From Sandaracinaceae bacterium (lineage in GTDB: Bacteria > Myxococcota_A > Polyangia > Polyangiales > Sandaracinaceae), in assembly GCA_019637095.1 (NCBI GenBank), contig JAHBWG010000043.1, positions 1-64,000 on the forward strand: a stretch of 64,000 bases of DNA, in the 5' to 3' direction. Under the pieces are notes generated by a model. It worked only from the letters and a program-made list of their open reading frames with translations. It was not told where the DNA came from and ran no database searches. Below are positions 1 to 64,000 of the stretch, piece by piece. Position numbers and translations under genes: made by a program. Numbering within the stretch: the first letter of the stretch is position 1; every line of letters starts with the position of its first letter.

Positions 1-189
1 TCTTCGGAGGGGTTGTTCCAACGATGGGGGGCCCCCTCGACCGACGCCCGTCGCTGCGCGACGGGCTGGTCTCGATGCTGCGCCGGGCGCTCGACCTCGA
101 CCACCGCGCGTGGCTGGGCGACGGGCTGGTCTCGGCTGGCTCGACGGTGCGCTGCGCGCTCGAGCTCGACCACCGTCAGTCGCTGGGCG
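1..189. repeat. Dispersed intergenic hairpin repeat, copy A
   Basis: No gene is supported in 1-225. The stretch starts with GGAGGGGTTGTTCCAAC (6-22) and a shared block (30-76) that is nearly identical to the reverse complement of 15850-15896, including a 9-base-pair stem with a 3-base loop at 46-66. Only the loop differs between the two copies (TGC here). Downstream is an imperfect tandem duplication: 59-118 and 119-187 both begin CGACGGGCTGGTCTCG and contain CTCGACCACCG. The left end is cut by the window edge. Confidence 0.7.
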
Positions 190-225
190 CCGGGATGAGG
201 GGAGCGAGCGACTAGGGGCGCCGGG

Positions 226-924
226 TCAGGCCTCGGCCCACGCTCCGGTCGCGAGGCCCATGCGCTCGAGCGGGACGCGCAGGTCGTCCGGCGGCGGCGC
301 GATGACCGAGATGAGGTGCCCGTCGTGGGGGTGCCGGAACTGGAGCCGCGCCGCGTGGAGCGCGAGCCGCAAGAGGCCGAAGCGATCGCGGAATTGACGG
401 TTCACCGAGCCGTCGCCGTAGCGCGTGTCGCCGACGAGCGGGTGGCTCAGGTGCTTGAGGTGGCGGCGGATCTGGTGGAGGCGCCCCGTCTCCGGGCGCG
501 CCTCGATCAGCGAGTAGCGGTTCTCCACCACCGCGAGGCGGCGCACGTGGGTCACCGCGTCGACGCGCTCGCCCTTGGGCTTCTTCGGCACCGGGTGGTC
601 GATACGGATCACCTCCGGGACGATCCCACGCGTGAGCGCGAGGTAGCGCTTCTCCACGGTCCTATCGCGAAAGTGGTCTTGCAGCATCCCCGCGGTGGCG
701 GAGTCGAACGCGAACACGAGCGCGCCGCTCGTGGGCCGATCGAGGCGATGCACCGGGAAGACGTAGCGGCCGGCGAGCCGCCGCACGAGCGCGACCGTGT
801 TGACGGGCCCCGCGTCCCAGCCCTTGTGGACGCTGATCCCGCTGGGCTTGTTGACCACGAGCAGGTGCTCGTCCCGGTAGAGCTCGTCGATCCGGTAGAG
901 GTGCGCCGATCCGTCGAGGTTCAT
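226..924 (-). CDS. truC: tRNA pseudouridine synthase C (TruC-type, RluA family)
   Basis: A 232-residue protein that should isomerise uridine 65 of tRNA to pseudouridine in the cytoplasm. The RluA signature HRLDRPTSG is at residues 59-67, with catalytic Asp62. The N-terminal KPSG..VH segment (26-33), the GRLHQIRRHL stretch and the C-terminal FGLLRLALHA segment follow the E. coli TruC layout, and the length is close to the family norm. There is no N-terminal S4 domain, which also fits TruC and not RluC/RluD. I chose the ATG at 924; a longer frame exists but would overlap the divergent neighbour. It stands alone, with the repeat-rich stretch 1-225 downstream. The subfamily, and therefore the exact substrate, is a family inference. 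Confidence 0.88.
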   Translation of the reverse strand: MNLDGSAHLYRIDELYRDEHLLVVNKPSGISVHKGWDAGPVNTVALVRRLAGRYVFPVHRLDRPTSGALVFAFDSATAGMLQDHFRDRTVEKRYLALTRGIVPEVIRIDHPVPKKPKGERVDAVTHVRRLAVVENRYSLIEARPETGRLHQIRRHLKHLSHPLVGDTRYGDGSVNRQFRDRFGLLRLALHAARLQFRHPHDGHLISVIAPPPDDLRVPLERMGLATGAWAEA

Positions 925-984
925 CGAAGAGGGCGGAGCATGGTGAACGATCGCGGTGGGTTCAAGGCGCGGGGGCGGATGTGC

Positions 985-990
985 TATGCG
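985..990 (+). promoter_or_regulatory. Putative -10 box (TATGCG, extended TGC)
   Basis: TGCTATGCG lies 9 bases before the ATG at 1000, the same geometry as many other genes here. It favours 1000 over the in-frame ATGs at 940 and 979, and predicts a leaderless or nearly leaderless mRNA. No clear -35 element is visible. Confidence 0.4.
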
Positions 991-999
991 TTCGAGGGG

Positions 1000-1461
1000 A
1001 TGCTCACGTTGGACAGCCTGCGCCGGATGGCCGAGCGCATGCCGAGCGAGCCGGTCGGCGGCTCCGGCGAGCCCCTCTATCGGCGGCCCGATCCGGCCCG
1101 CACGCGCGCGCTGCGGTTGCCGACGGTGCGCGAGGAGGCGCGCCGCGCCGCCGGGTCGTTCGCGTTCGTCGTGCTCGTCGCGCTCGCCGTCCTCGTCCCC
1201 GCGGGCCTCGTCGCGATCCACCTCGGCGATCTCGTCGCGGGCCGCGTGATCACGCCGAGCGCGCTCGGACGCAGCGCGGCCTGGCTCGCGGCCGTCCTCG
1301 CCGCGCTCGTCGTCCCGTTCGCCGGCCTCGGGCTCGCGGCGGAGGTGGTGCGCTTCTCTCGTGCGCGCGCCGTGCTCGGAGAGCGGGTCGTGCTCGACGC
1401 CACCGGCGTGCTCCGGCGCGCCGACGGTGGCGCGAGCCTGCGCCTCGGCGACGGAGGCTGA
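1000..1461 (+). CDS. Small two-helix membrane protein, unknown function
   Basis: A 153-residue protein that I do not recognise. A charged, arginine-rich N-terminal half (residues 1-50) is followed by two hydrophobic helices (about 53-75 and 93-115) and a short charged tail. This predicts an inner-membrane protein with both ends on the same side. The next gene starts 9 bases after its stop on the same strand, so the two are probably co-transcribed. Start choice: ATG at 1000, because a -10-like box sits just upstream. ATGs at 979 and 940 would add 7 or 20 residues with no ribosome binding site. Confidence 0.6.
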   Translation: MLTLDSLRRMAERMPSEPVGGSGEPLYRRPDPARTRALRLPTVREEARRAAGSFAFVVLVALAVLVPAGLVAIHLGDLVAGRVITPSALGRSAAWLAAVLAALVVPFAGLGLAAEVVRFSRARAVLGERVVLDATGVLRRADGGASLRLGDGG

Positions 1462-1470
1462 GCCCGCCGG

Positions 1471-2457
1471 ATGCGCGCGCTCGCGCTCCTCTTCGCGATC
1501 GGGGCGCTCGGCGCGGGCTCCGCGCGGGCCGACACCCTCGCGCTCGTCGCGCCGGACGACGCGCTGCGCGCCGCGGTCGCCACGGCGCTCGCGCCGTGGG
1601 GCGTCGAGGTCGCGAGCGTCGAGGCGCTCGCGCCCGAGCTCTCCGCGCTCGAGCGCGGCGCGCGGGTCGCGGAGGCGACGGGCGCCGTGATGGTCGCGTG
1701 GCTCGCGCCCGAGCCCGGCGGCGGCAGCACCCTCTGGATCTACGACGCCCGCGCGCGCGTCGCCGACGGCCGACCGCTCGACGCGACCCCTCCGCTCGCG
1801 CCCGCGACCGCCGCGGCCGTCGCGCTCGCGCTCAAGGCGCGGCTGCGCGCGAGCGCGCTCGATCCGGACGCGCCGCCTCGCGCGCCGCCTGCGCCGCCGT
1901 CCGCTCCTCGAGTGACGCCGCCGGCACCCGAGCCCGCGCGGGATGGCTGGACGGTCGAGCTCGCGGCGGGCGCGCGGGCGCTGGCGACCGCGCCCGATCG
2001 CGCGGAGGCGCGGCTCGCGCTCGCGGCCGCCGTGTGGCCGGCCGCGCTCGGTCAGCACCTCGGCGTGGGCCTGCGCGTGACCACGGGACCCGGCGTCGAG
2101 ACGCGGGACGGCGAGGTCGAGCTCCGCTGGATCGAGACCGCGCTCGACGCCTCGATCGAGGCGCGCTGGGTGCCGCTCGCGCCCCTCGAGCTGCGGGCGC
2201 GCGGCGGCGTGGGGCTGCGCCTGACCCACCTCGGCGGCGCCGCGGCCGGAGCGCCCGTGGATCGGTGGCACGCCTCGCCCGGGCTGTCCGGGGGAGTGTG
2301 GCTCGGCGTGCGACCCGCGCGCGCGCTCGCGGTCGGGGCGCGCGTCGAGCTCGACGTCCCCCTCATCGTGCAACGCTACTTGCTCGCGGGCGCGAGCGTG
2401 CTGGAGGTCACGCGGCCCGCGCTCGGCGCGCAGCTCGCCGTGGAGCTCGAGCTGTGA
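1471..2457 (+). CDS. Secreted envelope protein with proline-rich linker, unknown function
   Basis: A 328-residue protein with a clear signal peptide (hydrophobic residues 3-15, likely cleavage after ARA at about residue 20). The exported part has two regions: an N-terminal module (about 21-130) and a C-terminal module (about 160-328) rich in alternating Gly/hydrophobic strands. They are joined by a Pro/Ala linker near 130-157. The C-terminal half contains repeated strand-like segments (for example LRVTTGPGVE and RARGGVGLRL) and could be a small beta-barrel, but this is inference. It probably shares a transcript with the upstream membrane protein. No named family could be assigned. Confidence 0.65.
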   Translation: MRALALLFAIGALGAGSARADTLALVAPDDALRAAVATALAPWGVEVASVEALAPELSALERGARVAEATGAVMVAWLAPEPGGGSTLWIYDARARVADGRPLDATPPLAPATAAAVALALKARLRASALDPDAPPRAPPAPPSAPRVTPPAPEPARDGWTVELAAGARALATAPDRAEARLALAAAVWPAALGQHLGVGLRVTTGPGVETRDGEVELRWIETALDASIEARWVPLAPLELRARGGVGLRLTHLGGAAAGAPVDRWHASPGLSGGVWLGVRPARALAVGARVELDVPLIVQRYLLAGASVLEVTRPALGAQLAVELEL

Positions 2458-2497
2458 GCCGGCGCGCTCGCTCGACGGCGACCGTCGCGCACTTTTC

Positions 2498-2522
2498 TGT
2501 AACCCGGCGCGCCGCGATCGAC
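2498..2522 (+). promoter_or_regulatory. Candidate ECF-type promoter for the sigma/FecR operon
   Basis: TGTAACCC (2498-2505) and CGACAC (2519-2524) are spaced like the -35 and -10 of an ECF sigma promoter and lie directly before the sigma gene start at 2534. An AAC-containing -35 with a CG-rich -10 is typical of autoregulated group IV sigma factors. Autoregulation is inferred. Confidence 0.4.
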
Positions 2523-2533
2523 ACTGTGGGGGG

Positions 2534-3112
2534 GTGACGAGCGCCGCGGCAGCCGTGGATCACGCCTTGGCGCTGCGCTGCGTGCGCGGCGACGAGGACG
2601 CGCGCCGCGCGCTCTTCCGCGCCCACCGGGAGCGCGTGCACGTCGTCCTCTACCGGGTGCTGGGCACGAACCGCGAGATGGAGGATCTCGCGCAGGAGGC
2701 GTTCGCAGAGATCTTCGCCTCGCTCGGCGGCTACCGCGGCGAGGCGTCGCTCGCGACGTGGGTCGACCGGATCACGACGCGCGTCGCGTACCGCTGGCTG
2801 CGGCGCCGCGAGCGCCCGCCGGCGCGCCTCGAGCTCGTGGCCGAGCTCGCGTCCGGCGACGACCCGGAGCGCACGGTCTGGCTCCGCGAGGTGGCGCGCC
2901 GGCTCTACGCGCTGCTCGACGGGCTCGAGCCGAAGCAGCGGGTCGCGTACGCCCTCTGCGTGCTCGACGAGCGCCCCCTCGTGGAGGTCGCGGCGCTGAT
3001 GGAGAGCACGCTCGTCGCGACGAAGGTGCGTGTCTTTCGCGCGCGGCGGTTCGTCGAGGCGCGGGCCGCGCGCGATCCATTGCTGCGTGAGTACCTCGGA
3101 GGTGCGCGGTGA
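2534..3112 (+). CDS. ECF (group IV) RNA polymerase sigma factor
   Basis: A 192-residue sigma factor containing only regions 2 and 4, as expected for the ECF class. Region 2 spans about residues 25-92 (DLAQEAFAEIF, then the promoter-melting segment ending in WLRRRER). Region 4 spans about 125-175, with LEPKQRVAYALC and a helix-turn-helix ending KVRVFRARR. It should direct RNA polymerase to a small envelope-related regulon. The start is a GTG. Its stop overlaps the next start (GTGA), so it is translationally coupled to a FecR-like protein, the usual sigma/anti-sigma pairing. An ECF-like promoter lies just upstream. The regulon is unknown; the third gene of this operon is the obvious candidate target. 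Confidence 0.9.
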   Translation: MTSAAAAVDHALALRCVRGDEDARRALFRAHRERVHVVLYRVLGTNREMEDLAQEAFAEIFASLGGYRGEASLATWVDRITTRVAYRWLRRRERPPARLELVAELASGDDPERTVWLREVARRLYALLDGLEPKQRVAYALCVLDERPLVEVAALMESTLVATKVRVFRARRFVEARAARDPLLREYLGGAR

Positions 3113-4062
3113 AGAAGCTCCCGCTCGAGCCCCTCGACGAGGCGGCGTGGGCGCGCGTCGAGGCGCGCGTGCTCGCGACGCCGACGGTGCCCACCGCGAC
3201 CCCCGCGCCCTCGGCGCGCGGGCGCTGGCTCGGGGGCGCCGCGCTCGCGGTGGCGGCCGCCGCGCTCGTGCTCGGCGTCTGGGCGCGCCTCGCCGTCGCG
3301 CCGGGCGACACCGCGCGCGTGACGTCGATCGCGACGGACGCCGCGCCGAGCGTGGTGCGCCTCGGAGAGATCCGGCTCGACGTCGCGCCCGAGAGCGAGC
3401 TCGTCGCGCACGGCGCCGAGGCGAACGGCGTGCGCCTCGTGCTCGCGCGCGGCGCGGTGACGTGCACCGTGCCGCCTCGCGCGGGTCGCCCGCCGTTCGT
3501 GGTCGAGGCGGGCACCGTCGAGGTCGAGGTCGTCGGCACGCGGTTCACCGTGCGGCGCGACCCGGAGGTCGAGGTCGAGGTCGAGCGCGGCAGCGTCCGC
3601 GTGCGGGCGGCGGGCGGCGCGCACGAGCTCGGCGCCGGGCAGCGCTGGTCCGCGGCGCACGCGCCGAGCGCGGCGAGCGCCGCGCGCGAGACGTCGCGCG
3701 ACGTCGCGCCCGCGGATCCGTCGCCGATCGACCCGGGCGCCGAGGCGCGCGCGGCGAACGAGGCGGCGCCGGAGACCTCCGCGATCGCGCCGCGCCCCGC
3801 GCTCGACCCGGCCGCCGAGTTCGCGCGCGCGAGCGCGCTCGAGGCGCGCGATCCCGATCGGGCCGACGCGCTCTACCGCCGCGTCGAGCGCGCGGGCGGG
3901 CCGTGGGCCGCCAACTCGCTCTTCGCGCGCGCCCGCCTCGCCGCCGACCGCGGTCGGACGGCCCCTGCGCGGCGGCTGGCCGCGGACTACCTGCGCCGTC
4001 ACCCGGACGGCCTCAACGCCGCCGACGCGCGGCGCCTGCTCGCCACCCTGGAGGGACCATGA
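3109..4062 (+). CDS. FecR-domain transmembrane protein, probable regulator of the ECF sigma factor
   Basis: A 317-residue single-pass membrane protein. A short cytoplasmic N-terminus (1-40) is followed by one helix (about 41-62). The periplasmic FecR domain covers roughly 75-180, with the signature VVGTRFTVRRD at 141-151 and the following repeat of beta strands. The C-terminal third (about 190-317) is Ala-rich and ends in TPR-like helices (ASALEARDPDRADALYRR). Known FecR proteins relay an outer-membrane signal to a cognate ECF sigma, and the 4-base overlaps with the genes on both sides support that pairing. There is no TonB receptor in the window, so the signal source differs from classical Fec systems. 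The cytoplasmic region is short for an anti-sigma domain. Confidence 0.85.
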   Translation: MKKLPLEPLDEAAWARVEARVLATPTVPTATPAPSARGRWLGGAALAVAAAALVLGVWARLAVAPGDTARVTSIATDAAPSVVRLGEIRLDVAPESELVAHGAEANGVRLVLARGAVTCTVPPRAGRPPFVVEAGTVEVEVVGTRFTVRRDPEVEVEVERGSVRVRAAGGAHELGAGQRWSAAHAPSAASAARETSRDVAPADPSPIDPGAEARAANEAAPETSAIAPRPALDPAAEFARASALEARDPDRADALYRRVERAGGPWAANSLFARARLAADRGRTAPARRLAADYLRRHPDGLNAADARRLLATLEGP

Positions 4063-5402
4063 GAGCCGCCGCCTCGCTCGTGTCGTTCGCGCTCTTCTCG
4101 CTCCTCTCGCTCGCTGGCTGCGGCTGCGAGGAGGAGATCCACCTCGACCCGGACGGCGGCGTCGGTCGGGACGCCGCGATGGCCGACGGCGCGGTCCCCT
4201 TCGACGCGGCGTCGTGCCGCGACTTCGGCACCGAGTGCGTCACCGGCGCGGAGTGCTGCACGGGGATCTGCACCACGGCGCCCGGCGGCTCGCTGCGCAT
4301 CTGCGGCTCGGCGGTCGGCGAGTGCGCGCCGCTCGGGGGCGTGTGCGCGCTCTCCATCGACTGCTGCGAGGGGTTCTGCGACGGGGACGCCTGCGTCGCG
4401 GGTAGCTGCGTGGAGAGCGGCGCGGCGTGCGCGCTCGGCGCCGAGTGCTGCTCCGGCCGCTGCGTGGGTGACTCCTGCGCGGCGGGGACCGGGGGCTGCC
4501 GCGGCGCGGGCGTCGCGTGCGACGCCGACTACAACTGCTGCAGCGGCACGTGCGGCGACGCCGGCTGCGTCGGCGACGGCCCCGGCTGCCAACCCGCGGG
4601 GAGCGGGTGCTCGAGCGATGACGCGTGCTGCAGCGCGAGCTGCACCGGCGGGACGTGCGACGCGCTCCCCTACTGCCGGCCCGCGGGGGAGCCGTGCACG
4701 AGCGGCGCCGAGTGCTGCGGCCTGGGCTGCGACCTCACGAGCACGTGCGACTCGCCGCGCTACTGCCGCCCGGTGTTCGAGGTCTGCGAGACGGCGCGCG
4801 ACTGTTGCTCGTTCCGCTGCGAGGACACCGGCGCGGGCGTGAAGCGCTGCGCGCCGATCGGCGGCTGCCGCTCGAGCGGGCCCGACCTGACGCCGCGCGG
4901 CGAGGTGAACCTCTTCGGCGAGCTGTGCGAGCTCGACGCCGAGTGCTGCTCGGGGATCTGCCGCGCCGACCCGGAAGGCGTCTTGCGCTGTGCGAAGGAG
5001 CGCACGCCGATCTGCGGCGAGGCGGGCTTCGCGTGCCTCGCGCGCGGCGAGCTCTGCGAGACGGACTGCCAGTGCTGCACCGGCACCTGTCGCCGCTTGC
5101 GCCCCGACGACGCGACCGGGCCGTTCCCCAAGCGCTGCACGGACACCGGCGAGGGGGAGTGCCTGCCCGACGGCTCGTTCTGCGGCGACTCGACCGAGTG
5201 CTGCGGCGGCATCTGCGCGCGCCACGGCGACACCTACCGCTGCGGCGTCCCGCCGCCGCCCGCCCCGCCGCTCGACGCGGGCGTGCCCCCCGTCTGCATC
5301 GGTGACGGATACGACTGCACGATCGCGACCGACTGCTGCGCCGGCCTCACGTGCGCGCCCTTCGCGGGCCGGCTGATCTGCCAGGTGCCGATCCTGTTCT
5401 GA
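4059..5402 (+). CDS. Cysteine-rich repeat lipoprotein
   Basis: A 447-residue predicted lipoprotein (lipobox LAGC, Cys21). After an Asp/Gly/Ala-rich spacer it consists almost entirely of about 11 modules, each with an acidic or polar residue followed by CC and then C three to four residues later (for example GAECCTGIC, DYNCCSGTC, STECCGGIC). Such modules are probably disulphide-bonded knots displayed at the cell surface. It is the third gene of the sigma/FecR operon (ATGA overlap with the FecR gene) and so is likely controlled by that sigma factor. The CC-x-G-x-C pattern resembles toxin-like or EB-type cysteine modules in eukaryotes, but I cannot name a precise family. Confidence 0.8.
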   Translation: MRAAASLVSFALFSLLSLAGCGCEEEIHLDPDGGVGRDAAMADGAVPFDAASCRDFGTECVTGAECCTGICTTAPGGSLRICGSAVGECAPLGGVCALSIDCCEGFCDGDACVAGSCVESGAACALGAECCSGRCVGDSCAAGTGGCRGAGVACDADYNCCSGTCGDAGCVGDGPGCQPAGSGCSSDDACCSASCTGGTCDALPYCRPAGEPCTSGAECCGLGCDLTSTCDSPRYCRPVFEVCETARDCCSFRCEDTGAGVKRCAPIGGCRSSGPDLTPRGEVNLFGELCELDAECCSGICRADPEGVLRCAKERTPICGEAGFACLARGELCETDCQCCTGTCRRLRPDDATGPFPKRCTDTGEGECLPDGSFCGDSTECCGGICARHGDTYRCGVPPPPAPPLDAGVPPVCIGDGYDCTIATDCCAGLTCAPFAGRLICQVPILF

Positions 5403-5443
5403 CGCCTCTCCCCGAACCCCTCGACGACAAGGAGCCCCGCTTC

Positions 5444-5911
5444 ATGAGACTCGCCTCGGTGTCCTTCGCGCTCACGCTCTCTCTCGGCCTCCTCGGGTGC
5501 TCGGGCCCCGACCCGGTCACCTGCCCCGGTCCCGGCTGCGTGTGCAGCGGCGCCGGCTGTATCTGCGAGGACGGCGCGTACTGTCGCCACGACTCCACGG
5601 GCTCGGACAACGTGAGCTGCAGGACGGGCTCGCGCTGCGAGGGCACCTGCACCAACTCGTGCAACTACGACTGCGCAGCCGGGGCGGAGTGCGACCTCTC
5701 GGTCGGGCTCAGCAGCAACGTGACTTGCACCGACGCGACGTGCGTGGTGACGGCGGGCGCGAGCTCCAACGTCGTCTGCCGCGAGGGCGCGCGGTGCGAG
5801 GTCACCTGCACGGCGGCGTGCAACCTCGACTGTCGTGGGGCCTCGAGCTGCCGTCTCACCTGCGGCTCGAGCGCGAGCCTCGACGTGACCGCCGAGGCGC
5901 AGTGCGATTGA
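5444..5911 (+). CDS. Small cysteine-rich lipoprotein
   Basis: A 155-residue predicted lipoprotein (lipobox LLGC, Cys19) with some 26 cysteines. Two related halves can be read, each with a segment like SCRTGSRCEGTCTNSCNYDC or VCREGARCEVTCTAACNLDC, so it probably arose by internal duplication. A good Shine-Dalgarno sequence (AAGGAG, 5429-5434) fixes the ATG start at 5444. It lies 41 bases after the cysteine-rich lipoprotein of the sigma/FecR operon on the same strand, so it may be a fourth operon member. Function unknown; surface-exposed disulphide-rich protein is an inference. Confidence 0.75.
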   Translation: MRLASVSFALTLSLGLLGCSGPDPVTCPGPGCVCSGAGCICEDGAYCRHDSTGSDNVSCRTGSRCEGTCTNSCNYDCAAGAECDLSVGLSSNVTCTDATCVVTAGASSNVVCREGARCEVTCTAACNLDCRGASSCRLTCGSSASLDVTAEAQCD

Positions 5912-6009
5912 GCGGCGCGCGGGGCACGCGCGCGGTCACGCGCTGACCGCGCGCTCCGCGACGTGCGCGCGATCACGCCGGATTCGTCGGAGCTGCGGGC
6001 GAGAGTTGC

Positions 6010-6015
6010 TATGAT
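6010..6015 (+). promoter_or_regulatory. Putative extended -10 box (TGCTATGAT)
   Basis: TGCTATGAT at 6007-6015 is a close match to an extended sigma-70 -10 element and lies 48 bases before the ATG of the surface protein gene at 6064, so this mRNA has a leader. Confidence 0.45.
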
Positions 6016-6063
6016 CCCCGCACCCCTGCGCGGGACCGCCCGCGCGCTCCCCCCGAGGTCCCC

Positions 6064-7866
6064 ATGTCGCCGTCCCTCCTTGGCTTCGCGCGCGCCGGCG
6101 CGCTCGTGCTCTGTCTCTCGCTCGCTCCATCGCTCGCGCTCGCGCAGGCGGCGCTGATCAACGGCTTGGGCGGGACCGCCGACTACGGCACCGCGTGCCT
6201 CGGCCGGAACGACGACGGGCACTCGACCTCCATCGACCTGCGGCCCATCTTCCCGAGCGGGATCCAGTTCTTCGATCAGACGCACACGAGCATGTTCGTG
6301 AACACGAACGGCAACGTGACGTTCAGCGCCGGGCTCCCGACCTACACGCCCAACGCGTTCCCCGTCGCCGACCGGCCGATGATCGCGCCGTTCTGGGCCG
6401 ACGTGGACATCCGCGGCACCGAGTGTCGCGAGCCCGACGGGGGGACCGGGGTGACCGGCGCCTGCCAGAACCCGGCGTCGAACGGCGTGTGGTGGCACCT
6501 CGACACGGTCGGTCGCCGCGTCGTCGTCACGTGGGATCGGGTCGGCTACTACCGGTGCCACGTCGACCGCGTGATGAGCTTCCAGCTCGTGCTCTCGCCG
6601 GCGCCGACGAGCTCGTGCGCCGCGGGCGGGGGCGGGGACTTCGACGTCGAGTTCCGCTTCAACCGCTGCGAGTGGAACACCGGCGACGCGAGCGGGGGGC
6701 AGAACGGTTTGCCTCGTACGGCGGCGTGCACGCGCCCGCTGCCCATCTTCCCCGCGACCTGCCCGATCGGGAACCTCCCGTGCACGGGCGGCTCGCCGGG
6801 GAGCTGCACCGGCGTCGCGGCGCAGTCCGGCTTCGACGCGGGCAACACGCGCGACTTCGTCGAGATCATGGGCTCGCGCACCCCCACGATCCACACGACG
6901 CTCTGCACGATGTCCAACGTGGGCGAGCCCGGCGTGTGGCGGTTCCAGATCCGCCGCGGCGCGGTCATCTGCCCCGACGCGGGCGCCGAGTGCGACACCG
7001 GGATGCAGGGCGTCTGCGCCACGGGGCGCACGCAGTGCGTCGGCGGCGGGACGGAGTGTCGCCCCGAGGTGATGTCTTCGCCCGAGCGCTGCGACGCGCT
7101 CGACAACGACTGCGACGGGAGCGTCGACGAGGGCGACGGGCTCTGCGGCCTCGGCGAGGTCTGTGACCGCGGCGTCTGCGTCGGGGTGTGCTTCGAGGGT
7201 GGCTGCGCCGAGGGGCAGACCTGCGCTTCGAGCGGCCGCTGCGTCGACACCGGGTGCGAGTCGCTGAGCTGCCCCGAGGGGCAGCGCTGCGTCGCGGGCG
7301 CGTGCGTCGGCGCGTGCGACGGCGTCCGATGTCCGGCCGGCACCGACTGCCGCGGCGGGCGGTGCGTCGATCTCTGCGCCGGCGCGGTCTGTGACGACTG
7401 CACCGTCTGCCAGGGCGGCGCGTGCATCGCGCGCTGCCAGTTCCAGCCGTGCCCCGGCGGGCAGAGCTGCCTCGAGGACGGTCGCTGCGTCGAGGCCTCG
7501 TGCGCGAGCGTCACCTGCCCGGCGGGGACGGTGTGCCGCGGCGGCTCCTGCGAGGACGCCTGCGCGGGCGCCACGTGCCCGCGCGGCGAGGCCTGCGTGA
7601 TGGGCGAGTGCGTCTACGTCCCGCCGATGGAGCGCGACGCGGGCGTCCCGCCGCCGGTCGACGGCGGAGGCCCGATGCCCGGCGAGGACGCGGGGATCAC
7701 CCCGTCTCCCGACGCGGGCCCGCTGCCGTTCGACGGAGGCTTCCCGCGGCCGCCGTCCTCGTCGCCCGGCTGCGCGTGCGAGCTCGCGCCGCGCGCGAGC
7801 GGCGCGCCGTGGGCGCTCGGGCTCGGGCTGCTCCTCGCGCTCACCGTGCGACGCCGCCGGCGTTGA
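6064..7866 (+). CDS. NIDO-domain / MopE-like cysteine-rich surface protein with MYXO-CTERM-like tail
   Basis: A 600-residue secreted protein. A signal peptide (1-28) precedes a nidogen-like (NIDO) region at about 55-300, recognisable from FVNTNGNVTF and the RPMIAPFWADVDIRG stretch. A MopE-type putative metal-binding motif (CDALDNDCDGSVDEG) lies near 340-355. It is followed by a series of short six-cysteine-like modules to about 520, then an Asp-Ala-Gly/Pro linker. The last 30 residues (GCAC, hydrophobic helix, RRRRR) match the MYXO-CTERM sorting-signal layout. By analogy with that family it is exported, anchored and probably cleaved for surface display. Binding partner and role are unknown. 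Confidence 0.85.
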   Translation: MSPSLLGFARAGALVLCLSLAPSLALAQAALINGLGGTADYGTACLGRNDDGHSTSIDLRPIFPSGIQFFDQTHTSMFVNTNGNVTFSAGLPTYTPNAFPVADRPMIAPFWADVDIRGTECREPDGGTGVTGACQNPASNGVWWHLDTVGRRVVVTWDRVGYYRCHVDRVMSFQLVLSPAPTSSCAAGGGGDFDVEFRFNRCEWNTGDASGGQNGLPRTAACTRPLPIFPATCPIGNLPCTGGSPGSCTGVAAQSGFDAGNTRDFVEIMGSRTPTIHTTLCTMSNVGEPGVWRFQIRRGAVICPDAGAECDTGMQGVCATGRTQCVGGGTECRPEVMSSPERCDALDNDCDGSVDEGDGLCGLGEVCDRGVCVGVCFEGGCAEGQTCASSGRCVDTGCESLSCPEGQRCVAGACVGACDGVRCPAGTDCRGGRCVDLCAGAVCDDCTVCQGGACIARCQFQPCPGGQSCLEDGRCVEASCASVTCPAGTVCRGGSCEDACAGATCPRGEACVMGECVYVPPMERDAGVPPPVDGGGPMPGEDAGITPSPDAGPLPFDGGFPRPPSSSPGCACELAPRASGAPWALGLGLLLALTVRRRRR

Positions 7867-7876
7867 GCCGACTCGA

Positions 7877-7904
7877 GAGCTCGCTCCCGCCCGGGGGCGA
7901 GCTC
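7877..7904. terminator. Strong hairpin between convergent genes
   Basis: A 12-base-pair stem (7877-7888 with 7893-7904, one G-U pair) and a 4-base loop, 10 bases after the stop at 7866. There is no T-run, so it may act as a bidirectional or Rho-assisted terminator or as an RNA 3' end stabiliser. The rest of 7905-7999 shows nothing recognisable. Confidence 0.5.
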
Positions 7905-7999
7905 CGCGCACCCTTCGGCCAACGCGCACGCCTCCTCGCCTCGCCTCGCGGCGTGACCCACCTCGACCCCGGTCGTCGGTCCGACCTATCGGCGGACCT

Positions 8000-9136
8000 T
8001 CACCGCAGCAGATCGCGGCTGATCACGATCCGCTGGATCTCGCTCGCGCCCTCGTAGATCCGCGCGACGCGCACGTCGCGCAGGTGGCGCTCGATGGGCA
8101 GCTCGCGCGTGTAGCCGTAGCCGCCGTGGATCTGGAGCGCGGCGTCGCAGATCCGCCACGCCGCCTCGCTCGCGTAGACCTTCGCCATCGCCGCCTCGCG
8201 CGAGAAACGAGCCTTGCGCTCCTTCAGCCACGCCGCGCGCTGCGTCAAGAGGATCGCCGCGTCGAGCTCCGTCCTCGCGTCGGCGATCATCCACTGGATC
8301 GCCTGGCGGTCCGCGAGCGGCGCGCCGAAGGTCTCGCGCTCCTTCGCGTAGAGGATCGCCGCGTCGAGCGCCGCCTCCGCGATGCCGATCGCTTGGCTCG
8401 CGATCCCGATGCGGCCGCCGTCGAGCGCCATCATCGCGATGCGGAAGCCGCCGTGCTCCTCGCCGAGCAGCGCCGACGCGGGGACGCGGCAGCCGTCGAA
8501 GTGCAGCGCCGTCGTGGGTGAGCCGCGCAGGCCGAGCTTGTCCTCGCGGCGGCCCACGCTCAGGCCGCCCGCGTCCGCGGGGACCGCGAACGCGCTGATG
8601 CCTCTCGGGCCCGGCTCGCCCGTGCGCGCCCAGACGACGAACACACCGGCGAACGTGCCGCTGGTGATCCACGCCTTCTCGCCGTCGATCACCCAGCCGT
8701 TCCCGTCGCGCCGCGCGGTCGTGCGCATCGCGCCCGGGTCGCTCCCCGCGTCGGCCTCGCTCAGGGCGAAGGAGCCGGCGCGCAGCGTGCCGTCGCACAG
8801 GCGCGGCACGAAGCGCCGACGCGTCTCGTCGTCGCCGAACGCGGCGATCACCTCGCCGACCATGTTCGTCACCGCCATCGTGACCGCGGTCGACGCGCAG
8901 GCGCGCGCGATCTCGCGCATCGCGAGGTGGTAGGCGACCACGCCCGCCTCCGCGCCGCCGAGCGCGTCGGGCAGGTTGACGCCGAACAAACCGAGCGAGG
9001 CCAGCCCATCGAGGATGTCCGCCGGGATCCGCTCGTCGCGATCGATCGCGGCGGCGCGTGGGGCGATCTGTTCGGCGGCGAAGCCGCGCGCGGCGGACTG
9101 GACGAGCCGCTGCTCCTCGGTGAGCTCGAGGTTCAT
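8000..9136 (-). CDS. Acyl-CoA dehydrogenase (FAD)
   Basis: A 378-residue enzyme of normal family length that should oxidise an acyl-CoA to the 2-enoyl-CoA and pass electrons to electron-transfer flavoprotein. The N-terminal helical domain starts ELTEEQRLVQ. The FAD-binding signature SFALSEADAGSDPGAM is at about 127-142. The C-terminal domain has QIHGGYGYTRELPIER and the active-site segment RIYEGASEIQRIVI with the catalytic Glu. It is the last gene of a three-gene operon and its start overlaps the upstream lipoprotein gene (ATGA). It is clearly paralogous to the dehydrogenase at 9858-11000. Substrate is not readable; a short or branched-chain acyl-CoA is most likely from the pattern. Confidence 0.93.
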   Translation of the reverse strand: MNLELTEEQRLVQSAARGFAAEQIAPRAAAIDRDERIPADILDGLASLGLFGVNLPDALGGAEAGVVAYHLAMREIARACASTAVTMAVTNMVGEVIAAFGDDETRRRFVPRLCDGTLRAGSFALSEADAGSDPGAMRTTARRDGNGWVIDGEKAWITSGTFAGVFVVWARTGEPGPRGISAFAVPADAGGLSVGRREDKLGLRGSPTTALHFDGCRVPASALLGEEHGGFRIAMMALDGGRIGIASQAIGIAEAALDAAILYAKERETFGAPLADRQAIQWMIADARTELDAAILLTQRAAWLKERKARFSREAAMAKVYASEAAWRICDAALQIHGGYGYTRELPIERHLRDVRVARIYEGASEIQRIVISRDLLR

Positions 9137-9849
9137 CGGACGGTGAAGGTGATCTTGGCGGGGTAGGAGCCGGGGTCCGGCAGCGGGAGCGCGCGGACAC
9201 CCGCGAGGATGCACTCGAGCGCGTCGGTCGCCGTCTCGTCCGGCATCGTGCCGCCCGCCGCGAGGAGCGCGCCGCCCGGCGCGATGTAGGCGGTGATGGT
9301 GTGGCCCTCGCCGCGCGCCTGGCACTGCCGGCCGAGCTGGCGGGCGGCGTCCGCGGCGCGGCCGAGCGCGTCGGCCTGCCAGTGGAGCGGCGGGCGCACC
9401 CCGTCGGCGATGTCGAGGCCGAAGCCCCAGCGGAACTCCGCCTCGCCGCCCGAGGGCCGGGGGAACTGCGTCGAGGCCGCGACCTCGAGCACGCAGCGCT
9501 CGGTGTCGCGGTCGCCGATGTCGGACTCGGCCGGGTAGACCCAGAGCACGGTGCCGTCGACGCGGATGCGGAACGCGAGCCGGATGTCGCCGCCGAGCAG
9601 CTCGACCGCGCGCATGCGCTGCTCGAAGCAGCGCTGGAAGCGAGGCATGCGCGGGTTGAGCGCGTTCTGGACCTGGTCTTGGCGGATCGTGCCCATGAGC
9701 CCGCTGATCGCGAGCCCGTCGTCGGGCTCGCGCCGGCGCTCGCCGCCCGCGCTCGACGCGCTCGACGACTCCTCCTGGGCTCCGCTCTCTTCCGCCCCGC
9801 CGCACGCGGCGAGCGCGAGCGCGACGAGCACGTACCCGTACTGCTTCAT
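9133..9849 (-). CDS. Lipoprotein with AgmX/PglI-type C-terminal domain
   Basis: A 238-residue predicted lipoprotein (lipobox LAAC, Cys16) with a Ser/Glu-rich spacer. The region at about 55-150 (QDQVQNALNPRMPRFQRCFE... then RCVLEVAASTQFPRPSGG) has the pattern of the AgmX/PglI C-terminal domain found in many myxobacterial envelope proteins. Two conserved cysteines (in QRCFEQ and ERCVLE) are kept. A second, weaker alpha/beta unit fills residues 165-238. It lies between two acyl-CoA dehydrogenase genes, 8 bases after one and overlapping the next by 4, so it is co-translated with metabolic enzymes. A functional link to them is not obvious. Confidence 0.75.
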   Translation of the reverse strand: MKQYGYVLVALALAACGGAEESGAQEESSSASSAGGERRREPDDGLAISGLMGTIRQDQVQNALNPRMPRFQRCFEQRMRAVELLGGDIRLAFRIRVDGTVLWVYPAESDIGDRDTERCVLEVAASTQFPRPSGGEAEFRWGFGLDIADGVRPPLHWQADALGRAADAARQLGRQCQARGEGHTITAYIAPGGALLAAGGTMPDETATDALECILAGVRALPLPDPGSYPAKITFTVR

Positions 9850-9857
9850 CGACTTCT

Positions 9858-11000
9858 TCACCCCTTCAGCGCCGTGGCGCTGATGACGATCCGCTGGATC
9901 TCGCTCGTGCCCTCGTAGATCTCGGTGATGCGCGCGTCGCGGTAGTGCCGCTCCGCGTCGTACTCGACCGAGTAGCCGTAGCCGCCGTGGATCTGGATGT
10001 TCTTGTGCGCGACGCGCGTCGCGACCTCCGACGCCATCAGCTTCGCCATCGCCGACTGCTGCGTGTGGCGCACGCCGCGGTCCTTCATCGCCGCCGCGCG
10101 CAGGGTCAAGAGGCGCGCCGCGTCGAGCTCGGTCGCCATGTCGGCGATCATGAACTGGATCGCCTGCTTGTTCGCGATCGGCTCGCCGAACGCCTTGCGC
10201 TCCTTCGAGTACGCGATGGACTCCTCGAGCGCCGCGCGCGCGATGCCGAGCGCCTGCGCGGCGATGCCGATGCGCCCGCCGTCGAGGGTGGCCATCGCGA
10301 TCTTGAAGCCCATGCCGGGCTCGCCGACCTGCCAGGCCTTCGGCACGCGGCAGCGCTCGAAGAAGACGGTGCACGAGTGCGCGGCGTGGATGCCGAGCTT
10401 GTGATCGCGCGGCTGCGGGAGGAACCCGGGGTGACCCTCGGGCACGAGGAACGCGGTGGTGCCCTTGCTGCCCGCGTGGCGGTCGTGCGCGGCGAATACG
10501 AGGATGAAGTCCGCGTGCGGCCCGTTGGTGATCCAGTTCTTCGAGCCCTCGAGGATCCAGTGATCGCCGTCCTTCTCGGCGAACGTCGCCATGTGCGAGG
10601 CGTCCGAGCCGCTCGCGGGCTCCGTCAGGCCGAAGCAACCGAGCTTGTCGCCCGAGGCGGCGGGCGCGAGGAACTCGCGCTTCTGCTCCTCGGTCCCGAA
10701 CTTCAGGAGGGGGTCGCAGAAGAGCGAGTTGTTGACGCTCATGATCACCGCGGTCGACGCGCACGCGCGCGCGATCTCCTCCATCGCGAGGGCGTAGCTC
10801 ACGGCGTCGGCGCCGGCGCCGCCGTGCTCGGTCGGGACGGCCACCCCCATGAGCCCGAGCTCTCCCATGCGGCGGACGAGCTCGGTGGGCCAGCGGCCCT
10901 CGCGGTCGAGCTCGCGCGCGAGCGGCGCGACCTCCTTGGTGGCGAAGTCGCGCGCCATCTGCTGGACGAGCGCCTGCTCCTCGGTCAGCTCGAAATTCAT
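9858..11000 (-). CDS. Acyl-CoA dehydrogenase (FAD), first gene of operon
   Basis: A 380-residue acyl-CoA dehydrogenase. The FAD/substrate signature CFGLTEPASGSDASHM lies near 123-138, and GGYGYSVEYDAERHYRDARI followed by EIYEGTSEIQRIVI gives the C-terminal fingerprint with the catalytic Glu (E-G-T). The pattern is closest to short-chain or butyryl-type dehydrogenases. It shares about half its residues by eye with the enzyme at 8000-9136. The ATG at 11000 was chosen because a -10-like box lies only 7 bases upstream. An upstream in-frame ATG would push translation through that box. It heads the operon with the lipoprotein and second dehydrogenase, and is divergent from 11044. Confidence 0.93.
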   Translation of the reverse strand: MNFELTEEQALVQQMARDFATKEVAPLARELDREGRWPTELVRRMGELGLMGVAVPTEHGGAGADAVSYALAMEEIARACASTAVIMSVNNSLFCDPLLKFGTEEQKREFLAPAASGDKLGCFGLTEPASGSDASHMATFAEKDGDHWILEGSKNWITNGPHADFILVFAAHDRHAGSKGTTAFLVPEGHPGFLPQPRDHKLGIHAAHSCTVFFERCRVPKAWQVGEPGMGFKIAMATLDGGRIGIAAQALGIARAALEESIAYSKERKAFGEPIANKQAIQFMIADMATELDAARLLTLRAAAMKDRGVRHTQQSAMAKLMASEVATRVAHKNIQIHGGYGYSVEYDAERHYRDARITEIYEGTSEIQRIVISATALKG

Positions 11001-11007
11001 GGCGCGG

Positions 11008-11013
11008 ACCATA
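11008..11013 (-). promoter_or_regulatory. Putative extended -10 box (TGCTATGGT)
   Basis: Read on the minus strand, TGCTATGGT ends 7 bases before the ATG at 11000, predicting a leaderless mRNA for the acyl-CoA dehydrogenase operon. Confidence 0.45.
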
Positions 11014-11029
11014 GCATCGAAAGCCGGGC

Positions 11030-11035
11030 TATCCT
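11030..11035 (+). promoter_or_regulatory. Putative -10 box (TATCCT)
   Basis: TATCCT ends 8 bases before the ATG at 11044. Together with the box at 11008-11013 it makes a compact divergent promoter of about 43 bases that serves two apparently leaderless mRNAs. Confidence 0.45.
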
Positions 11036-11043
11036 CCCGGCCG

Positions 11044-11784
11044 ATGGGTCGTCTGCTCACGCTCGCGAGCTGCGCGCTCCTGGCCGCTTGCGCCGGCGGC
11101 GCGGGCACCTCCGGGGCATCCGTCGAGGACGCGCGGGGGCCGGTCGGCGCCGAGCGCTGCGCGGCCGGCGCGACGCGGGTCGCGGGCGCCTGCTGGTCCG
11201 CCGCGGGCACGCGCTGGACGATCGACGCGCACGGTCCGGCGGGCCCCTACCGCTTCGAGGTCGACCTCCTCGCCGCGGGCCGCGCGCGCGCGACGGACCA
11301 CCACGCGGCGAGCCCGGCGACCGACGAGTGGTTCCTCGACGGCGGGCGGCTGCGCATCCTGTTGAGCGATCGCTTCGTGGAGTACCGGGCGGCGGTGACC
11401 AACGGCACGGTGCTCCTCGGCGAGGCGGTGAACGTGCGCGACCAGCGCTGGTCGTTCCGCGCCGATCGGGCGTTCGGCGAGGCGCCCTGCGCGCCGGGTG
11501 AGGCGCGGCTCGAGGGGTCGTGCATGACCGTGGCGGGCACGCGGTGGCTGCTCGACGGGCGCGTCGTCGCGTTCCTGGCCGACGGCGCGCTCGCGCTCGA
11601 CGCCGAGGAGCCGACCGGTCGCTGGACGCAGGCCGGCGCCGCGCTGACCTTCTCGCTCGGCGACGAGCGCGCGCGCGTCGCGACGGTCGACGACGAGTCC
11701 ACGCTGCGCGGCCGCTTCGAGGAGGGTGACGGCGAGTGGCGCGCGACGCGGGTGCCGAGCCTGCCGCCGGTGGTGCGCCGATGA
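11044..11784 (+). CDS. Lipoprotein of unknown function, internally duplicated
   Basis: A 246-residue predicted lipoprotein (lipobox LAAC, Cys16). Two similar blocks can be seen: ERCAAGATRVAGACWSAAGTRWTID at about 38-62 and APCAPGEARLEGSCMTVAGTRWLLD at about 150-174. Each is followed by a strand-rich segment with DRF/GR motifs, suggesting two copies of a small beta domain with a conserved disulphide. The stop overlaps the next start (ATGA), coupling it to the VOC protein. I do not recognise the family. Confidence 0.7.
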   Translation: MGRLLTLASCALLAACAGGAGTSGASVEDARGPVGAERCAAGATRVAGACWSAAGTRWTIDAHGPAGPYRFEVDLLAAGRARATDHHAASPATDEWFLDGGRLRILLSDRFVEYRAAVTNGTVLLGEAVNVRDQRWSFRADRAFGEAPCAPGEARLEGSCMTVAGTRWLLDGRVVAFLADGALALDAEEPTGRWTQAGAALTFSLGDERARVATVDDESTLRGRFEEGDGEWRATRVPSLPPVVRR

Positions 11785-12197
11785 CGCCGTTCCACCTCGC
11801 CTTCCCGGTGCGCGACCTCGAGGCGACCGAGCGCTTCTACGTCGACGTGCTCGGCTGCGGGATCGGCCGGCGCGCGGCGCGCTGGATCGACTTCGACCTG
11901 CGCGGCCACCAGATCAGCGCGCACCTCGTGGACGCGGACGACGCGGTCTTCGACGCGGCCAACGAGGTCGACGGCGACGCGGTGCCCGCGCGCCACTTCG
12001 GCCTCGTGCTCGCGTGGGACGAGTGGGAGGCGATGTGCGCGCGCCTCGACGCGCTCGGCGTGCGGCCGTTCATCGGCCCGCGGGTGCGCTTCCGGGGCGA
12101 GGTCGGCGAGCAGGGCACCGTGTTCGTGCGCGACCCGAGCGGCAACGCGATCGAGCTCAAGGCGTTCAAGGACCCCGCGATGCTCTTCGCACGGTGA
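11781..12197 (+). CDS. VOC (glyoxalase/bleomycin-resistance/dioxygenase) family protein
   Basis: A 138-residue single-domain vicinal-oxygen-chelate protein. The paired beta-alpha-beta-beta-beta modules are recognisable from FHLAFPVRDLEATERFYVDVLGC at the N-terminus (His5 as a likely metal ligand) and RHFGLVLAWDEWEAM, and from FVRDPSGNAIELKAF near the C-terminus (Glu as the last metal ligand). The family includes lyases, dioxygenases and resistance proteins, so the substrate cannot be read. The gene is translationally coupled to the upstream lipoprotein and convergent with the aldehyde dehydrogenase gene, with a hairpin spanning both stop codons. Confidence 0.85.
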   Translation: MTPFHLAFPVRDLEATERFYVDVLGCGIGRRAARWIDFDLRGHQISAHLVDADDAVFDAANEVDGDAVPARHFGLVLAWDEWEAMCARLDALGVRPFIGPRVRFRGEVGEQGTVFVRDPSGNAIELKAFKDPAMLFAR

Positions 12198-12215
12198 GCC
12201 GCGCGCGAGCTCACC
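12193..12215. terminator. Hairpin containing both stop codons of convergent genes
   Basis: GGTGAGC (12193-12199) pairs with GCTCACC (12209-12215) across a 9-base loop. The left arm holds the TGA of the VOC gene and the right arm holds the TGA (TCA on +) of the aldehyde dehydrogenase gene. A bidirectional termination or 3'-end protection role is inferred. Confidence 0.45.
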
Positions 12216-13917
12216 CGCGCAGGGCGTGGGGGAGCACCATCGGCAGCCGCACGAGCGAGGGGTTCGCCTCCAGCGGCACGAGCGCGCGGCCGAGGTCGTG
12301 CGCCGTCTTGTGATCGACGAACCACGCCGGCGTCGGGTCGATGTGGAACGGCGCCTCGACGACCGACTTCTCGGGGTGATCGAACAGGAACGCGTTGTGG
12401 ACCACGCCGCGGCCGGACCGGATGTCCTCGTCGGGGTGGCCCGGGTAGGCGCCCCAGGACGGACCGACGAGCGCGTAGATCACGCCCGCGAAGCAGTTCA
12501 CCGCGATGCCGCCGTAGCGCAGCTCCGCGAGCGCGCGCTCGAACTTCTCCGCGTACGCGGCGCGCGTGGCCGGGTGGATCAGGATCACGCACGAGAGCGT
12601 GCCCCACACCGAGTCGTTCGCGAAGCGCACCATGTCGTCGATGAACGCGCCGGGGTCCGCCGAGTCGAGCTTCGTCTCCGCGAGCACGCCGCAGAAGGCC
12701 TCGTTCGTGAGCGCGTGCTCCCCCGCGCGCGGCGGCACGTCGCGGATGAGCGTCCACGGGACCACGCCCGTGCTGCGCGGGCCGAGCGGCTCGGCCTGCG
12801 GGTACGCGGCGAGGAACGCGTCGTAGCGCTCCTGCGCGCCCGGGTAGTACGCGTGGCGCGGCGCGGCGTCCGCGAGGTGGTGCGCGACCCGCGCGACGAA
12901 CCGCTCCCGCAGCGGCCAGCGCGCGCTGGTGACGAGCACCTTCGCGGCGTTGCAGTTGAAGCTGGCGTTGTTGGCGACCATCGCGGTCACGTTGCGCGCC
13001 TGGAAGTCGAGGTCCTCGTCGGTCCACGGGCCGGGCACCACGAGCACCGGCGTGACCGCGCCGAGCTCCGCGCTGATCGGCTTGTCGGTCACGCGCTCGC
13101 CCGACGCCTTGCGGCGGGCCTGCTCCTCGGGCGTCGAGCCCCACACGATCGCGTCGAACGTGCGATCCGAGCCCGTCATGTGGATCGTGTCGACCTTCGG
13201 GTGCTGGACGAGGTGCGCGCCGACCGCGGCGCCGCCGCGGACGATCGCGTAGACGCCCTCGTCGATCAGCGGCCGGAACGCCTCCTCCCAGTAGGGCTGG
13301 AGGTACTCGTTGACCGGGTTCGTCTTGAGCAGGACGACCTCGTCCTCGACGAAGAGCTTGTAGAGCGCGTCCATCGGGCCGATCGAGCTGACGTTGCCGG
13401 CGCCGAGCACGAGCGCGACCTTGCCGGCGCCGAGCCGCCCGGCGGCCTTCTCGCGGTAGATGCGGCCCTGCGTTGGCTCGTGCCCCGGCTGGATCCACAC
13501 CTGGGCGGAGAAGCCGCGGTACATCAGCTTCTCGAGGAGCGACGCCGGGAAGATGTCGGCGACCCAGCGGCCGTGCTTCTCGGTCATCTCGTTGACGCGC
13601 GGCTCGCCGCCCTCGCGGAGCGCCTCGGCGAGCATGCGCAGGTTGCGCACGACGACCATCGGCCCGCCGAGCCACTCCTCGCCCGCGCGCGGCCCGTGGA
13701 AGTCGACGCCCTTGGCCTGGCACGCCTTCCTGACCCAGTCCTCCGACACCGCGACGGTGCGCGCGATGCACGCCTCGAGCAGCTGGATCCGGCGCTCGGT
13801 CGTGGTGCGGACCCAGCGGTCCTTGTGCTCGGCGAGCGCCTCGACGAGCGCGTCGCAGCGCTCGAGCGTGGTGGAGGAGGTGCGGGGCGCGACGGTCGCG
13901 AAGTTCGGGCTGGTCAT
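12211..13917 (-). CDS. Aldehyde dehydrogenase superfamily protein
   Basis: A 568-residue protein, longer than the usual 480-510 residues because of an extended N-terminal region. It should oxidise an aldehyde (or acylate CoA) using NAD(P). The catalytic cysteine is Cys322 in NASFNCNAAKVL, and the general base Glu284 is in SAELGAVTPVLV. The Rossmann segment ALVLGAGNVSSIG (168-180) and MTGSDRTFDAI (247-257) match coenzyme binding. The usual ELGGKSP has changed to ELGAVTP, so this is a divergent subgroup. Start ATG at 13917 is preceded 10 bases upstream by a TAGGCT box. It is divergent from the amidotransferase gene and stands alone otherwise. Confidence 0.88.
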   Translation of the reverse strand: MTSPNFATVAPRTSSTTLERCDALVEALAEHKDRWVRTTTERRIQLLEACIARTVAVSEDWVRKACQAKGVDFHGPRAGEEWLGGPMVVVRNLRMLAEALREGGEPRVNEMTEKHGRWVADIFPASLLEKLMYRGFSAQVWIQPGHEPTQGRIYREKAAGRLGAGKVALVLGAGNVSSIGPMDALYKLFVEDEVVLLKTNPVNEYLQPYWEEAFRPLIDEGVYAIVRGGAAVGAHLVQHPKVDTIHMTGSDRTFDAIVWGSTPEEQARRKASGERVTDKPISAELGAVTPVLVVPGPWTDEDLDFQARNVTAMVANNASFNCNAAKVLVTSARWPLRERFVARVAHHLADAAPRHAYYPGAQERYDAFLAAYPQAEPLGPRSTGVVPWTLIRDVPPRAGEHALTNEAFCGVLAETKLDSADPGAFIDDMVRFANDSVWGTLSCVILIHPATRAAYAEKFERALAELRYGGIAVNCFAGVIYALVGPSWGAYPGHPDEDIRSGRGVVHNAFLFDHPEKSVVEAPFHIDPTPAWFVDHKTAHDLGRALVPLEANPSLVRLPMVLPHALRG

Positions 13918-13927
13918 GGCGGGCCGG

Positions 13928-13933
13928 AGCCTA
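13928..13933 (-). promoter_or_regulatory. Putative -10 box (TAGGCT)
   Basis: TAGGCT on the minus strand, 10 bases before the ATG of the aldehyde dehydrogenase at 13917. Confidence 0.4.
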
Positions 13934-13952
13934 CCCCATTTTCGAGCTGTGG

Positions 13953-13958
13953 CATGCT
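13953..13958 (+). promoter_or_regulatory. Putative -10 box (CATGCT)
   Basis: CATGCT lies 11 bases before the ATG at 13970. It is a weaker match than its neighbours. Confidence 0.3.
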
Positions 13959-13969
13959 GCGGGCCGGAT

Positions 13970-14827
13970 ATGTGCAGGCTCTTCGGTTTTCGCAGTGTGA
14001 TCCAGAGCGCCGTCCACCGCTCACTCGTCGCGGCCGACAACGCGCTCGGCGTGCAGAGCGCCGGCCACCCCGACGGCTGGGGGGTCGCGTACTACATCGA
14101 CGGCGCGCCCCACGTGACGCGCAGCCCGGCGCACGCGCTGAGCGACGCGCTCTTCCACCGGGTGAGCGGCGTCGTGAGCTCCGAGACGGTGCTCGCGCAC
14201 GTCCGCAAGGCCACGCAAGGCCCGCTGACCGTGCTGAACTGCCACCCGTTCCAGTACGGGCGCTGGGTGTTCGCGCACAACGGCGACATCCCGCGGTTCC
14301 ACGCCGCGTTCCGCAGCGCGCTGATCGCGGAGGTCGCGCCGCGCCTGCGCCGCTTCGTGCTCGGCGAGACGGACAGCGAGGTCGTCTTCATGCTCTTCCT
14401 CTCGAGGCTCGAGCGCTACGGCCCGCTCGACAAGCCGCACGTCGCCGACGAGGTGCTCGCCGCGCTCGACGCGACGGTCGCCGACGTGCGCGCGCTCTGC
14501 GCGCCGCTCGAGGACGCGGAGCGCCTCCTCCTGACCTGCATCGTCACGGACGGGACGACGATGGCGGCGCACCAGGGCGGGATGGATCTCTTCTGGTCCA
14601 CGCACAAGACGCGCTGCGCGGACCGCGAGGTCTGCGCGAGCCTCTCGGCCGAGTGCGAGGCGCCGAGCGCGACGGGGTTCGTGAACCACCTGATCTTCTC
14701 GAGCGAGCCGCTGCAGGGCGAGAACGTGTGGGTCGCGATGCAGCCCGGCGAGACGATCGGCGTCGACTGGCGCATGCGCGTCGCGCGGCGCCGGCTCGGC
14801 AAGCCGCGGCTCGCCGTGGCGGGATGA
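13970..14827 (+). CDS. Class II glutamine amidotransferase (EgtC/YafJ-like)
   Basis: A 285-residue Ntn-type amidotransferase domain. The nucleophile is Cys2 (MCRLFGF), exposed after methionine removal. The oxyanion and glutamine-binding segments are QSAGHPDGWGVAYY (29-42), LAHVRKAT and FAHNGDI. This layout is that of the small stand-alone glutaminases such as YafJ and EgtC, which hydrolyse the amide of glutamine or a gamma-glutamyl group. No ergothioneine genes (egtB, egtD) are nearby, so a specific EgtC role is not supported. Start: ATG at 13970, required for Cys2. It is convergent with the hydrolase gene downstream. Confidence 0.88.
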   Translation: MCRLFGFRSVIQSAVHRSLVAADNALGVQSAGHPDGWGVAYYIDGAPHVTRSPAHALSDALFHRVSGVVSSETVLAHVRKATQGPLTVLNCHPFQYGRWVFAHNGDIPRFHAAFRSALIAEVAPRLRRFVLGETDSEVVFMLFLSRLERYGPLDKPHVADEVLAALDATVADVRALCAPLEDAERLLLTCIVTDGTTMAAHQGGMDLFWSTHKTRCADREVCASLSAECEAPSATGFVNHLIFSSEPLQGENVWVAMQPGETIGVDWRMRVARRRLGKPRLAVAG

Positions 14828-14845
14828 GCGCGGCGGCGCGCCGGC

Positions 14846-15790
14846 TCACCAGCGGAGCAGCCAGCGCAGCACCTGCGGCTCGAGCGGGCCCGCGTCCGCG
14901 CCGTCGATCGTGAGGTGCGGGAAGCCGATGTGGCCGCCCCCGGTCCACGCCACCTGCACCGCGTCGCTCGCCTGCGCGACCCACGGCCGCACCTGCTCGG
15001 CGGTGACCACCGGGTCCGCCTCCGCGGCGATGAAGAGCGTCGGCACCTCCATCGCGGCGAGGCGCGGGCCGACCGCCTGGCTGTCGTAGTACGCCTGGCG
15101 CGAGGCGAAGCCGAAGCGCGGCACGACCACCTCGTCGTCCCACTCGAGGATCGTGCGGATCTCCTCGACGCGCGCGAGCGACGCAGGGAGCGGCCGCCGC
15201 CGGATGACCGCCGCGCGATACATCTCCTTGAGCCCGTTGAGCACGTGCCACTGGTAGGGCCGCCCGAGCGGGCGCTGGATCGCCTCGGCGCCGTACGCGA
15301 GATCGACGGGTGAGCACACGGTGGCGATCGCGGCGACGCGCGGGTCGCGACCCGGCTCGGTCGCCCAGCGCATGACGATGTGCCCGCCGAGCGAGAAGCC
15401 GACCAGGTAGATGCGCGAGAACCGCGCGAGCCCCTCGCTCGCGAGCATCGCGCGCAGGTCCTCCGTGGTGCCCGCGTGGTAGACGTCCTCGCCGCTGCGG
15501 TCCGCGCCGCGCATGTTGAAGCGCAGGTACGAGGCGCCGGCGCGGTCGCACGCGCGCGCCATCGACATCACGTAGCGGCTGTCGTGGCCCCCGCCGAGCC
15601 CGTGGATGAGCACGAACAGCGTGTCGTGGTGCGGGCGCGCGCGGATCCATCCGGTCAGGCGCAGCCGCCCCATCACCGGGTCGTCGAGGTGGGTCTCCCA
15701 CGGCTCGTCGCGCGGGGCGCGCTCCGGCACGATCGTGTGCGCGAGCTGCGGGAGCAGCGTCCAGAAGTGGCCGTGGATCACCTGCCGCAC
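14846..15790 (-). CDS. Alpha/beta hydrolase, YheT/ABHD family
   Basis: A 314-residue esterase-like hydrolase. The nucleophile Ser133 sits in GFSLGGH, the acid is Asp259 in AEADPVV and the base is His287 in GGGHIGF. An HGLGGGHDS oxyanion segment lies at 63-71. The LRFNMRGADRS stretch (89-99) and overall length are typical of YheT/ABHD1-3-type hydrolases, which act on short or medium-chain acyl esters. The start is a GTG placed 7 bases after a TATAGC box. There is no signal peptide, so it is probably cytoplasmic. Beyond it lies the hairpin-array repeat. Confidence 0.85.
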   Translation of the reverse strand: MRQVIHGHFWTLLPQLAHTIVPERAPRDEPWETHLDDPVMGRLRLTGWIRARPHHDTLFVLIHGLGGGHDSRYVMSMARACDRAGASYLRFNMRGADRSGEDVYHAGTTEDLRAMLASEGLARFSRIYLVGFSLGGHIVMRWATEPGRDPRVAAIATVCSPVDLAYGAEAIQRPLGRPYQWHVLNGLKEMYRAAVIRRRPLPASLARVEEIRTILEWDDEVVVPRFGFASRQAYYDSQAVGPRLAAMEVPTLFIAAEADPVVTAEQVRPWVAQASDAVQVAWTGGGHIGFPHLTIDGADAGPLEPQVLRWLLRW

Positions 15791-15797
15791 GCGAGCC

Positions 15798-15803
15798 GCT
15801 ATA
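15798..15803 (-). promoter_or_regulatory. Putative -10 box (TATAGC)
   Basis: TATAGC on the minus strand ends 7 bases before the GTG at 15790, consistent with a leaderless mRNA for the hydrolase. Confidence 0.4.
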
Positions 15804-15849
15804 GCTCAAAGTCCGTCGGTTGATCGAGCGGCCACGTAGCGAGCGCGCG

Positions 15850-16010
15850 ATCGAGACCAGCCCGTCGCGGAGCGACGGGCGTCGGTCGAGGGGGCCCCAT
15901 CGCCCCGCGATGGGGTCGAACGCGGCTGCGCCGCGTTCGCCTTGGGCGGGGGGCCCCGTCGCGGCTTTGCCGCGATGGGGGGAGGGGCTGGAACAGCCCC
16001 TCCGAAGACT
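15850..16010. repeat. Array of five triloop hairpins (repeat copy B)
   Basis: The gap 15804-16014 holds five consecutive near-perfect inverted repeats. They are 15860-15880 (9-bp stem, GGA loop), 15895-15915 (9 bp, CCC), 15917-15939 (10 bp, TGC), 15954-15980 (12 bp with one G-U, TTT) and 15981-16003 (10 bp, GAA). Every loop is exactly 3 bases, while the stem sequences differ. The left part matches copy A (30-76) in reverse orientation, and the right end matches the GGAGGGG-TTC-loop element found at 6, 52844 and 54065. There are no coding features. Confidence 0.8.
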
Positions 16011-16014
16011 CAGC

Positions 16015-16848
16015 TCAGCGCGCGGGGTCTTGCCCGTACGCGTCCCGGAGCAGCGCGTAGAGCTCGGGGTGCTCCGCGCGCAGCTTCTCGGGCCGCTCGA
16101 AGAAGACCTCGGTCGCGACGGCGAAGAACTCCGCTTCGTTCTTCGCGGCGTAGCGGCGCAGGATCGAGCGGCCCTTCGCCGCGCGCGCGGTCTCCGCGTG
16201 CACCACCGAGAGCCACGGCGCGACCGCGGCCCACGGCATGAACCCGGGCACGCCGTCCGCGCGGCCGCGGTCGAAGTCCAGGACGTGCGCGAACTCGTGG
16301 TAGCCGACGTTGTGGCCGTCGCCGTCGCCGCGGAACCCCTGCCGGAGCGCGCGCGCGCTGAAGAGGATCGGCCCCTGCCCGTGGACCATCCCGAGGATGT
16401 TCCCCTCGCCGCGGTAGGTCTCGTCGAACGCCTCGTCGTAGATCACGATGTCGCGCAGCTTCGGGTAGCGGAAGCCGGGGCGGCCGAAGATCAGGACGAC
16501 CGCCGAGGCGGCGACCAGCACCTTCAGCGCGTCGTCGATCTCGGCGCCGCGCGGGCCGGTGATCACGTGCTCGTCGACGAACCAGCGCACCTCGTCCTCG
16601 AAGCGGCGGCGGTCCGCGGGCTCGAGCGCGCGGTAGTAGCCGACCCACTCCTCGAGGGTCGCGCGCCACGCCGGCGGGAACGGCGCGCGCGAGAGCCGGG
16701 CGCGGCGCCGCGTGCGGCGGCTCAGCACGAGCCACGCCGCGAGCGCGATCCCCGCGCCCGCGCCGAGACCGACGGCGAGCCCGAAGCGCAAGCCCAGCAG
16801 GACGCCCGCGAGCGCGCCGAGCCCGAGCGCGTACGCCCAATAACGCAC
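16015..16848 (-). CDS. mtfA: MtfA-family zinc-dependent peptidase
   Basis: A 277-residue protein with one or two N-terminal hydrophobic segments (about 5-42) and a MtfA-type gluzincin domain. The zinc motif is HEFAH at 184-188 (VGYHEFAHVLD), and a downstream acidic helix (AKNEAEFFAVATEVFF) should provide the third ligand. FGRPGFRYPKLRDIVIYDEAF (121-141) is characteristic of the family. E. coli MtfA is a soluble peptidase that binds the repressor Mlc. The predicted membrane anchor here is a difference, and no Mlc gene is in view. The start is GTG 16848, chosen because no upstream in-frame ATG exists. Divergent from the CoA-transferase. Confidence 0.85.
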   Translation of the reverse strand: MRYWAYALGLGALAGVLLGLRFGLAVGLGAGAGIALAAWLVLSRRTRRRARLSRAPFPPAWRATLEEWVGYYRALEPADRRRFEDEVRWFVDEHVITGPRGAEIDDALKVLVAASAVVLIFGRPGFRYPKLRDIVIYDEAFDETYRGEGNILGMVHGQGPILFSARALRQGFRGDGDGHNVGYHEFAHVLDFDRGRADGVPGFMPWAAVAPWLSVVHAETARAAKGRSILRRYAAKNEAEFFAVATEVFFERPEKLRAEHPELYALLRDAYGQDPAR

Positions 16849-16896
16849 GGCACGGGTATGACCGCTCGCGCCGGTGAGGTAAAGGGACTCCCCGAG

Positions 16897-18096
16897 ATGG
16901 ATCGAGCCAGCGAAGTCGACGGACCGCTCGCGGGCGTGCGCGTGATCGAGCTCGGCCAGCTCCTCGCGGGCCCGTGGGCGGGCGCGATCCTGGGCTACCT
17001 CGGCGCCGACGTCGTGAAGGTCGAGGATCCCGCGGGCGATCCGATCCGCACGTGGCGCGTGCTCGACCCGAGCGGCACCTCGTACTGGTGGCGCACGCTC
17101 GCGCGCAACAAGCGTTGCGTCGCGATCGACCTGCGCCAGCTCGAGGGGCAGGCGCTCGCGAAGCGCCTGATCCTCGGCGCCGACGTGCTGATCGAGAACT
17201 TCCGGCCAGGGACGATGGAGCGCTGGGGGCTGGGCCCGGACGTCTTCGAGCGCGAGCGCCCGTCGCTGATCTATGCGCGCGTGAGCGGGTACGGGCAGAG
17301 CGGCCCCTACCGCGATCGGCCGGGCTTCGCCGCGGTCGCCGAGGCGGTCGGCGGGCTGCGCCACCTCACGGGCGAGCCGGAGCGGCCCCGCGTGCGCACG
17401 AACCTGAGCCTGGGCGACACGCTCGCCGGGCTCCACGCCGCGATCGGCGTGCTCGCCGCGCTCTACGAGCGCGACGCGGGCGGCTCGGGTCGAGGTCAGG
17501 TGATCGACACCGCGCTCTACGAGGCGGTCTTCAGCGTGCTCGAGGGCGTCGTCGGGGAGCACGCGGGCGCGGGGATCGTGCGCGGGCCCTCGGGCGGCAC
17601 GATCACCGGCGTCGTCCCCTCGAACGCATACCCGTGCCGCGACGGGCGCGAGGTCATGATCGGCGCCAACGGGCTCTCGCTCTTCCAGCGCTTGATGCGC
17701 GCGGTCGGGCGCGGCGATCTCGCGGAGGATCCCGAGCTCGCCGACAACCCCGGCCGGGTCGCCCGCGCGGCCGAGCTCGACGCGGCGATCGCGGCGTGGA
17801 CGCGCGCGCGCTCGGTCGGCGAGGTCGTCGACGCGCTCGTCGAGGCGGCCGTCCCGTGCGGGCCGGTCTACGATGCGGCCGACATGGCCGCCGATCCGCA
17901 CTTCCGCGCGCGCGGGCTCTTCGAGGAGGTCGACGGCGTCGTCGTGCCGGCGATCGCGCCCAAGCTGTCGCGCACGCCCGGCCGGACGCGGTGGGCGGGG
18001 CGCGCGCGCGGCGCGGACACCGACGCGGTCCTCGCCGAGCGCCTCGGCCTCGATCGCGCCGCCCTCGACGCGCTCCGCGCGCGCAAGGTGATCTGA
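16897..18096 (+). CDS. Family III CoA-transferase (CaiB/BaiF type)
   Basis: A 399-residue enzyme of standard length that moves CoA between carboxylic acids through an enzyme-bound acyl anhydride. The N-terminal signature LAGVRVIELGQLLAGPWAG (11-29) and the segment GADVVKVEDPAGDP are diagnostic. The catalytic aspartate is most likely Asp174 in SLGDTLAGLHA. ENFRPGTMERWGLG and SGYGQSGPYRDRPGF give further family fingerprints. It is the head of a tight run: the metallophosphoesterase starts 3 bases after its stop. Substrates cannot be read from sequence; a dicarboxylyl-CoA such as glutarate or succinyl-CoA is possible. Confidence 0.92.
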   Translation: MDRASEVDGPLAGVRVIELGQLLAGPWAGAILGYLGADVVKVEDPAGDPIRTWRVLDPSGTSYWWRTLARNKRCVAIDLRQLEGQALAKRLILGADVLIENFRPGTMERWGLGPDVFERERPSLIYARVSGYGQSGPYRDRPGFAAVAEAVGGLRHLTGEPERPRVRTNLSLGDTLAGLHAAIGVLAALYERDAGGSGRGQVIDTALYEAVFSVLEGVVGEHAGAGIVRGPSGGTITGVVPSNAYPCRDGREVMIGANGLSLFQRLMRAVGRGDLAEDPELADNPGRVARAAELDAAIAAWTRARSVGEVVDALVEAAVPCGPVYDAADMAADPHFRARGLFEEVDGVVVPAIAPKLSRTPGRTRWAGRARGADTDAVLAERLGLDRAALDALRARKVI

Positions 18097-18099
18097 GCG

Positions 18100-18960
18100 T
18101 TGCGCATCGGGGTCGTCGGTGACGTGCACCTCGCGTTCGACGCGACCGACGTCGAGCAGCTCGACGGGCTCGCCTACGCGGCGATCCTCTTCGTCGGCGA
18201 CATCGCGGGCTACTTCCACCGCGGCGGCGTCGAGATGGCCCGCGTCATCGCGCGCCTGCGCACGCCCACGATCGTCATCCCGGGCAACCACGACGCGGCG
18301 CACGCCGGGCAGATGGCCGCCGAGGTGCTCGAGGCGGACGCGCTCGTCGGCCTCCTCGGCGCGGGCCAGCCGCGGCGCGAGCGCGCGCTCGCGGAGGCGC
18401 TCGCCCCGGCCGCGCTCGCGGGCTACAGCCGTCACCGCGTCGTCGTCGGCGATCGGACGCTCGACGTGGTCGCCGCGCGCCCGCACTCCGCCGGAGGCCC
18501 GCGCCTCGCGTTCCGACCCCACCTCGCGGAGACGTTCGGCGTCGAGGACTTCGAGGACTCGCGCCGCCTGATCGCCGCGCGGGTCGACGAGAGCGACGCC
18601 GACGACCTCATCATCCTCGCGCACAACGGCCCGACCGGCCTCGGCGCGCGCAAGGACGACCTCTGGGGCTGCGACTTCCGCGACGCCGAGGGCGACTTCG
18701 GCGACCCCGATCTGGAGCACGCGATCGGCTACGCGCGCGCGGCGGGCAAGCCGCTCCGCGCCGTGATCGCCGGCCACATGCACCACGCCGTGCGCGGCGG
18801 GGGCACGCGCCGGTGGCGCGCCCGGCGCGACGGCGTGCTCTACGTCAACGCGGCCCGCGTGCCGCGCATCTTCGAGGCGAACGGGCGCACGCTGCGCCAC
18901 CACGTCGAGGTGACGATCGCGGGCGGCGTGGCGCGCGCGCGGGAGGTGCTGCTGTCATGA
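18100..18960 (+). CDS. Calcineurin-like metallophosphoesterase
   Basis: A 286-residue single-domain phosphoesterase with two metal sites. The motifs run in order: GDVH (7-10), GDI (33-35), GNHD (62-65) and, near 226, GHMHH. An extra histidine-containing NGP loop (LAHNGPTG) matches the fifth motif. It should hydrolyse phosphomonoesters or diesters in the cytoplasm; no signal peptide is present. The start is TTG at 18100, four bases after the CoA-transferase stop, and its stop overlaps the methyltransferase start (ATGA). It is thus part of a three-gene operon. The family is too broad to assign a substrate. Confidence 0.88.
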   Translation: MRIGVVGDVHLAFDATDVEQLDGLAYAAILFVGDIAGYFHRGGVEMARVIARLRTPTIVIPGNHDAAHAGQMAAEVLEADALVGLLGAGQPRRERALAEALAPAALAGYSRHRVVVGDRTLDVVAARPHSAGGPRLAFRPHLAETFGVEDFEDSRRLIAARVDESDADDLIILAHNGPTGLGARKDDLWGCDFRDAEGDFGDPDLEHAIGYARAAGKPLRAVIAGHMHHAVRGGGTRRWRARRDGVLYVNAARVPRIFEANGRTLRHHVEVTIAGGVARAREVLLS

Positions 18961-20093
18961 GCTGGGGACGCGACACACGGCTCTTCGCGACGGCCGCCGC
19001 CGGCACCGAGGGCGCCCTGAAGGCGGAGCTGCGCGACCTCGGGCTGTCGGGCGGCAAGGCCGCGCGCGGCGGCGTGCGGGTCGGCGGCGGGCTCGAGGCG
19101 ATCGCGCGGCTCTGCGCGCGCTCCCGGATCGCGGTGCGCGTGCTGATCGAGCTGGACGAGTTCGCGTGCGCCGACGAGCGCGCGCTCGATCGCGGCGTCG
19201 GCGCGATCGCGTGGGAGCGCTGGCTCACGCCCGACCGCACGCTCGCGGTGCGCGCGACGAGCCGCGACAGCCGCGTCTCGCACACCGGCTTCCTCGCGCA
19301 GCGCGTGAAGGACGGGATCGTCGATCGGCAGCGGCGCCTGCTCGGCGCGCGCTCGTCGATCGATCGCCGCGACCCGGACGTCGGCGTCGTGCTGCGGCTC
19401 GAGCGCGACCGGGCGAGCGTCCTGCTCGACGCCTCGGGCGCCTCGCTCCACCGGCGAGGTTGGCGCGCCGAGGAGGGCGCGGCGCCGCTCAAGGAGACGC
19501 TCGCGGCGGCGGTCGTGCGTCTCTCGGGCTGGGATCGCGAGCGGGCGCTCCACGACCCGCTGTGCGGCGCGGGGACGATCCCGATCGAGGCGGACCTCTG
19601 GGCGCGCGGGGTCCCGGCGCAGCGGCCCGAGCGGCGCTTCGGCTTCGAGCGCTGGGCCGACCACGACGAGGACGCGCGCGCCCGCGTCGCGCGCGAGCGC
19701 GCCGCCGGCGAGGCGCGCGTCCGCGCGGACGGACCCGCGTGCGCAGGCTCCGACGAGGATCCCGAGGCGGTGCGGCGCGCGCGCGCCAACGCCGCGCGCG
19801 CCGGCTCGCGCGCGCGCTTCGAGGTGGCCGATCTCACCGCCGTGGCGCTGCCCGCCGGCGCGCACGTGGTGGCGAACCCTCCGTATGGCGAGCGGCTCGC
19901 GGCGGCCGACGTGTGGCCGGCGCTCGAGGTGGCCGTCGCGCGCTGGCGTGCCGCGGGGCACCCCGTGAGCCTGCTGCTGCCGGACGACGCGCCGGCGCTG
20001 AACCCCCCCGGCGCGGCCGCGCCGCGCGCCCACTCGCTCTTCAACGGGGCCTTGCCCTGCCGTCTCGTTACGTGGGATGATCCCAAAGGGTGA
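18957..20093 (+). CDS. THUMP-type class I SAM-dependent RNA methyltransferase
   Basis: A 378-residue protein with the RlmL-N/YpsC/Trm-G10-like layout: a THUMP-like RNA-binding N-terminus (about 45-165) and a Rossmann methyltransferase domain (about 175-378). The SAM site is DPLCGAGTIPIEA (200-212) and the N6/N2 guanine methyltransferase motif is NPPYGERL at 307-314. By family it should make an m2G-type modification on rRNA or tRNA. Two parts of the sequence are unusually Arg/Ala rich (RARVARERAAGEARVRA), common in this genome. It overlaps the phosphoesterase gene by 4 bases. Confidence 0.85.
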   Translation: MSWGRDTRLFATAAAGTEGALKAELRDLGLSGGKAARGGVRVGGGLEAIARLCARSRIAVRVLIELDEFACADERALDRGVGAIAWERWLTPDRTLAVRATSRDSRVSHTGFLAQRVKDGIVDRQRRLLGARSSIDRRDPDVGVVLRLERDRASVLLDASGASLHRRGWRAEEGAAPLKETLAAAVVRLSGWDRERALHDPLCGAGTIPIEADLWARGVPAQRPERRFGFERWADHDEDARARVARERAAGEARVRADGPACAGSDEDPEAVRRARANAARAGSRARFEVADLTAVALPAGAHVVANPPYGERLAAADVWPALEVAVARWRAAGHPVSLLLPDDAPALNPPGAAAPRAHSLFNGALPCRLVTWDDPKG

Positions 20094-20125
20094 GAGAGCG
20101 TTTGGTGGTGGGGCCGTGGATCGAG

Positions 20126-20169
20126 TATGCTTCCGTGAGTAGTTTCCGCTCCGGTGGGATGTACTCACC
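20126..20169 (+). promoter_or_regulatory. Promoter and 5' UTR inverted repeat of PEGA kinase gene
   Basis: A TATGCT box (20126-20131) is followed by GTGAGTA (20135-20141) and its exact inverse TACTCAC (20163-20169), 21 bases apart, before the ATG at 20182. The arms flank the expected transcription start, so they could be an operator or a 5' UTR stem. Which one is not decidable here. Confidence 0.4.
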
Positions 20170-20181
20170 CAACGGTTCGCG

Positions 20182-21966
20182 ATGATCGAAGGTCAGAACG
20201 ACGTGGACGAGGCAGCGAAGGCGAACGTCGAGGACGAGGCGCAGGGGGATTCCAATCCGCCGCCGGCGCCGGGGAAGGGGCTCCAGGGCTCCGGCGCGAC
20301 CGACCCGCTCGTCGGGAAGGTCATCCACGACCGCTTCCGGATCATCGCGCCGATCGCCCGCGGCGGGATGGGCGCCGTCTACAAGGCCGAGCAGGCGCCG
20401 CTCGGGCGCCTGGTCGCGATCAAGGTCCTGAGCCCGAAGCACGACGAGGAGAAGGACCCGGAGTTCCGCAAGCGCTTCTTCCTCGAGGCCGCCACCGTCG
20501 CGAAGCTGAGCCACCCGAACACCGTCACCGTGTTCGACTACGGCCAGAGCGAGGGGATCTTCTTCATCGTCATGGAGCTGCTCGAGGGCCACACCCTCAA
20601 GCGCACCATGAAGAAGGAGGGCCCGTTCGAGCCGACGCGCGCGGTCCACGTCACCAAGCAGATCTGTCGCTCGCTCCGCGAGGCGCACCGCCTCGGGGTG
20701 ATCCACCGGGACATGAAGCCCGGCAACGTCATGCTGCTGCAGCAGGGTGACGAGCGCGACTACGTGAAGGTCCTCGACTTCGGGCTCGTCAAGGACATCG
20801 ACAAGGAAGAGGACGACGAGGATCTCACGCAGGCCGGCGTGTTCATGGGCTCGCCCAAGTACATGTCGCCCGAGCAGATCCAGGGCGACAACGTCGACGG
20901 CCGCAGCGACATCTACTCGCTCGGCGTGCTCCTCTACGAGATGCTGACGGGCAACCCGCCCTTCGTGCGCGACAAGCAGGTGCAGGTGTTGATGGACCAC
21001 ATCAACTCGCCGCCGCCGCCGATGGTCGTGCCCGAGGGTCGGCCGCCGATCCCGAAGGAGCTCCAGGCGCTGACCATGAAGTGCCTCGCGAAGAAGCGCG
21101 AGGATCGCTACGACGACATGGAGCAGCTGCTCAACGCGCTCAAGACGGTGGCGGGCGAGCTGGCGCTGCCCCTGCCGCCGAGCGGCGAGCTCGGGCTCAC
21201 GGGCGAGTACCACATCCCGAACGGCACGCCCGTCAGCGGGATCCACTCGCTCGGCCCCGACCCGATGCGCACGAGCTCGAGCGGTTCGTTCTCCGCGCCC
21301 ACCCTCGGGACCTCGTCGAGCGGGCCGATCCCCGGCGTCGGCCCGGCGGGCGTGACCGCCTCGACCTCGCAGCCCATGGCGCCGGAGACGTCGGCCGGCG
21401 GTCGCGTGGTCATGGTGCTCGGCGCCGTCGCGATGCTCGCCGCCGCGGCGATCCTCTTCTTCGTGCTCGACCCGCTCGGCGGCGGCGCTGGCTCAGGACA
21501 AGCCCCGGTCGTCGCGACCGACCCGCCCAACCTCGACCCGCCGCCCGAGCCCCGGCCGGAGCAGCCCGAGACCAACCCGGAGAACCTGGGGGTCGGCACG
21601 GTGGTCCCCGAGGTCGAGGCGCCGCAGACGCCGGTCGCGCCGATCCCGTCGGTGGTCCTCGAGCTGGACTCGGAGCCGCCGGGCGCGATGGTGCAAGTAG
21701 GCGACGGCCGCCACGGCCCGACGCCGACGCAGGTGGAGATCACCGGCGAGGCCGCCGGTCCTGGTCAGGAGCTGAACTTCGTGTTCACGCTCGCGGGTCA
21801 CCGCGACTTCACGGTGAGCCGCAACGTCCCGGCCCAGGGCCCGCTCCGCGTGACCGCGCGGATGCGCCGCAACTGGACCGGTCCGTCGCGCGGCAGCGGG
21901 GAGAGCGGCACCTCGACCGGCCCGCGCGAGGTCGTGCTGCCCGGCTACCGCGATACGCCGTATTGA
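20182..21966 (+). CDS. Membrane serine/threonine protein kinase with PEGA domain
   Basis: A 594-residue Hanks-type kinase. After an acidic N-terminus the catalytic domain covers about 50-330: glycine loop ARGGMGAVY (59-67), ATP-anchoring Lys81, catalytic loop HRDMKPGN (175-182), and DFG (199-201) with APE replaced by SPE (MSPEQI). A Ser/Gly/Pro linker leads to one transmembrane helix (about 410-432). The extracytoplasmic part ends in a PEGA domain at about 488-560 ([10 protein letters not shown]). Such kinases probably sense an envelope cue and phosphorylate cytoplasmic targets. It stands alone; a TATGCT box and inverted repeat precede it. No phosphatase or FHA partner is adjacent. Confidence 0.93.
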
Positions 21967-22030
21967 GCTTACGCTCAGTCACCGCCGCGCTCGCGTGATA
22001 TCTGGACGCCTCCACGAAGGAGGTGGCGAG

Positions 22031-22792
22031 ATGAACGGTGTCGTTGCGTTGGTGACCGGGGGTGCGTCGGGGCTCGGCCGGGCCACCGTGGAGCGGTGGG
22101 TCGCCGAGGGCGGGATGGCGGTGATCGTCGACCGCGACGTGGAGCGCGGGGAGGCGCTCGCCGCGTCGCTCGCAGAGCGCGCGCGCTTCGTCCGGGCCGA
22201 CGTCACCGACGCGAGCCAGGTCCAGGCCGCGGTCGACGCCGCGACCTCGCTCGGCCGGTTCGGCCTCGCGGTGAGCTGCGCGGGTGTCGGCTGGGCGGCG
22301 CGCACCGTCGACCGGGACGGAGCGCCGCACGACCTCGACCTCTTCCAGAAGATCATCGGCGTGAACCTCGTCGGCACCTTCAACGTGCTGCGCCTCTCGG
22401 CGGCCGCGATGATGAAGAACGAGCCCGACGCGGACGGGCAGCGCGGCGTGATCGTCAACACCGCCTCCGTCGCCGCGTTCGATGGTCAGATCGGCCAGGT
22501 CGCGTACAGCGCCAGCAAGGGCGGCGTCGCCGCGATGACGCTCCCCGCCGCGCGCGATCTCTCGAAGGCGGGCATTCGCGTCATGACGATCGCGCCCGGC
22601 ACGTTCGACACGCCGATGCTCGCGGGCCTCCCGGAGAAGGCCCGCGAGTCCCTCGCGGCCGCGATCCCGAACCCCTCGCGGCTCGGCGACCCGAAGGAGT
22701 ACGGCGCGCTCGTCGCGCACATCGCGGCGAACGGCTACCTCAACGGCGAGGTCATCCGCCTCGACGGCGCGTTGCGCATGGCGCCGAAGTGA
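22031..22792 (+). CDS. HSD10-type short-chain dehydrogenase (3-hydroxyacyl-CoA dehydrogenase type II)
   Basis: A 253-residue NAD-binding short-chain dehydrogenase. The coenzyme motif is TGGASGLG (9-16) and the catalytic triad is Ser146, Tyr159 and Lys163 in [21 protein letters not shown]. The C-terminal stretch with [17 protein letters not shown] and [13 protein letters not shown] follows the pattern I recall for mitochondrial HSD17B10, which oxidises 3-hydroxy-2-methylbutyryl-CoA in isoleucine breakdown. A strong Shine-Dalgarno sequence (AAGGAGG, 22017-22023) fixes the ATG at 22031, and a TATCTG box with TG extension is at 21999-22004. It fits with the acyl-CoA dehydrogenases and CoA-transferase nearby. 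Convergent with the next gene. Confidence 0.93.
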
Positions 22793-22798
22793 GGGGCG

Positions 22799-23332
22799 TC
22801 AGCAGCTGCAGGTGAGGACCTCGCCGGCGGCGAGGATCATGCGACACGAGCTCGGGCAGGCCTGCGCGAGCTCGTAGCGCAGCCGCCGGTCGGACGTGCA
22901 GTCGGCCGCGGGCGCCTCGGGCATCGCCGCGAGCGCGCCGCAGCCTTCGAGCCCGCGCCACTCCTCGCGGTGGAGGATCTCGAAGCCCGTGCCGCGCGCC
23001 TCGAGCAGCGTCCACTCCTCGTGCACGAACGCCCCCGCGCAGTCGGGGATGCGGCGGTTCGTCTCGGCGTGGAACGCGTCGGCGTCGAGCACCACGCGCG
23101 GCGCCGTGAGCGCGGCGGGCGCGCGCAGGTCCGGTACCGGCGCGTCGAGCGCCGTCCCCCGCACGAGCACGGCGACCGGGCCCATCGCGCCGACCAGCCG
23201 CGACGGCGAGCACGCGTCGGCATCGGCCACGACCGTCAGCTCGTAGATCCCCGGCGCGACCGCGTCGCTCGGGTGGCTCTGGCTGCAACCGACCATCAAC
23301 GCACACGCACACATCATCCGGCTGAAACGCAT
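22799..23332 (-). CDS. Lipoprotein of unknown function
   Basis: A 177-residue predicted lipoprotein (lipobox MVGC, Cys16). After the lipobox it has a strand-rich body with eight cysteines, ending CSC, and an SCRM segment that suggests disulphides. The ATG at 23332 is preceded by AAGGGAG, so I prefer it to an in-frame GTG at 23350. It is convergent with the HSD10-type gene (7 bases apart) and divergent from the S9 peptidase. No family recognised. Confidence 0.65.
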   Translation of the reverse strand: MRFSRMMCACALMVGCSQSHPSDAVAPGIYELTVVADADACSPSRLVGAMGPVAVLVRGTALDAPVPDLRAPAALTAPRVVLDADAFHAETNRRIPDCAGAFVHEEWTLLEARGTGFEILHREEWRGLEGCGALAAMPEAPAADCTSDRRLRYELAQACPSSCRMILAAGEVLTCSC

Positions 23333-23378
23333 CGTGCTGTCTCCCTTCACCTCGCCGCGGGTAGCCCGCCCGAGGTCA

Positions 23379-23397
23379 CGCCGTCAAAAAAACGGCG
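23379..23397. promoter_or_regulatory. A-tract hairpin in divergent promoter region
   Basis: CGCCGT (23379-23384) and ACGGCG (23392-23397) flank a seven-base C+A6 loop, a rare AT-rich spot in this genome. It lies about 20 bases before the TATCCT box at 23420, where an UP element or regulator site could sit. Minus-strand termination is possible but there is no minus gene ending here. Confidence 0.35.
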
Positions 23398-23419
23398 GCG
23401 CGCACGCGGACTGAAGCCC

Positions 23420-23425
23420 TATCCT
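23420..23425 (+). promoter_or_regulatory. Putative -10 box (TATCCT)
   Basis: TATCCT ends 4 bases before GTG 23430 and 7 before the in-frame GTG at 23433. The usual gap in this window would favour the second GTG as the real start. Confidence 0.4.
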
Positions 23426-23429
23426 CGGC

Positions 23430-25436
23430 GTGGTGGCGGCAAGGCACGGCGCGTGGGCGCTCCTCGGCTCGCTGGCGCTCTGCGCGTGCGGCGCGCCGGA
23501 GCGCCCGCGGTCCGATCTCGCGCCCGCGTGCGCCGACGCGCCGGCCGCGGCGGCCGCGCCCCCCGCCGCCGCGCCACCTGCCGCGTCGCCTTCGACGACC
23601 CTCGTCCTGGACGGAACCCCTGCGATCCCGGACGCGCTCCGCGCGCGCGTGAGCCAGTACATCAACACGCGCAGCGCCGAGCTGGCGAGCCTCGCGCCCG
23701 ACGGCCGCTCGGTCCACGTCATCACGCGCTTCGGCGAGACGGCGCAGCTCCACCACGTCGCGATGCCGATGGGCGCGCGCCGGCAGCTCACGTTCACCGA
23801 GGAGCCGATCCGCGCGGCCGAGCCCGTCCCCGGGACCGACACCGTGCTGCTGCTCTCCGACGTCGGCGGCTCGGAGGACAACCAGATCTACGCGCTCGAG
23901 CCGGGCGGTCGCATCCGCCTGCTCACCGACGGGCGCAGCCGCCACGAGAGCTGGGTGCTCAGCGACGACGGCGCGCGCATCGCGTTCAACGGCAACGCCC
24001 GCGACGGCCGCGCAGTCGACGTCTACGTCGCCGACGGGCTCGACCTCGCGCACGCGCGCCGGGTCACCACGGAGCCCGGGCACTGGTCGCCGCTGGCGTT
24101 CTCGCACGACGGCCGCCGCCTGATCGTCGTGCACTACGTCTCGATCAACGACTCGCGGCTGCACGTCGTCGACCTCGAGACCGGGGCGATGGCGCGGCTC
24201 GGCCCCGAGGCGCCGGCCGCGTCGTACCGCGCGGCGCTGTTCTCGCGCGACGGCGCGCGCGCGTACGTCACGACCGACCGCGAGGGCGAGCACGTCGAGC
24301 TCTACGAGGTCGAGCTCGCGAGCGGCACGTGGCGCGCGCTCACGCGCGCGATCCCGTGGAGCGTCGAGTCGATCGCGCTCTCGCGCGACGGCCGCACGCT
24401 CGCGCTCGTCGTGAACGAGGACGGCTGGTCCGCCCTCCACCTCCTCGACACGCGCACGCGGAGGCTCACGCGGCCGAGCGGGATCCCGCGCGGCCTCGTG
24501 CGGACGCTGCGCTTCGCCCGCGACGCGGGCGTGCTCGGCTTCACGCTCTCGGGGCCGGGCGCGACCGGCGACACGTTCACCTACGAGCTCGCGCGGCGGC
24601 GCCTCGTGCGCTGGACCGAGAGCGAGATCGGCGGGCTCGATCCGGCCGGCTTCGTCGAGCCCGAGCTCGTGCGTTACCCGAGCTTCGACGAGCGCCTCAT
24701 CCCCGCGTTCTTCTACCGCCCGCGCGGCGACGGCCCGTTCCCGGTCGTCGTGCTCATCCACGGCGGGCCCGAGGCGCAGGCGCGGCCGTGGTTCAGCCCG
24801 CTGGTGCAGTACCTCGCGCGCGAGAGCCGGATCGCCGTCGCGGTGCCCAACGTGCGCGGCTCGGACGGCTACGGGAAGGCCTACCTCCAGCTCGACGACG
24901 GCGTCCTGCGCGAGGACTCGGTGCGCGACGTCGGCGCGCTGCTCGACTGGCTCGCGATGCGCGAGGACGTCGACCCCCGCCGCGTCGCCGTGTTCGGTGG
25001 GAGCTACGGCGGCTACATGGTGCTCGCCTCGCTGCTGCACTTCGGCGAGCGGCTGCGGGCCGGCGTCGATCTCGTCGGCATCAGCAACTTCGTGACGTTC
25101 CTCGAGAACACGCGCGCCTACCGGCAGGACCTGCGCCGCGCCGAGTACGGTGACGAGCGAGACCCCGAGATGCGCGCGTTCCTGACGCGGATCTCTCCGC
25201 TCACGCGCGCCGCCGAGATCCGCAGCGCGCTCTTCGTCGCGCACGGGGCGAACGACCCGCGCGTGCCGGTGAGCGAGGCCGAGCAGCTCGTCGCCGCGGT
25301 GCGCGCCTCGGGGCAGGAGGTCTGGTACATGCTCGCGCGCGACGAGGGGCACGGCTTCCGCCGCAAGGAGAACGCGGACCGCTTCCTCCAGCTCGGCGTG
25401 ATGTTCCTCGAGCAGCACCTCGCTCCGCGGGAGTAG
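23430..25436 (+). CDS. S9-family prolyl oligopeptidase-like lipoprotein
   Basis: A 668-residue predicted lipoprotein (Cys20 in LCAC) with a Pro/Ala spacer, a seven-bladed WD/Kelch-like propeller (about 60-400) and an alpha/beta hydrolase C-terminal domain (about 420-668). The catalytic triad is Ser525 (GGSYGGYM), Asp609 (ANDPRVP) and His641 (DEGHGF). Propeller segments such as ELASLAPDGRSVHVI and LAFSHDGRRLIVV are readable. It should cleave peptides after Pro or Ala and is probably anchored to the periplasmic or surface membrane. Two adjacent GTGs (23430, 23433) are possible starts. It may form an operon with the HlyD-like gene 9 bases downstream. Confidence 0.9.
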   Translation: MVAARHGAWALLGSLALCACGAPERPRSDLAPACADAPAAAAAPPAAAPPAASPSTTLVLDGTPAIPDALRARVSQYINTRSAELASLAPDGRSVHVITRFGETAQLHHVAMPMGARRQLTFTEEPIRAAEPVPGTDTVLLLSDVGGSEDNQIYALEPGGRIRLLTDGRSRHESWVLSDDGARIAFNGNARDGRAVDVYVADGLDLAHARRVTTEPGHWSPLAFSHDGRRLIVVHYVSINDSRLHVVDLETGAMARLGPEAPAASYRAALFSRDGARAYVTTDREGEHVELYEVELASGTWRALTRAIPWSVESIALSRDGRTLALVVNEDGWSALHLLDTRTRRLTRPSGIPRGLVRTLRFARDAGVLGFTLSGPGATGDTFTYELARRRLVRWTESEIGGLDPAGFVEPELVRYPSFDERLIPAFFYRPRGDGPFPVVVLIHGGPEAQARPWFSPLVQYLARESRIAVAVPNVRGSDGYGKAYLQLDDGVLREDSVRDVGALLDWLAMREDVDPRRVAVFGGSYGGYMVLASLLHFGERLRAGVDLVGISNFVTFLENTRAYRQDLRRAEYGDERDPEMRAFLTRISPLTRAAEIRSALFVAHGANDPRVPVSEAEQLVAAVRASGQEVWYMLARDEGHGFRRKENADRFLQLGVMFLEQHLAPRE

Positions 25437-25439
25437 GCT
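25434..25439 (+). promoter_or_regulatory. Putative -10 box (TAGGCT) over the S9 stop codon
   Basis: TAGGCT overlaps the S9 stop TAG and ends 6 bases before GTG 25446. The HlyD-like gene may therefore have its own leaderless promoter in addition to readthrough. Confidence 0.35.
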
Positions 25440-25445
25440 GTCGGC

Positions 25446-26438
25446 GTGGACGTCGACGAGCCGGAGCTCCGCCCCGCCCCGATCGGCGTCCGCGTCGTCC
25501 CGCTCGCGTGCCGGCGCACGGGGGCGCCGCTCGCGATCGAGGGGCGCGTGGCCGCCTCGCGCGCGGTGGTGATCAAGGCGCCGAGCTCCGGCGTGCTCGC
25601 CGGGCTCGACGTCCAGCTCGGCGCGAGCGTGCGGGAGGGTGAGCTGCTCGCGACCCTCGGCGCGGACGCGCACGACCAGCGCGTGCTCGCCGCGGAGGCG
25701 CAAGTCTGTTTGCTCGAGGCGCAGCTCGAGGAGCGGCGCGACGCGCTCCTCGGCGCGAGCTCGCGCGGCGAGGCGCCGGACCGGATCGCGTCCTTCGAGT
25801 CGAAGGTGCGCGTCGCCGAGCACCGGCTCGCGCACGAGCGCCTGCAGGCCGAGCGGCACGCGCGGGCGCGTGCGCTCGTCGAGGTGCACGCGCCGTTCGA
25901 TGCGCGCGTCGCCGCGGTCAACGCCGCGGCCGGGGCCACGGTCCCGGCGGGCCACACGTTGATCGAGCTGGTGGCGATCGACCCCGCGGTGGTCGTCGTC
26001 GACGTGCCGACGTGGGTCGCGGCGCACGCGGTGATCGGCGCCGCGGTCGAGGTGCGCGCGGACTGCGATCGCGCTCCGCGCGCCGGGCGCGTGAGCCACT
26101 GGGCGCCGACCGCGAACGACGGCGTGCGCCGCGTGCTCGTCGAGGTCGACAACGCCGACGGTCGGCTCGCCGCCGGCGAGGGGGCGCTCGCGCTGTTCGA
26201 CGTCGGCGAGCGCGACGCCTTCTTCGCGCCGCGCGCCGCGCTCGTGACGGCCGATCGGGCGACGTGCTTGCAGCTCGTCGAGCACTCGGTGGCGCGGATC
26301 GAGCGGGTGCGGGTCGTCGGCGGCGACGCCGACGAGGTCGAGGTCGCGGGGCGCCTGCACCCCTCGCAGCTCGTGGTGCTGCACGCCGAGCGGCCGCTGC
26401 GCGCCGAGGCCGAGGTGATCATCCGCGGGGACCATTGA
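25446..26438 (+). CDS. HlyD/MFP-like adaptor protein without signal peptide
   Basis: A 330-residue protein with the order of a membrane fusion protein. A first lipoyl-half (AVVIKAPSSGVLAGLDVQLG, about 39-58) is followed by a helical hairpin (about 85-145), the second lipoyl-half (VEVHAPFDARVAAVNAAAG, about 146-164) and beta-barrel segments. No N-terminal membrane helix, lipobox or signal sequence can be seen, and no transporter gene is adjacent, which is odd for this family. A cytoplasmic role or export by another route is possible, or the start is misplaced, though no upstream in-frame hydrophobic stretch is available. Confidence in the fold is moderate. Confidence 0.7.
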   Translation: MDVDEPELRPAPIGVRVVPLACRRTGAPLAIEGRVAASRAVVIKAPSSGVLAGLDVQLGASVREGELLATLGADAHDQRVLAAEAQVCLLEAQLEERRDALLGASSRGEAPDRIASFESKVRVAEHRLAHERLQAERHARARALVEVHAPFDARVAAVNAAAGATVPAGHTLIELVAIDPAVVVVDVPTWVAAHAVIGAAVEVRADCDRAPRAGRVSHWAPTANDGVRRVLVEVDNADGRLAAGEGALALFDVGERDAFFAPRAALVTADRATCLQLVEHSVARIERVRVVGGDADEVEVAGRLHPSQLVVLHAERPLRAEAEVIIRGDH

Positions 26439-26535
26439 GCGCGCGCTCGGGTCGCGGCCGGCCGCGCGCCGACCGGGTGTGAGAGACCGCCGACTGTAAG
26501 GTGGCGGCGCCCTTCCACTCGCGCGGGGCTGCCGC

Positions 26536-26541
26536 TACCCT
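26536..26541 (+). promoter_or_regulatory. Putative -10 box (TACCCT)
   Basis: TACCCT ends 7 bases before the GTG at 26549. This geometry decides the start, since an in-frame ATG further up at 26501 would span the box. Confidence 0.4.
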
Positions 26542-26548
26542 GCCTCGC

Positions 26549-26980
26549 GTGAGTCGTCGGGCCGCGCTGCTGTTGTCCTCGTCGTTGGCGCTCGCGCTCG
26601 TCGGGTGCGCCCGCGGTGGAGACGGACTCGAGGACGCCGGCGGTGGCGGCGGCATCGACGCCGGCGCGAACGTGGACGCCGGCGGCGGGGTGGACGCGGG
26701 CGCCTACGACGCGGGTGGGGACATCCCGCCCGTCGACGCGGGGACCGACGCGGGCGCGGGCCCGATCGACGCCGGCTCCGACGCGGGCCCGCCCGGCTTC
26801 GACGCGGGGCACGACGCAGGCCCGCCCGGCTTCGACGCGGGCACCGACGCTGGCTACGACGCCGGCGTCGACGCGGGCGGCACCATGGATCCCTGCGGGC
26901 TCTTCCCGCTCGCGTGCTGCCCCGGGAACACCTGCTTCAGCGGCTTCATGTGCTTCGCGGGGTTCTGCGTCCCGGAGTGA
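26549..26980 (+). CDS. Asp-Ala-Gly repeat lipoprotein with cysteine-rich end
   Basis: A 143-residue predicted lipoprotein (lipobox LVGC, Cys20). Residues 25-108 are a low-complexity chain of about 15 DAG triplets with Gly/Pro/Thr between them. The end carries a compact module with seven cysteines (CGLFPLACCPGNTCFSGF, then MCFAGFC). The DAG chain looks like a flexible surface spacer that carries the small disulphide domain away from the membrane. This same spacer type occurs in several other proteins here. Function unknown. Confidence 0.75.
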   Translation: MSRRAALLLSSSLALALVGCARGGDGLEDAGGGGGIDAGANVDAGGGVDAGAYDAGGDIPPVDAGTDAGAGPIDAGSDAGPPGFDAGHDAGPPGFDAGTDAGYDAGVDAGGTMDPCGLFPLACCPGNTCFSGFMCFAGFCVPE

Positions 26981-27030
26981 CGGCGCGGCCGCGTGACGTC
27001 CGGAATTTGACGCGCGCGCCCCGCCTGAAC

Positions 27031-28344
27031 ATGGTGGAGGAGATGCGCCCCGCCGTCTTCGCGCTCGCGCTGCTCGTCCCGGCCGTGGCCGGCGCGCAGC
27101 CGCTCGCGATCCTGGCGCCGCCGCCGGCCGACCCGTTCCTCGGCGAGAGCGCCCCCGAGGGGCCCGAGCCGTTCGGCGCGCCGATCGGCCTCTACGATCC
27201 GAGCGGCCAGGCGATGCGCGCGTTCCACGAGTCGCTGCGCCGCGCGGAGGCGGGTGAGGATCAGGCGCGCGTCGTGTTCTACGGCGCCTCGCACGTCGCG
27301 GCCGACTTCTTCCCGCAGCTCGTGCGCCAGCGCCTGCAGGAGCGCTTCGGCGACGCGGGCCACGGCTTCGTGATGCCGGTGCGCCCGTGGCGCGGCTACC
27401 GCCACCTCGGCGGTCCGACCGTCGAGTGGATCCGGCAGTGGAGCGGCCTGCGGATCCGCGCGGGCTCGCGCGCGGTCGAGCCGCTCGGCGTCGCCGGCAT
27501 GGCCGTCGAGACGACCCGCCCGACCGCGTGGGGCCGCCTCGACACCGCCGGCCTGCGCGCGGGCCGCTTCGTGGTGCACTACCTCCGCCAGCCCGGCGGC
27601 GGCACCTTCGAGCTGCGCGTCGACGGCGGCCGACCGCTCCGCGTGCCGACGTCCGCGGACGCGATGGCGCCGGGCCTCGAGACGATCGACGGCCTCGCCG
27701 ATGGGCCCCACGTGCTCGAGGTCCGCGCGCGCGGCGACGGCCCCGTGCGCCTCTTCGGCGTCTCCGTCGAGCGCGAGCACGCGGGCGTGATCGTCGACAC
27801 GATGGGCCTCAACGGCGCGCGCGCGAGCTCACAGCTCCTCTGGCAGCAGGACCTGCACGAGCCCGCGCTCCGCAGCCTGCGCCCCAGCTTGGTCGTGCTC
27901 GCCTACGGCACCAACGAGAGCGGCGACGACTCGCCGATCGAGCGCTACGAGGAGGAGCTGTTGCGCGTCGTCGGCCGCGTTCGCGGCGTCGTCCCGAGCG
28001 CCTCGTGCCTCTTGATCGGCCCGAGCGATCGGCCGCTGCGCGCCGGCGGCGAGCTCGTCGAGCGGCCGCGCACGCGCGAGATCATCGAGGTGCAGCGCCG
28101 CGTCGCGCGCGCGCTCGGCTGCGGGTTCTTCGACCTCGTCGAGTTCGGCGGCGGCCCGCTGTCGATGGTCCGGTGGGCGGCGAGCGATCCGCCCTTCGCG
28201 CAGCGCGATCTCGTGCACTTCACCGTCCGCGCATACCAGCGCCTCGGCGAGGTCCTCCACGACGCGATCATGGCGGGCTTCACGCCTGCGCGTGACGAGG
28301 AGCGCGGGGCGCCGATGGCGCTCAGCGGCTCAGGTAGTCGCTGA
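27031..28344 (+). CDS. Secreted SGNH-hydrolase-like protein
   Basis: A 437-residue protein with a signal peptide (cleavage about residue 22) and an SGNH/GDSL esterase fold. Block I is FYGASHVAAD with Ser87 (GAS in place of GDS), block III is YGTNES (292-297), and the terminal pair is Asp393...His396 in RDLVHFT. It resembles the neighbour on the other strand (shared RFGDAGHGFV and D-x-x-G-x-AMR-x-F) and so is a paralogue. Enzymes of this type remove or transfer acyl groups on polysaccharide or peptidoglycan. It overlaps the convergent SGNH gene by 23 bases. The ATG at 27043, with GGAGGAG immediately before it, is an alternative start. Confidence 0.85.
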   Translation: MVEEMRPAVFALALLVPAVAGAQPLAILAPPPADPFLGESAPEGPEPFGAPIGLYDPSGQAMRAFHESLRRAEAGEDQARVVFYGASHVAADFFPQLVRQRLQERFGDAGHGFVMPVRPWRGYRHLGGPTVEWIRQWSGLRIRAGSRAVEPLGVAGMAVETTRPTAWGRLDTAGLRAGRFVVHYLRQPGGGTFELRVDGGRPLRVPTSADAMAPGLETIDGLADGPHVLEVRARGDGPVRLFGVSVEREHAGVIVDTMGLNGARASSQLLWQQDLHEPALRSLRPSLVVLAYGTNESGDDSPIERYEEELLRVVGRVRGVVPSASCLLIGPSDRPLRAGGELVERPRTREIIEVQRRVARALGCGFFDLVEFGGGPLSMVRWAASDPPFAQRDLVHFTVRAYQRLGEVLHDAIMAGFTPARDEERGAPMALSGSGSR

Positions 28345-29893
28345 AGCCCTTCAGGATCGCGCGGTACAGCATGTTGCCCACGACGCGATAGCCCGCGGGC
28401 GTCGCGTGCCGGAAGTCGCCGAACGCGAGCCGCGGTTGGCTGCGGAACCAGCGCCGCATCGCGCCGTCGCCGCCCATCGCCTGCCACGTGTCGAAGAACG
28501 CGCAGCGCTCGGCCTCCGCGGCGCGGCGCTGCGCGGCCACGATCACGGGGACCTGCGCCATCGTCACGATGTTGCCTCGCTCGTCGCGCACCGCCTGATC
28601 GAGCGGCGCCATCAAGAGGCACGCGGCCTCCGGGCGCGCGCGCCGCACGAGGCGGATCACCTGGCGGAAGTCGTCCTCGAACTGAGGGCCGGTGCGCCCG
28701 GCGTCGTCCGCGTCGTTGCCGCCGAAGTGGATCACGACGAGGTTCGTCTGCCGGTGCTGGTGCTGGGCGCGGAAGTGCTCGGGGTCGAGCCCGAGCATGC
28801 GGCGCGCGCGCGCGCCGACCATCCCGAGCGAGTCGTACACGACGCCGGGGCCGTCGCGCTCGAGCACCATCCCGAAGAGCTGAGCTTCGCCGCCGCCGAT
28901 CGCGCGGAGCTCGAGCCGGTGCGGCCCGTCCGGCACCTGGACGGAGTGCCACGCGTCCATCGTCTCGCCGCGCGTGCTCACGACCTCGCGCTCGCCGTCG
29001 TCGACGCGCAGGTCCACGCGGCCGCCGCGCGGGTGCTGCCGGTACCAGAGCTCGAAGCGCGAGACGCGCCCGCCGACCGGGCCCGAGTCATCGGTCCCGA
29101 AGCGCGCGCTCGCGCTCGTCGCGCGGGACATGACGCCGCCGTACCCGTAGACGTGATCGCGGCGCCCGGCGCGGATGAGCTGGTCGAGGTCCCACGCGGC
29201 GTCGTCGGCGCTGTGCCGTACGTCCTGGTGGCGGTAGGGCATCGTCCCGCGCGCGATCAGCACGAACCCGTGCCCCGCGTCGCCGAAGCGCCGCTGGAGC
29301 TGGCGCCGCATCGTGACGGTGATCCCGTCGCCCGCGATCGAGGAGTCGCCGTAGTGCGCGACGCGCGTGATGGCGCCCGGCTCCCGCTGCGCGGTCCGCA
29401 GCAGGGCGTCGTAGAACGGGCGCATCGCGCGCCCGTCGGGATCCTCGAGCTCGAGGACGAGCCCCTCGAGCTCGCTCGGATCGATGCGCACCGCCGGCGG
29501 CGCCTCGTCCGGCGCGGTCGGCGCGGGCTCGGGAGGCGGCGCGTCGTCCTCGGCGAGGTTCGCGACGACGGCGTCGCCGAGGACCGACGCGACGTTCCCC
29601 GCCGGCGCGCCGCTCGCGGCGCCACCCGTCGCGACCGCGAGGCCACCCTCGATCGGCTCCTCGCGGGTGAACATCCGCACGATCGGCACGCCCTCGCCCT
29701 CGACCCACGGCTGCCACCGGCGCAGCGCGCTCGAGGCATAGGGGAGGGCGCCGAGCGCGCCGAGCACGAGGACCACCACGCCGAGGTGCGCGAGCCCCGC
29801 GCTCGTCGTGGCGTGCGAGCCGCTCGCGCCCTCCTGCCCCGAGAGGGTGTTCGAGCCCTCCTCGCCGAGGAGCTCCGTGTCGTCGTCGCGCAT
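28322..29893 (-). CDS. Membrane-anchored SGNH-hydrolase-like protein partner of MBOAT
   Basis: A 523-residue protein with one N-terminal transmembrane helix (about 35-53), a Pro/Ala linker and a periplasmic SGNH domain. Block I is HYGDSSIAGD with Ser184, block III is HFGGNDADD, and the catalytic pair is Asp and His in GDFRHATPAGY. It is 8 bases downstream of the MBOAT gene and so is very likely co-transcribed. The MBOAT exports acyl groups and the SGNH protein transfers them to a polymer, as AlgI/AlgJ or PatA/PatB do. The domain is related to the convergent protein at 27031-28344. The target polymer is unknown. Confidence 0.88.
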   Translation of the reverse strand: MRDDDTELLGEEGSNTLSGQEGASGSHATTSAGLAHLGVVVLVLGALGALPYASSALRRWQPWVEGEGVPIVRMFTREEPIEGGLAVATGGAASGAPAGNVASVLGDAVVANLAEDDAPPPEPAPTAPDEAPPAVRIDPSELEGLVLELEDPDGRAMRPFYDALLRTAQREPGAITRVAHYGDSSIAGDGITVTMRRQLQRRFGDAGHGFVLIARGTMPYRHQDVRHSADDAAWDLDQLIRAGRRDHVYGYGGVMSRATSASARFGTDDSGPVGGRVSRFELWYRQHPRGGRVDLRVDDGEREVVSTRGETMDAWHSVQVPDGPHRLELRAIGGGEAQLFGMVLERDGPGVVYDSLGMVGARARRMLGLDPEHFRAQHQHRQTNLVVIHFGGNDADDAGRTGPQFEDDFRQVIRLVRRARPEAACLLMAPLDQAVRDERGNIVTMAQVPVIVAAQRRAAEAERCAFFDTWQAMGGDGAMRRWFRSQPRLAFGDFRHATPAGYRVVGNMLYRAILKGFSDYLSR

Positions 29894-29901
29894 CCGGGTC
29901 G

Positions 29902-31422
29902 TCAGAACTGGAAGTAGATGTACGGGACCGCCTCGGCGGTGACGAAGACGGCGAGCACCGCGCCCACCAGCGCGAGCACGACGCCTTGCCCCCACGCGGG
30001 GAGCCCGACGAAGCGCGCGCGCGTCGCCTCGAGCCAGGACCGAGGCAGGTAGTGCAGCACGAATCCGCCGAGAAGCACGCCCCAGAGGGACGGCGCGACC
30101 TGGGCGAGCGACCACGTGCCGCTGAAGAGGCGCCCGCCGACCGCCGCCGCGTTGTCGAGGTCGGTGGCCCGGAAGAGGATCCGCGAGAGCACGACGAACT
30201 GTAGCGTGAGCACGATCTTGAAGGCGGTGAGGGCCCGCGGATCGCGATCGCGCCCGCCGCGGAGCCGATCGACGAGCCGGTTCCACGGACGCGCCAGGAC
30301 GTACGCGTCTTCATCGGCGGGCGCGGCCCGCGCGCGCACGAGGTAGCGGTTCCACAAGACGGCGAGCGCCTGGAGGTTCCCGTAGATCACGAACGTCCAC
30401 GACGCGCCGTGCCACAGACCGATCAGGAACATCGTGAGCCAGAGGTTGAAGTAGGTGCGCAGCTCGCTCCCCTTGCTGCCCCCGAGCGGGAAGTAGAGGT
30501 AGTCGCGCAGCCACGTCGACAGCGTCATGTGCCAGCGCCGCCAGAACTCGGCGACGCTCGTCGCCTGGTAGGGGCGGTCGAAGTTCTCCGGCAGCTCGAT
30601 GCCGAACAGGCGCGCGGAGCCCCGCGCGATGTCGGTGTAGCCGGAGAAGTCGGCGTAGATCTGGAGCGTGAACGCGTAGAGCCCGACGAGCGTCTCGGGC
30701 GCGGTGAACGCGGCCGGATCGGCGAACACGCGGTCGACCAGGTTCACGCTCACGAAGTCGGCGAGCACGATCTTCTTGAACAGGCCGACCGCGATGAGGA
30801 AGAGCGCGTCGGAGACGCGCGCGCGGTCGAGCCACGGCGCGCGCCGGAGCTGCGGCAGCATCTCGGAGGCGCGCACGATCGGCCCGGCCACGAGCTGCGC
30901 GAAGAACGTGACGTAGAACGCGAACTCGATCGGGTTGCGGACGGGCCGGAGCCGGCCGCGGTAGACGTCGATCGTGTAGCTGAGGGTCTGGAACGTGTAG
31001 AAGCTGATGCCGACGGGCAAGAGCACGTCGAGCACCGGCGGCTCGATCGTCACGCCCGCGATCGACAGGACGTCGCGCGCCGCCTCGCCGAAGAAGTTGA
31101 AGTACTTGAAGGCGCCGAGCAGGCCCAGGTTGCCCGCGAGGCTCACGCCGAGCCACGCGCGGCGCGCGCCCGGGGAGCGCGCGCGCCCGAGCGCGAGCCC
31201 GACCCCGAAGTCGAGCGCCGTCGAGAAGAGGATCAGCGCGATGTAGCGCCAGTTCCACGCCATGTAGAAGGCGCAGCTCGCGAGGAAGCCGAAGCCCAGG
31301 CGCAGCCAGGTGGCGCGCACGCGGGGGCCGTCGTCGCGCTCGGGGCCGCCGAAGCGCAGCGCCCAATACCCCGCGAGCGTCAGCCCCAGGAACGCGAAAT
31401 AGTCGAGGCTGTTGAAGAGCAT
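29902..31422 (-). CDS. MBOAT family membrane O-acyltransferase (AlgI/PatA-like)
   Basis: A 506-residue multi-pass membrane protein with the family's usual 10-12 helices. Diagnostic segments are YADFSGYTDIARGSARLFG, EFWRRWHMTLSTWLRDYLYFPLGGS and the invariant histidine His338 in LWHGASWTF. AlgI-type proteins carry acetyl from cytoplasmic acetyl-CoA across the membrane for O-acetylation of alginate, cellulose or peptidoglycan. No alginate or cellulose synthase genes are in the window, so the acceptor is open. Operon partner: the SGNH gene downstream. Confidence 0.95.
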   Translation of the reverse strand: MLFNSLDYFAFLGLTLAGYWALRFGGPERDDGPRVRATWLRLGFGFLASCAFYMAWNWRYIALILFSTALDFGVGLALGRARSPGARRAWLGVSLAGNLGLLGAFKYFNFFGEAARDVLSIAGVTIEPPVLDVLLPVGISFYTFQTLSYTIDVYRGRLRPVRNPIEFAFYVTFFAQLVAGPIVRASEMLPQLRRAPWLDRARVSDALFLIAVGLFKKIVLADFVSVNLVDRVFADPAAFTAPETLVGLYAFTLQIYADFSGYTDIARGSARLFGIELPENFDRPYQATSVAEFWRRWHMTLSTWLRDYLYFPLGGSKGSELRTYFNLWLTMFLIGLWHGASWTFVIYGNLQALAVLWNRYLVRARAAPADEDAYVLARPWNRLVDRLRGGRDRDPRALTAFKIVLTLQFVVLSRILFRATDLDNAAAVGGRLFSGTWSLAQVAPSLWGVLLGGFVLHYLPRSWLEATRARFVGLPAWGQGVVLALVGAVLAVFVTAEAVPYIYFQF

Positions 31423-31489
31423 GGGCCCGGGGCGCGTCGGTTGTACTCGTCGGGCCCCCGTGGGGCAAAACGTCGCCCGGAGGATGGTG

Positions 31490-31511
31490 TAAGCTGCGGG
31501 CAGCTGGGAGG
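31490..31511 (+). promoter_or_regulatory. Putative -10 box and Shine-Dalgarno sequence
   Basis: TAAGCT (31490-31495) with a TG just before it, followed by GGGAGG (31506-31511) nine bases before the ATG at 31521. This gene therefore has a conventional short leader, unlike many of its neighbours. Confidence 0.4.
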
Positions 31512-31520
31512 TGTTTCGAT

Positions 31521-32199
<679 letters not shown>

Positions 32200-32204
<5 letters not shown>

Positions 32205-32259
32205 CGAGCTCGCTAGGCGAGGGAGCCGGGAGCCGACCGTGTGCGGTCGCGCTCCCGGC
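32200..32259. terminator. Palindrome plus 15-bp hairpin after convergent stop codons
   Basis: CCTAGCGAGCTCGCTAGG (32200-32217) is a perfect 18-base palindrome that contains the TAG of the DUF4215 gene and, on the other strand, the TAG of the small frame at 32213. Next to it, 32225-32239 pairs with 32244-32259 (9 + 6 base pairs, one bulged C, TGTG loop). Strong bidirectional terminator candidate. Confidence 0.55.
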
Positions 32260-32326
32260 CCAGCCGCAGGGTGAGCACGAAGATCGCCACGCTCAGCGCG
32301 GCGACGAGGACGGGGACGAGGGGCAT
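32213..32326 (-). CDS. Possible small single-pass membrane protein
   Basis: A 37-residue frame with a convincing membrane segment (VPVLVAALSVAIFVLTL) followed by a basic, charged tail. A weak GAAGGG lies just before the ATG at 32326. Against it: the strong hairpin at 32225-32259 overlaps the C-terminal codons, so the frame may be fortuitous. If real, it would be a small regulatory or accessory peptide. Not recognised. Confidence 0.35.
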   Translation of the reverse strand: MPLVPVLVAALSVAIFVLTLRLGRERDRTRSAPGSLA

Positions 32327-32449
32327 GCCCTTCGTCCCCGCACTCGTCGTGCCATCCGCGGGGCGGCCCGGGGACGGGCCAGCGCGCAGCGCTTCGTGTC
32401 GGCGCGGCCACGACGAGTGCGTTCTCGGATCGCGAACCGGACGCGCGTG

Positions 32450-32455
32450 CATACT
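32450..32455 (+). promoter_or_regulatory. Putative -10 box (CATACT)
   Basis: CATACT with a preceding TG ends 8 bases before the ATG at 32464, the leaderless geometry seen at other genes. Stretch 32327-32449 holds nothing else recognisable. Confidence 0.35.
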
Positions 32456-32463
32456 TGGCGCCC

Positions 32464-32904
32464 ATGTCTGCACGAACCACCGTCGCCGATCTGATGACCA
32501 CCGACGTCGTGACCCTCGCCGAGGAGCAGGACGTCCTCTTCGCGACCTCGGCGATGAACCTGCGCCGCATCCGCCACCTCCCGGTCGTGCGCGGTGACGC
32601 CCTGGTCGGGCTCGTCTCGCACCGTGATCTGCTCCGCGCGCAGGCGCGGTTCCTGGCGCAGGTCGGCGAGCGCGGGGAGGCGGGCTCGGACACGACCATC
32701 GCGAGCGTGCTCGCCCGCGACGTGATGACGGCGGACGTGCGGACCGTCTCGCCCGAGACGCCCGCCGACGAGGCCGCGATGATCCTCGTCGACACGAAGT
32801 TCGGCTGCCTGCCCGTGGTGAACGAGGGCACGCTCGTGGGCATCGTGACCGAGGCCGACTTCCTGCGCTGGGCGGTCGGCGTGCTCGCGAGCTCGAACGC
32901 GTAG
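32464..32904 (+). CDS. Two-CBS-domain protein
   Basis: A 146-residue cytoplasmic protein made of a Bateman pair: CBS1 (about 8-62, MTTDVVTLAEEQD...LVGLVSHRDLL) and CBS2 (about 82-140, VMTADVRTVSPET...LVGIVTEADFL). Such stand-alone pairs bind adenosyl nucleotides and tune partner enzymes. No partner gene is adjacent: both neighbours are secreted proteins and the downstream one is on the other strand. Start ATG at 32464 follows a CATACT box. Confidence 0.9.
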   Translation: MSARTTVADLMTTDVVTLAEEQDVLFATSAMNLRRIRHLPVVRGDALVGLVSHRDLLRAQARFLAQVGERGEAGSDTTIASVLARDVMTADVRTVSPETPADEAAMILVDTKFGCLPVVNEGTLVGIVTEADFLRWAVGVLASSNA

Positions 32905-32909
32905 CCGGC

Positions 32910-33620
32910 TCAGCAGGCCCGGTTGTCGCAGTCGACCCAGGCGCCGCTCGCGCTGCAGCGGCAGAGGCGCGTGCGCCACCACGAGCCGGGGCAGAGCACC
33001 CCGCCCTGCTCGCCCGGGCACACGTCGCGGCCGAGCACCGTCCGGCAGGTCCGCGCGCTGCAGGCCCCGCTGCTCGTGGTCGTCCAGCCGCACCCGACCG
33101 CGCACGACTCGTAGAGCTCGCGCGTGCCCCCGCAGGCGCAGGACGTCGTGCGGGTGCGCGACTCGCCGGGGGTGCAGGTCCCCTCGCCCTCGCAGGCGCC
33201 GAAGTCCGACCAGGGGTCCCAGCCGTCGCAACCTCCGCACGCGCGGGTCCGCGCGCGCGTGCCGCACATCCCGCAGTCCTCGGTCTCCGTCTCGGTCGCG
33301 CCGGGCATGCAGGGCGGCGCCTCGACGCACTCCCCGTCGGGCGTCCAGGCCCCGCCCTCGCATCGCTCCGCGAGCGTCCCGCAGCCGCCGCACGAGACGG
33401 TGCGCTCCTCGCTCGGCGCGCACTCGGGCGCCGGGCCCGCGTCCTCTCGCGCCGCGTCGGCCGTGTCGATCGGTCCCGCGTCGTGGGGCGCGCTCGCGCC
33501 ATCGAGCGGGATCGAGGCGTCGCTGCCGCCGGTGCGATCGGGCCGGGTGCCGCTCCGCTCGAGCATGCACCCGGCCGTCGTGACGGCGAGGCCGAGCATG
33601 ACCAGGGTGAGCGAGCGCAT
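32910..33620 (-). CDS. Cysteine-rich lipoprotein with Asp/Ala spacer
   Basis: A 236-residue predicted lipoprotein (lipobox TAGC, Cys18). A linker with Asp-Ala-Gly elements (about 35-65) leads to a region with roughly 25 cysteines. The units read like thrombospondin or keratin-type repeats: SCGGCGTLAERCEGGAW, DCGMCGTRARTRACGGC, TTSCACGGTRELYESC. Each unit has a CxxC or CGxCG followed by TR. Disulphide-rich surface domains are likely. It is preceded by a TAGGCT box only 6 bases before its ATG. Function unknown. Confidence 0.75.
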   Translation of the reverse strand: MRSLTLVMLGLAVTTAGCMLERSGTRPDRTGGSDASIPLDGASAPHDAGPIDTADAAREDAGPAPECAPSEERTVSCGGCGTLAERCEGGAWTPDGECVEAPPCMPGATETETEDCGMCGTRARTRACGGCDGWDPWSDFGACEGEGTCTPGESRTRTTSCACGGTRELYESCAVGCGWTTTSSGACSARTCRTVLGRDVCPGEQGGVLCPGSWWRTRLCRCSASGAWVDCDNRAC

Positions 33621-33626
33621 CGCCCA

Positions 33627-33632
33627 AGCCTA
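33627..33632 (-). promoter_or_regulatory. Putative -10 box (TAGGCT)
   Basis: TAGGCT on the minus strand, 6 bases before the ATG at 33620; leaderless geometry. Confidence 0.4.
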
Positions 33633-33702
33633 ACGCGGGCCCGCGCGGATGCGTACCCGGGGTCGGCCGGACAGCGCCGCCGCCGCGTGCAAGGGTCCCC
33701 GG

Positions 33703-34896
33703 ATGCGCGGGGTCCTCGCCGCTCTCGTCCTCACGCTCTGCGCCCGCTCGGCGTGCGCCCAGGATCGCCTGCCCCCCGGCGACGAGGGCTGGTACGCGGA
33801 CGGCCGGTCCGGCATCCGCGGCGCGACCATCGGCCCGATCGAGAGCTCGCTCTTCCCCGGCCGCGGCTACGGCACGCCCTCGACCGCGGCCTTGCTCGAC
33901 CACCTCGCGCGCCTCGGCGTGAACTGGGTCAGCGTCACCCCGTTCGGCCGCATCTGGGACCTCTCGAGCACCGACGTCCTCATGGACTTCGAGGCGCCCT
34001 ACGAGGAGAACCGCGCGGCCGTGCGCCGCGTCGTCGCGCAGGCGCACGCGCGCGGGATGCAGGTGATGATCATCCCGCACCTCTGGGTCGAGACCGAGGG
34101 CTGGCGGGGCGAGATCGATCCCGGCTCGCCCGAGGGGTGGGCCCAGTACCAGGCGTCGTACCGCGCGTTCGTGACGGCCTGGGCCCAGGACGCCGCGCTC
34201 GCGGGCGCCGACGCGTTCTCCATCGGCGTCGAGTGCGGCAGCTGGTCCGGGCGCTTCGGCGGCTACTGGGCCTCCCTCATCGAAGAGGTGCGCGCGCTCT
34301 TCCCGGGCTTGTTGACGTACAGCGCGAACTGGGACGAGGTCGACCACGTCCTCTTCTGGGACCAGCTCGATCTGATCGGGGTCAACGCGTTCTACCCCCT
34401 CGCGGAGCGCGACGACGCGAGCTTCGATCAATACGTGCAAGGCGCCTTGCGGGCGCGGCAGGGCCTCGCGGAGCTCGTCGCGGTCGTGCAGCGGCCGGTG
34501 GTCTTCACCGAGATCGGCTACACGACGCGCCGCAACGCGGCCGTCCAGCCGTGGCTCTGGCCGGATGGGATGAGCCAGGTGGAGCTCTCCGAGGCCGAGC
34601 AGGCCCGCGCGCTGCTCGCGAGCTTCCGCGCGTTCCTCCCGAACCGCTGGTTCACGGGGTTCTTCGTCTGGCGTTGGTACGCCGACCTCGACGACGTGAG
34701 CCAGGAGGCGATCTGGGGCTTCAGCCCGCACGGCAAACGCGCCGAGCGCGTCCTGGGCCGCGTGTTCGCGCAGCCCTGGGCGGTCGATCCCGAGCCCTTC
34801 GCGTGGCTCGACGCGCCCGCGCCCGCCGGCCCGCGCGTGCTCGACGTGCTCGACGAGCTCGCCATGCGCCTGCGCCCGACGGTGGTGCCGCGCTAG
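33703..34896 (+). CDS. Secreted glycoside-hydrolase-like TIM-barrel protein (GH113-like)
   Basis: A 397-residue protein with a signal peptide (cleavage about residue 19, CAQ). The barrel has the clan GH-A features: a first catalytic Glu177 (SIGVECGSW) and a second Glu270 (VVFTEIGYTT), each at a strand end, with VNWVSVTPFGRIWD and MQVMIIPHLWVE between. The GH113 mannanase-like family shares this pattern, but close relatives are often of unknown activity. It should act on polysaccharide outside the cytoplasm. It stands alone, upstream of the ftsE operon. Confidence 0.75.
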   Translation: MRGVLAALVLTLCARSACAQDRLPPGDEGWYADGRSGIRGATIGPIESSLFPGRGYGTPSTAALLDHLARLGVNWVSVTPFGRIWDLSSTDVLMDFEAPYEENRAAVRRVVAQAHARGMQVMIIPHLWVETEGWRGEIDPGSPEGWAQYQASYRAFVTAWAQDAALAGADAFSIGVECGSWSGRFGGYWASLIEEVRALFPGLLTYSANWDEVDHVLFWDQLDLIGVNAFYPLAERDDASFDQYVQGALRARQGLAELVAVVQRPVVFTEIGYTTRRNAAVQPWLWPDGMSQVELSEAEQARALLASFRAFLPNRWFTGFFVWRWYADLDDVSQEAIWGFSPHGKRAERVLGRVFAQPWAVDPEPFAWLDAPAPAGPRVLDVLDELAMRLRPTVVPR

Positions 34897-34899
34897 ATC

Positions 34900-34917
34900 A
34901 CGGCCTGCCGTTTTCTT
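34900..34917 (+). terminator. Weak intrinsic terminator
   Basis: ACGG CCTG CCGT followed by TTTCTT, just after the stop of the glycosidase gene. The stem is only 4 base pairs, but this is the one hairpin in the window with a T-run. Confidence 0.3.
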
Positions 34918-34951
34918 GCCCGCCTCGTCCCCGCCGGGGTACCCGGAGTCC

Positions 34952-35731
34952 ATGGCAGGTAACGGGAAGGTCGTCCGGCCGTTCGCGTTCTTCCGCGCGG
35001 GCAACCAGGCTCACGCGAACCCGAACCAGCGGCCGATCCTCGTCCTCGAGGACGTGTACAAGTTCTTCCGGCCCGACGTGCCGACGCTGCGCGGCGTGAA
35101 CCTCACCGTCGAGCGCGGCGAGTTCGTCTTCGTGACGGGCCCGAGCGGCGCGGGCAAGAGCACGCTGCTCTCGCTCATCTACCGCGCGCAGACCGTCGAC
35201 GAGGGGCGCATCCTCTTCTGCGGCCGCGACATCGCGCGGCTCACCGCCGCGTCGATCCCGTACCTGCGCCGGAACCTCGGCGTCGTGTTCCAGGACTTCA
35301 AGATCATCGGGCACTGGACGGTGTTCGAGAACGTCGCGGTCGCGCTCGAGATCCTCTCGATGCCGCGCCGCTTGGTGCGCGCGCGCGTCTCGGAGGCGCT
35401 CGAGCGCGTCGGGCTCGCGGGCCGCGGCGGCGAGCTGACGTCCGGGCTCTCCGGCGGCGAGCAGCAGCGCGTCGCCGTCGCGCGCGCGATCGTCGCGGAG
35501 CCGGCGCTCATCCTCGCCGACGAGCCGACCGGGAACCTCGACCCGACCCTCGCCCTCGACATCCTCACGCTGTTCGAGGAGATCAACGACACGGGCACGA
35601 CGGTCCTGTTCGCGACCCACGATCACTCGCTGCTCGAGGCCCGCGCGCACCGCATCGTCTACATCGACGACGGGCGCGCGATCGAGGCGCGCAAGGGGCT
35701 CGGCGCCTGGGCCGACCGAAGGACCGCCTGA
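34952..35731 (+). CDS. ftsE: Cell-division ABC ATPase FtsE
   Basis: A 259-residue ATPase of the FtsEX divisome complex. Walker A is GPSGAGKST (63-71), the Q-loop is VFQDFKII (112-119), the signature is LSGGEQQR (166-173), Walker B is LILADEP (186-192) and the H-loop is FATHDHS. It carries a 25-residue N-terminal extension and a longer C-terminal tail compared with the usual 220-230 residues. It is directly followed by ftsX (15 bases) and a LytM-domain partner, the classic order. FtsEX couples ATP hydrolysis to activation of peptidoglycan hydrolases at the septum. A TACCCG box lies 6 bases before the ATG. Confidence 0.93.
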   Translation: MAGNGKVVRPFAFFRAGNQAHANPNQRPILVLEDVYKFFRPDVPTLRGVNLTVERGEFVFVTGPSGAGKSTLLSLIYRAQTVDEGRILFCGRDIARLTAASIPYLRRNLGVVFQDFKIIGHWTVFENVAVALEILSMPRRLVRARVSEALERVGLAGRGGELTSGLSGGEQQRVAVARAIVAEPALILADEPTGNLDPTLALDILTLFEEINDTGTTVLFATHDHSLLEARAHRIVYIDDGRAIEARKGLGAWADRRTA

Positions 35732-35746
35732 GGAGAGACGAGGAGC

Positions 35747-36625
35747 ATGCCGTTCAAGACCGCGATCACGCGCGCCGCTCGGGCCATGCGGGAGGACCTG
35801 CGCCTCCACGTGGTCGCCATCTCGAGCCTCACGGTGGCGTTCCTCTGCCTCGCCGCCGCGATCTTCGCGGTGACCAACCTCTCGAGCGTCGCCGAGAGCT
35901 GGGCGCGGCAGGGGCGCATGAGCGTCTACCTCGTCGAAGGCGCGAGCCCGGAGGACGTCGCGCAGCTCCGGCTGCTGCTCGACGGGCTCCCCGAGGTCCG
36001 CGAGGTCGAGCACGTGACCTCGCGCGAGGCGCGCGCCGAGCTCGCGCGCGAGGCGGGCGAGGCCGAGCTCGGGCGGCTCCCGGCCGATCTGTTCCCCGCG
36101 TCGCTCGAGGTGACCCTCGCGGGCGGGACGAGCGCCGCGCGGACGGCGGCGATCGCCGAGCGCGTCCGGCGCGTGCGCGCGGTCGAGGCGGTCGAGACGT
36201 ACGAGGCGTGGTTCGGCCGGCTCGAGGCGCTCGTCGCGACGGGCCGCGTCGTCGCGCTGGTGCTCGCGGGCCTCGTGCTCTTGTGCGTCCTCTTCGTCGT
36301 CGCCAACACGATCCGGCTCGCGATCAGCGGGCGCCGCGACGAGATCGAGGTGCTCAAGCTCTGCGGCGCGAGCAACGGGTTCGTCCGCGGCCCCTTCATC
36401 GTGGAGGGAGCCGTGCAAGGGATCTTGTCGAGCGGGATCGCGGTGGGGCTCCTCTTGGCCGCGTTCCTCGCCCTCCGCGGCGACGTCGACGCGACGATCG
36501 CCGCCCTCGCCGGGGTGCGCGCCGCCTTCATCCACCCGACCATCGCGGTGCTGCTCGTCGTCGGCGGCGGGCTCGTCGGCGCGGCCGGGAGCGCCCTCTC
36601 GCTGCGCCGGTACCTGGGGGTCTGA
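35747..36625 (+). CDS. ftsX: Cell-division permease-like protein FtsX
   Basis: A 292-residue membrane subunit of FtsEX. Four transmembrane helices lie at about 22-45, 165-190, 208-238 and 262-285, and the large periplasmic loop is at about 50-160 with the expected FtsX extracellular domain (PEDVAQLRLLLDGLPEVREVEHV). This loop binds the amidase activator EnvC or its equivalent. FtsX-type ends match (VVANTIRLAISGRRDEIEVLKLCGASN). The stop shares one base with the start of the next gene (TGATG), giving a tight operon. Confidence 0.92.
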   Translation: MPFKTAITRAARAMREDLRLHVVAISSLTVAFLCLAAAIFAVTNLSSVAESWARQGRMSVYLVEGASPEDVAQLRLLLDGLPEVREVEHVTSREARAELAREAGEAELGRLPADLFPASLEVTLAGGTSAARTAAIAERVRRVRAVEAVETYEAWFGRLEALVATGRVVALVLAGLVLLCVLFVVANTIRLAISGRRDEIEVLKLCGASNGFVRGPFIVEGAVQGILSSGIAVGLLLAAFLALRGDVDATIAALAGVRAAFIHPTIAVLLVVGGGLVGAAGSALSLRRYLGV

Positions 36626-37554
36626 TGCGGCGCGCCGTCCTCGTCACGATCGTCGCGCTCGCCGGCTCGGCCGCGCTCGGCGACGGGCGCGCGAGCGGCC
36701 AGCCCGGCGCGGAGGTCGGGCTCGCGACGCGCGAGGTCGAGACGCTCCGCGCGGAGCGCGAGCGCGCGGTCGCCGAGGCGGGCGCGCTGCGCGAGCGCCG
36801 CGACGAGGCGCGCCGCCGGCTGCGGCATCGCGTGCACGTGCTCCATCGGCTGCGGCGCGCCGGCGCGCTGCCGCTGACCTCGGGCTTCGACGCGATCCTG
36901 CGCCACCAGGCACGCGTCGACCGGCTCCAGCGCGTCGTCGCGCGCGACGCGCGCGCGTTCTCGTCGATGGGCGAGCGCGTGAGCGCGCTCGAGGCGGAGG
37001 CGGCGCGGCTCGAGGCGGCCGAGCGCGAGTCCGCCGAGCGCCTCGCGGCGGCGCGCCGGGCGGAGGAGGAGCGGCACGGCGAGCTCGCGCTCATCGAGCA
37101 GATGATGGAGGACCCGGCCGCGTGGGTCGGCCCCGCGATGGGCGGCGGGTTCGGGCTGCGCATGAGCGACGGCGCGCCCGCGCGCGGCTTCCGCCTCGCG
37201 GACGAGCGCGGCCGGCTCCCGCTCCCCGTCGGCGGCTCCGCGCAGCTGCGCGACGCGGAGCGCGAGGGCGGCGGCGGGCTCGAGGTCGTCACGGGCGCGG
37301 GGGTGAGCGTGCGCGCCGTCGGGCCGGGCGCCGTCTCCTACGCGGCGCCGCATCCTTCCTACGGGCGCCTCGTGATCGTCGACCACCGCGACGGCCACTA
37401 CACCGTGTACGGAGGCCTCGGCGCGATCACCACGCGCGCCGGCGGCGAGGTCGTCGCGGGCGCGGTGCTCGGCGCGGTCGGCGCGCAGCCGATGTTCTTC
37501 CAGATCCGCCGCGGCACGCGCCCGCTCCCCGCGCGCGAGTGGCTCGGGATCTGA
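36625..37554 (+). CDS. EnvC-like coiled-coil protein with degenerate LytM domain
   Basis: A 309-residue exported protein. Signal peptide (1-25), a long coiled coil (about 30-170, rich in RERERAVAEA-type heptads), then a LytM/M23-like domain (about 215-309) with GAGVSVRAVGPGAVSYA, YGRLVIVDHRDGHYTVYGG and AQPMFFQIRRGTRPL. Zinc ligands of active M23 enzymes are missing: the first histidine is absent and the HxH site reads YGG. In E. coli EnvC the LytM domain is likewise inactive and works as an amidase activator recruited by FtsX. Gene order ftsE-ftsX-this supports the same role here. It is not similar enough for the name envC. Confidence 0.82.
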   Translation: MRRAVLVTIVALAGSAALGDGRASGQPGAEVGLATREVETLRAERERAVAEAGALRERRDEARRRLRHRVHVLHRLRRAGALPLTSGFDAILRHQARVDRLQRVVARDARAFSSMGERVSALEAEAARLEAAERESAERLAAARRAEEERHGELALIEQMMEDPAAWVGPAMGGGFGLRMSDGAPARGFRLADERGRLPLPVGGSAQLRDAEREGGGGLEVVTGAGVSVRAVGPGAVSYAAPHPSYGRLVIVDHRDGHYTVYGGLGAITTRAGGEVVAGAVLGAVGAQPMFFQIRRGTRPLPAREWLGI

Positions 37555-37587
37555 GGCTTCTCCGTTCCCGACGCTCCGGTTCTCCCC

Positions 37588-37616
37588 TATGCTGCGCCCT
37601 CCGAGAGAGAGGGAGG
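37588..37616 (+). promoter_or_regulatory. Putative -10 box and Shine-Dalgarno sequence
   Basis: TATGCT (37588-37593) and GGGAGG (37611-37616) before the ATG at 37622, spaced normally for a short-leader mRNA. Confidence 0.45.
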
Positions 37617-37621
37617 ACGGG

Positions 37622-38470
37622 ATGAACCAACTTCAGTTCGGCGGGATGGTGCCCTTCACGGATCGGCGCACCGGACAGCCGGTCCAGGTGCGGGTGTGGG
37701 GGGTGTACGTCGGCCAGGGCGTCGACGCGCACGAAGAGCAGGCGATCCAGCAGTGGATCATGAACGCGCTCGCGACGAGCGCCGCGTCGTACGAGGGCAA
37801 CATCTACGAGCTGCCCGCGAAGGCGCAGGAGTGGGGCTCGTGGGTCTCGCAGCAGATCGCGCCGGGGCTCGCGCAGGCGTTCCAGGCGCACGGGCAGCTG
37901 CACATCCAGGGCGTGCAGATCGAGGGGCAGGGCGCCCCCGCGAAGGCGGCGGCCCCGATGGCCGGTGCGGCGATGGCCGGCGGCGCGATGGGCGCGATGG
38001 GCGCGATGGGCGGCGGCGGTGGCAACGCCGACGTGGCGGCGCGCGCGCTCATGCAGCAGCTCGGGATGCCGCAGGACCAGGCGTACCGCGCGACGCAGGT
38101 CGTGATGAGCGCGCTCGGCCTCGGCGGCGCGGCCGCGGCGGCGCCGGCGATGGACCCGTACGCGGCGAAGGCACAGAAGATGGGCCAGCCCGATCCGTAC
38201 GCGGCGAAGGCGCAGAAGATGGGCCAGCCCGATCCGTACGCGCAGAAGGGCGCGGCGCCGGACCCGTACGCGGCGAAGGCGCAGAAGATGGGCCAGCCCG
38301 ATCCGTACGCGCAGAAGGGCGCGGCGCCCGATCCCTACGCGCAGAAGGCGCAGAAGATGGGCCAGCCGGATCCGTACGCGCAGAAGGGCGCGGCGCCCGA
38401 TCCCTACGCGCAGAAGGGCGCGGCGCCCGATCCGTACGCGCAGAAGGGCGATCCCTACAAGAAGGGCTGA
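37622..38470 (+). CDS. Protein with DPYA tandem repeats and an SPFH-like N-terminal region
   Basis: A 282-residue cytoplasmic-looking protein with no signal peptide. Residues 1-105 (GGMVPFTDRRTGQPVQVRVWGVYVG ... QLHIQGVQIEG) have a pattern reminiscent of the SPFH/band-7 fold, but the match is weak. Residues 105-176 are an Ala/Met/Gly-rich spacer. The final 105 residues are a run of short repeats of two alternating types, DPYAAKAQKMGQP and DPYAQKGAAP, ending DPYKKG. The repeats carry Lys in every unit, so the tail is strongly basic and probably disordered. It lies between the FtsEX operon and the metalloprotease gene. I cannot assign a function. Confidence 0.75.
   Translation: MNQLQFGGMVPFTDRRTGQPVQVRVWGVYVGQGVDAHEEQAIQQWIMNALATSAASYEGNIYELPAKAQEWGSWVSQQIAPGLAQAFQAHGQLHIQGVQIEGQGAPAKAAAPMAGAAMAGGAMGAMGAMGGGGGNADVAARALMQQLGMPQDQAYRATQVVMSALGLGGAAAAAPAMDPYAAKAQKMGQPDPYAAKAQKMGQPDPYAQKGAAPDPYAAKAQKMGQPDPYAQKGAAPDPYAQKAQKMGQPDPYAQKGAAPDPYAQKGAAPDPYAQKGDPYKKG
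38153..38467 (+). repeat. In-frame DNA repeats encoding DPYA units
   Basis: About ten tandem units of 30 or 39 bases sharing GATCCGTACGC or GACCCGTACGC. They encode the C-terminal tail of the protein at 37622-38470, and would be prone to slippage or recombination. Confidence 0.8.
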
Positions 38471-38472
38471 CG

Positions 38473-40704
38473 GTGCGCGCGGCCGCGACGGTACAGCTCG
38501 CGCTCGGGGCGCTCGCGCTCGGCCTCGCGCTCGCGCCCGGCGCGCGCGCGCAGCTCGGGCCGCGGCGCGAGCTCCGAGCCGAGCTCGCGCACGTCGCGGC
38601 GCCCGGCGCCCGCCTGACGAGGGACGACGCGGGCCTCGTTCGCGGCGCGAGCGGGCTGTGGATCGCCGCGCCGGGCGCCTCGCCCGAGGCGCGCGCGGAG
38701 GCGTTCCTTCGCCGGTTCCGCGGCGAGCTCGCGCTCGCGCCGGGCGCGGTCCTCGTCCACGAGCGCACCGTCGCGGCGCATGGCTACGAGGTCGTGCGCC
38801 TCTCGCGCGGCGCGTTCGGCGGGCGCGTCCACGGTGGCTCGGTGGTCGTGCGCCTGCGCGGCGACGCCGTCGAGCACCTCTCGCTCGCGGGCGTCGGCGC
38901 GCCGCTCGCCTCGTCCTCGGCGCTCGACCCGGCGCCCGCGGGCGCGCTCGCGCTCGCCAGCGTCCCGGGCGCGATCCGGGTCGAGGCGGCGAGCCCGGGC
39001 GGGCTCGAGCTCGACGGGCGCGTCGAGCCGGTCGTCGTCGTCGACCTCGCGGGCGAGCACCTCCACGAGCGCTGGCGAGTGCTCGTCGGCGCGAGCGGCG
39101 TCCTCGCCGCGCACCCGCGCGCCGCCGACGCGCTCGGTCGCGTCTACCCGCGAGATCCGACGAGCGACATGGAGGTCACCGCCGACGTCGAGCTGACCGA
39201 CCTGACCAGCCGAGAGCGCCTGACCGGGCGGTACTTCCGCGCGCTCCAGTGCAACGCGGGCGCGCGGGGGTGTCAGCCGGCGCAGGGCGCGCTCGCCGAC
39301 GAGAACGGGGACTTCCTCTTCGATCCGGTGGAGCCGTCCTACGACGACGCCTTCGCGGAGGTGCACGGCTACCACCACGCGACCCGCGTCGCCGCGCACT
39401 TCCGCGACGTCCACGGCTTCTCGGTCACGTGCCGTGACGGCGGCCCGATGCGCCTGATCGTGAACTACACCGAGCGGCCGATGATCCCCTACGACAACGC
39501 CGCGTTCCAGCCGGGCGGGAGCGACTGCGGCACGATGCTCTTCGGGCAGGGTCGGACGCGCGACTTCGTCTACGACGCCGACGTCGTCTACCACGAGTAC
39601 GGTCACGCGGTCGTCGACGGCATCTCGGACCTGGGCTTCTTCGCCATCGACGCGTTCGGGGTCGGCTACGACCCCGGCGCCGTCAACGAGGGTTACGCCG
39701 ACTACGTCGCGGCGACGATCTCCGGCGATCCCCACATGGCCGAGTACTTCCGCGGGGCGGGGCTCGGCGCCGAGGGCTCGCTGCGCGAGCTCGACAACGA
39801 GCTCGTCTGCCCGGACGGCCGCGTCGGCGAGGCGCACTTCGATGGACGCATCCTCGGGGGCGCCGCGTGGGACATGCGCGAGGCGATCGGCGCGCAGAAG
39901 ACGGACGCGCTCATGTACTCGGCCATGAGCGCGATCGCGAGCCTCGCGAGCCTCGCCGACGCGGCCGAGACGATCCTCGCCGCCGCCGACGCGCTCCTCG
40001 CGAGCGGAGGGCTCGACCCCGAGGATCGCGCCACGGTGGCGTCGATCCTCGAGGCGCGCGGGCTGATCGGGTGCGACCGCGTCGCGCCGCTCGACGGAGA
40101 CGTGACGCGCCTCGCGTACAGCGGGACCGCGACGCTGACCGGCAACGTGGGTGGCGCGATCGCGCCGGTCCACTACCGCATCGCCATCCCGGCGGACGCG
40201 GTGAGCCTGCACGTCGGGGTCACGAGCCTGACGATCCCGGGCGGCGCCTACAGCATCGCCTACCGCGTGGGCGCGCCGGTGCGCTTCCTCGCGAGCCGTC
40301 GCCCTCCCTACATCGCGAACGGGACGTTGCGCCCCGGCGAGCGCCTGGCCCGCGACACCGATCCGCCGCTCCCGCGCTGCGAGACGCTCTACCTCGCGAT
40401 CGTGACCGACAACCTCGCCGACGTGCAGCAGGCGCTCTACGAGGTGCGCGCGAACCTCGTGCGCTCGGGGCTCGACGAGGCGTGCGAGGTGCCCGACGCC
40501 GGCGCGCCGGCGGGCGAGGACGCCGGCGTGACCGCGGACGCGGCGCCGGGCGGCGGCACGGCCGGCGGCGGCGGGTGCACGTGCCGCGCGAGCGGACGCG
40601 GCGCGGGCTCGTCCGCCGGGCTCGCCCTCGTGGCCCTCGCGGCGACGGCTCAGCGCATGCGGCGGAGCTGGAGGTCGATCCGCCGCATCGGCGTGTCGAA
40701 GTAG
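38473..40704 (+). CDS. Secreted thermolysin/fungalysin-like metalloprotease with MYXO-CTERM-like tail
   Basis: A 743-residue secreted protease. Signal peptide (1-26), an FTP-type propeptide region (about 60-140, EARAEAFLRRFRGELAL), then the catalytic domain. The zinc site is HEYGH at 374-378 (DVVYHEYGHAVVDG) with the third ligand Glu406 in NEGYADYVAA, as in gluzincins. Downstream there are beta-sandwich segments, a D-A-G linker (PDAGAPAGEDAGVTAD), and a C-terminal GGGGCTC motif plus hydrophobic helix and basic end, which matches MYXO-CTERM. The start is a GTG two bases after the DPYA-repeat gene. Its 3' end overlaps the convergent lipoprotein by 55 bases. Confidence 0.88.
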   Translation: MRAAATVQLALGALALGLALAPGARAQLGPRRELRAELAHVAAPGARLTRDDAGLVRGASGLWIAAPGASPEARAEAFLRRFRGELALAPGAVLVHERTVAAHGYEVVRLSRGAFGGRVHGGSVVVRLRGDAVEHLSLAGVGAPLASSSALDPAPAGALALASVPGAIRVEAASPGGLELDGRVEPVVVVDLAGEHLHERWRVLVGASGVLAAHPRAADALGRVYPRDPTSDMEVTADVELTDLTSRERLTGRYFRALQCNAGARGCQPAQGALADENGDFLFDPVEPSYDDAFAEVHGYHHATRVAAHFRDVHGFSVTCRDGGPMRLIVNYTERPMIPYDNAAFQPGGSDCGTMLFGQGRTRDFVYDADVVYHEYGHAVVDGISDLGFFAIDAFGVGYDPGAVNEGYADYVAATISGDPHMAEYFRGAGLGAEGSLRELDNELVCPDGRVGEAHFDGRILGGAAWDMREAIGAQKTDALMYSAMSAIASLASLADAAETILAAADALLASGGLDPEDRATVASILEARGLIGCDRVAPLDGDVTRLAYSGTATLTGNVGGAIAPVHYRIAIPADAVSLHVGVTSLTIPGGAYSIAYRVGAPVRFLASRRPPYIANGTLRPGERLARDTDPPLPRCETLYLAIVTDNLADVQQALYEVRANLVRSGLDEACEVPDAGAPAGEDAGVTADAAPGGGTAGGGGCTCRASGRGAGSSAGLALVALAATAQRMRRSWRSIRRIGVSK

Positions 40705-41003
40705 ACCGTCGCCTCGGCGGGCAAGAACCCGGGCGCCTCGCCGCGCACCTGGCCGAAGGGGTGATCGCTCTCGACGCGCATGCGGTAGCGCCCCTCTGCG
40801 TCGGTGGTCGTCTCGCGCGAGAAGAGCGTGTCGGAGGTGAAGCGCACCGTGGCGCCCTCGATCGGCCCGCCCTCCGCCGCGCTCTCGAGCAGGACGCTCA
40901 CGCGCCCCGACAGCTCGTAGGTCTCCGTGGGCGCGCCGCCCTCGCAGCTCGCGATCGCGAGGACGAGCGCGACGGGAACGGCACGGAAGAGACGTTGTCC
41001 CAT
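40650..41003 (-). CDS. Small lipoprotein with carboxypeptidase-regulatory-like domain
   Basis: A 117-residue predicted lipoprotein (lipobox IASC, Cys20). The mature part reads as one Ig-like beta sandwich of the carboxypeptidase D-regulatory type: YELSGRVSVLL, PIEGATVRFTSD, TTTDAEGRYRMRVES and ATVYFDT. Such domains aid folding, binding or anchoring of surface proteins. Start: the ATG at 41003, since a -10-like box is 8 bases upstream; an ATG at 41021 would span it. Its last 55 bases overlap the metalloprotease gene tail on the other strand. Confidence 0.75.
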   Translation of the reverse strand: MGQRLFRAVPVALVLAIASCEGGAPTETYELSGRVSVLLESAAEGGPIEGATVRFTSDTLFSRETTTDAEGRYRMRVESDHPFGQVRGEAPGFLPAEATVYFDTPMRRIDLQLRRMR

Positions 41004-41011
41004 GCCCGTGG

Positions 41012-41017
41012 ACGATA
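41012..41017 (-). promoter_or_regulatory. Putative extended -10 box (TGCTATCGT)
   Basis: TGCTATCGT on the minus strand, 8 bases before the ATG at 41003. On the plus strand a separate TACCCT box (41044-41049) precedes the gene at 41071 by 21 bases. Confidence 0.4.
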
Positions 41018-41070
41018 GCATGGCCTCGCTCCCGGGACGCCCTTACCCTGCCGCTCGATCCGGTCCGGCC

Positions 41071-41811
41071 ATGCCCGCCTCCGACCCCGCGCCCTCGCTC
41101 GCTCGGCACGCGCTGATCCCCGCGTCGCTCGTCGCGTGCTTCGCGATGCTCTACGTGTTCGCGCTCGAGCCGGTGTGGCTCCTCGCGGTGGTCGCGCCCC
41201 TCTGCGCGCTCTACGTGGCGGCGCCGGGGATCGGGCGGCGCTCGCTCGCGCGCTTCGACCGCGACGCGCTCCCCTTGCTCGCGCGTCGGGACGGCCCGGC
41301 CTTGCGCGCTCGGCTGGCCCGCGCGATCGGGATGCACCTGTTCGCCCCGCCCGCCCGGGTCGCGGAGCGGCGCGGGATGGTCGCCGCCGAGACGGGCGCG
41401 CCGGACCGCGCGCGGGCGGCGTATCGCGCGGCGATCGGCGGCTACCCCGAGGACCGGGCGCCCGTCGCGGTGCGGCTCGGGCTCGCCCACGCCTGCTACG
41501 CGCTCGGCGACGACCGCGAGGCGATCCGGCTGTACCGCGCGATCCTGAAGGCCGAAGGCACGTTCCCGCACGTCGAGCGCCGCCTCGCGCACGCGCTCGC
41601 CCGTCGTGGCGAAGCGCTCGAGGACGCAGAGGAGCTGGCCGACGCGGCGCGCCGCCAGCTCGACGACGCCGAGGCGCAGCTCGTCCGCGCGCTCGTGCAC
41701 GCGCGGCGCGGCCAGCGGGGCCCGGCCAAGAAGCTCCTGCGCGGCGCGCGCCGCGCCGAGGGGGTCGATCGGCTCCGCGAGGAGGTCGAGGTCGCGCTCG
41801 AGGAGCCCTGA
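41071..41811 (+). CDS. TPR-containing membrane protein
   Basis: A 246-residue protein with two adjacent N-terminal transmembrane helices (about 15-50, ASLVACFAMLYVFALEPVWLLAVVAPLCALYVAA). The cytoplasmic part is helical, with three to four TPR-like repeats (about 95-225; AERRGMVAAETGAPDRARAAYRAAI, LGLAHACYALGDDREAIRLYRAIL). It is probably a scaffold at the inner membrane. No specific partner can be read, and the neighbours on both sides are lipoprotein genes. Preceded by a TACCCT box. Confidence 0.75.
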   Translation: MPASDPAPSLARHALIPASLVACFAMLYVFALEPVWLLAVVAPLCALYVAAPGIGRRSLARFDRDALPLLARRDGPALRARLARAIGMHLFAPPARVAERRGMVAAETGAPDRARAAYRAAIGGYPEDRAPVAVRLGLAHACYALGDDREAIRLYRAILKAEGTFPHVERRLAHALARRGEALEDAEELADAARRQLDDAEAQLVRALVHARRGQRGPAKKLLRGARRAEGVDRLREEVEVALEEP

Positions 41812-41875
41812 GCGGCGTCGAGGATCCGCGCGCGCCGCTTGCGCGGAGCGCGGTTCCCGCTTCCAATGAGCGCCG

Positions 41876-43852
41876 GTGCGGGTCATCGCCGTGACGTTCT
41901 TGGGCTGCCTCGGGTGCGCGCCGCCGGTGCCGCTCGAGTGGACCGTCTCGCTCTCCGACCCTTCGCTCTGCGCAGGCGTCGTGGCGTACGAGGCCCGCAT
42001 CGAGCGCGACGGCTGCGGTGGCGAGGTCGTCTACCAGGTCACGCGCTTCCGCGGCGCGAGCGAGGCGCTGCCCACGCCCGATCGCCTGAGCCCCGGCCGC
42101 TGGGGCTTCCGCGTGCGCGCGCGCGACGCCGACTGCCGCTACGTCGCGGATCGCTGCATCGAGCGGCAGCTCCCGAGCGATGCCCCCGCGCTCGACGTCG
42201 ACGTCACCTGTGGAGCCCCGGGCGAGCTCGGCTGCGCCGCCGCGAGCTGCGAGGAGGGCGTCTGCGTCGAGGTCGATCCGCCGCCGCCCCCCCGGCTCGC
42301 GTGGCCGCCGAGCGCGCACGCGACGGGGAGTGTCCACGCGCCGCGCCAGACGCGCCTGCGCTGGGACCGCGCGCCGAGCGCGACGCGCTACGAGGTGAGC
42401 CTCGGGCCGCCGTGCGACGGGCCCGCCGCCGACTGCCCGCCCGGCGCCTCGACCGTGCCGACGGACGCGAACGAGCTCGCGCTCGACGCCCTCGCGCTCC
42501 CGCGGCAGCCCGAGCGGCGCGCGTGGACGGTGCGCAGCTGTCGCGGCGACGCGTGCGGCCCGTTCGCGCGCCCGCGCGTGATCGCGCTCGATCGGCTCGA
42601 CGGTGACCTCGACGCGGACGGCTACGCGGACCTGCTCGCCGGCGCGCCCGAGGTCGGCGGCGGGCGCGTCGCGCGCTTCGCGGGCCCGGCGGCGGGCGCG
42701 CCGACGTTCCTCGACCCCGGCCTCGAGGCGAGCGCGCGCTTCGGCCTCGCGGTCGCGAGCGCGGACGTGAACGGCGACGGGCGCGCGGACGTGATCGTCG
42801 GCGCGCCGTTCGCCGACGGCGCCGCGGGCGGGGACGCGGGGCGCGTCTTCGTGGCGCGCGGAGGGGCCGCGCCCGCGCCGCTCGAGACCGGCGCGGGGAG
42901 CGCCGCCGAGACGCTCGGGGCCGCGGTCGCGGTGGTGGGCGACCTCGACGGGGACGGCTTCCTCGACGTGGCGCTGGGAGCGCCGCAGCACGCCGAGCGC
43001 GCCACCGGCGCCGGCCGCGTGGTGGTGCTCTTCGGGTCTGCCGGCGGGCTCGAGCGACCGACGGCGCTGTCCTACGAGAGCGCGCCCTCCGCCGCGTTCG
43101 GCGCGGCGCTCGCGGGCGGGGATCTCGACGGCGACGGCTACGCGGATCTCGTCGTCGGCGAGCCCGGGCGCTCGCTCGGCGCGAGCGCGCCGGAGGGGGG
43201 GCGGGTCCTCGTGTTCCGAGGCGGCCCGCGCGGCCTCGCGGCGGTGCCCGAGGTGATCGAGCCTTCGAGCCCGCAACCCGTCTTGCGCTTCGGGCAGGCG
43301 CTCGCGGTGCTCCCCGATCTCGACGGCGACGGGATCGCGGACCTCGCGGTCGGCGCGCCCGGCTGGGATCCGGCGGCCTCGCCCGACCGCCGCGTCGGCC
43401 GCGTGTTCGTCTACAGCGGGCGCCGCGGCGGGCTCGCCGGCGTCGTGCCGCAGGAGCTCGCGAGCCCGATCTCCGGCTCGCCCGCGTCGGGCGAGCGCTT
43501 CGGCGCGGCGCTCGCCACGGGCGACCTCAACGGAGACGGACGCTCGGATCTGGTCGTCGGGGCGCCGGCGGCGGAGCCCGACGGCGCGGCGCTCGTGTAC
43601 CTGTCGGCGGGCCTGCGCTTCGACGCGGCGCCGAGCCGCTTCCTCGATCGCGCGGCGGCGGGTGCGGAGCTCGGCGCCGCGCTCGGGGTCGGCGACCTCG
43701 ACGGCGACGGCTTCGACGACGTCGCGGTGATCGCCCGGGGCGAGGAGCGGCTGCGCGTCTACCTCGGCGAGCCGAGCGGCCCGCTCGCGGCGCCCTCCCT
43801 CATGCTCGGCGCGGGGCTCGGTCTTCGTGGTGGGGTGACCCTCGGGCGTTGA
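41876..43852 (+). CDS. FG-GAP (integrin-like) repeat lipoprotein
   Basis: A 658-residue predicted lipoprotein (Cys14 in LGCLGC). Residues 15-230 are a cysteine-containing region with a fibronectin-like segment (RLRWDRAPSATRYEVSL). The rest is a seven-repeat FG-GAP beta propeller. Each blade has a calcium loop: DLDADGYADLLAGAP, DVNGDGRADVIVGAP, DLDGDGFLDVALGAP, DLDGDGYADLVVGEP, DLDGDGIADLAVGAP, DLNGDGRSDLVVGAP and DLDGDGFDDVAVIA. It should bind Ca2+ and fold as an integrin-alpha-type head, a common adhesion module. The start is a GTG. Convergent with the kinase gene. Confidence 0.85.
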   Translation: MRVIAVTFLGCLGCAPPVPLEWTVSLSDPSLCAGVVAYEARIERDGCGGEVVYQVTRFRGASEALPTPDRLSPGRWGFRVRARDADCRYVADRCIERQLPSDAPALDVDVTCGAPGELGCAAASCEEGVCVEVDPPPPPRLAWPPSAHATGSVHAPRQTRLRWDRAPSATRYEVSLGPPCDGPAADCPPGASTVPTDANELALDALALPRQPERRAWTVRSCRGDACGPFARPRVIALDRLDGDLDADGYADLLAGAPEVGGGRVARFAGPAAGAPTFLDPGLEASARFGLAVASADVNGDGRADVIVGAPFADGAAGGDAGRVFVARGGAAPAPLETGAGSAAETLGAAVAVVGDLDGDGFLDVALGAPQHAERATGAGRVVVLFGSAGGLERPTALSYESAPSAAFGAALAGGDLDGDGYADLVVGEPGRSLGASAPEGGRVLVFRGGPRGLAAVPEVIEPSSPQPVLRFGQALAVLPDLDGDGIADLAVGAPGWDPAASPDRRVGRVFVYSGRRGGLAGVVPQELASPISGSPASGERFGAALATGDLNGDGRSDLVVGAPAAEPDGAALVYLSAGLRFDAAPSRFLDRAAAGAELGAALGVGDLDGDGFDDVAVIARGEERLRVYLGEPSGPLAAPSLMLGAGLGLRGGVTLGR

Positions 43853-43865
43853 GCCCGCTCGGGCT
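43852..43865. terminator. Short hairpin between convergent genes
   Basis: AGCCC and GGGCT flank a GCTC loop across the FG-GAP and kinase stop codons. Weak, no T-run. Confidence 0.3.
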
Positions 43866-45654
43866 ACTCGCTGACCTCCTCGACCACGCGCTCGACGCCC
43901 CCGGGCTCGACGCGGACGCGCACGTCGCGGCCGGGCGCGCGGCCGAACGGCCGCAGCGTCAGGACGTGCTCGCCCGCGGGCAGCTCCACCGAGCGCGGGG
44001 TCCGGCCCAGGAGCCGCCCGCCGAGGTAGACGTCGGCCCAGCCCCCGCGCGTGACGACGTTGACGCGTCCCGGCGCGGCCTCGCTCGCGGGCTCGCGCTC
44101 CGGCGGCGGATCTGCGCGGCGCCGCCGCGCGACCCGGCTGGACGCGGGCTCGGTGCTCGCGGGCTCCTCCGCGGCGGGCGCGACGTCGGCGGCGCGAGGA
44201 GGTGCAACGTCGATTGCGGGCGACGGATCGGTCCCGGCCACGGAGGCGCTCGCCTCCCTGCTCGGCGCGTCGGCGGCGGGAGGCAGCACCACGGCGGCCC
44301 GCTCGCGCGCAGGGGTCGCGAGCGCGAAGGCGGCGCCGAGGGCGACCACCAGCGCGACCGCCGACCCGAGGGCCACCACGGGCCGCCACCGCCTCGGGGC
44401 GGGCGATGGCGCGCGCACCTCGGCGGGCTCCGGCGGGGCGGTCACCGTCGGCGTCTGCTCGCCCGGGCGCGGAGGCGCGAACGACGGAGTGGCCTCGCCG
44501 GCGCGGCCGATCCGGGCAGGGGGCGGCGGCGCGAACGACGGGGTGACCTCGCCGAGGCGCGCGCCCCCGATCGGCACGGCGGGCACCGGGACGATCCCGG
44601 ATCGCTCGTCGCTCGTCCCCGCGAGCTCGGTGCGCACGATCTCCTGCTTGCCGGCGCGCCGCGCCGCGAAGCGCTCGCTCATCAGCGCCGCGAGGTCGGC
44701 GCGCGTGGTCGCGGTGGCGCGGCCGTGCAGGTAGGCCTCGAGCTCCGCCGCGAGCGCGCGCGCGCTCGGCGTGCGCGCGTCGAGGTCGCGCGCGAGCGCC
44801 CGGAGCACGCACGCGTCGAGCGCCGGCTCGATGCCGGGCACGATGCTCGAGGGCGCGGGGACCTCGAGCGAGCCGACCTGTTGGATCGTCTCGACGTCGG
44901 TCTCGCGCCGGAAGAGGCGCCGGCCGGTGAGCGCCTCCCAGAGGCAGACGCCGAGGGCGAAGACGTCCGCGCGTCGATCGACGGGGCGCCCGCTCACCTG
45001 CTCGGGCGCCATGTACGAGACCTTGCCCTTGAGCGCCCCCGCGCGGGTCTGGTGGATGCGGCCCTCCGCGCGCGCGACCCCGAAGTCGAGCACCTTCACC
45101 GCGCCGTCGTAGGTCACGAAGAGGTTCTGCGGCGAGACGTCGCGGTGCACGACCCCGAGCGGGCTGCCGCGCTCGTCCGTCAGCTCGTGCGCGGCGTGCA
45201 GGCCCTCGGCCGCCTCGGCGATCACCCGCGCGGCGAGGGCGCGCCAGCGCGCGCTCGCGAGCATCCCCGGGGCCGTCGCGACCGCGCGCACCACCGAGGC
45301 GAGCGACTCGCCGAGCAGGTACTCCATCGCGAGGAACCACGCCCCGTCGGCCTCGCCGAAGTCGATCGTCGAGCAGACGTTCGGGTGGTGGATGCGCGCG
45401 GACAGGCGCGCCTCGTCGAGGAACATCTCGACGAGGTCCTTGCGGCGCGCGAGGTGCGGGTGGATCCGCTTGATCGCGAACGCGCGCTCGAACCCGCCCG
45501 GGCCCTCCGCCTTCGCGAGGTAGACCGTGCCCATGCCGCCGTCCGCGAGGCGACGGCACAGGACGTAGCGGCCGAGCCGGTCGGCCTCGTTCGCCTCGAG
45601 CCGCTCCGGCGTGTCGTCGAGGACGTCGCTCCACTCGGCGCTCACGTCCCTCAC
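43864..45654 (-). CDS. Membrane serine/threonine protein kinase with PEGA domain (mglBA operon)
   Basis: A 596-residue Hanks-type kinase. Catalytic segments: glycine loop LADGGMGTVY (36-45), Lys62 (FAIKRIHPH), catalytic loop HRDVSPQN (170-177) with the typical myxobacterial SPQN, DFG (190-192) and APE (MAPEQV). A long Pro/Thr-rich juxtamembrane segment (about 310-395) precedes a single helix (about 400-420) and a Pro-rich linker. It ends in a PEGA domain (about 525-585: GWADVYLGGRLLGRTP). Start: GTG at 45654, overlapping the upstream TPR-gene stop by 4 (GTGA). As the last gene of the mglB-mglA operon, it is a candidate regulator or effector of the polarity switch. Confidence 0.93.
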   Translation of the reverse strand: MRDVSAEWSDVLDDTPERLEANEADRLGRYVLCRRLADGGMGTVYLAKAEGPGGFERAFAIKRIHPHLARRKDLVEMFLDEARLSARIHHPNVCSTIDFGEADGAWFLAMEYLLGESLASVVRAVATAPGMLASARWRALAARVIAEAAEGLHAAHELTDERGSPLGVVHRDVSPQNLFVTYDGAVKVLDFGVARAEGRIHQTRAGALKGKVSYMAPEQVSGRPVDRRADVFALGVCLWEALTGRRLFRRETDVETIQQVGSLEVPAPSSIVPGIEPALDACVLRALARDLDARTPSARALAAELEAYLHGRATATTRADLAALMSERFAARRAGKQEIVRTELAGTSDERSGIVPVPAVPIGGARLGEVTPSFAPPPPARIGRAGEATPSFAPPRPGEQTPTVTAPPEPAEVRAPSPAPRRWRPVVALGSAVALVVALGAAFALATPARERAAVVLPPAADAPSREASASVAGTDPSPAIDVAPPRAADVAPAAEEPASTEPASSRVARRRRADPPPEREPASEAAPGRVNVVTRGGWADVYLGGRLLGRTPRSVELPAGEHVLTLRPFGRAPGRDVRVRVEPGGVERVVEEVSE

Positions 45655-46439
45655 GGCAGCCTCGGCGGGCTTGGCTGGGTGTCCGCGGGCGCGGTCGCCG
45701 CGACCACGATCGCGATCACGACGCCGATCACGACGGCGGCGCCTGCGCCGAGCGCGATCCAGCCCCACGGCGCGTCGTCCCCGCCGCTCGCGCCCTCGCG
45801 CAGGTGCGGCGCCTCGCGGCTTCCGTCGCGCGCCACGACGGCGCCGCCCGGGCCGAGCGCCTCGCCGTAGTAGGCGAGGGCGCGGGCCGCGTCGATCGGC
45901 AGGATCAGCGGCTCGTCCTGCGCCTCGAGCCAGGCGCCGTCCCCGACGCGGGCGGCGACGCGCACGTGCCGCACCAGGCCGCCCGGGTCGCCCTCGGCGC
46001 GCGCCTCGAGCCGCGCCTCGGTCTCGCTCTCGGTGAGCTCGACCTCGAGCGTGAGGCGGCGCCGGTCCGCGAGCCGCGCGAAGCGCTCGACGAGCTCGGG
46101 CGGGGTCTCGGGCGCGAGCCGGTGCTCGGGCGCCATCGCGGCCAGCCGAGCGAGCGCGGCCTCGAGCGCGGCCGCGCGGCCGAGCGCGTAGTGCACGTGT
46201 GCCCGCCCCTCGAAGACCCGCACGAGCTCGGCGCGGGTGAGCGTCCCGGCCTCCGCCTCGTCGAACGCCGCCAACGCGCCGTCGAAGTCGGCGGCGAGCA
46301 CGCGGCGCCAGCCCTCGTCGACCGAGCTCTGGGCCGCGGCGTGCGCCGACACGACGGCGTGCGCGCACACCACCAGCGCCACCGTGAACGCGACGCGCTC
46401 CACTCTGCGGATCGTAGCCAATCCGCCAGCCGGGCTCAT
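45651..46439 (-). CDS. TPR-like protein with C-terminal membrane helix (mglBA operon)
   Basis: A 262-residue protein with a signal peptide (cleavage about residue 35-37), TPR-like helices (about 40-120, [23 protein letters not shown]) and a beta-rich stretch (about 125-215). It ends in a transmembrane helix (about 225-250) and a short cytoplasmic tail. It should sit in the periplasm, tethered to the inner membrane by the C-terminus. Start: ATG at 46439, whose 4-base overlap with the mglA stop (ATGA) fits the operon pattern; a GTG at 46403 is a possible alternative. Located between mglA and the PEGA kinase. A partner role for either is inferred from co-transcription only. Confidence 0.8.
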
Positions 46440-47026
46440 CCACCGGAGCGCTTCAGCTCCGTCAGGACCAGCTTGGCGATGGCCTTGAGCGTGTCGAACA
46501 CGCCCCCGCCCGAGACGGCGACCGCTTCGAAGTCCGGGACGTTGCCGGGGTTGAGCATGGCGCGCAGCTCTTCGACCGGTGCGATCGAGGGCATGTCGCG
46601 CTTGTTGTACTGGATGACGTAAGGGAGCTTGTCGAGCGAGTAGCCCTGTTCCGCGAGGTTCGTCCGCAGGTTCTCGAGCGACTCGAGGTTCGCCTCCATG
46701 CGGGCGATCTGCGAGTCGGCGACGAACACGACGCCGTCGACGCCCTTGAGGATGAGCTTGCGGCTCGCGTCGTAGAACACCTGCCCCGGCACGGTGTAGA
46801 GGTGGAAGCGCGTCTTGAACCCGCGGATCTCGCCGAGCGCGAGCGGCAGGAAGTCGAAGAAGAGCGTCCGCTCCGTCTCGGTGGCGAGGGAGATCATCTT
46901 GCCCTTCGCCTCGGGGTTGGTCTTGTTGTAGATGAACTGTAGGTTCGTCGTCTTCCCGCACAGCCCAGGGCCGTAGTAGACGATCTTGCAGTTGATCTCG
47001 CGGGAGAGGTAGTTGATGAAGGACAC
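46436..47026 (-). CDS. mglA: Ras-like polarity GTPase MglA
   Basis: A 196-residue small GTPase that sets the leading pole in myxobacteria. The P-loop is GPGLCGKTT (19-27), the switch region has [12 protein letters not shown], and the base-binding motif is NKRD (YNKRDMPS). The opening MSFINY followed by [12 protein letters not shown] is the hallmark of MglA, which carries TVPG in place of the Ras DxxG motif. By family the protein cycles between GTP-bound, pole-directing, and GDP-bound, diffuse states, with MglB as GAP. It lies 9 bases after mglB, and its stop overlaps the next gene's ATG. Very high confidence. Confidence 0.97.
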
Positions 47027-47035
47027 CGTGCGGCC

Positions 47036-47518
47036 TCAGTCGTTGAAGAGGTTGTCGATGTCGTCGTCGGTGATCTCGGCGAACGGGGTCTCGCGCGCCG
47101 GGTCCTGGACCTTCTGAAGCAGGGCCTCGAAGATCCGGTTGAGCTCCTCCGACGCCTTCTTCACCCGCAGCCGGACGAGCCCGAGGCTGGTCTTGTTGTC
47201 GAAGATCACGACGAGGATCACTCGATTGCCGACCAACTGGATGTGGATGTTCGACTGTTCCCCTTCGTGGAACTGCGTCGTGAACTCGCTCTCGCGCAAG
47301 AGCTTCGCCATGCCGCCCGTGGCGGCGATGTTCCCGGCGGTCAGCGAGGCGAGCGAGGTCGTGTCGATCTGTTCGGTGTCGCCCGAGGCGGCGATCAGCT
47401 GTCCGTTCTTGTCGATGATGAAGACGACGCGGGCGTTCGCTTCCTTCACCAGGCGATCGACGATCGCCTGGATCTGATTGAACTCCTCCTCGTACATCAC
47501 CATCTGCGGGTTCGTCAT
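47036..47518 (-). CDS. mglB: MglB, roadblock/LC7 GAP for MglA
   Basis: A 160-residue roadblock/LC7-domain protein (about 8-130; FNQIQAIVDRLVKEANARVVFIIDKNGQLIAASGD, LIIVVIFDN-type core). It carries the acidic C-terminal tail typical of MglB (AEITDDDIDNLFND). Dimers bind MglA and stimulate its GTPase at the lagging pole. Upstream, GGAGGA lies at normal spacing before the ATG at 47518, so this mRNA has a leader. It is the first gene of mglB-mglA-TPR-kinase. The intergenic gap to the P-ATPase is 85 bases with no obvious terminator. Confidence 0.96.
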   Translation of the reverse strand: MTNPQMVMYEEEFNQIQAIVDRLVKEANARVVFIIDKNGQLIAASGDTEQIDTTSLASLTAGNIAATGGMAKLLRESEFTTQFHEGEQSNIHIQLVGNRVILVVIFDNKTSLGLVRLRVKKASEELNRIFEALLQKVQDPARETPFAEITDDDIDNLFND

Positions 47519-47603
47519 CGGCTCCTCCGCACGTCACCGGCCCGGACTCCGCGCTCCCGGCCGGCAGGCTGGGTGTGTTGGTACCAGAGAACGGGGCCCC
47601 CTG

Positions 47604-50324
47604 TCACCGGCTCTGTCGCGTCGCGCGCGCGATGAGCTTGGCCACCTCGAACACGGGCACCGGCAGGAAGGCGAGCGCGAGCACGACGCCCCACTCGGCG
47701 GCGCTGAACAGGTGGGTCCGGAAGACGTCGTGGAGCCCGGGCACGACGATCGTCACCGAGTGGACGGCGGCGCTGACGGCGATCGCCAGCCAGAGGGCGC
47801 GGTTCTCGAACGGCCGGGCGAGCGCGCTGCGGAGCCGGCTGCGGCAGTTGAACGCGTGGAACAGGGGCGAGAGGGCGAGGACCGTGAACGCCATCGCGCG
47901 GCACCGCGCGAGCGCCTCGGCGCGCCCGACGCCCTCGAACATCGCGGGGGCCACGTCGGGGAGCCACATCACGCCGAGCGCGGCGCCGCCCATCACCGAG
48001 CCGACGAGCAACATCCCGAAGAAGTCCCGCCAGCCGACGATCCCCTCGTCGGGCCGGCGCGGCCGCTCCTCCATCTGGCTCGGGTCCGGCGGGTCCACGC
48101 CGAGCGCGAGCGCGGGCAGGCCGTTGGTCACGAGGTTCACCCAGAGCAGCTGGAGCGGCGTGAGCTGCGGCCACTCGAAGAACGAGCCGAGGATGACCGC
48201 GACGACCAGGCCCGCGTTGCTGCTGTTCAAGAAGAAGATGAACTTCTGGATGTTGCGGAAGATCGCGCGGCCCTCGCGCACCGCGTGCACGATGGTCGCG
48301 AAGTTGTCGTCCGCGAGCACCATCTCCGAGGCGTCTCGCGCCACGTCCGTGCCGCCGAGGCCCATCGCCACGCCGATCTGCGCCTCGCGCAGCGCCGGCG
48401 CGTCGTTGACCCCGTCGCCGGTCATCGCGGCGACGTGCCCCCGGCGCTGCAGCGCGCGCACGATCCGGAGCTTCTGCTCGGCGGTGGTGCGCGCGAACAC
48501 GGCGACGCGCTCGATGCGCGCCTCGAGCTCCTGCTCGGTCGTGTCCGCGAGCTGCGCGCCCGTCATCGCGAGCGCGTCCTCGCTCCAGAGCCCGAGCTCG
48601 CGGGCGATCGCCGCCGCGGTCACGGCGTGGTCGCCGGTGATCATCACGACGCGGATCCCCGCGCGGCGACACTCGGCGATCGCGTCCTTCACCTCCGGGC
48701 GCGGCGGGTCGATCATCGCGGCGAGCCCGACGAACACGAGGTTCGACTCGACCGCCTCGGGGTCGGGCTCGTCGCGCATCGCGAGGGCGAGGACCCGCAG
48801 CGCGTCCTTCGCGTACGCCTCGGTGCTCTCGTGCAGGCGCGCCCGCCCCGCGTCGTCGAGCGGCACCGGCCCCTCGTCGGTCAGCGCGTGCGTGCAGCGC
48901 TCGATCAGGCTGTCGGGCGAGCCTTTCACGTACGCCACGCGATCGGCGACCACGCTCATCCGCTTGCGGTCCCCGTCGAACGGGCGGGTCGCCTCGATCG
49001 TCTTCTGAGCGAGGAGCGTCTCTCGCTCGACGCCGAGCTTGCGCGCGAGCACGAGCAGCGCGCCCTCGGTCGGATCGCCGAGCAGCTTCGGGTCGCCCTC
49101 GGAGTGATCGAAGGACGCGTCGTTGCAGATCGCGGCGACCTCCGCGAGGGCGCGCAGCGCGCGGCCGGGCTCGGTGACCGGTCCGTCCTCGCCGACCACC
49201 GCGCCGTCCGCGGCGTAGCCTCCTCCTTCCACGTGGAACCGCGCTTCGAACGTCTCGACGGCGCGCACGGTCATCGCGTTCTGGGTCAGCGTCCCGGTCT
49301 TGTCGGTGCAGATGACCGTCGCGCTCCCGAGCGTCTCGACGGCGGGGAGCTTGCGCACGATCGCGCCGCGGTGGGCCATGCGCTGCATCCCGAGCGCGAG
49401 CGTGATCGTCGTGATGGCGGGCAGGCCCTCGGGGATCGCCGCGACGGCGAGGCTCACCGCGGTCAGCAGCATGACGGTCCACGAGCGGCCGCCGGTCGCG
49501 AGCCCGATGAGGAACAGCGCCACCGAGAGCCCGAGGCAGATGACGAGGATGATCTTGCCGAGGCGGTTCAGCCGCTGCTCGAGCGGGGTGTCGACCGTCT
49601 CGACGTCGCGCATCAGCGTGCCGATGCGGCCGAGCTCGGTGTAGACGCCGGTCGCGACGACCACGCCGAGCCCGCGCCCGCGCACCACGGTCGTGCCGAG
49701 GTAGACCATGTTCGCGCGCTCGGCGAGCGTCGTCATCTCGTCGTGCACCGCGTCGGCGCGCTTGGCGACCGAGGTCGACTCGCCGGTCAGCGCCGCCTCC
49801 TCCGTCGCGAGCTCGACGGCCTCGACGAGGCGGACGTCCGCGGGGGCGGCGTCGCCCGCGACGAGCTCGATCAGGTCGCCGGGCACGAGCTCGCGCGCCG
49901 GGATCACCGACTTCTTGCCGCCGCGGATCACGGTGGCGTTGGGCGCGGCCATCTTCTGCAGCGCCTCGAGCGCGCGCTCCGCGCGCCGCTCCTGGAAGAA
50001 CCCGAGCAGCGCGTTGACGGCGACGATGAGCAGGATCGCGAAGGTGTCGCCGAAGCGCGCGAGGAAGCCCGCGTGCGCCTCCGACGTGAAGGCGACCCCG
50101 AGCGAGACGAGCGCGGCGACGAGGAGCGCCCCGACGAGCGGATCGGCGAACTGCGACAGGATCTGGCGGATCGCGCTCGTCCGCTCGCCGGCGGGCAGGG
50201 TGTTGTCGCCGAGCTTCGCCCGCCGCGAGCGCGCCCGCTCGATGGACAGGCCCGCGACCGGGTCCGCGTCCCAGCGCTCGAGCGCGTCGTCGAGCGCGCG
50301 CGCATGCCAGGGGATCGGGTTCAT
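47604..50324 (-). CDS. Calcium-type P-type ATPase (P2)
   Basis: A 906-residue cation pump. An N-terminal cation-ATPase domain (ALDDALERWDADPVAGLS) and about ten membrane helices are visible. The phosphorylation site is Asp341 in CTDKTGTLT, the transport motif is AAIPEGLPA (P2-type PEGLP), and TGES (LTGESTS), KGSPD and TGDGVNDAPAL complete the set. The length and motifs match P2A/P2B Ca2+-ATPases rather than copper or potassium pumps. It probably exports Ca2+ or Mn2+ from the cytoplasm. Its start is 9 bases after a TAAGCC box. It points toward the mglB gene. Confidence 0.92.
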   Translation of the reverse strand: MNPIPWHARALDDALERWDADPVAGLSIERARSRRAKLGDNTLPAGERTSAIRQILSQFADPLVGALLVAALVSLGVAFTSEAHAGFLARFGDTFAILLIVAVNALLGFFQERRAERALEALQKMAAPNATVIRGGKKSVIPARELVPGDLIELVAGDAAPADVRLVEAVELATEEAALTGESTSVAKRADAVHDEMTTLAERANMVYLGTTVVRGRGLGVVVATGVYTELGRIGTLMRDVETVDTPLEQRLNRLGKIILVICLGLSVALFLIGLATGGRSWTVMLLTAVSLAVAAIPEGLPAITTITLALGMQRMAHRGAIVRKLPAVETLGSATVICTDKTGTLTQNAMTVRAVETFEARFHVEGGGYAADGAVVGEDGPVTEPGRALRALAEVAAICNDASFDHSEGDPKLLGDPTEGALLVLARKLGVERETLLAQKTIEATRPFDGDRKRMSVVADRVAYVKGSPDSLIERCTHALTDEGPVPLDDAGRARLHESTEAYAKDALRVLALAMRDEPDPEAVESNLVFVGLAAMIDPPRPEVKDAIAECRRAGIRVVMITGDHAVTAAAIARELGLWSEDALAMTGAQLADTTEQELEARIERVAVFARTTAEQKLRIVRALQRRGHVAAMTGDGVNDAPALREAQIGVAMGLGGTDVARDASEMVLADDNFATIVHAVREGRAIFRNIQKFIFFLNSSNAGLVVAVILGSFFEWPQLTPLQLLWVNLVTNGLPALALGVDPPDPSQMEERPRRPDEGIVGWRDFFGMLLVGSVMGGAALGVMWLPDVAPAMFEGVGRAEALARCRAMAFTVLALSPLFHAFNCRSRLRSALARPFENRALWLAIAVSAAVHSVTIVVPGLHDVFRTHLFSAAEWGVVLALAFLPVPVFEVAKLIARATRQSR

Positions 50325-50333
50325 CCGCAGCGA

Positions 50334-50339
50334 GGCTTA
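50334..50339 (-). promoter_or_regulatory. Putative -10 box (TAAGCC)
   Basis: TAAGCC on the minus strand, 9 bases before the ATG of the P-ATPase at 50324. A TAGCCT at 50372-50377 on the plus strand may serve the SppA gene. Confidence 0.35.
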
Positions 50340-50383
50340 CCACGTCCCTCGCGCTCGGCGACGAACCGCTCTAGCCTTCCGTC

Positions 50384-50402
50384 GGAGGGGCTCCGGCCCC
50401 AG
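50384..50402 (+). repeat. GGAGGGG hairpin element, copy E
   Basis: GGAGGGGCTCCGGCCCC folds as a 5-base-pair stem (GGGGC/GCCCC) with a TCCG loop, similar in frame to the GGAGGGG...TTC-loop element of copies A-D. Resemblance is short, so membership is tentative. Confidence 0.3.
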
Positions 50403-50414
50403 AGACTGCGCAAC

Positions 50415-52142
50415 GTGATCCTCTTCCTCGGCCGCGTCCTCGCGAACCTGTTCCGGCTCCTGACGGCGCCGTTCTACTTCGCCGCCAAGGTGGCCGCGCG
50501 CCCGCGCGCCCGGTGGGTGCACGTGCGGATGCGCCCGCGTGTCGTCGAGATCGCGCGGCCGGTGCCCGCGTTCGTCGAGTGGATCCCGCAGCTCGCCGAC
50601 TCGCTCCCGACCTCGCTGACGCTGATCCGCGAGCTGGTCGACGAGATCGTCGAGGACGAGCGCGTCCAGGGCGTCGTGTTCGACGTGCCCCCGCTCGCCG
50701 CCGGCTGGGCGACCTGCCGCTCCCTGCGCGAGCTGATCCTGCGCCTGCGCGCGGCGGACAAGAAGGTCGTCGTGTACCTCTCGCGCGGCGGCGGCAACCG
50801 CGAGCTCTACGTCGCCTCCGCGGCGGATCGCATCGTCGCGAGCCCGGTCAGCCAGCTCGCGCCGCTCGGGCTCGGCGCGTCGGTGACGTACTTCAGGCCG
50901 CTGCTCGAGAAGGCGGGCCTCGAGGTCGAGGTGCACCGCCGCGCCGAGTACAAGACCGCCGCCGAGCCGGCGACGCGCGACTCGATGAGCGCCGAGCAGC
51001 GCGAGCAGACCGAGGCGCTGCTCGCGACCCTCGATCGCGAGCTCCGCGCGGCGCTCGCGGCGCGGCCCGGGGCCGACGCGGCCAAGGTCGACGCGTTCTT
51101 CGACGCGGCCCTCGTCAGCGCGACGGACGCCGTCGCGCGCGGGCTCATCGACGGCGTCGGCTACGAGGACGAGCTCCCCACGTGGCTGTCGGACGACCGG
51201 AGCGTCACGCCCGTCGTGCGCGCGCCGCGCTACTACGCCTACCGCAAGATGCGGCTCTTCAGCCGGGTGTTGCCGCAGAAGTACGTGGCCGTGGTCCCGA
51301 TCCACGGGACGATCGCGGCGGGGCAGCCGGGCACGCGCGGGGGCCGTACGCTCTCGGGCACCATCGCGGCGCTCCGCGCGGCGCGGCGCAACCCGTTCGT
51401 CGCCGGCGTGGTCCTGCACGTGGACTCGCCCGGGGGCTCGGCGCTCGCGAGCGACCTCATCCACCGCGAGGTCGAGCGGCTCAAGGAGCTCAAGCCCGTC
51501 GTCGCCTGCTTCGGCGACGTCGCGGCGAGCGGCGGATACTACGTGGCCGCGTGTGCGGACGCGGTCGTCGCGCAGCCGGTCACCATCACCGGCTCGATCG
51601 GCGTCGTCTCGGCGCGCGTCGTGACGGCGCCGCTCCTCGAGAAGCTCGGCGTGAACGTCGAGTCGATCCGGCTCGCGCCCCACGCCGACATGCTGAGCCG
51701 GCCGGGCCGCCTCGACGAGGCCGAGGGCGCGATCCTCGACCGCGAGATCGACGCCTTCTACCGCGCGTTCCTCGGCGTCGTCGCGCGCGGGCGCGGGCGC
51801 CCGGCCGACGAGATCGAGGGGCTCGCGCGCGGCCGCGTGTGGTCGGGGGCCGACGCGAAGGAGCGCGGCCTCGTGGACCGGCTCGGCGGGCTCGACGCGG
51901 CGGTCGACGAGGTGCGCGCGCGCCTCGAGGGCAAGCTGAGCGCGAAGGCGCGCGAAGCGCTCCATCCGCGGGTGATCCGGGTGATGCGCCTGGAGCTGCC
52001 GCCGGCGGAGCCGCGCCCGGTCGAGGCCGCCGCCAAGGCGCTCCTGGGTCGCGTCCACCCGCGCGCGGCCGACCTGATCGAGCTCGCGAGCGCGGGTGAG
52101 CGCGCGCTCTGCTACGCGCTCGACGTCCCGGACATCCGCTGA
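50415..52142 (+). CDS. sppA: Signal peptide peptidase SppA, 67-kDa type
   Basis: A 575-residue membrane serine protease with two tandem SppA domains (about 50-290 and 300-520) and an N-terminal membrane helix (LLTAPFYFAA). The catalytic lysine is Lys180 (RAEYKTAAEP) and the serine is Ser372 (DVAASGGYYVA), so the Ser/Lys dyad spans both halves as in E. coli SppA. It degrades leftover signal peptides in the inner membrane. The start is GTG 50415; hairpin element E lies upstream. Divergent from the P-ATPase gene. Confidence 0.93.
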   Translation: MILFLGRVLANLFRLLTAPFYFAAKVAARPRARWVHVRMRPRVVEIARPVPAFVEWIPQLADSLPTSLTLIRELVDEIVEDERVQGVVFDVPPLAAGWATCRSLRELILRLRAADKKVVVYLSRGGGNRELYVASAADRIVASPVSQLAPLGLGASVTYFRPLLEKAGLEVEVHRRAEYKTAAEPATRDSMSAEQREQTEALLATLDRELRAALAARPGADAAKVDAFFDAALVSATDAVARGLIDGVGYEDELPTWLSDDRSVTPVVRAPRYYAYRKMRLFSRVLPQKYVAVVPIHGTIAAGQPGTRGGRTLSGTIAALRAARRNPFVAGVVLHVDSPGGSALASDLIHREVERLKELKPVVACFGDVAASGGYYVAACADAVVAQPVTITGSIGVVSARVVTAPLLEKLGVNVESIRLAPHADMLSRPGRLDEAEGAILDREIDAFYRAFLGVVARGRGRPADEIEGLARGRVWSGADAKERGLVDRLGGLDAAVDEVRARLEGKLSAKAREALHPRVIRVMRLELPPAEPRPVEAAAKALLGRVHPRAADLIELASAGERALCYALDVPDIR

Positions 52143-52229
52143 GGCGCGCGGCAGATCCGGCCTCGCGCTGGCTCGTCCAACCCTCTCGCGCGCCGTGACT
52201 CGCCGTTGCAGGCGATTCGCGCCGCGGGC

Positions 52230-52235
52230 TATGGT
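52230..52235 (+). promoter_or_regulatory. Putative -10 box (TATGGT)
   Basis: TATGGT ends 10 bases before an ATG at 52246 that is in frame with the lipoprotein gene. It could support that longer start, but the added residues (MREDGEI) are acidic and unusual for a signal peptide. Confidence 0.35.
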
Positions 52236-52266
52236 TCGCCGCGCCATGCGCGAGGACGGAGAAATC

Positions 52267-52836
52267 ATGACCAAGCACTTCGTGACGCTTCTCGGCCTGA
52301 TCGCGGCGCTCGCCGTCGGCGGCTGCGGGGGCGGGGGCGGGGCGAACATCCCCGAGGGGCCGATGCCGCAAGGCGGCTCGTTCACCGGCGTGTGGCACTC
52401 GCCGCAGTACGGCCGGATGGAGATGACGCAGACCGGCGGCCAGGTCGTCGGGACCTACGAGAAGGACGAGCGACGCGGTCGCATCCAGGGCACGGTCCAC
52501 GGCAACGTCATGCGCTTCGAGTGGAGCGAGAGCCGCGAGATGGTCGTCGGTCGTCCGGTGACGACGCGCGGCCGCGGCTACTTCCGCTACCAGATCGACG
52601 CGGCGGGCGATCACGTCATCCAGGGCGAGTGGGGCGTCGACGACAACTCGTCGGGCGGCGGCGTCTGGGAGGCGGTGCGCGATCGGCGCGCGCGCCCGGG
52701 GCAGGCCACGACGGCGACGAGCGGCGGCGACGAGAGCGTGACGGAGTTCGACCGGCCCGACGACGGCGCCTCCACCCCGAGCCGCGCGCCTGCGCGCGGC
52801 GGGTCGGGCTCCGGCCTCGATCTCGACGGGCTGTGA
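52267..52836 (+). CDS. Lipoprotein of unknown function
   Basis: A 189-residue predicted lipoprotein (lipobox VGGC, Cys20). The mature N-terminal part (about 35-135) is a compact beta-rich unit (FTGVWHSPQYGRMEMTQTGGQVVGTYEKDERRGRIQGTV), the rest is a polar, Gly/Ser/Asp-rich tail ending LDLDGL. The WHSPQYG...GxVxGTY pattern is the sort seen in small barrel domains of bacterial envelope proteins, but I cannot name it. Preceded by a weak Shine-Dalgarno (GGAGA). Confidence 0.65.
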   Translation: MTKHFVTLLGLIAALAVGGCGGGGGANIPEGPMPQGGSFTGVWHSPQYGRMEMTQTGGQVVGTYEKDERRGRIQGTVHGNVMRFEWSESREMVVGRPVTTRGRGYFRYQIDAAGDHVIQGEWGVDDNSSGGGVWEAVRDRRARPGQATTATSGGDESVTEFDRPDDGASTPSRAPARGGSGSGLDLDGL

Positions 52837-52843
52837 GTTGGCT

Positions 52844-53064
52844 GGAGGGGTCGTTCCAACGTTCCAACCCCCCCCATCGGCCAATGGCCCTCGCGACGCG
52901 ATGGCCTGGCCTCGAGTGGCGTCGGCGGTCGCGTGCGCGCCCTCCTCGTCTCCTCCTCTCTCCGTCTCCCGTGAACGAAGAGGGAGGCGACGAGACGCGG
53001 AGACGAGGAGCAGGCGCCTGCGGCGAAGGGACGCCTCGACCGACCGACGCGCGTCTCACGCGCG
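52844..53064. repeat. Diverged hairpin repeat with long inverted repeat, copy C
   Basis: This 264-base gap between convergent genes begins with GGAGGGGTCGTTCCAAC (52844-52860). Further on are a 12-base inverted repeat CTCCTCGTCTCC / GGAGACGAGGAG (52942-52953 with 52999-53010), the perfect palindrome CAGGCGCCTG (53011-53020), and a 7-base-pair, 3-base-loop hairpin (53048-53064, CTC loop) placed after a CTCGACCGAC block as in copies A and B. No gene is supported. Confidence 0.55.
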
Positions 53065-53100
53065 CGCCGGGCTCGACCGCGTGGGCGCGAAGCCGATCGA

Positions 53101-54102
53101 TCAGCGGCGGGCGCGGGCGCGGCTGGCGCGCCGGCTCTGGCGCGCGCGGGCGCGGCGGTCGCGCTGCGGACGGCGGGCGATCGCGCGGCGCGGGGACGGG
53201 CTCGCGGGGGTCGCGGCGGGCGCGTCCGTCGGCGCGGGGCCCTCGGCGGCGCTCGGATCGAGGCTCACCGGGTCGGGCTCCTCGGCCACGAGCGCAGGGA
53301 CGATCGGCGGAGGCGGCAGGGCGTAGGCGCGCGCCGCCGTCCCGGCCGCGGGCGCGGGCGGCCCCGCCTTCGGGAAGGTCTTGCGGTCGGTCTCGCCCGG
53401 CATCCCTACCGCGACGCCGAACAGGAAGATCGCGATCGCCGGCACGATCAGCGACCGCAGCGCGACGAGGCCGGCGATCCCCCAGAGCGGGCGCACGACG
53501 CGTTGCTCGCTCATCGACAGCAGCGCCTCGTCGGTGCGCTCGACGACGTCCTCGACGAGCGCCTCGAGGGCGCGCGCCGCGCGGTGGGCGGCCGGCGGGA
53601 GCTGCGGGCCGGCCGGCGGGAGCTTCATGAGGCTCGCGTCGAACGAGTCCTGCTCGAGCCCCTCGACGAGCGTGTCGACCTCGTCCTCTTCGTCGGGGAC
53701 CGGCGGCACGTACTTGGGCGGGAGCTTGCCGAGCGGCAGGAGCGGGGGCGGCGCGCTCGGGATCTTGCGAGGCGCCCGCGCGTCCGTCGGGGGCGGAGCG
53801 GCGGAGCGCAGCGCCGACTCGCTCGAGGGCGGCGGGGGCGGCGCCGCGCGGAGCGTCGGCCGGCGCTCGCCGCCCGGCGGCGCGGGCGCCTCGAGCTTCA
53901 CCTTCGGCGCCGGCGGCGGCAGCACGCGCAGGAGCGGCCCGCGCGTCTCGCGCGGCAGCGGCGGCGGCGCCGGGAGCCGAGCCGGCGGGGCCTTCGCGGG
54001 CGCCTTCGGGACGGGGCCGGACTGCTCGGGCGCGCGGCGCCCGCGGGCGCCCGAGGGCAGCGGTGGAGGGGTCGTTCGACCGGAGTGAGCGGGAGTTCCC
54101 AC
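53101..54102 (-). CDS. Proline-rich protein with single transmembrane helix
   Basis: A 333-residue protein. The first 170 residues are Pro/Ala/Arg-rich and low complexity. Next are an acidic stretch (DEEDEVDTLVEGLEQ), a helical region (about 190-240), a hydrophobic segment that could span the membrane (about 237-260, SLIVPAIAIFLFGVAVG), and a basic, repetitive C-terminus. Start: GTG 54102, because further upstream the frame would overlap the TSP3/VWA gene on the other strand. The N-terminal codons overlap repeat element D, so the true start could lie downstream. It might be a small membrane scaffold; function unknown. Confidence 0.5.
   Translation of the reverse strand: MGTPAHSGRTTPPPLPSGARGRRAPEQSGPVPKAPAKAPPARLPAPPPLPRETRGPLLRVLPPPAPKVKLEAPAPPGGERRPTLRAAPPPPPSSESALRSAAPPPTDARAPRKIPSAPPPLLPLGKLPPKYVPPVPDEEDEVDTLVEGLEQDSFDASLMKLPPAGPQLPPAAHRAARALEALVEDVVERTDEALLSMSEQRVVRPLWGIAGLVALRSLIVPAIAIFLFGVAVGMPGETDRKTFPKAGPPAPAAGTAARAYALPPPPIVPALVAEEPDPVSLDPSAAEGPAPTDAPAATPASPSPRRAIARRPQRDRRARARQSRRASRARARR
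54065..54081 (+). repeat. GGAGGGG hairpin element, copy D
   Basis: GGAGGGGTCGTTCGACC, related to 6-22 and 52844-52860. GGTC pairs with GACC around GTTC. It lies inside the first codons proposed for the proline-rich gene. Confidence 0.45.
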
Positions 54103-54238
54103 GGTGTCGGGCCCGCACGATGCGCGGGTCGTGCCGCGGCCTCGAGTCAGCAGATCCTCGACGTCGACCGGCGCGCGGAGCGCTCCGTGCGCCGGAGGTG
54201 GGGACGCGCGTACCCTCGTCTGCACCGCGAACGTTCGG

Positions 54239-54244
54239 TAGGCT
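54239..54244 (+). promoter_or_regulatory. Putative -10 box (TAGGCT)
   Basis: TAGGCT ends 6 bases before GTG 54251; leaderless geometry. Confidence 0.4.
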
Positions 54245-54250
54245 GCTCTG

Positions 54251-56236
54251 GTGGCGACCCGCGCGCACCAGCTCTTCGCGCTCGCCGCGGCCCTCGCCGC
54301 CGCCGGCTGCGATGGCGGCGCTTCTCCGTTCGCGGACGGCGGCGTGGACCTCGCGAGCGTCGACTCCGACGAGGACACGATCAGCGACCAGGACGAGGGC
54401 CGCGCGAGCCGGCGCGACACCGACGGCGACGGAACGCCCGACTACCTCGACCTCGACGCGGACGGAGACGGCATCCCGGATCGCGACGAGGCGGGCGACG
54501 CCGACCTGCGCACGCCGCCCCGCGACGCGGACGGCGACGGGGACCCCGACTACGTCGACCTCGACGCGGACGGCAACGGCGTCCTCGATCGCAACGAGAC
54601 GCGCGGCGACGTCGACGGCGACGGCGTCCCCGACTACGCCGACCTCGACGACGACGACGACAGCATCCGCGACGCGCAGGAGCTCGATGGCGCCATCTCG
54701 CCGCCGCGCGACACCGACCGCGACGGCGTCCCCGACCACCAGGATCGCGACAGCGACGGCGACACGATCATGGACGGCCACGAGCGCGACGACGACACCG
54801 ACGACGACGGCGTGCCCGACGTGCGCGATCTCGACAGCGACGGAGACGGCCTGTCCGACGCTGACGAGGCCGGGGACGACGACGTCGAGACGCCGCCGAT
54901 CGACACCGACGGCGACGGGATCCGCGACTTCCGCGACTTCGACAGCGACGACGACGGCCTGCGCGATCGCGACGAGGCGATGCGGCACGGCACCTCGCCG
55001 ACCGACCCGGACACCGATCGCGACGGCGCCTCGGATCTCGTGGAGATCGTCGCCGGGACCGATCCCCTCGATCCGGAGGACAACCCGCGGGCGCGCGGCG
55101 ACTTCGTCTTCGAGGTCCCGCACCTCGAGCCGGCGACGCCATCGCAAGACGTCTTGCGGTTTCGCACCGACGTCGCGTTCGCCGACATCTACTTCCTGTT
55201 CGATCGTTCGGTGTCGATGGATCCCGTCACCGACGCCCTGCGCGGCGCGGTCGTCGGGCTGATGCGGGACCTGTCGTGCACCGACTCGGGGATCGGGTGC
55301 ATGCGCGACGGCGACTGCGCGAGCGCGGGCGAGGTGTGCAGCCCGTTCACGCGCACGTGCATCGAAGACCCCGCCACGCGCCGCTGCATCCTGAGCCCTT
55401 ACACCGGCATCGGCGCCTACCAGCGCACGTACGACAACCACGTCTCCCTGCAGCCGGACGCCGCGCTCACCGCCGCGGCGAGCTGGCCGATCGAGGGCGC
55501 GGTCGAGGAGCTCTACGCCGCGGTCATCGGGGTCGTCGACCCGCGCAACCCGCTCGCGAGCGCGGGCGGGTGCACCGGCCCGAACCCGGGCTTCATCGGC
55601 TGCGTCGACTACCGCACCACGGCGGTGCGGATGCTGATGGCGTTCACCGACGAGGACAGCGACGGCGTCGCGACCGTCGACGCCGCGGCCGCGGCGCTGC
55701 GCGCGGCCGGCGTGACGTTCGTCGGCGTCTGGAGCGGACACCCGGCGGGCTCCGAGCGCAGCGCGCTCGTGGATCTCGCCACCGCGTCGGGCTCGTTCGA
55801 TCGCGCCGGGCGTCCCCTCGTGTTCGATGGCGACGGCCCCGCGGTCGTGCCGGTCGTCGCCGCCGCGATCGAGGAGATCGTCCAGGGCGTCCCCTTGCGC
55901 GTCACGATCACCGCGAACGACGCGCCCGGCGACGCGGGCGACGCGCTCGTGTTCATCGATCGGCTCGAGGCGCACACGAGCGGCCCCGACTGCTCCGCGA
56001 TCCCCACCGAGGACGCCGACGGCGACGGAGTCGCCGACGCGTTCCCGCGCGTGACGCCGGGCACGCGGGTGTGCTGGCGGGTGATCCCGCGGCCGAACAC
56101 GAGCGTCCCGCCCACCTCGTCGCCGCAGCTGTTCGAGGCGCGCCTCGTCGTCCTCGGCGACGGCTCCACGCTCGACGCCCGCCGCGTGTTCTTCCTCGTC
56201 CCGCCGCGGATCACCGGGCCCGAAGGGCCCGACTGA
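54251..56236 (+). CDS. Thrombospondin-type-3 / von Willebrand A lipoprotein
   Basis: A 661-residue predicted lipoprotein (lipobox AAGC, Cys20). Residues 35-285 are about 10 TSP3-type calcium repeats (DTDGDGTPDYLDLDADGDG and kin), giving a long acidic stalk. Residues 310-540 form a VWA domain: MIDAS start DRSVS in LFDRSVSMDP, with an inserted cysteine-rich stretch (SCTDSGIGCMRDGDC). A C-terminal beta segment ends at 661. Such proteins are usually calcium-dependent adhesion or surface-binding modules. Start: GTG at 54251 after a TAGGCT box. It lies convergent with the Bat operon's last gene, 19 bases apart. Confidence 0.85.
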   Translation: MATRAHQLFALAAALAAAGCDGGASPFADGGVDLASVDSDEDTISDQDEGRASRRDTDGDGTPDYLDLDADGDGIPDRDEAGDADLRTPPRDADGDGDPDYVDLDADGNGVLDRNETRGDVDGDGVPDYADLDDDDDSIRDAQELDGAISPPRDTDRDGVPDHQDRDSDGDTIMDGHERDDDTDDDGVPDVRDLDSDGDGLSDADEAGDDDVETPPIDTDGDGIRDFRDFDSDDDGLRDRDEAMRHGTSPTDPDTDRDGASDLVEIVAGTDPLDPEDNPRARGDFVFEVPHLEPATPSQDVLRFRTDVAFADIYFLFDRSVSMDPVTDALRGAVVGLMRDLSCTDSGIGCMRDGDCASAGEVCSPFTRTCIEDPATRRCILSPYTGIGAYQRTYDNHVSLQPDAALTAAASWPIEGAVEELYAAVIGVVDPRNPLASAGGCTGPNPGFIGCVDYRTTAVRMLMAFTDEDSDGVATVDAAAAALRAAGVTFVGVWSGHPAGSERSALVDLATASGSFDRAGRPLVFDGDGPAVVPVVAAAIEEIVQGVPLRVTITANDAPGDAGDALVFIDRLEAHTSGPDCSAIPTEDADGDGVADAFPRVTPGTRVCWRVIPRPNTSVPPTSSPQLFEARLVVLGDGSTLDARRVFFLVPPRITGPEGPD

Positions 56237-56255
56237 TCTCCCCGCGCGCCGCGAG

Positions 56256-57032
56256 TCAGGGGCGCACGAGCCCGACGTGCTCGCTCGCGACCCAGCCCTC
56301 GCCGAGGTCGGGCACGCGCACGCGCGCCCAGCTCCGCTCGCGATCGACGACCCACGCGCGCTGGCCCTCGCGCGCGTGATGCCGCACCTCGGCGTGCGCG
56401 TCGGGGCCCTCGCGGAGCGGCGTGCTCGGCTCGACCACCACGGCGGGCTCCCCGTCCTCGAGCACGCCGGCGCGGAGCGCCCAGCCGACGCCCGCGACGA
56501 GCGCGACGACCGCGAGCAGCGGCGCGGCGATGCCGAGCCCGAGCCGCACCGCCTCGCGCCGCGCGAAGAGCAACCCGAGGAGCACCGCGAACAGCAGCGT
56601 CTCGGTGACGAGGGTCACGACGGCGAGCGTGGTGCGGCCGACGCCGCCGAGGAGCGCCTCCGAGAGCGGCGGTGCGGTGTCGACCTCGCCCTCGCCGCTC
56701 GCCTCGGCGAGCCGGCGCCCGAGCGCGGTGCGCGCGGCGTCGAGGCCGCGGTGCGCGTCCGCGTCACCGGGACGCAGCCAGAGCGTGCGTTCGTAGAACT
56801 GCGCCGCCGCGCCGTAGCGCCCGCGGCGCGCCTCGGCGGTCGCGAGGTTGAAGGCGACGTCCGCGTCGACCACGCCCAGCTCGACGAGGCGGCGATAGCC
56901 CTCGGCGGCGCCCTCGTAGTCGCCGCGGAAGTACGCGGCGTTCGCGCGCTCGAAGATCTCTTCGAGCGAGTCGGCCGCCGCGGAGGCGGGGAGGGCGGCG
57001 AGCGCGAAGCACAAGACGGCGATCGACCTCAC
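56256..57032 (-). CDS. BatE-like TPR / SH3 protein
   Basis: A 258-residue protein with a signal peptide (cleavage about residue 20), two or three TPR repeats (about 25-100, AAYFRGDYEGAAEGYRRL), two transmembrane helices (about 125-175) and a C-terminal bacterial SH3 domain (about 195-255, TPLREGPDAHAEVRHHAREGQ). This TPR-TM-SH3 order is that of BatE. Its GTG start overlaps the BatD-like stop by 4 bases. It is the last gene of the Bat operon. Confidence 0.85.
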   Translation of the reverse strand: MRSIAVLCFALAALPASAAADSLEEIFERANAAYFRGDYEGAAEGYRRLVELGVVDADVAFNLATAEARRGRYGAAAQFYERTLWLRPGDADAHRGLDAARTALGRRLAEASGEGEVDTAPPLSEALLGGVGRTTLAVVTLVTETLLFAVLLGLLFARREAVRLGLGIAAPLLAVVALVAGVGWALRAGVLEDGEPAVVVEPSTPLREGPDAHAEVRHHAREGQRAWVVDRERSWARVRVPDLGEGWVASEHVGLVRP

Positions 57033-58876
57033 GGCGCGTCCTTTCGCGTCGGCTCGAAGCGGTCGAGCCCCTCGAGGAGGGCGCGCGCGCGCCCGAGGCA
57101 GCTCTCCATCTCGGCCGGCGAGACGCCGACCGCGCTGAAGCGCGCGAAGTCGCACCCCTCGAGCTCGTCGACGAGGCGGCCCGCGAGGTCTTCGTCCATG
57201 CCGCGCTCGGCGCAGAGCTCGCGCAGCTCCGGGTGCGTGAGGCTGCCGACGGGGCGCGCGAGCTTGGCCTCGAGCACGTCCTTGAGCGCCTTCTCGATCG
57301 CGGCGTAGAACGCGCGCGGCTCGCTCGCGGCGGCGTGACCCTTCGCGGCGGCGAGGCGCCGCTGCGCGGCCCGCTTCGCGCGCTTGGGTGCGGCGCGCGG
57401 ATCGACTCGCGCCGCGCGCTTGCGCGCATAGAGGACGAGGAGGCCGATCAGGAACGAGAGCGGCCCGAGCGCGAAGAGCGCGAGGAACCACGGCTCCGAG
57501 GTCCACGACACGTAGGTGCGTGACAACGCGCTGTGCGTATGCACGGGGCCGAACACGATCGGTGCGCCCGGCGCGATCGCGTTGGCGCGAGGGCTCGCCG
57601 GCTCCTCCTCGGGCGTCGCGGCGTTGCCGGCGGCCAGGAGCGTCAGCGCCGGCGCGCGCGCGACCGACCACGTCCCGGCTCGTGGATCGAACACCGGCAC
57701 CTCGAACGGCCCGATGGGGTAGGTGCCGGGGCGCTCGGGCACGACGAGCCAGCGGAAGGTGCGCGTTCCGCCGACCACGTCGTCCGGCGTCGCGAGCGCG
57801 TCCCGCACCTCGGGGGCGAGCACCTCGAGGCCGTCGCCCCGCGGGCCGGGGACGCGGAGCTGCTGGAGCGCGCCGCGGCCGCTCGCCGTCACGGTCAGCG
57901 TCACCGCGTCGCCCGTCGCGACCTGGGCCCGATCGAGCTCGGCCGCGAGCTCGAGCGCGCCGACGTGCGGCTCTCCGCGCGGGCGCCCCGCGTCGGGGAG
58001 CTCCCGCACGCGCACGGTGACGGGCTGCCCGGTGCGGGTCCACGTCCCATCGCCGCCGCCGCCACCGAAGATCCCGAAGATCCCGCCGCTCTGCTCGACC
58101 GCGATGGCGGGTGCGCCGATCGTCAGCTCGCCCGCGGAGAGCGGGAACGCCGCGAAGCGTCGCAGGAGGTAGACCTCGAAGCTGCGGCCTCCCATCGTCT
58201 GCTGCCGCGGCGCGAGCGAGCGGCTCGGAGGCAAGAGGTCTTGCACCCAGAAGCCGTCGGTCGTCGGCTCCTGCGTGATCTGCGGCGAGCCGCGGAGCGG
58301 GCGCGCGAGGTAGAGGTAGACGGTGACGGTGACCTGCTGGCCCACGTAGGGCTCGCCCTCGTCGACCCACGTGCGCAAGAAGCCGTCCGCGTCGAACTGC
58401 ATCCCGTCGACGCGCTGCGCGGGGGGCAGGTCGGTCGGGCGCGGGTCGGTCGGCGCCGGGTCACCGGGCGCGCCGCCGACGTCGATCGTCAACGGCTCGC
58501 TCTGGAAGCGGCGGCCGCCGAGCTCGACGTACGCCGGCGTCAGCGTCACGCGCCCCACCTGCCGCGCGCGGAGCGTCAGCACGTGCCGGATCGTCGACTG
58601 CACCTGCTGCGCGCCGCCGAAGCCGAAGCGCAGCGAGAAGGGCGTGGAGACCTGGCGCGAGATCACGTCGAACGCGGAGAGGTCCGGGAGCGCGAGGCCC
58701 GCGTTCGCCTCGCCGTTGATGCGCGCCTCGGCGGTGAGGCGCACGATGTCGCCCGCCTCCACGCGGGCGCGATCGACGCTCATCGTCACGGTCGCGCTCG
58801 GCGCCGGCTGCGCGTCGGCGTGCGACGCGAGCGCGGTCACGAGCGCGAGCGCGAGGACGACGAGCGTGCGCGTCAC
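57029..58876 (-). CDS. batD: BatD-like periplasmic protein with C-terminal membrane helix
   Basis: A 615-residue protein with a signal peptide (1-22) and two to three Ig-like beta domains (about 25-440). The BatD features are readable: VTMSVDRARVEAGDIVRLT at the N-terminus and LELAAELDRAQVATGDAVTLTVT in the middle. A transmembrane helix lies near 465-487 and a basic cytoplasmic tail with helices follows (about 495-615). The GTG start overlaps the upstream gene and the stop overlaps the next start. It matches the BatD protein of the Bacteroides aerotolerance operon, thought to help assemble envelope complexes together with the VWA proteins. Confidence 0.85.
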   Translation of the reverse strand: MTRTLVVLALALVTALASHADAQPAPSATVTMSVDRARVEAGDIVRLTAEARINGEANAGLALPDLSAFDVISRQVSTPFSLRFGFGGAQQVQSTIRHVLTLRARQVGRVTLTPAYVELGGRRFQSEPLTIDVGGAPGDPAPTDPRPTDLPPAQRVDGMQFDADGFLRTWVDEGEPYVGQQVTVTVYLYLARPLRGSPQITQEPTTDGFWVQDLLPPSRSLAPRQQTMGGRSFEVYLLRRFAAFPLSAGELTIGAPAIAVEQSGGIFGIFGGGGGDGTWTRTGQPVTVRVRELPDAGRPRGEPHVGALELAAELDRAQVATGDAVTLTVTASGRGALQQLRVPGPRGDGLEVLAPEVRDALATPDDVVGGTRTFRWLVVPERPGTYPIGPFEVPVFDPRAGTWSVARAPALTLLAAGNAATPEEEPASPRANAIAPGAPIVFGPVHTHSALSRTYVSWTSEPWFLALFALGPLSFLIGLLVLYARKRAARVDPRAAPKRAKRAAQRRLAAAKGHAAASEPRAFYAAIEKALKDVLEAKLARPVGSLTHPELRELCAERGMDEDLAGRLVDELEGCDFARFSAVGVSPAEMESCLGRARALLEGLDRFEPTRKDAP

Positions 58877-59817
58877 CAGTCTTGCTCCACGCGGCGGTTC
58901 TCGCGTGCGGCGCGGGTGCGCGCGCGGTGACGCTCGAGGTTCTCCTCGGAGTCGTTGAGCGCGTCGAGCACGCGGCGGTGCTCGGGCGGCAGCGATCGGT
59001 CCTGGCTCCCCGAGGCCTCCTCCTCGCGCGGGTCCCGAGGCGCGCGGTCCGGGTCACTCTCTTCGCCCTCCGAGCCCTCGCTCGGATCCGTGGACGGGTC
59101 GGAGTCGTCGCTCGAGTCGTCGCCGCCCTGCTGATCGCGTTGCTGTTGCTGGTCCTGCTGTTGCTGGTCCTGCTGCTGCTGGTCCTGCTGCTGCTGGTCC
59201 TGCTGCTGCTGGTCCTGCTGCTGCTGGTCCTGCTGCTGCTGGTCCTGCTGGTCCTGCTGGTCCTGCTGGTCCTGCTGGTCCTGCTGGTCCTGCTGGTCCT
59301 GCTGCTGGTCCTGCTGCTGCTGCTGTTCTTCTTGCTCGCGGAGCCGCCGCAGGGCGAGCTCGAGGTTCCAGCCCGCGTCGGCGTTGCCCGGCCGGAGCCG
59401 CAGCGAGCTGCGGAACGCGTCGGCGGCGGCGCGGAAGAGGCGCTGCGCCTCCTGGTGGTCGTCCTGCGCGGCCGCGGCGTCCGCCTGCCGGTAGCGCGCG
59501 ACCCCGGTGTCGTAGGCCGCGTCGGCGCGGATCGGGGTCGGCGCCGGCGGCTGGCCCGCGCGGCCGAACGCCTCGATCGCCTCGTCGAGGCGCGCCGCCT
59601 CGAGCAGCGCGAGCCCGCGGCCGAGGTGGACCCCGGGCTCGTCCGGGAGCGCCCGCGCCGCTTGGTCGTAGTGATGCAACGCGGTCTGCGCGTCTCCCGC
59701 GGCCAGCCGCTCGTTGCCCGCGGCCACGTGCCGGTTCTCGACCAGGAAGGGATCCCAGGCGGCCGCCGGCGCCGCCACGCACGTCACGAGCACGAGCCCC
59801 ACGAGACCTCCCCTCAT
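58873..59817 (-). CDS. BatC-like TPR protein with Gln/Asp repeat tail
   Basis: A 314-residue protein with a signal peptide (cleavage about residue 20, AAA-WD). TPR-like repeats fill about 25-150 (NERLAAGDAQTALHHYDQAARAL, RLRPGNADAGWNLELALRRLRE). A long run of Gln and Asp (about 160-230, DQQ and DQQQQ units) follows, then an acidic/basic tail. The TPR half matches BatC/BatE-like periplasmic proteins; the Q/D tail is unusual and may be disordered. Its ATG overlaps the VWA gene stop (ATGA). Confidence 0.8.
   Translation of the reverse strand: MRGGLVGLVLVTCVAAPAAAWDPFLVENRHVAAGNERLAAGDAQTALHHYDQAARALPDEPGVHLGRGLALLEAARLDEAIEAFGRAGQPPAPTPIRADAAYDTGVARYRQADAAAAQDDHQEAQRLFRAAADAFRSSLRLRPGNADAGWNLELALRRLREQEEQQQQQDQQQDQQDQQDQQDQQDQQDQQDQQQQDQQQQDQQQQDQQQQDQQQQDQQQQDQQQQRDQQGGDDSSDDSDPSTDPSEGSEGEESDPDRAPRDPREEEASGSQDRSLPPEHRRVLDALNDSEENLERHRARTRAARENRRVEQDW
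59129..59336. repeat. Gln/Asp-encoding microsatellite-like repeat
   Basis: Within the BatC-like gene, units of 15 bases (CTGCTGCTGCTGGTC type) and 9 bases (CTGCTGGTC type) repeat about 14 times in all, encoding DQQQQ and DQQ. Slippage-prone; length probably varies between strains. Confidence 0.8.
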
Positions 59818-60932
59818 CCCTCGACCTCCTCTTCGCGGGTCCTGCCGACCCGCCGCCGCGTGCGCCGCGGCTTGGGCGCGGGCCGCCGCCGCCCGATCCA
59901 CGCCTCCGGCAGGATCGCCTCGAGCAACAGGAGCAGCAACGCCGGGAACAGCGCGAGCGCGTAGCGCGCCTCGTGCACCGTCACCCGGCGCGCCTCGTTC
60001 TCGTGCTGGCGGAGCTGCCGCAGCTCGCGCCGGATCTGATCGACCCCGACCTGCCCGCGCGGCGCGCGGAAGTAGCGGCCGCCCGTCGCCTCCGCGATCT
60101 GCTCGAGCTGTTGCTCGTTCTCGCGCGTCAGCGCCGTAAGGACCGGGTTGCCCGCCGCGTCGCGCAGCGGCCCCGTGTAGGTCCCGTCCGGCGCGTAGGT
60201 CGGGATGGGCTCGCCGGTGCGCGAGCCGATCCCGACCGTGTAGACGCGGATCCCCGCCGCGGCGAGCTCGCGCGCGGCGGCGACCGGATCGCCCTCGTGA
60301 TCCTCGCCGTCGGTCATCAGGATCACGACGCGCGTGCGCGCCGCGTCGCTGCTGTTCGGCGCGTTGCCGCCGCTGCGCGAGGCGCGGTCGAGCAGGCGCT
60401 TGCTGGTCACGAGCGCGCGCGCGATCGCGGTGCCGCCGACCGGCATGTCGTACGGGCCGAGGTCGCGGAAGAAGAGCGAGAGCGCCGCGTAGTCCGTCGT
60501 CATCGGGAACTCCATCGCCTCGCCGGCGAAGGCGACGACCCCGACGCGATCGCCGTCGAGCTCCGCGAGCAGGCGCACGATCTCCGCCTTCGCGCGCTCG
60601 ATGCGGCTCGGCGCGACGTCGCGCGCGAGCATGCTCTTCGAGAAGTCGAGCGCGATCACGACGTCGACGCCGCGGCGGCGCAGCGTGCGCGTCCGGCTCC
60701 CGTACTGCGGCCCCGCGAGCGCGACGATCGCGAACGCGAACGCGAGCACCCAGAGGACGCCGCGGGTCGCCCGCCACGGGCCCGACACGCCGGCGGTCAG
60801 CTCGCGCACGACGCCCGGCTGGCCGAAGCGCGCGGTCGCGCGGCGGCGCAGCAGCCACGCCCCGACCGGGACCGCCGCGATCAGCGGGATCGCGAGCAGG
60901 AGCCAGAGCAGGTCCCCGTGCTGCCAGCTCAT
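59814..60932 (-). CDS. batB: VWA-domain membrane protein BatB-like
   Basis: A 372-residue inner-membrane protein: two N-terminal helices (about 8-28 and 55-75), a VWA domain (about 88-290) with the MIDAS DFSKS (VIALDFSKSMLA) and the second metal-site segment ILMTDGEDHEGDP, and a C-terminal helix (about 330-350). The layout follows BatA/BatB. The VWA domain faces the periplasm. Its start overlaps the BatA gene (ATGA). Confidence 0.9.
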   Translation of the reverse strand: MSWQHGDLLWLLLAIPLIAAVPVGAWLLRRRATARFGQPGVVRELTAGVSGPWRATRGVLWVLAFAFAIVALAGPQYGSRTRTLRRRGVDVVIALDFSKSMLARDVAPSRIERAKAEIVRLLAELDGDRVGVVAFAGEAMEFPMTTDYAALSLFFRDLGPYDMPVGGTAIARALVTSKRLLDRASRSGGNAPNSSDAARTRVVILMTDGEDHEGDPVAAARELAAAGIRVYTVGIGSRTGEPIPTYAPDGTYTGPLRDAAGNPVLTALTRENEQQLEQIAEATGGRYFRAPRGQVGVDQIRRELRQLRQHENEARRVTVHEARYALALFPALLLLLLEAILPEAWIGRRRPAPKPRRTRRRVGRTREEEVEG

Positions 60933-62089
60933 GGCCACCTCCGCAGGACGAGCCCCGACAAGAGCAGCTCGAGCAGCAAGAGGAGCACCGCCGGCCACAC
61001 GAACGCGCCGTAGAGCTCGCCGTAGACGCGGCCCGGGTCCTCCATCTCGGTGCGCTCGAGGCGATCGAGGATCTGGTGGAAGCTGCGCTCGAGGCCCTGG
61101 CGGTCGGTGACCTGGAAGTACTCGCCGCCCGTCGTCTCTGCCATCTGCCGCAGGAGCTGCGGGTTGATCGGGTAGTTGCCGCGATCGAAGAGCGGTCGCC
61201 CGAAGATGTCCGTCCCCTGCTGCACCGGCGCGTCGTCCGAGCGGCCCATGAGGATGGTGTAGATCTTGACGCCGCGCCGGTCCTCGCCGCGCGGGCCCTC
61301 GTTGCCGAGCGGGTGCGCCATCGTGCGCGCGATCTCCGTCGCCTGCTCGGGTGAGACGTTGCCGCTGTTCGAGTCGCCATCCGTCAGCAGGATGATCACG
61401 CGGCTCGCCGCCTCGCTGTGGCGCAGGCGGTTGAGCGACGTGCCGACGGCGTTGCCGATCGCGGTGCCCCGTCCGTCGACCATGCCGAGCTCGAGCTCCG
61501 CGATGGCGCTGCGCAGCGCCTGCTTGTCGGTGGTGAGCGGCATCAGCGTGTACGCGTCGCGCCCGAAGACGACGGCGCCGATGCGGTCGTTGGGCCGGCG
61601 CTGGACGAACTGATCGACGACGTCGCGCGTCGCGAGGAAGCGGTTGGGCTGGATGTCGCTCGCCTGCATCGACAGCGACAGATCGAGCGTGAGCACGATG
61701 TCGATCCCTTCGACGGTCGCGCTGTCGCGCGCGTGGATCGACTGCGGGCCCATCAGCGCGACGGCCATCAGCGTGACCGCGACGACGCGCGCGCCGATCG
61801 GCGCGTGCCGCAGCCAGCTCCGCCAGCCGACGCGCTGCGCGAGCGCGAGGTCGTGTACGCGCGACATCCGCAGGCGCGGCGCGCGCTGCGCGTGGACGTA
61901 GTGCGCGGCGAGCACGAGGAGCCCCGCGGGCAGGAGCAGGACGGCCCAGGGCCGCTCGAAGCGGAAGCTCTCGGGCGCGATCACGACCTCGTAGCGCGAC
62001 TCGACGAGCCACCACGCGACGTAGGTGACCGGCACGAGGAACGCGAGCGTCCAGCCGAGCGGCATCAGCGCGCGGAAGAGCCGGCTCAC
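60929..62089 (-). CDS. batA: VWA-domain membrane protein BatA-like
   Basis: A 386-residue inner-membrane protein with two N-terminal helices (about 10-30 and 42-60), a third helix near 85-105, and a VWA domain (about 120-340) with MIDAS DLSLS (LTLDLSLSMQAS), ILLTDGDSNSG and a C-terminal membrane helix (365-383, FVWPAVLLLLLELLLSG). The GTG start at 62089 overlaps the upstream stop by 4 bases, which fixes it. It forms a pair with the BatB-like protein. Confidence 0.9.
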   Translation of the reverse strand: MSRLFRALMPLGWTLAFLVPVTYVAWWLVESRYEVVIAPESFRFERPWAVLLLPAGLLVLAAHYVHAQRAPRLRMSRVHDLALAQRVGWRSWLRHAPIGARVVAVTLMAVALMGPQSIHARDSATVEGIDIVLTLDLSLSMQASDIQPNRFLATRDVVDQFVQRRPNDRIGAVVFGRDAYTLMPLTTDKQALRSAIAELELGMVDGRGTAIGNAVGTSLNRLRHSEAASRVIILLTDGDSNSGNVSPEQATEIARTMAHPLGNEGPRGEDRRGVKIYTILMGRSDDAPVQQGTDIFGRPLFDRGNYPINPQLLRQMAETTGGEYFQVTDRQGLERSFHQILDRLERTEMEDPGRVYGELYGAFVWPAVLLLLLELLLSGLVLRRWP

Positions 62090-64000
62090 GCGCCACCTCG
62101 CGGGTCGGAGAAGCCCGGATCGGTGCGCCGGTCGCGCACGTCGGCCGGCCACTCCGCGGGGGCGAAGCCGCCGCGGGTCACGCGCACCGGGCGATCGAAG
62201 AGCGGGGCGTCGCCGCGCTCCGTGGCCAGCCGCGCGAGCTCCTCGGCGGTGCCCGGCGCGTCCTCCCGCAAGACGACGAGCGCGCCGTCCGGCTCCGGGT
62301 ACGCGAGCCACGCGGCGCCGTGCGGGACGAGCGAGGGCAGGCAGAGCAGGGCGGCGGCGCCGCCGTCGAGCCACGCCGGCTCGTCCGTCGGCGCGAAGCC
62401 GCCGGGGACCTGGCGCGCGAGGTTCGCGAGCGCGCGGTCGTGGAGCTCGCTGCGCCCGACGCGCAGCCCGCGCAGCGCGTCGGTCGCGAACAGCACGGGC
62501 CCCTCCTCCGTCTCGAGGCGGTAGGCGACGGGGAGCGGGATCCCGTTGACCCACCGCAAGAGAGGTTGTCCGAGGCCCGGCTCGTTGACGAAGAAGACCG
62601 GCAGCACGCGCGCGAGCGCGTCCGGGGCGGCCTGGCCGGTGACGCGGAGCTGCCCCGGCGCCGGCGGGACGGCGACCTCGGGCAACGACTCGCGCGCGCT
62701 CGCCTCGCGCGGCGCGACGACGCGCAAGCCGTCGTCGTCGACGACGGTGACCGGGCCGTCCGCGTCGGCGTCGTGGCGGTGCTCGAGCACGAGGCTCACC
62801 GGGCCACCGTCCGAGGTGCGCAGCGCGTCGAGCTCGGAGGCGAGCGTGTCGTGGATCTCGCGCAGCGCGCGATCCGTCTCGTCGGCGCGGGGGAGCTCCG
62901 CGCCGAGCGTCACGCGGATCGTTCCGTCGAAGCCTTCGCGCGTCGAGAGGTCGCGGACCGCGCCGCCGACCGCCGCGCCGACCTCGCGGCGCGCGTCTTC
63001 GGTGGTCGCCGCCTCGACGGGCAGGGTGATCGGCCCGGCGCTGCGGGGCGGGTCCGTCGTCGTCTGCGCTTCGGGTGGCGCCTCGTCGAGGGCACGCGCG
63101 GCCCGCCCCGTCGTCGCGACGGGGTCGCCGTCGTCCGTGTCGGCCCCCGCGGTCGCGGCCGTGTCGGCCCCCGCGGTCGCGGCCGTGTCGGCCCCCGCGG
63201 TCGCGGCCGTGTCGGCCCCCGCGCTCGCCTCGGGCGCGCGGCTCGCGCGCTTCGCCGTCTTGGGCGGCACCGAGCGGCGCGCGCCGGCCTCGGGCGTCGT
63301 CCCGCGCACGATCGCGACCGCGGCCTCGAGCATCCGCTCGCACTGCGCGGCGTCCGGGATCGCGCGCGCGAACTTCACGAGGTCGCTGTCGGCGAGGAGG
63401 TTGCGGACGTCGTCGAGCGCCACGCGCCGGAGCTTCACCTTGCGCAGGCGCGCGATCACCTCGTCGCTCGTGCTCTCGAGGCCGTTGAAGTCGAAGCGCT
63501 GCCCGAGGTACTCGCGCACCACGTCGGAGACGCGATCGACGAGCTCGCCCTGGCGACCCTCGGCGAGCATCACGCCGCGCTCCCTGCGGATCGCCTCGAG
63601 CCGCTCGAGCGCGACGTCCCACGGCGGGCGCGGCGGCGGCGCGGGCTTGGCGGGCTTGGGTCGCCGCCGCCACCAGCGGCCGACGAAGAACGCGATCAGC
63701 GCGGTCAGGAGCAGCGCGGCGAGGATCCCGAGGACCCACGCGAGGGTGTAGTCCTTCTCGAAGACCGGGACGGGCGCGGTCGGCGGGCGCAGCTGGGCGT
63801 CGGGCTCGTTGGCGAGGTGCGAGCCGACGGTGATCGTGCGCGGCTCGGTGCGCGCGCTCCCGACGCGGCCGTCCGCCGTCACGACCCTCAGCCGCAGCGC
63901 CGGCAGCTCGTGCTCCCCGGGCTCGAGCGCGAGCAGCTCGAGGCGGAACGTGAAGCGCCGGCGTCCATCGCCCATCGGCTGGTCGTCGTACTGGTGCGCG
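62086..64000 (-). CDS. Bat-operon protein with DUF4381-like and DUF1444-like regions (cut by window edge)
   Basis: At least 638 residues of an open frame running off the right edge; the N-terminus is missing (a Met at 63975 is internal, not proven to be the start). The visible part begins with a beta-rich periplasmic stretch (LRLRVVTADG...TITVGS) and a membrane helix (LAWVLGILAALLLTALIAFFVG). A DUF4381-like cytoplasmic helical region follows (WDVALERLEAIRRERG...LVKFARAIP), then a long Ala/Thr-rich linker with 24-base repeats. The last 240 residues look like DUF1444 (LLRWVNGIPLPVAYRLETEEGPVLF, ELHDRALANLA). A fusion of these in one Bat-operon protein is unusual. Downstream genes overlap tightly, so it is part of the operon. 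Confidence 0.75.
   Translation of the reverse strand, partial: AHQYDDQPMGDGRRRFTFRLELLALEPGEHELPALRLRVVTADGRVGSARTEPRTITVGSHLANEPDAQLRPPTAPVPVFEKDYTLAWVLGILAALLLTALIAFFVGRWWRRRPKPAKPAPPPRPPWDVALERLEAIRRERGVMLAEGRQGELVDRVSDVVREYLGQRFDFNGLESTSDEVIARLRKVKLRRVALDDVRNLLADSDLVKFARAIPDAAQCERMLEAAVAIVRGTTPEAGARRSVPPKTAKRASRAPEASAGADTAATAGADTAATAGADTAATAGADTDDGDPVATTGRAARALDEAPPEAQTTTDPPRSAGPITLPVEAATTEDARREVGAAVGGAVRDLSTREGFDGTIRVTLGAELPRADETDRALREIHDTLASELDALRTSDGGPVSLVLEHRHDADADGPVTVVDDDGLRVVAPREASARESLPEVAVPPAPGQLRVTGQAAPDALARVLPVFFVNEPGLGQPLLRWVNGIPLPVAYRLETEEGPVLFATDALRGLRVGRSELHDRALANLARQVPGGFAPTDEPAWLDGGAAALLCLPSLVPHGAAWLAYPEPDGALVVLREDAPGTAEELARLATERGDAPLFDRPVRVTRGGFAPAEWPADVRDRRTDPGFSDPRGGA
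63137..63224. repeat. 24-base in-frame tandem repeat
   Basis: GTGTCGGCCCCCGCGGTCGC plus GGCC repeats three times exactly (63137-63160, 63161-63184, 63185-63208) with a partial fourth. It encodes the AGADTAAT-type linker in the Bat-operon fusion protein. Confidence 0.85.

Follow-up and report, generated by a model that had tools for sequence, protein, structure and literature searches.

The five hairpins that lie between two co-directional genes in the window, by which we mean the whole 64,000-nucleotide stretch of DNA analyzed here, are one copy of an interspersed repeat and not a private array. We consider it likely that this repeat is a non-autonomous, multi-hairpin mobile element of the Myxococcota that is copied to new places at stop codons. 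An earlier note had described the inverted repeats at 15860-15880, 15895-15915, 15917-15939, 15954-15980, and 15981-16003, each with a stem of 9-12 bp and a loop of three bases (GGA, CCC, TGC, TTT, and GAA), and the window sequence bears out these coordinates and all five loops; four of the stems are perfect (9, 9, 10, and 10 bp), and the remaining stem, at 15954-15980, comprises 12 pairs, one of them G-T. A scan of the 64-kb window for perfect hairpins with 3-base loops and stems of at least 9 bp gives eight. Since four of these fall inside the 161-bp array stretch and a fifth belongs to another, incomplete copy close to the start of the window, the cluster is not a matter of chance. The array stretch has a folding energy of -122.8 kcal/mol (z = -6.05), and none of 200 shuffles was as stable.

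The element extends past the range described earlier, from approximately 16014 down to approximately 15815. It is presented here on the minus strand, the sense direction being that of both flanking genes, and its parts are then read in the order H5, H4, spacer, H3, H2, H1:

16015 to 16824, minus strand: upstream gene, Peptidase_M90 (MtfA-like; PF06167, 223 bits), TGA stop at 16015-16017, start codon not fixed
16004 to 16014, minus strand: leader from stop codon to first hairpin, GC TGAG TCTTC; TGAG recurs once after the stop
15981 to 16003, minus strand: hairpin H5, first in the sense direction, GGAGGGGCTG-TTC-CAGCCCCTCC; family core, with compensatory changes in other copies
15954 to 15980, minus strand: hairpin H4, CCCC..GGGG with an AAA loop; family core, diverged in other genera
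15940 to 15953, minus strand: conserved C-rich spacer, CCCCCCGCCCAAGG
15917 to 15939, minus strand: hairpin H3, CGAACGCGGC-GCA-GCCGCGTTCG
15895 to 15915, minus strand: hairpin H2, CCCCATCGC-GGG-GCGATGGGG
15855 to 15889, minus strand: hairpin H1, stem GCCCGTCGC/GCGACGGGC plus outer GACC/GGTC; inner and outer changes coupled across copies
15815 to 15854, minus strand: variable 3′ tail, with letters related to a family consensus in decayed form; where it ends is not fixed
14846 to 15790, minus strand: downstream co-directional gene, alpha/beta hydrolase (PF00561, 63.5 bits)
28 to 134, plus strand: second copy, incomplete, at the contig end and oppositely oriented (sense strand: plus)

This partial copy stands where the contig begins, which makes it probable that the assembly breaks at the repeat.

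The earlier note had proposed counting copies, a single occurrence being the result that would speak against a repeat. The 9.25-Mb genome from which the window comes (hereafter the source genome) holds at least 41 near-full-length copies with 81-98% identity (40 of 306 candidates scored). The H5 hairpin occurs there 47 times without a mismatch, and the H2 pattern gives 136 matches as against 22 for a control. The unit is approximately 160-215 bp long and consists of leader, H5, H4, C-rich spacer, H3, H2, H1, and variable tail; across copies the H5 end is constant and the tail end is variable, and some copies are tandem or partial. No Rfam family matches the array, the best score being 20.2 bits against a gathering cut-off of 57, and in the open-access literature on myxobacterial hairpin repeats we found no earlier description. 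Three loci of a related genome, G005 (L109, L110, and L064), carry complete five-hairpin units repeated in tandem approximately every 172 bp, and several of the copies there have T runs directly 5′ of H5. At three other loci (L010, L015, and L033) 8-base duplications lie within H2 (CGATGGGGCGATGGGG), as slippage at a hairpin would give.

The folds are maintained by paired changes, the second property on which the earlier note had wished to see the array judged. Among 34 copies of the source genome, scored over 54 pairs, 98.3% of the cells are standard pairs, and both sides have changed in 89 cells, compared with 28.5 +/- 5.5 after shuffling and 0-3 when the partner was slid. Compensatory variants of H5 include CTG/CAG, TTG/CAA, and TGC/GCA; H4 occurs as CCCCAT, CCCCGTC, and CCCCGCT; and the inner stem of H1 (GCCCGTCGC, GGCCATCGC) varies together with its outer stem (GACC/GGTC, GGCC/GGCC). 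In near-perfect palindromes, template-switch correction during replication can also yield paired changes, without selection. Mismatches in the stems comprise seven G-U and 12 A-C, and since G-U shows no excess over A-C, these counts do not tell RNA from single-stranded DNA, or one strand from the other as the one that folds. A switch in which an H5 arm pairs with the C-rich spacer was considered, and none is claimed, because the spacer base opposite the A is not kept complementary in the source genome; a G-quadruplex on the complementary strand and the Shine-Dalgarno-like GGAGG in H5 were likewise considered.

Where the earlier note erred was in holding that the stems share no sequence and have only their structure in common. 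The letters C(C)CCRTCGC / GCGAYGGG(G) are common to the stems at 15860-15880, 15895-15915, and 15954-15980, and CGCGGCTNNGCCGCG is common to those at 15917-15939 and 15954-15980. The repeat conserves GGAGGGG..CCCCTCCCCCC..GGGGCCCCCC, so that conserved letters stand beside covarying stems. In other genera the hairpin order is kept and the stem letters differ, with GGAGGG..CCCTCCCCCC..GGGGCCCCCC retained; H5 and H4 form the core common to all of them. Copies in Sandaracinus have fewer hairpins after this core and loops that are not always of three bases, which makes "five" and "triloop" traits of the subfamily in the source genome. Among the matches listed by a pattern scan of GTDB genomes, true cores were nearly confined to Myxococcota (Sandaracinaceae, Kofleriaceae, Enhygromyxa salina, a Polyangiaceae MAG, and several further Myxococcota); chance matches in other phyla lacked H5. 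With the element of the source genome as the query, matches were obtained in other families of the order as well.

The position of the copies is as regular as their fold. Among the 42 non-tandem copies in the source genome, 37 start 5-12 nt (30 of them 6-7 nt) past an in-frame TGA, verified as the end of an open frame whose third positions are GC-rich; in four others a stop triplet is in place and the frame test failed, and in one an extra H5 intervenes. All 19 non-tandem copies of a first Sandaracinus set lie behind a stop (14 TGA, three TAG, and two TAA), as do most of the 20 lower-scoring copies of a second set. On our reading of these sites, the exceptions take several forms. Three copies (L346, L347, and L353) adjoin the stop of a convergent gene, the element being reversed relative to that gene; one in G006 (L354) sits within an apparent DUF58-type coding region with a 9-base direct repeat at its flanks; and one (L365) is associated with a TGATG stop/start overlap. 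The element follows the stop, usually in the direction of the gene concerned, and the gene stays intact. Part of the bias could reflect survival, as insertions that interrupt genes are lost. Stop codons in G001 are also followed, at L141 and L225, by a different type of dispersed inverted repeat, GACCACGACCACG..CGTGGTCGTGGTC.

A host function might be read into the same observations. Hairpins belonging to a 3′-untranslated region could serve to protect mRNA ends, to process them, or to end transcription, with recombination spreading them and selection keeping them at stops; where the copies sit, and how most of them are oriented with respect to the stop codon, would suit such an RNA element, as would the very stable, covarying fold and the acceptance of TGA, TAG, or TAA. 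We nevertheless think this explanation unlikely. There is no T-run after the last hairpin, some copies have the opposite orientation or lie inside a gene, and comparison of close relatives shows that genes do without the element. G001 (10,327,335 bases) and G006, two Sandaracinus genomes that are complete or close to complete, have dozens of copies each. At 28 of the 33 sites compared between these sister species, the element is absent from the other genome and the otherwise intact gene ends at the corresponding place, although some orthologous regions differ by more than the element and not every empty site is clean. The remaining sites are shared, degenerate, or occupied by another subfamily.

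Individual sites illustrate the point. One clean pair (L219) reads ATC TGA GTTGGCGG... where occupied and ATC TGA CGCGAGG where empty, and a second site (site B) reads GCG TAG TTCGCGGGAGG... as against GCG TGA TCAACGCGG. In the gap between atpD and atpC (L200, 1400-1700, G001) the occupied sequence GAG TAA CGGGAGG... corresponds to GAG TGA TTGGCGATGG in the empty one; the site is also empty in G009, and the gap measures approximately 10 bases in both relatives that have it. The stop of rpoZ is occupied in G001 (L157) and, by another subfamily, in G005 and G008 (L149 and L150), and it is empty in G006, G009, G003, and G007; with two subfamilies at one stop in different genera and four empty relatives, this stop seems to have been a target on two occasions. 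At the site in the window itself, the M90 peptidase and hydrolase genes are adjacent in G001, G002, G005, G006, and G008, and none of these five carries the array. The empty sites in sister species, together with those in the relatives that share the window's gene pair, point to recent and repeated insertion at stop codons, those of the atp operon included. Copies lodged in the atpD-atpC gap and, in the window, between mtfA and the hydrolase gene that follows it in the same direction weigh against a host 3′-end element and also disfavor, at least in its simple form, the suggestion that the array is a transcription end region.

We therefore return to the mobile element and to the enzyme that might move it. 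The earlier note had mentioned a parasite of the REP/RAYT kind, and the first half of that suggestion agrees with the dispersed and tandem copies and the occupied and empty sites; the second half fails, since there are carriers with no Y1 gene. REP elements are palindromic, extragenic, and high-copy, lie mostly downstream of genes, and have GTAG ends that often supply a TAG stop (PMC3733652), and REPINs are tied to RAYTs (PMC3116915). These resemblances, along with the Y1 genes in the source genome, are what would recommend a REP/BIME family of the classical kind, mobilized by a RAYT (a Y1 tyrosine transposase). We find this highly improbable. A search for the Y1 transposase (PF01797) gave no hit in G001, G006, or G009, though the element is abundant in the first two; among the Y1 genes of the source genome, the clear ones are IS200-like with their own, different terminal hairpins; 30 further Y1 loci had no array nearby; the hairpin foot is missing a GTAG or CGTC tag; and there are no inverted doublets. 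A RAYT or IS200 transposase was accordingly rejected as the mobilizer in Sandaracinus, where Y1 is absent, and elsewhere Y1 loci show no adjacency to the element. Two loci of the source genome (L066 and L067, contigs C90 and C124 of G000) hold near-identical IS200-like elements with terminal hairpins CCCCGGC-TCT-GCCGGGG and a 152-aa TnpA.

We give equally little credence to a bacterial retroposon, in which a reverse transcriptase would copy RNA at nicked stop-codon sites and leave one constant end, one ragged end, and variable flanking repeats. The constant H5 end and variable tail have that appearance, reverse transcriptase genes were found in G001, G006, and G005, and a few copies are flanked by direct repeats of unequal length (CGGTAACT, 8 bp, at L359; GGATCGCGC, 9 bp, at L354; and CTCAG, 5 bp, at L346). 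The source genome (96% complete), for all its many copies, has no RVT_1 reverse transcriptase gene, and a general target-site duplication was not seen (permutation p = 0.35 over 46 copies), being clear at only two or three sites. On inspection terminal inverted repeats are absent as well, the two consensus ends not being complementary. Neither the Y1 transposase family nor the reverse transcriptase family, the two examined here, occurs throughout the carrier genomes, and a gene for the mobilizer was not found.

For the mobile element that we favor, a trans-acting enzyme may recognize the folded single strand, either single-stranded DNA or RNA, and the same enzyme would direct the element to stop-codon contexts, the survival of harmless insertions adding to the bias. 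A more specific version is tentative, and we hold it to be possible rather than probable: the element may be mobile DNA whose target is the stop codon itself, whether TGA, TAG, or TAA, with repeated hits on one gene in separate lineages; its enzyme would belong to neither the Y1 nor the reverse-transcriptase family and might take its cue from translation termination or from the end of the mRNA. There is a real chance that the targeting constitutes a new mechanism. If the repeats do move and nearly always come to rest behind stop codons, they would show how a genomic parasite can spread widely without breaking genes and would give a natural system for the study of site choice at gene ends. A family that spans several myxobacterial families and has no Rfam entry also affects annotation, assembly (contigs end in the repeat), and work on mRNA ends. 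With two complete Sandaracinus genomes and dozens of presence/absence sites, the mobilizing enzyme and any effect on mRNA are directly testable.

Several known systems share part of this description. Like intrinsic terminators, the element places a GC-rich hairpin behind a stop codon; unlike them, it has no U-tract, comprises up to five hairpins, and is present or absent in otherwise intact operons. It is non-autonomous, dispersed, short, and hairpin-forming, as MITEs are, but it lacks terminal inverted repeats, and clear target-site duplications, which MITEs have at a fixed length, are seen at a few copies. Subterminal hairpins and insertion in fixed orientation 3′ of a short target would make an IS200/IS605 element look similar, yet TnpA is absent from G001, G006, and G009, and the TnpA copies of the source genome have other ends. 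The closest likeness is to REP, BIME, and REPIN sequences, which are also short-palindromic, high-copy, extragenic, non-autonomous, and often located just behind genes. Whereas REPs are units of 20-40 bp or inverted doublets (PMC3733652), the element strings together as many as five different hairpins, always in one order, over 160-215 bp; some of its carrier genomes have no RAYT, the GTAG/CGTC tag is wanting, and its start is almost always 5-9 nt from a stop codon. Since it spreads without a gene of its own, as REPs do, but departs from them in RAYT, tag, and unit size, we regard it as REP-like in kind rather than as a member of the REP/RAYT system.
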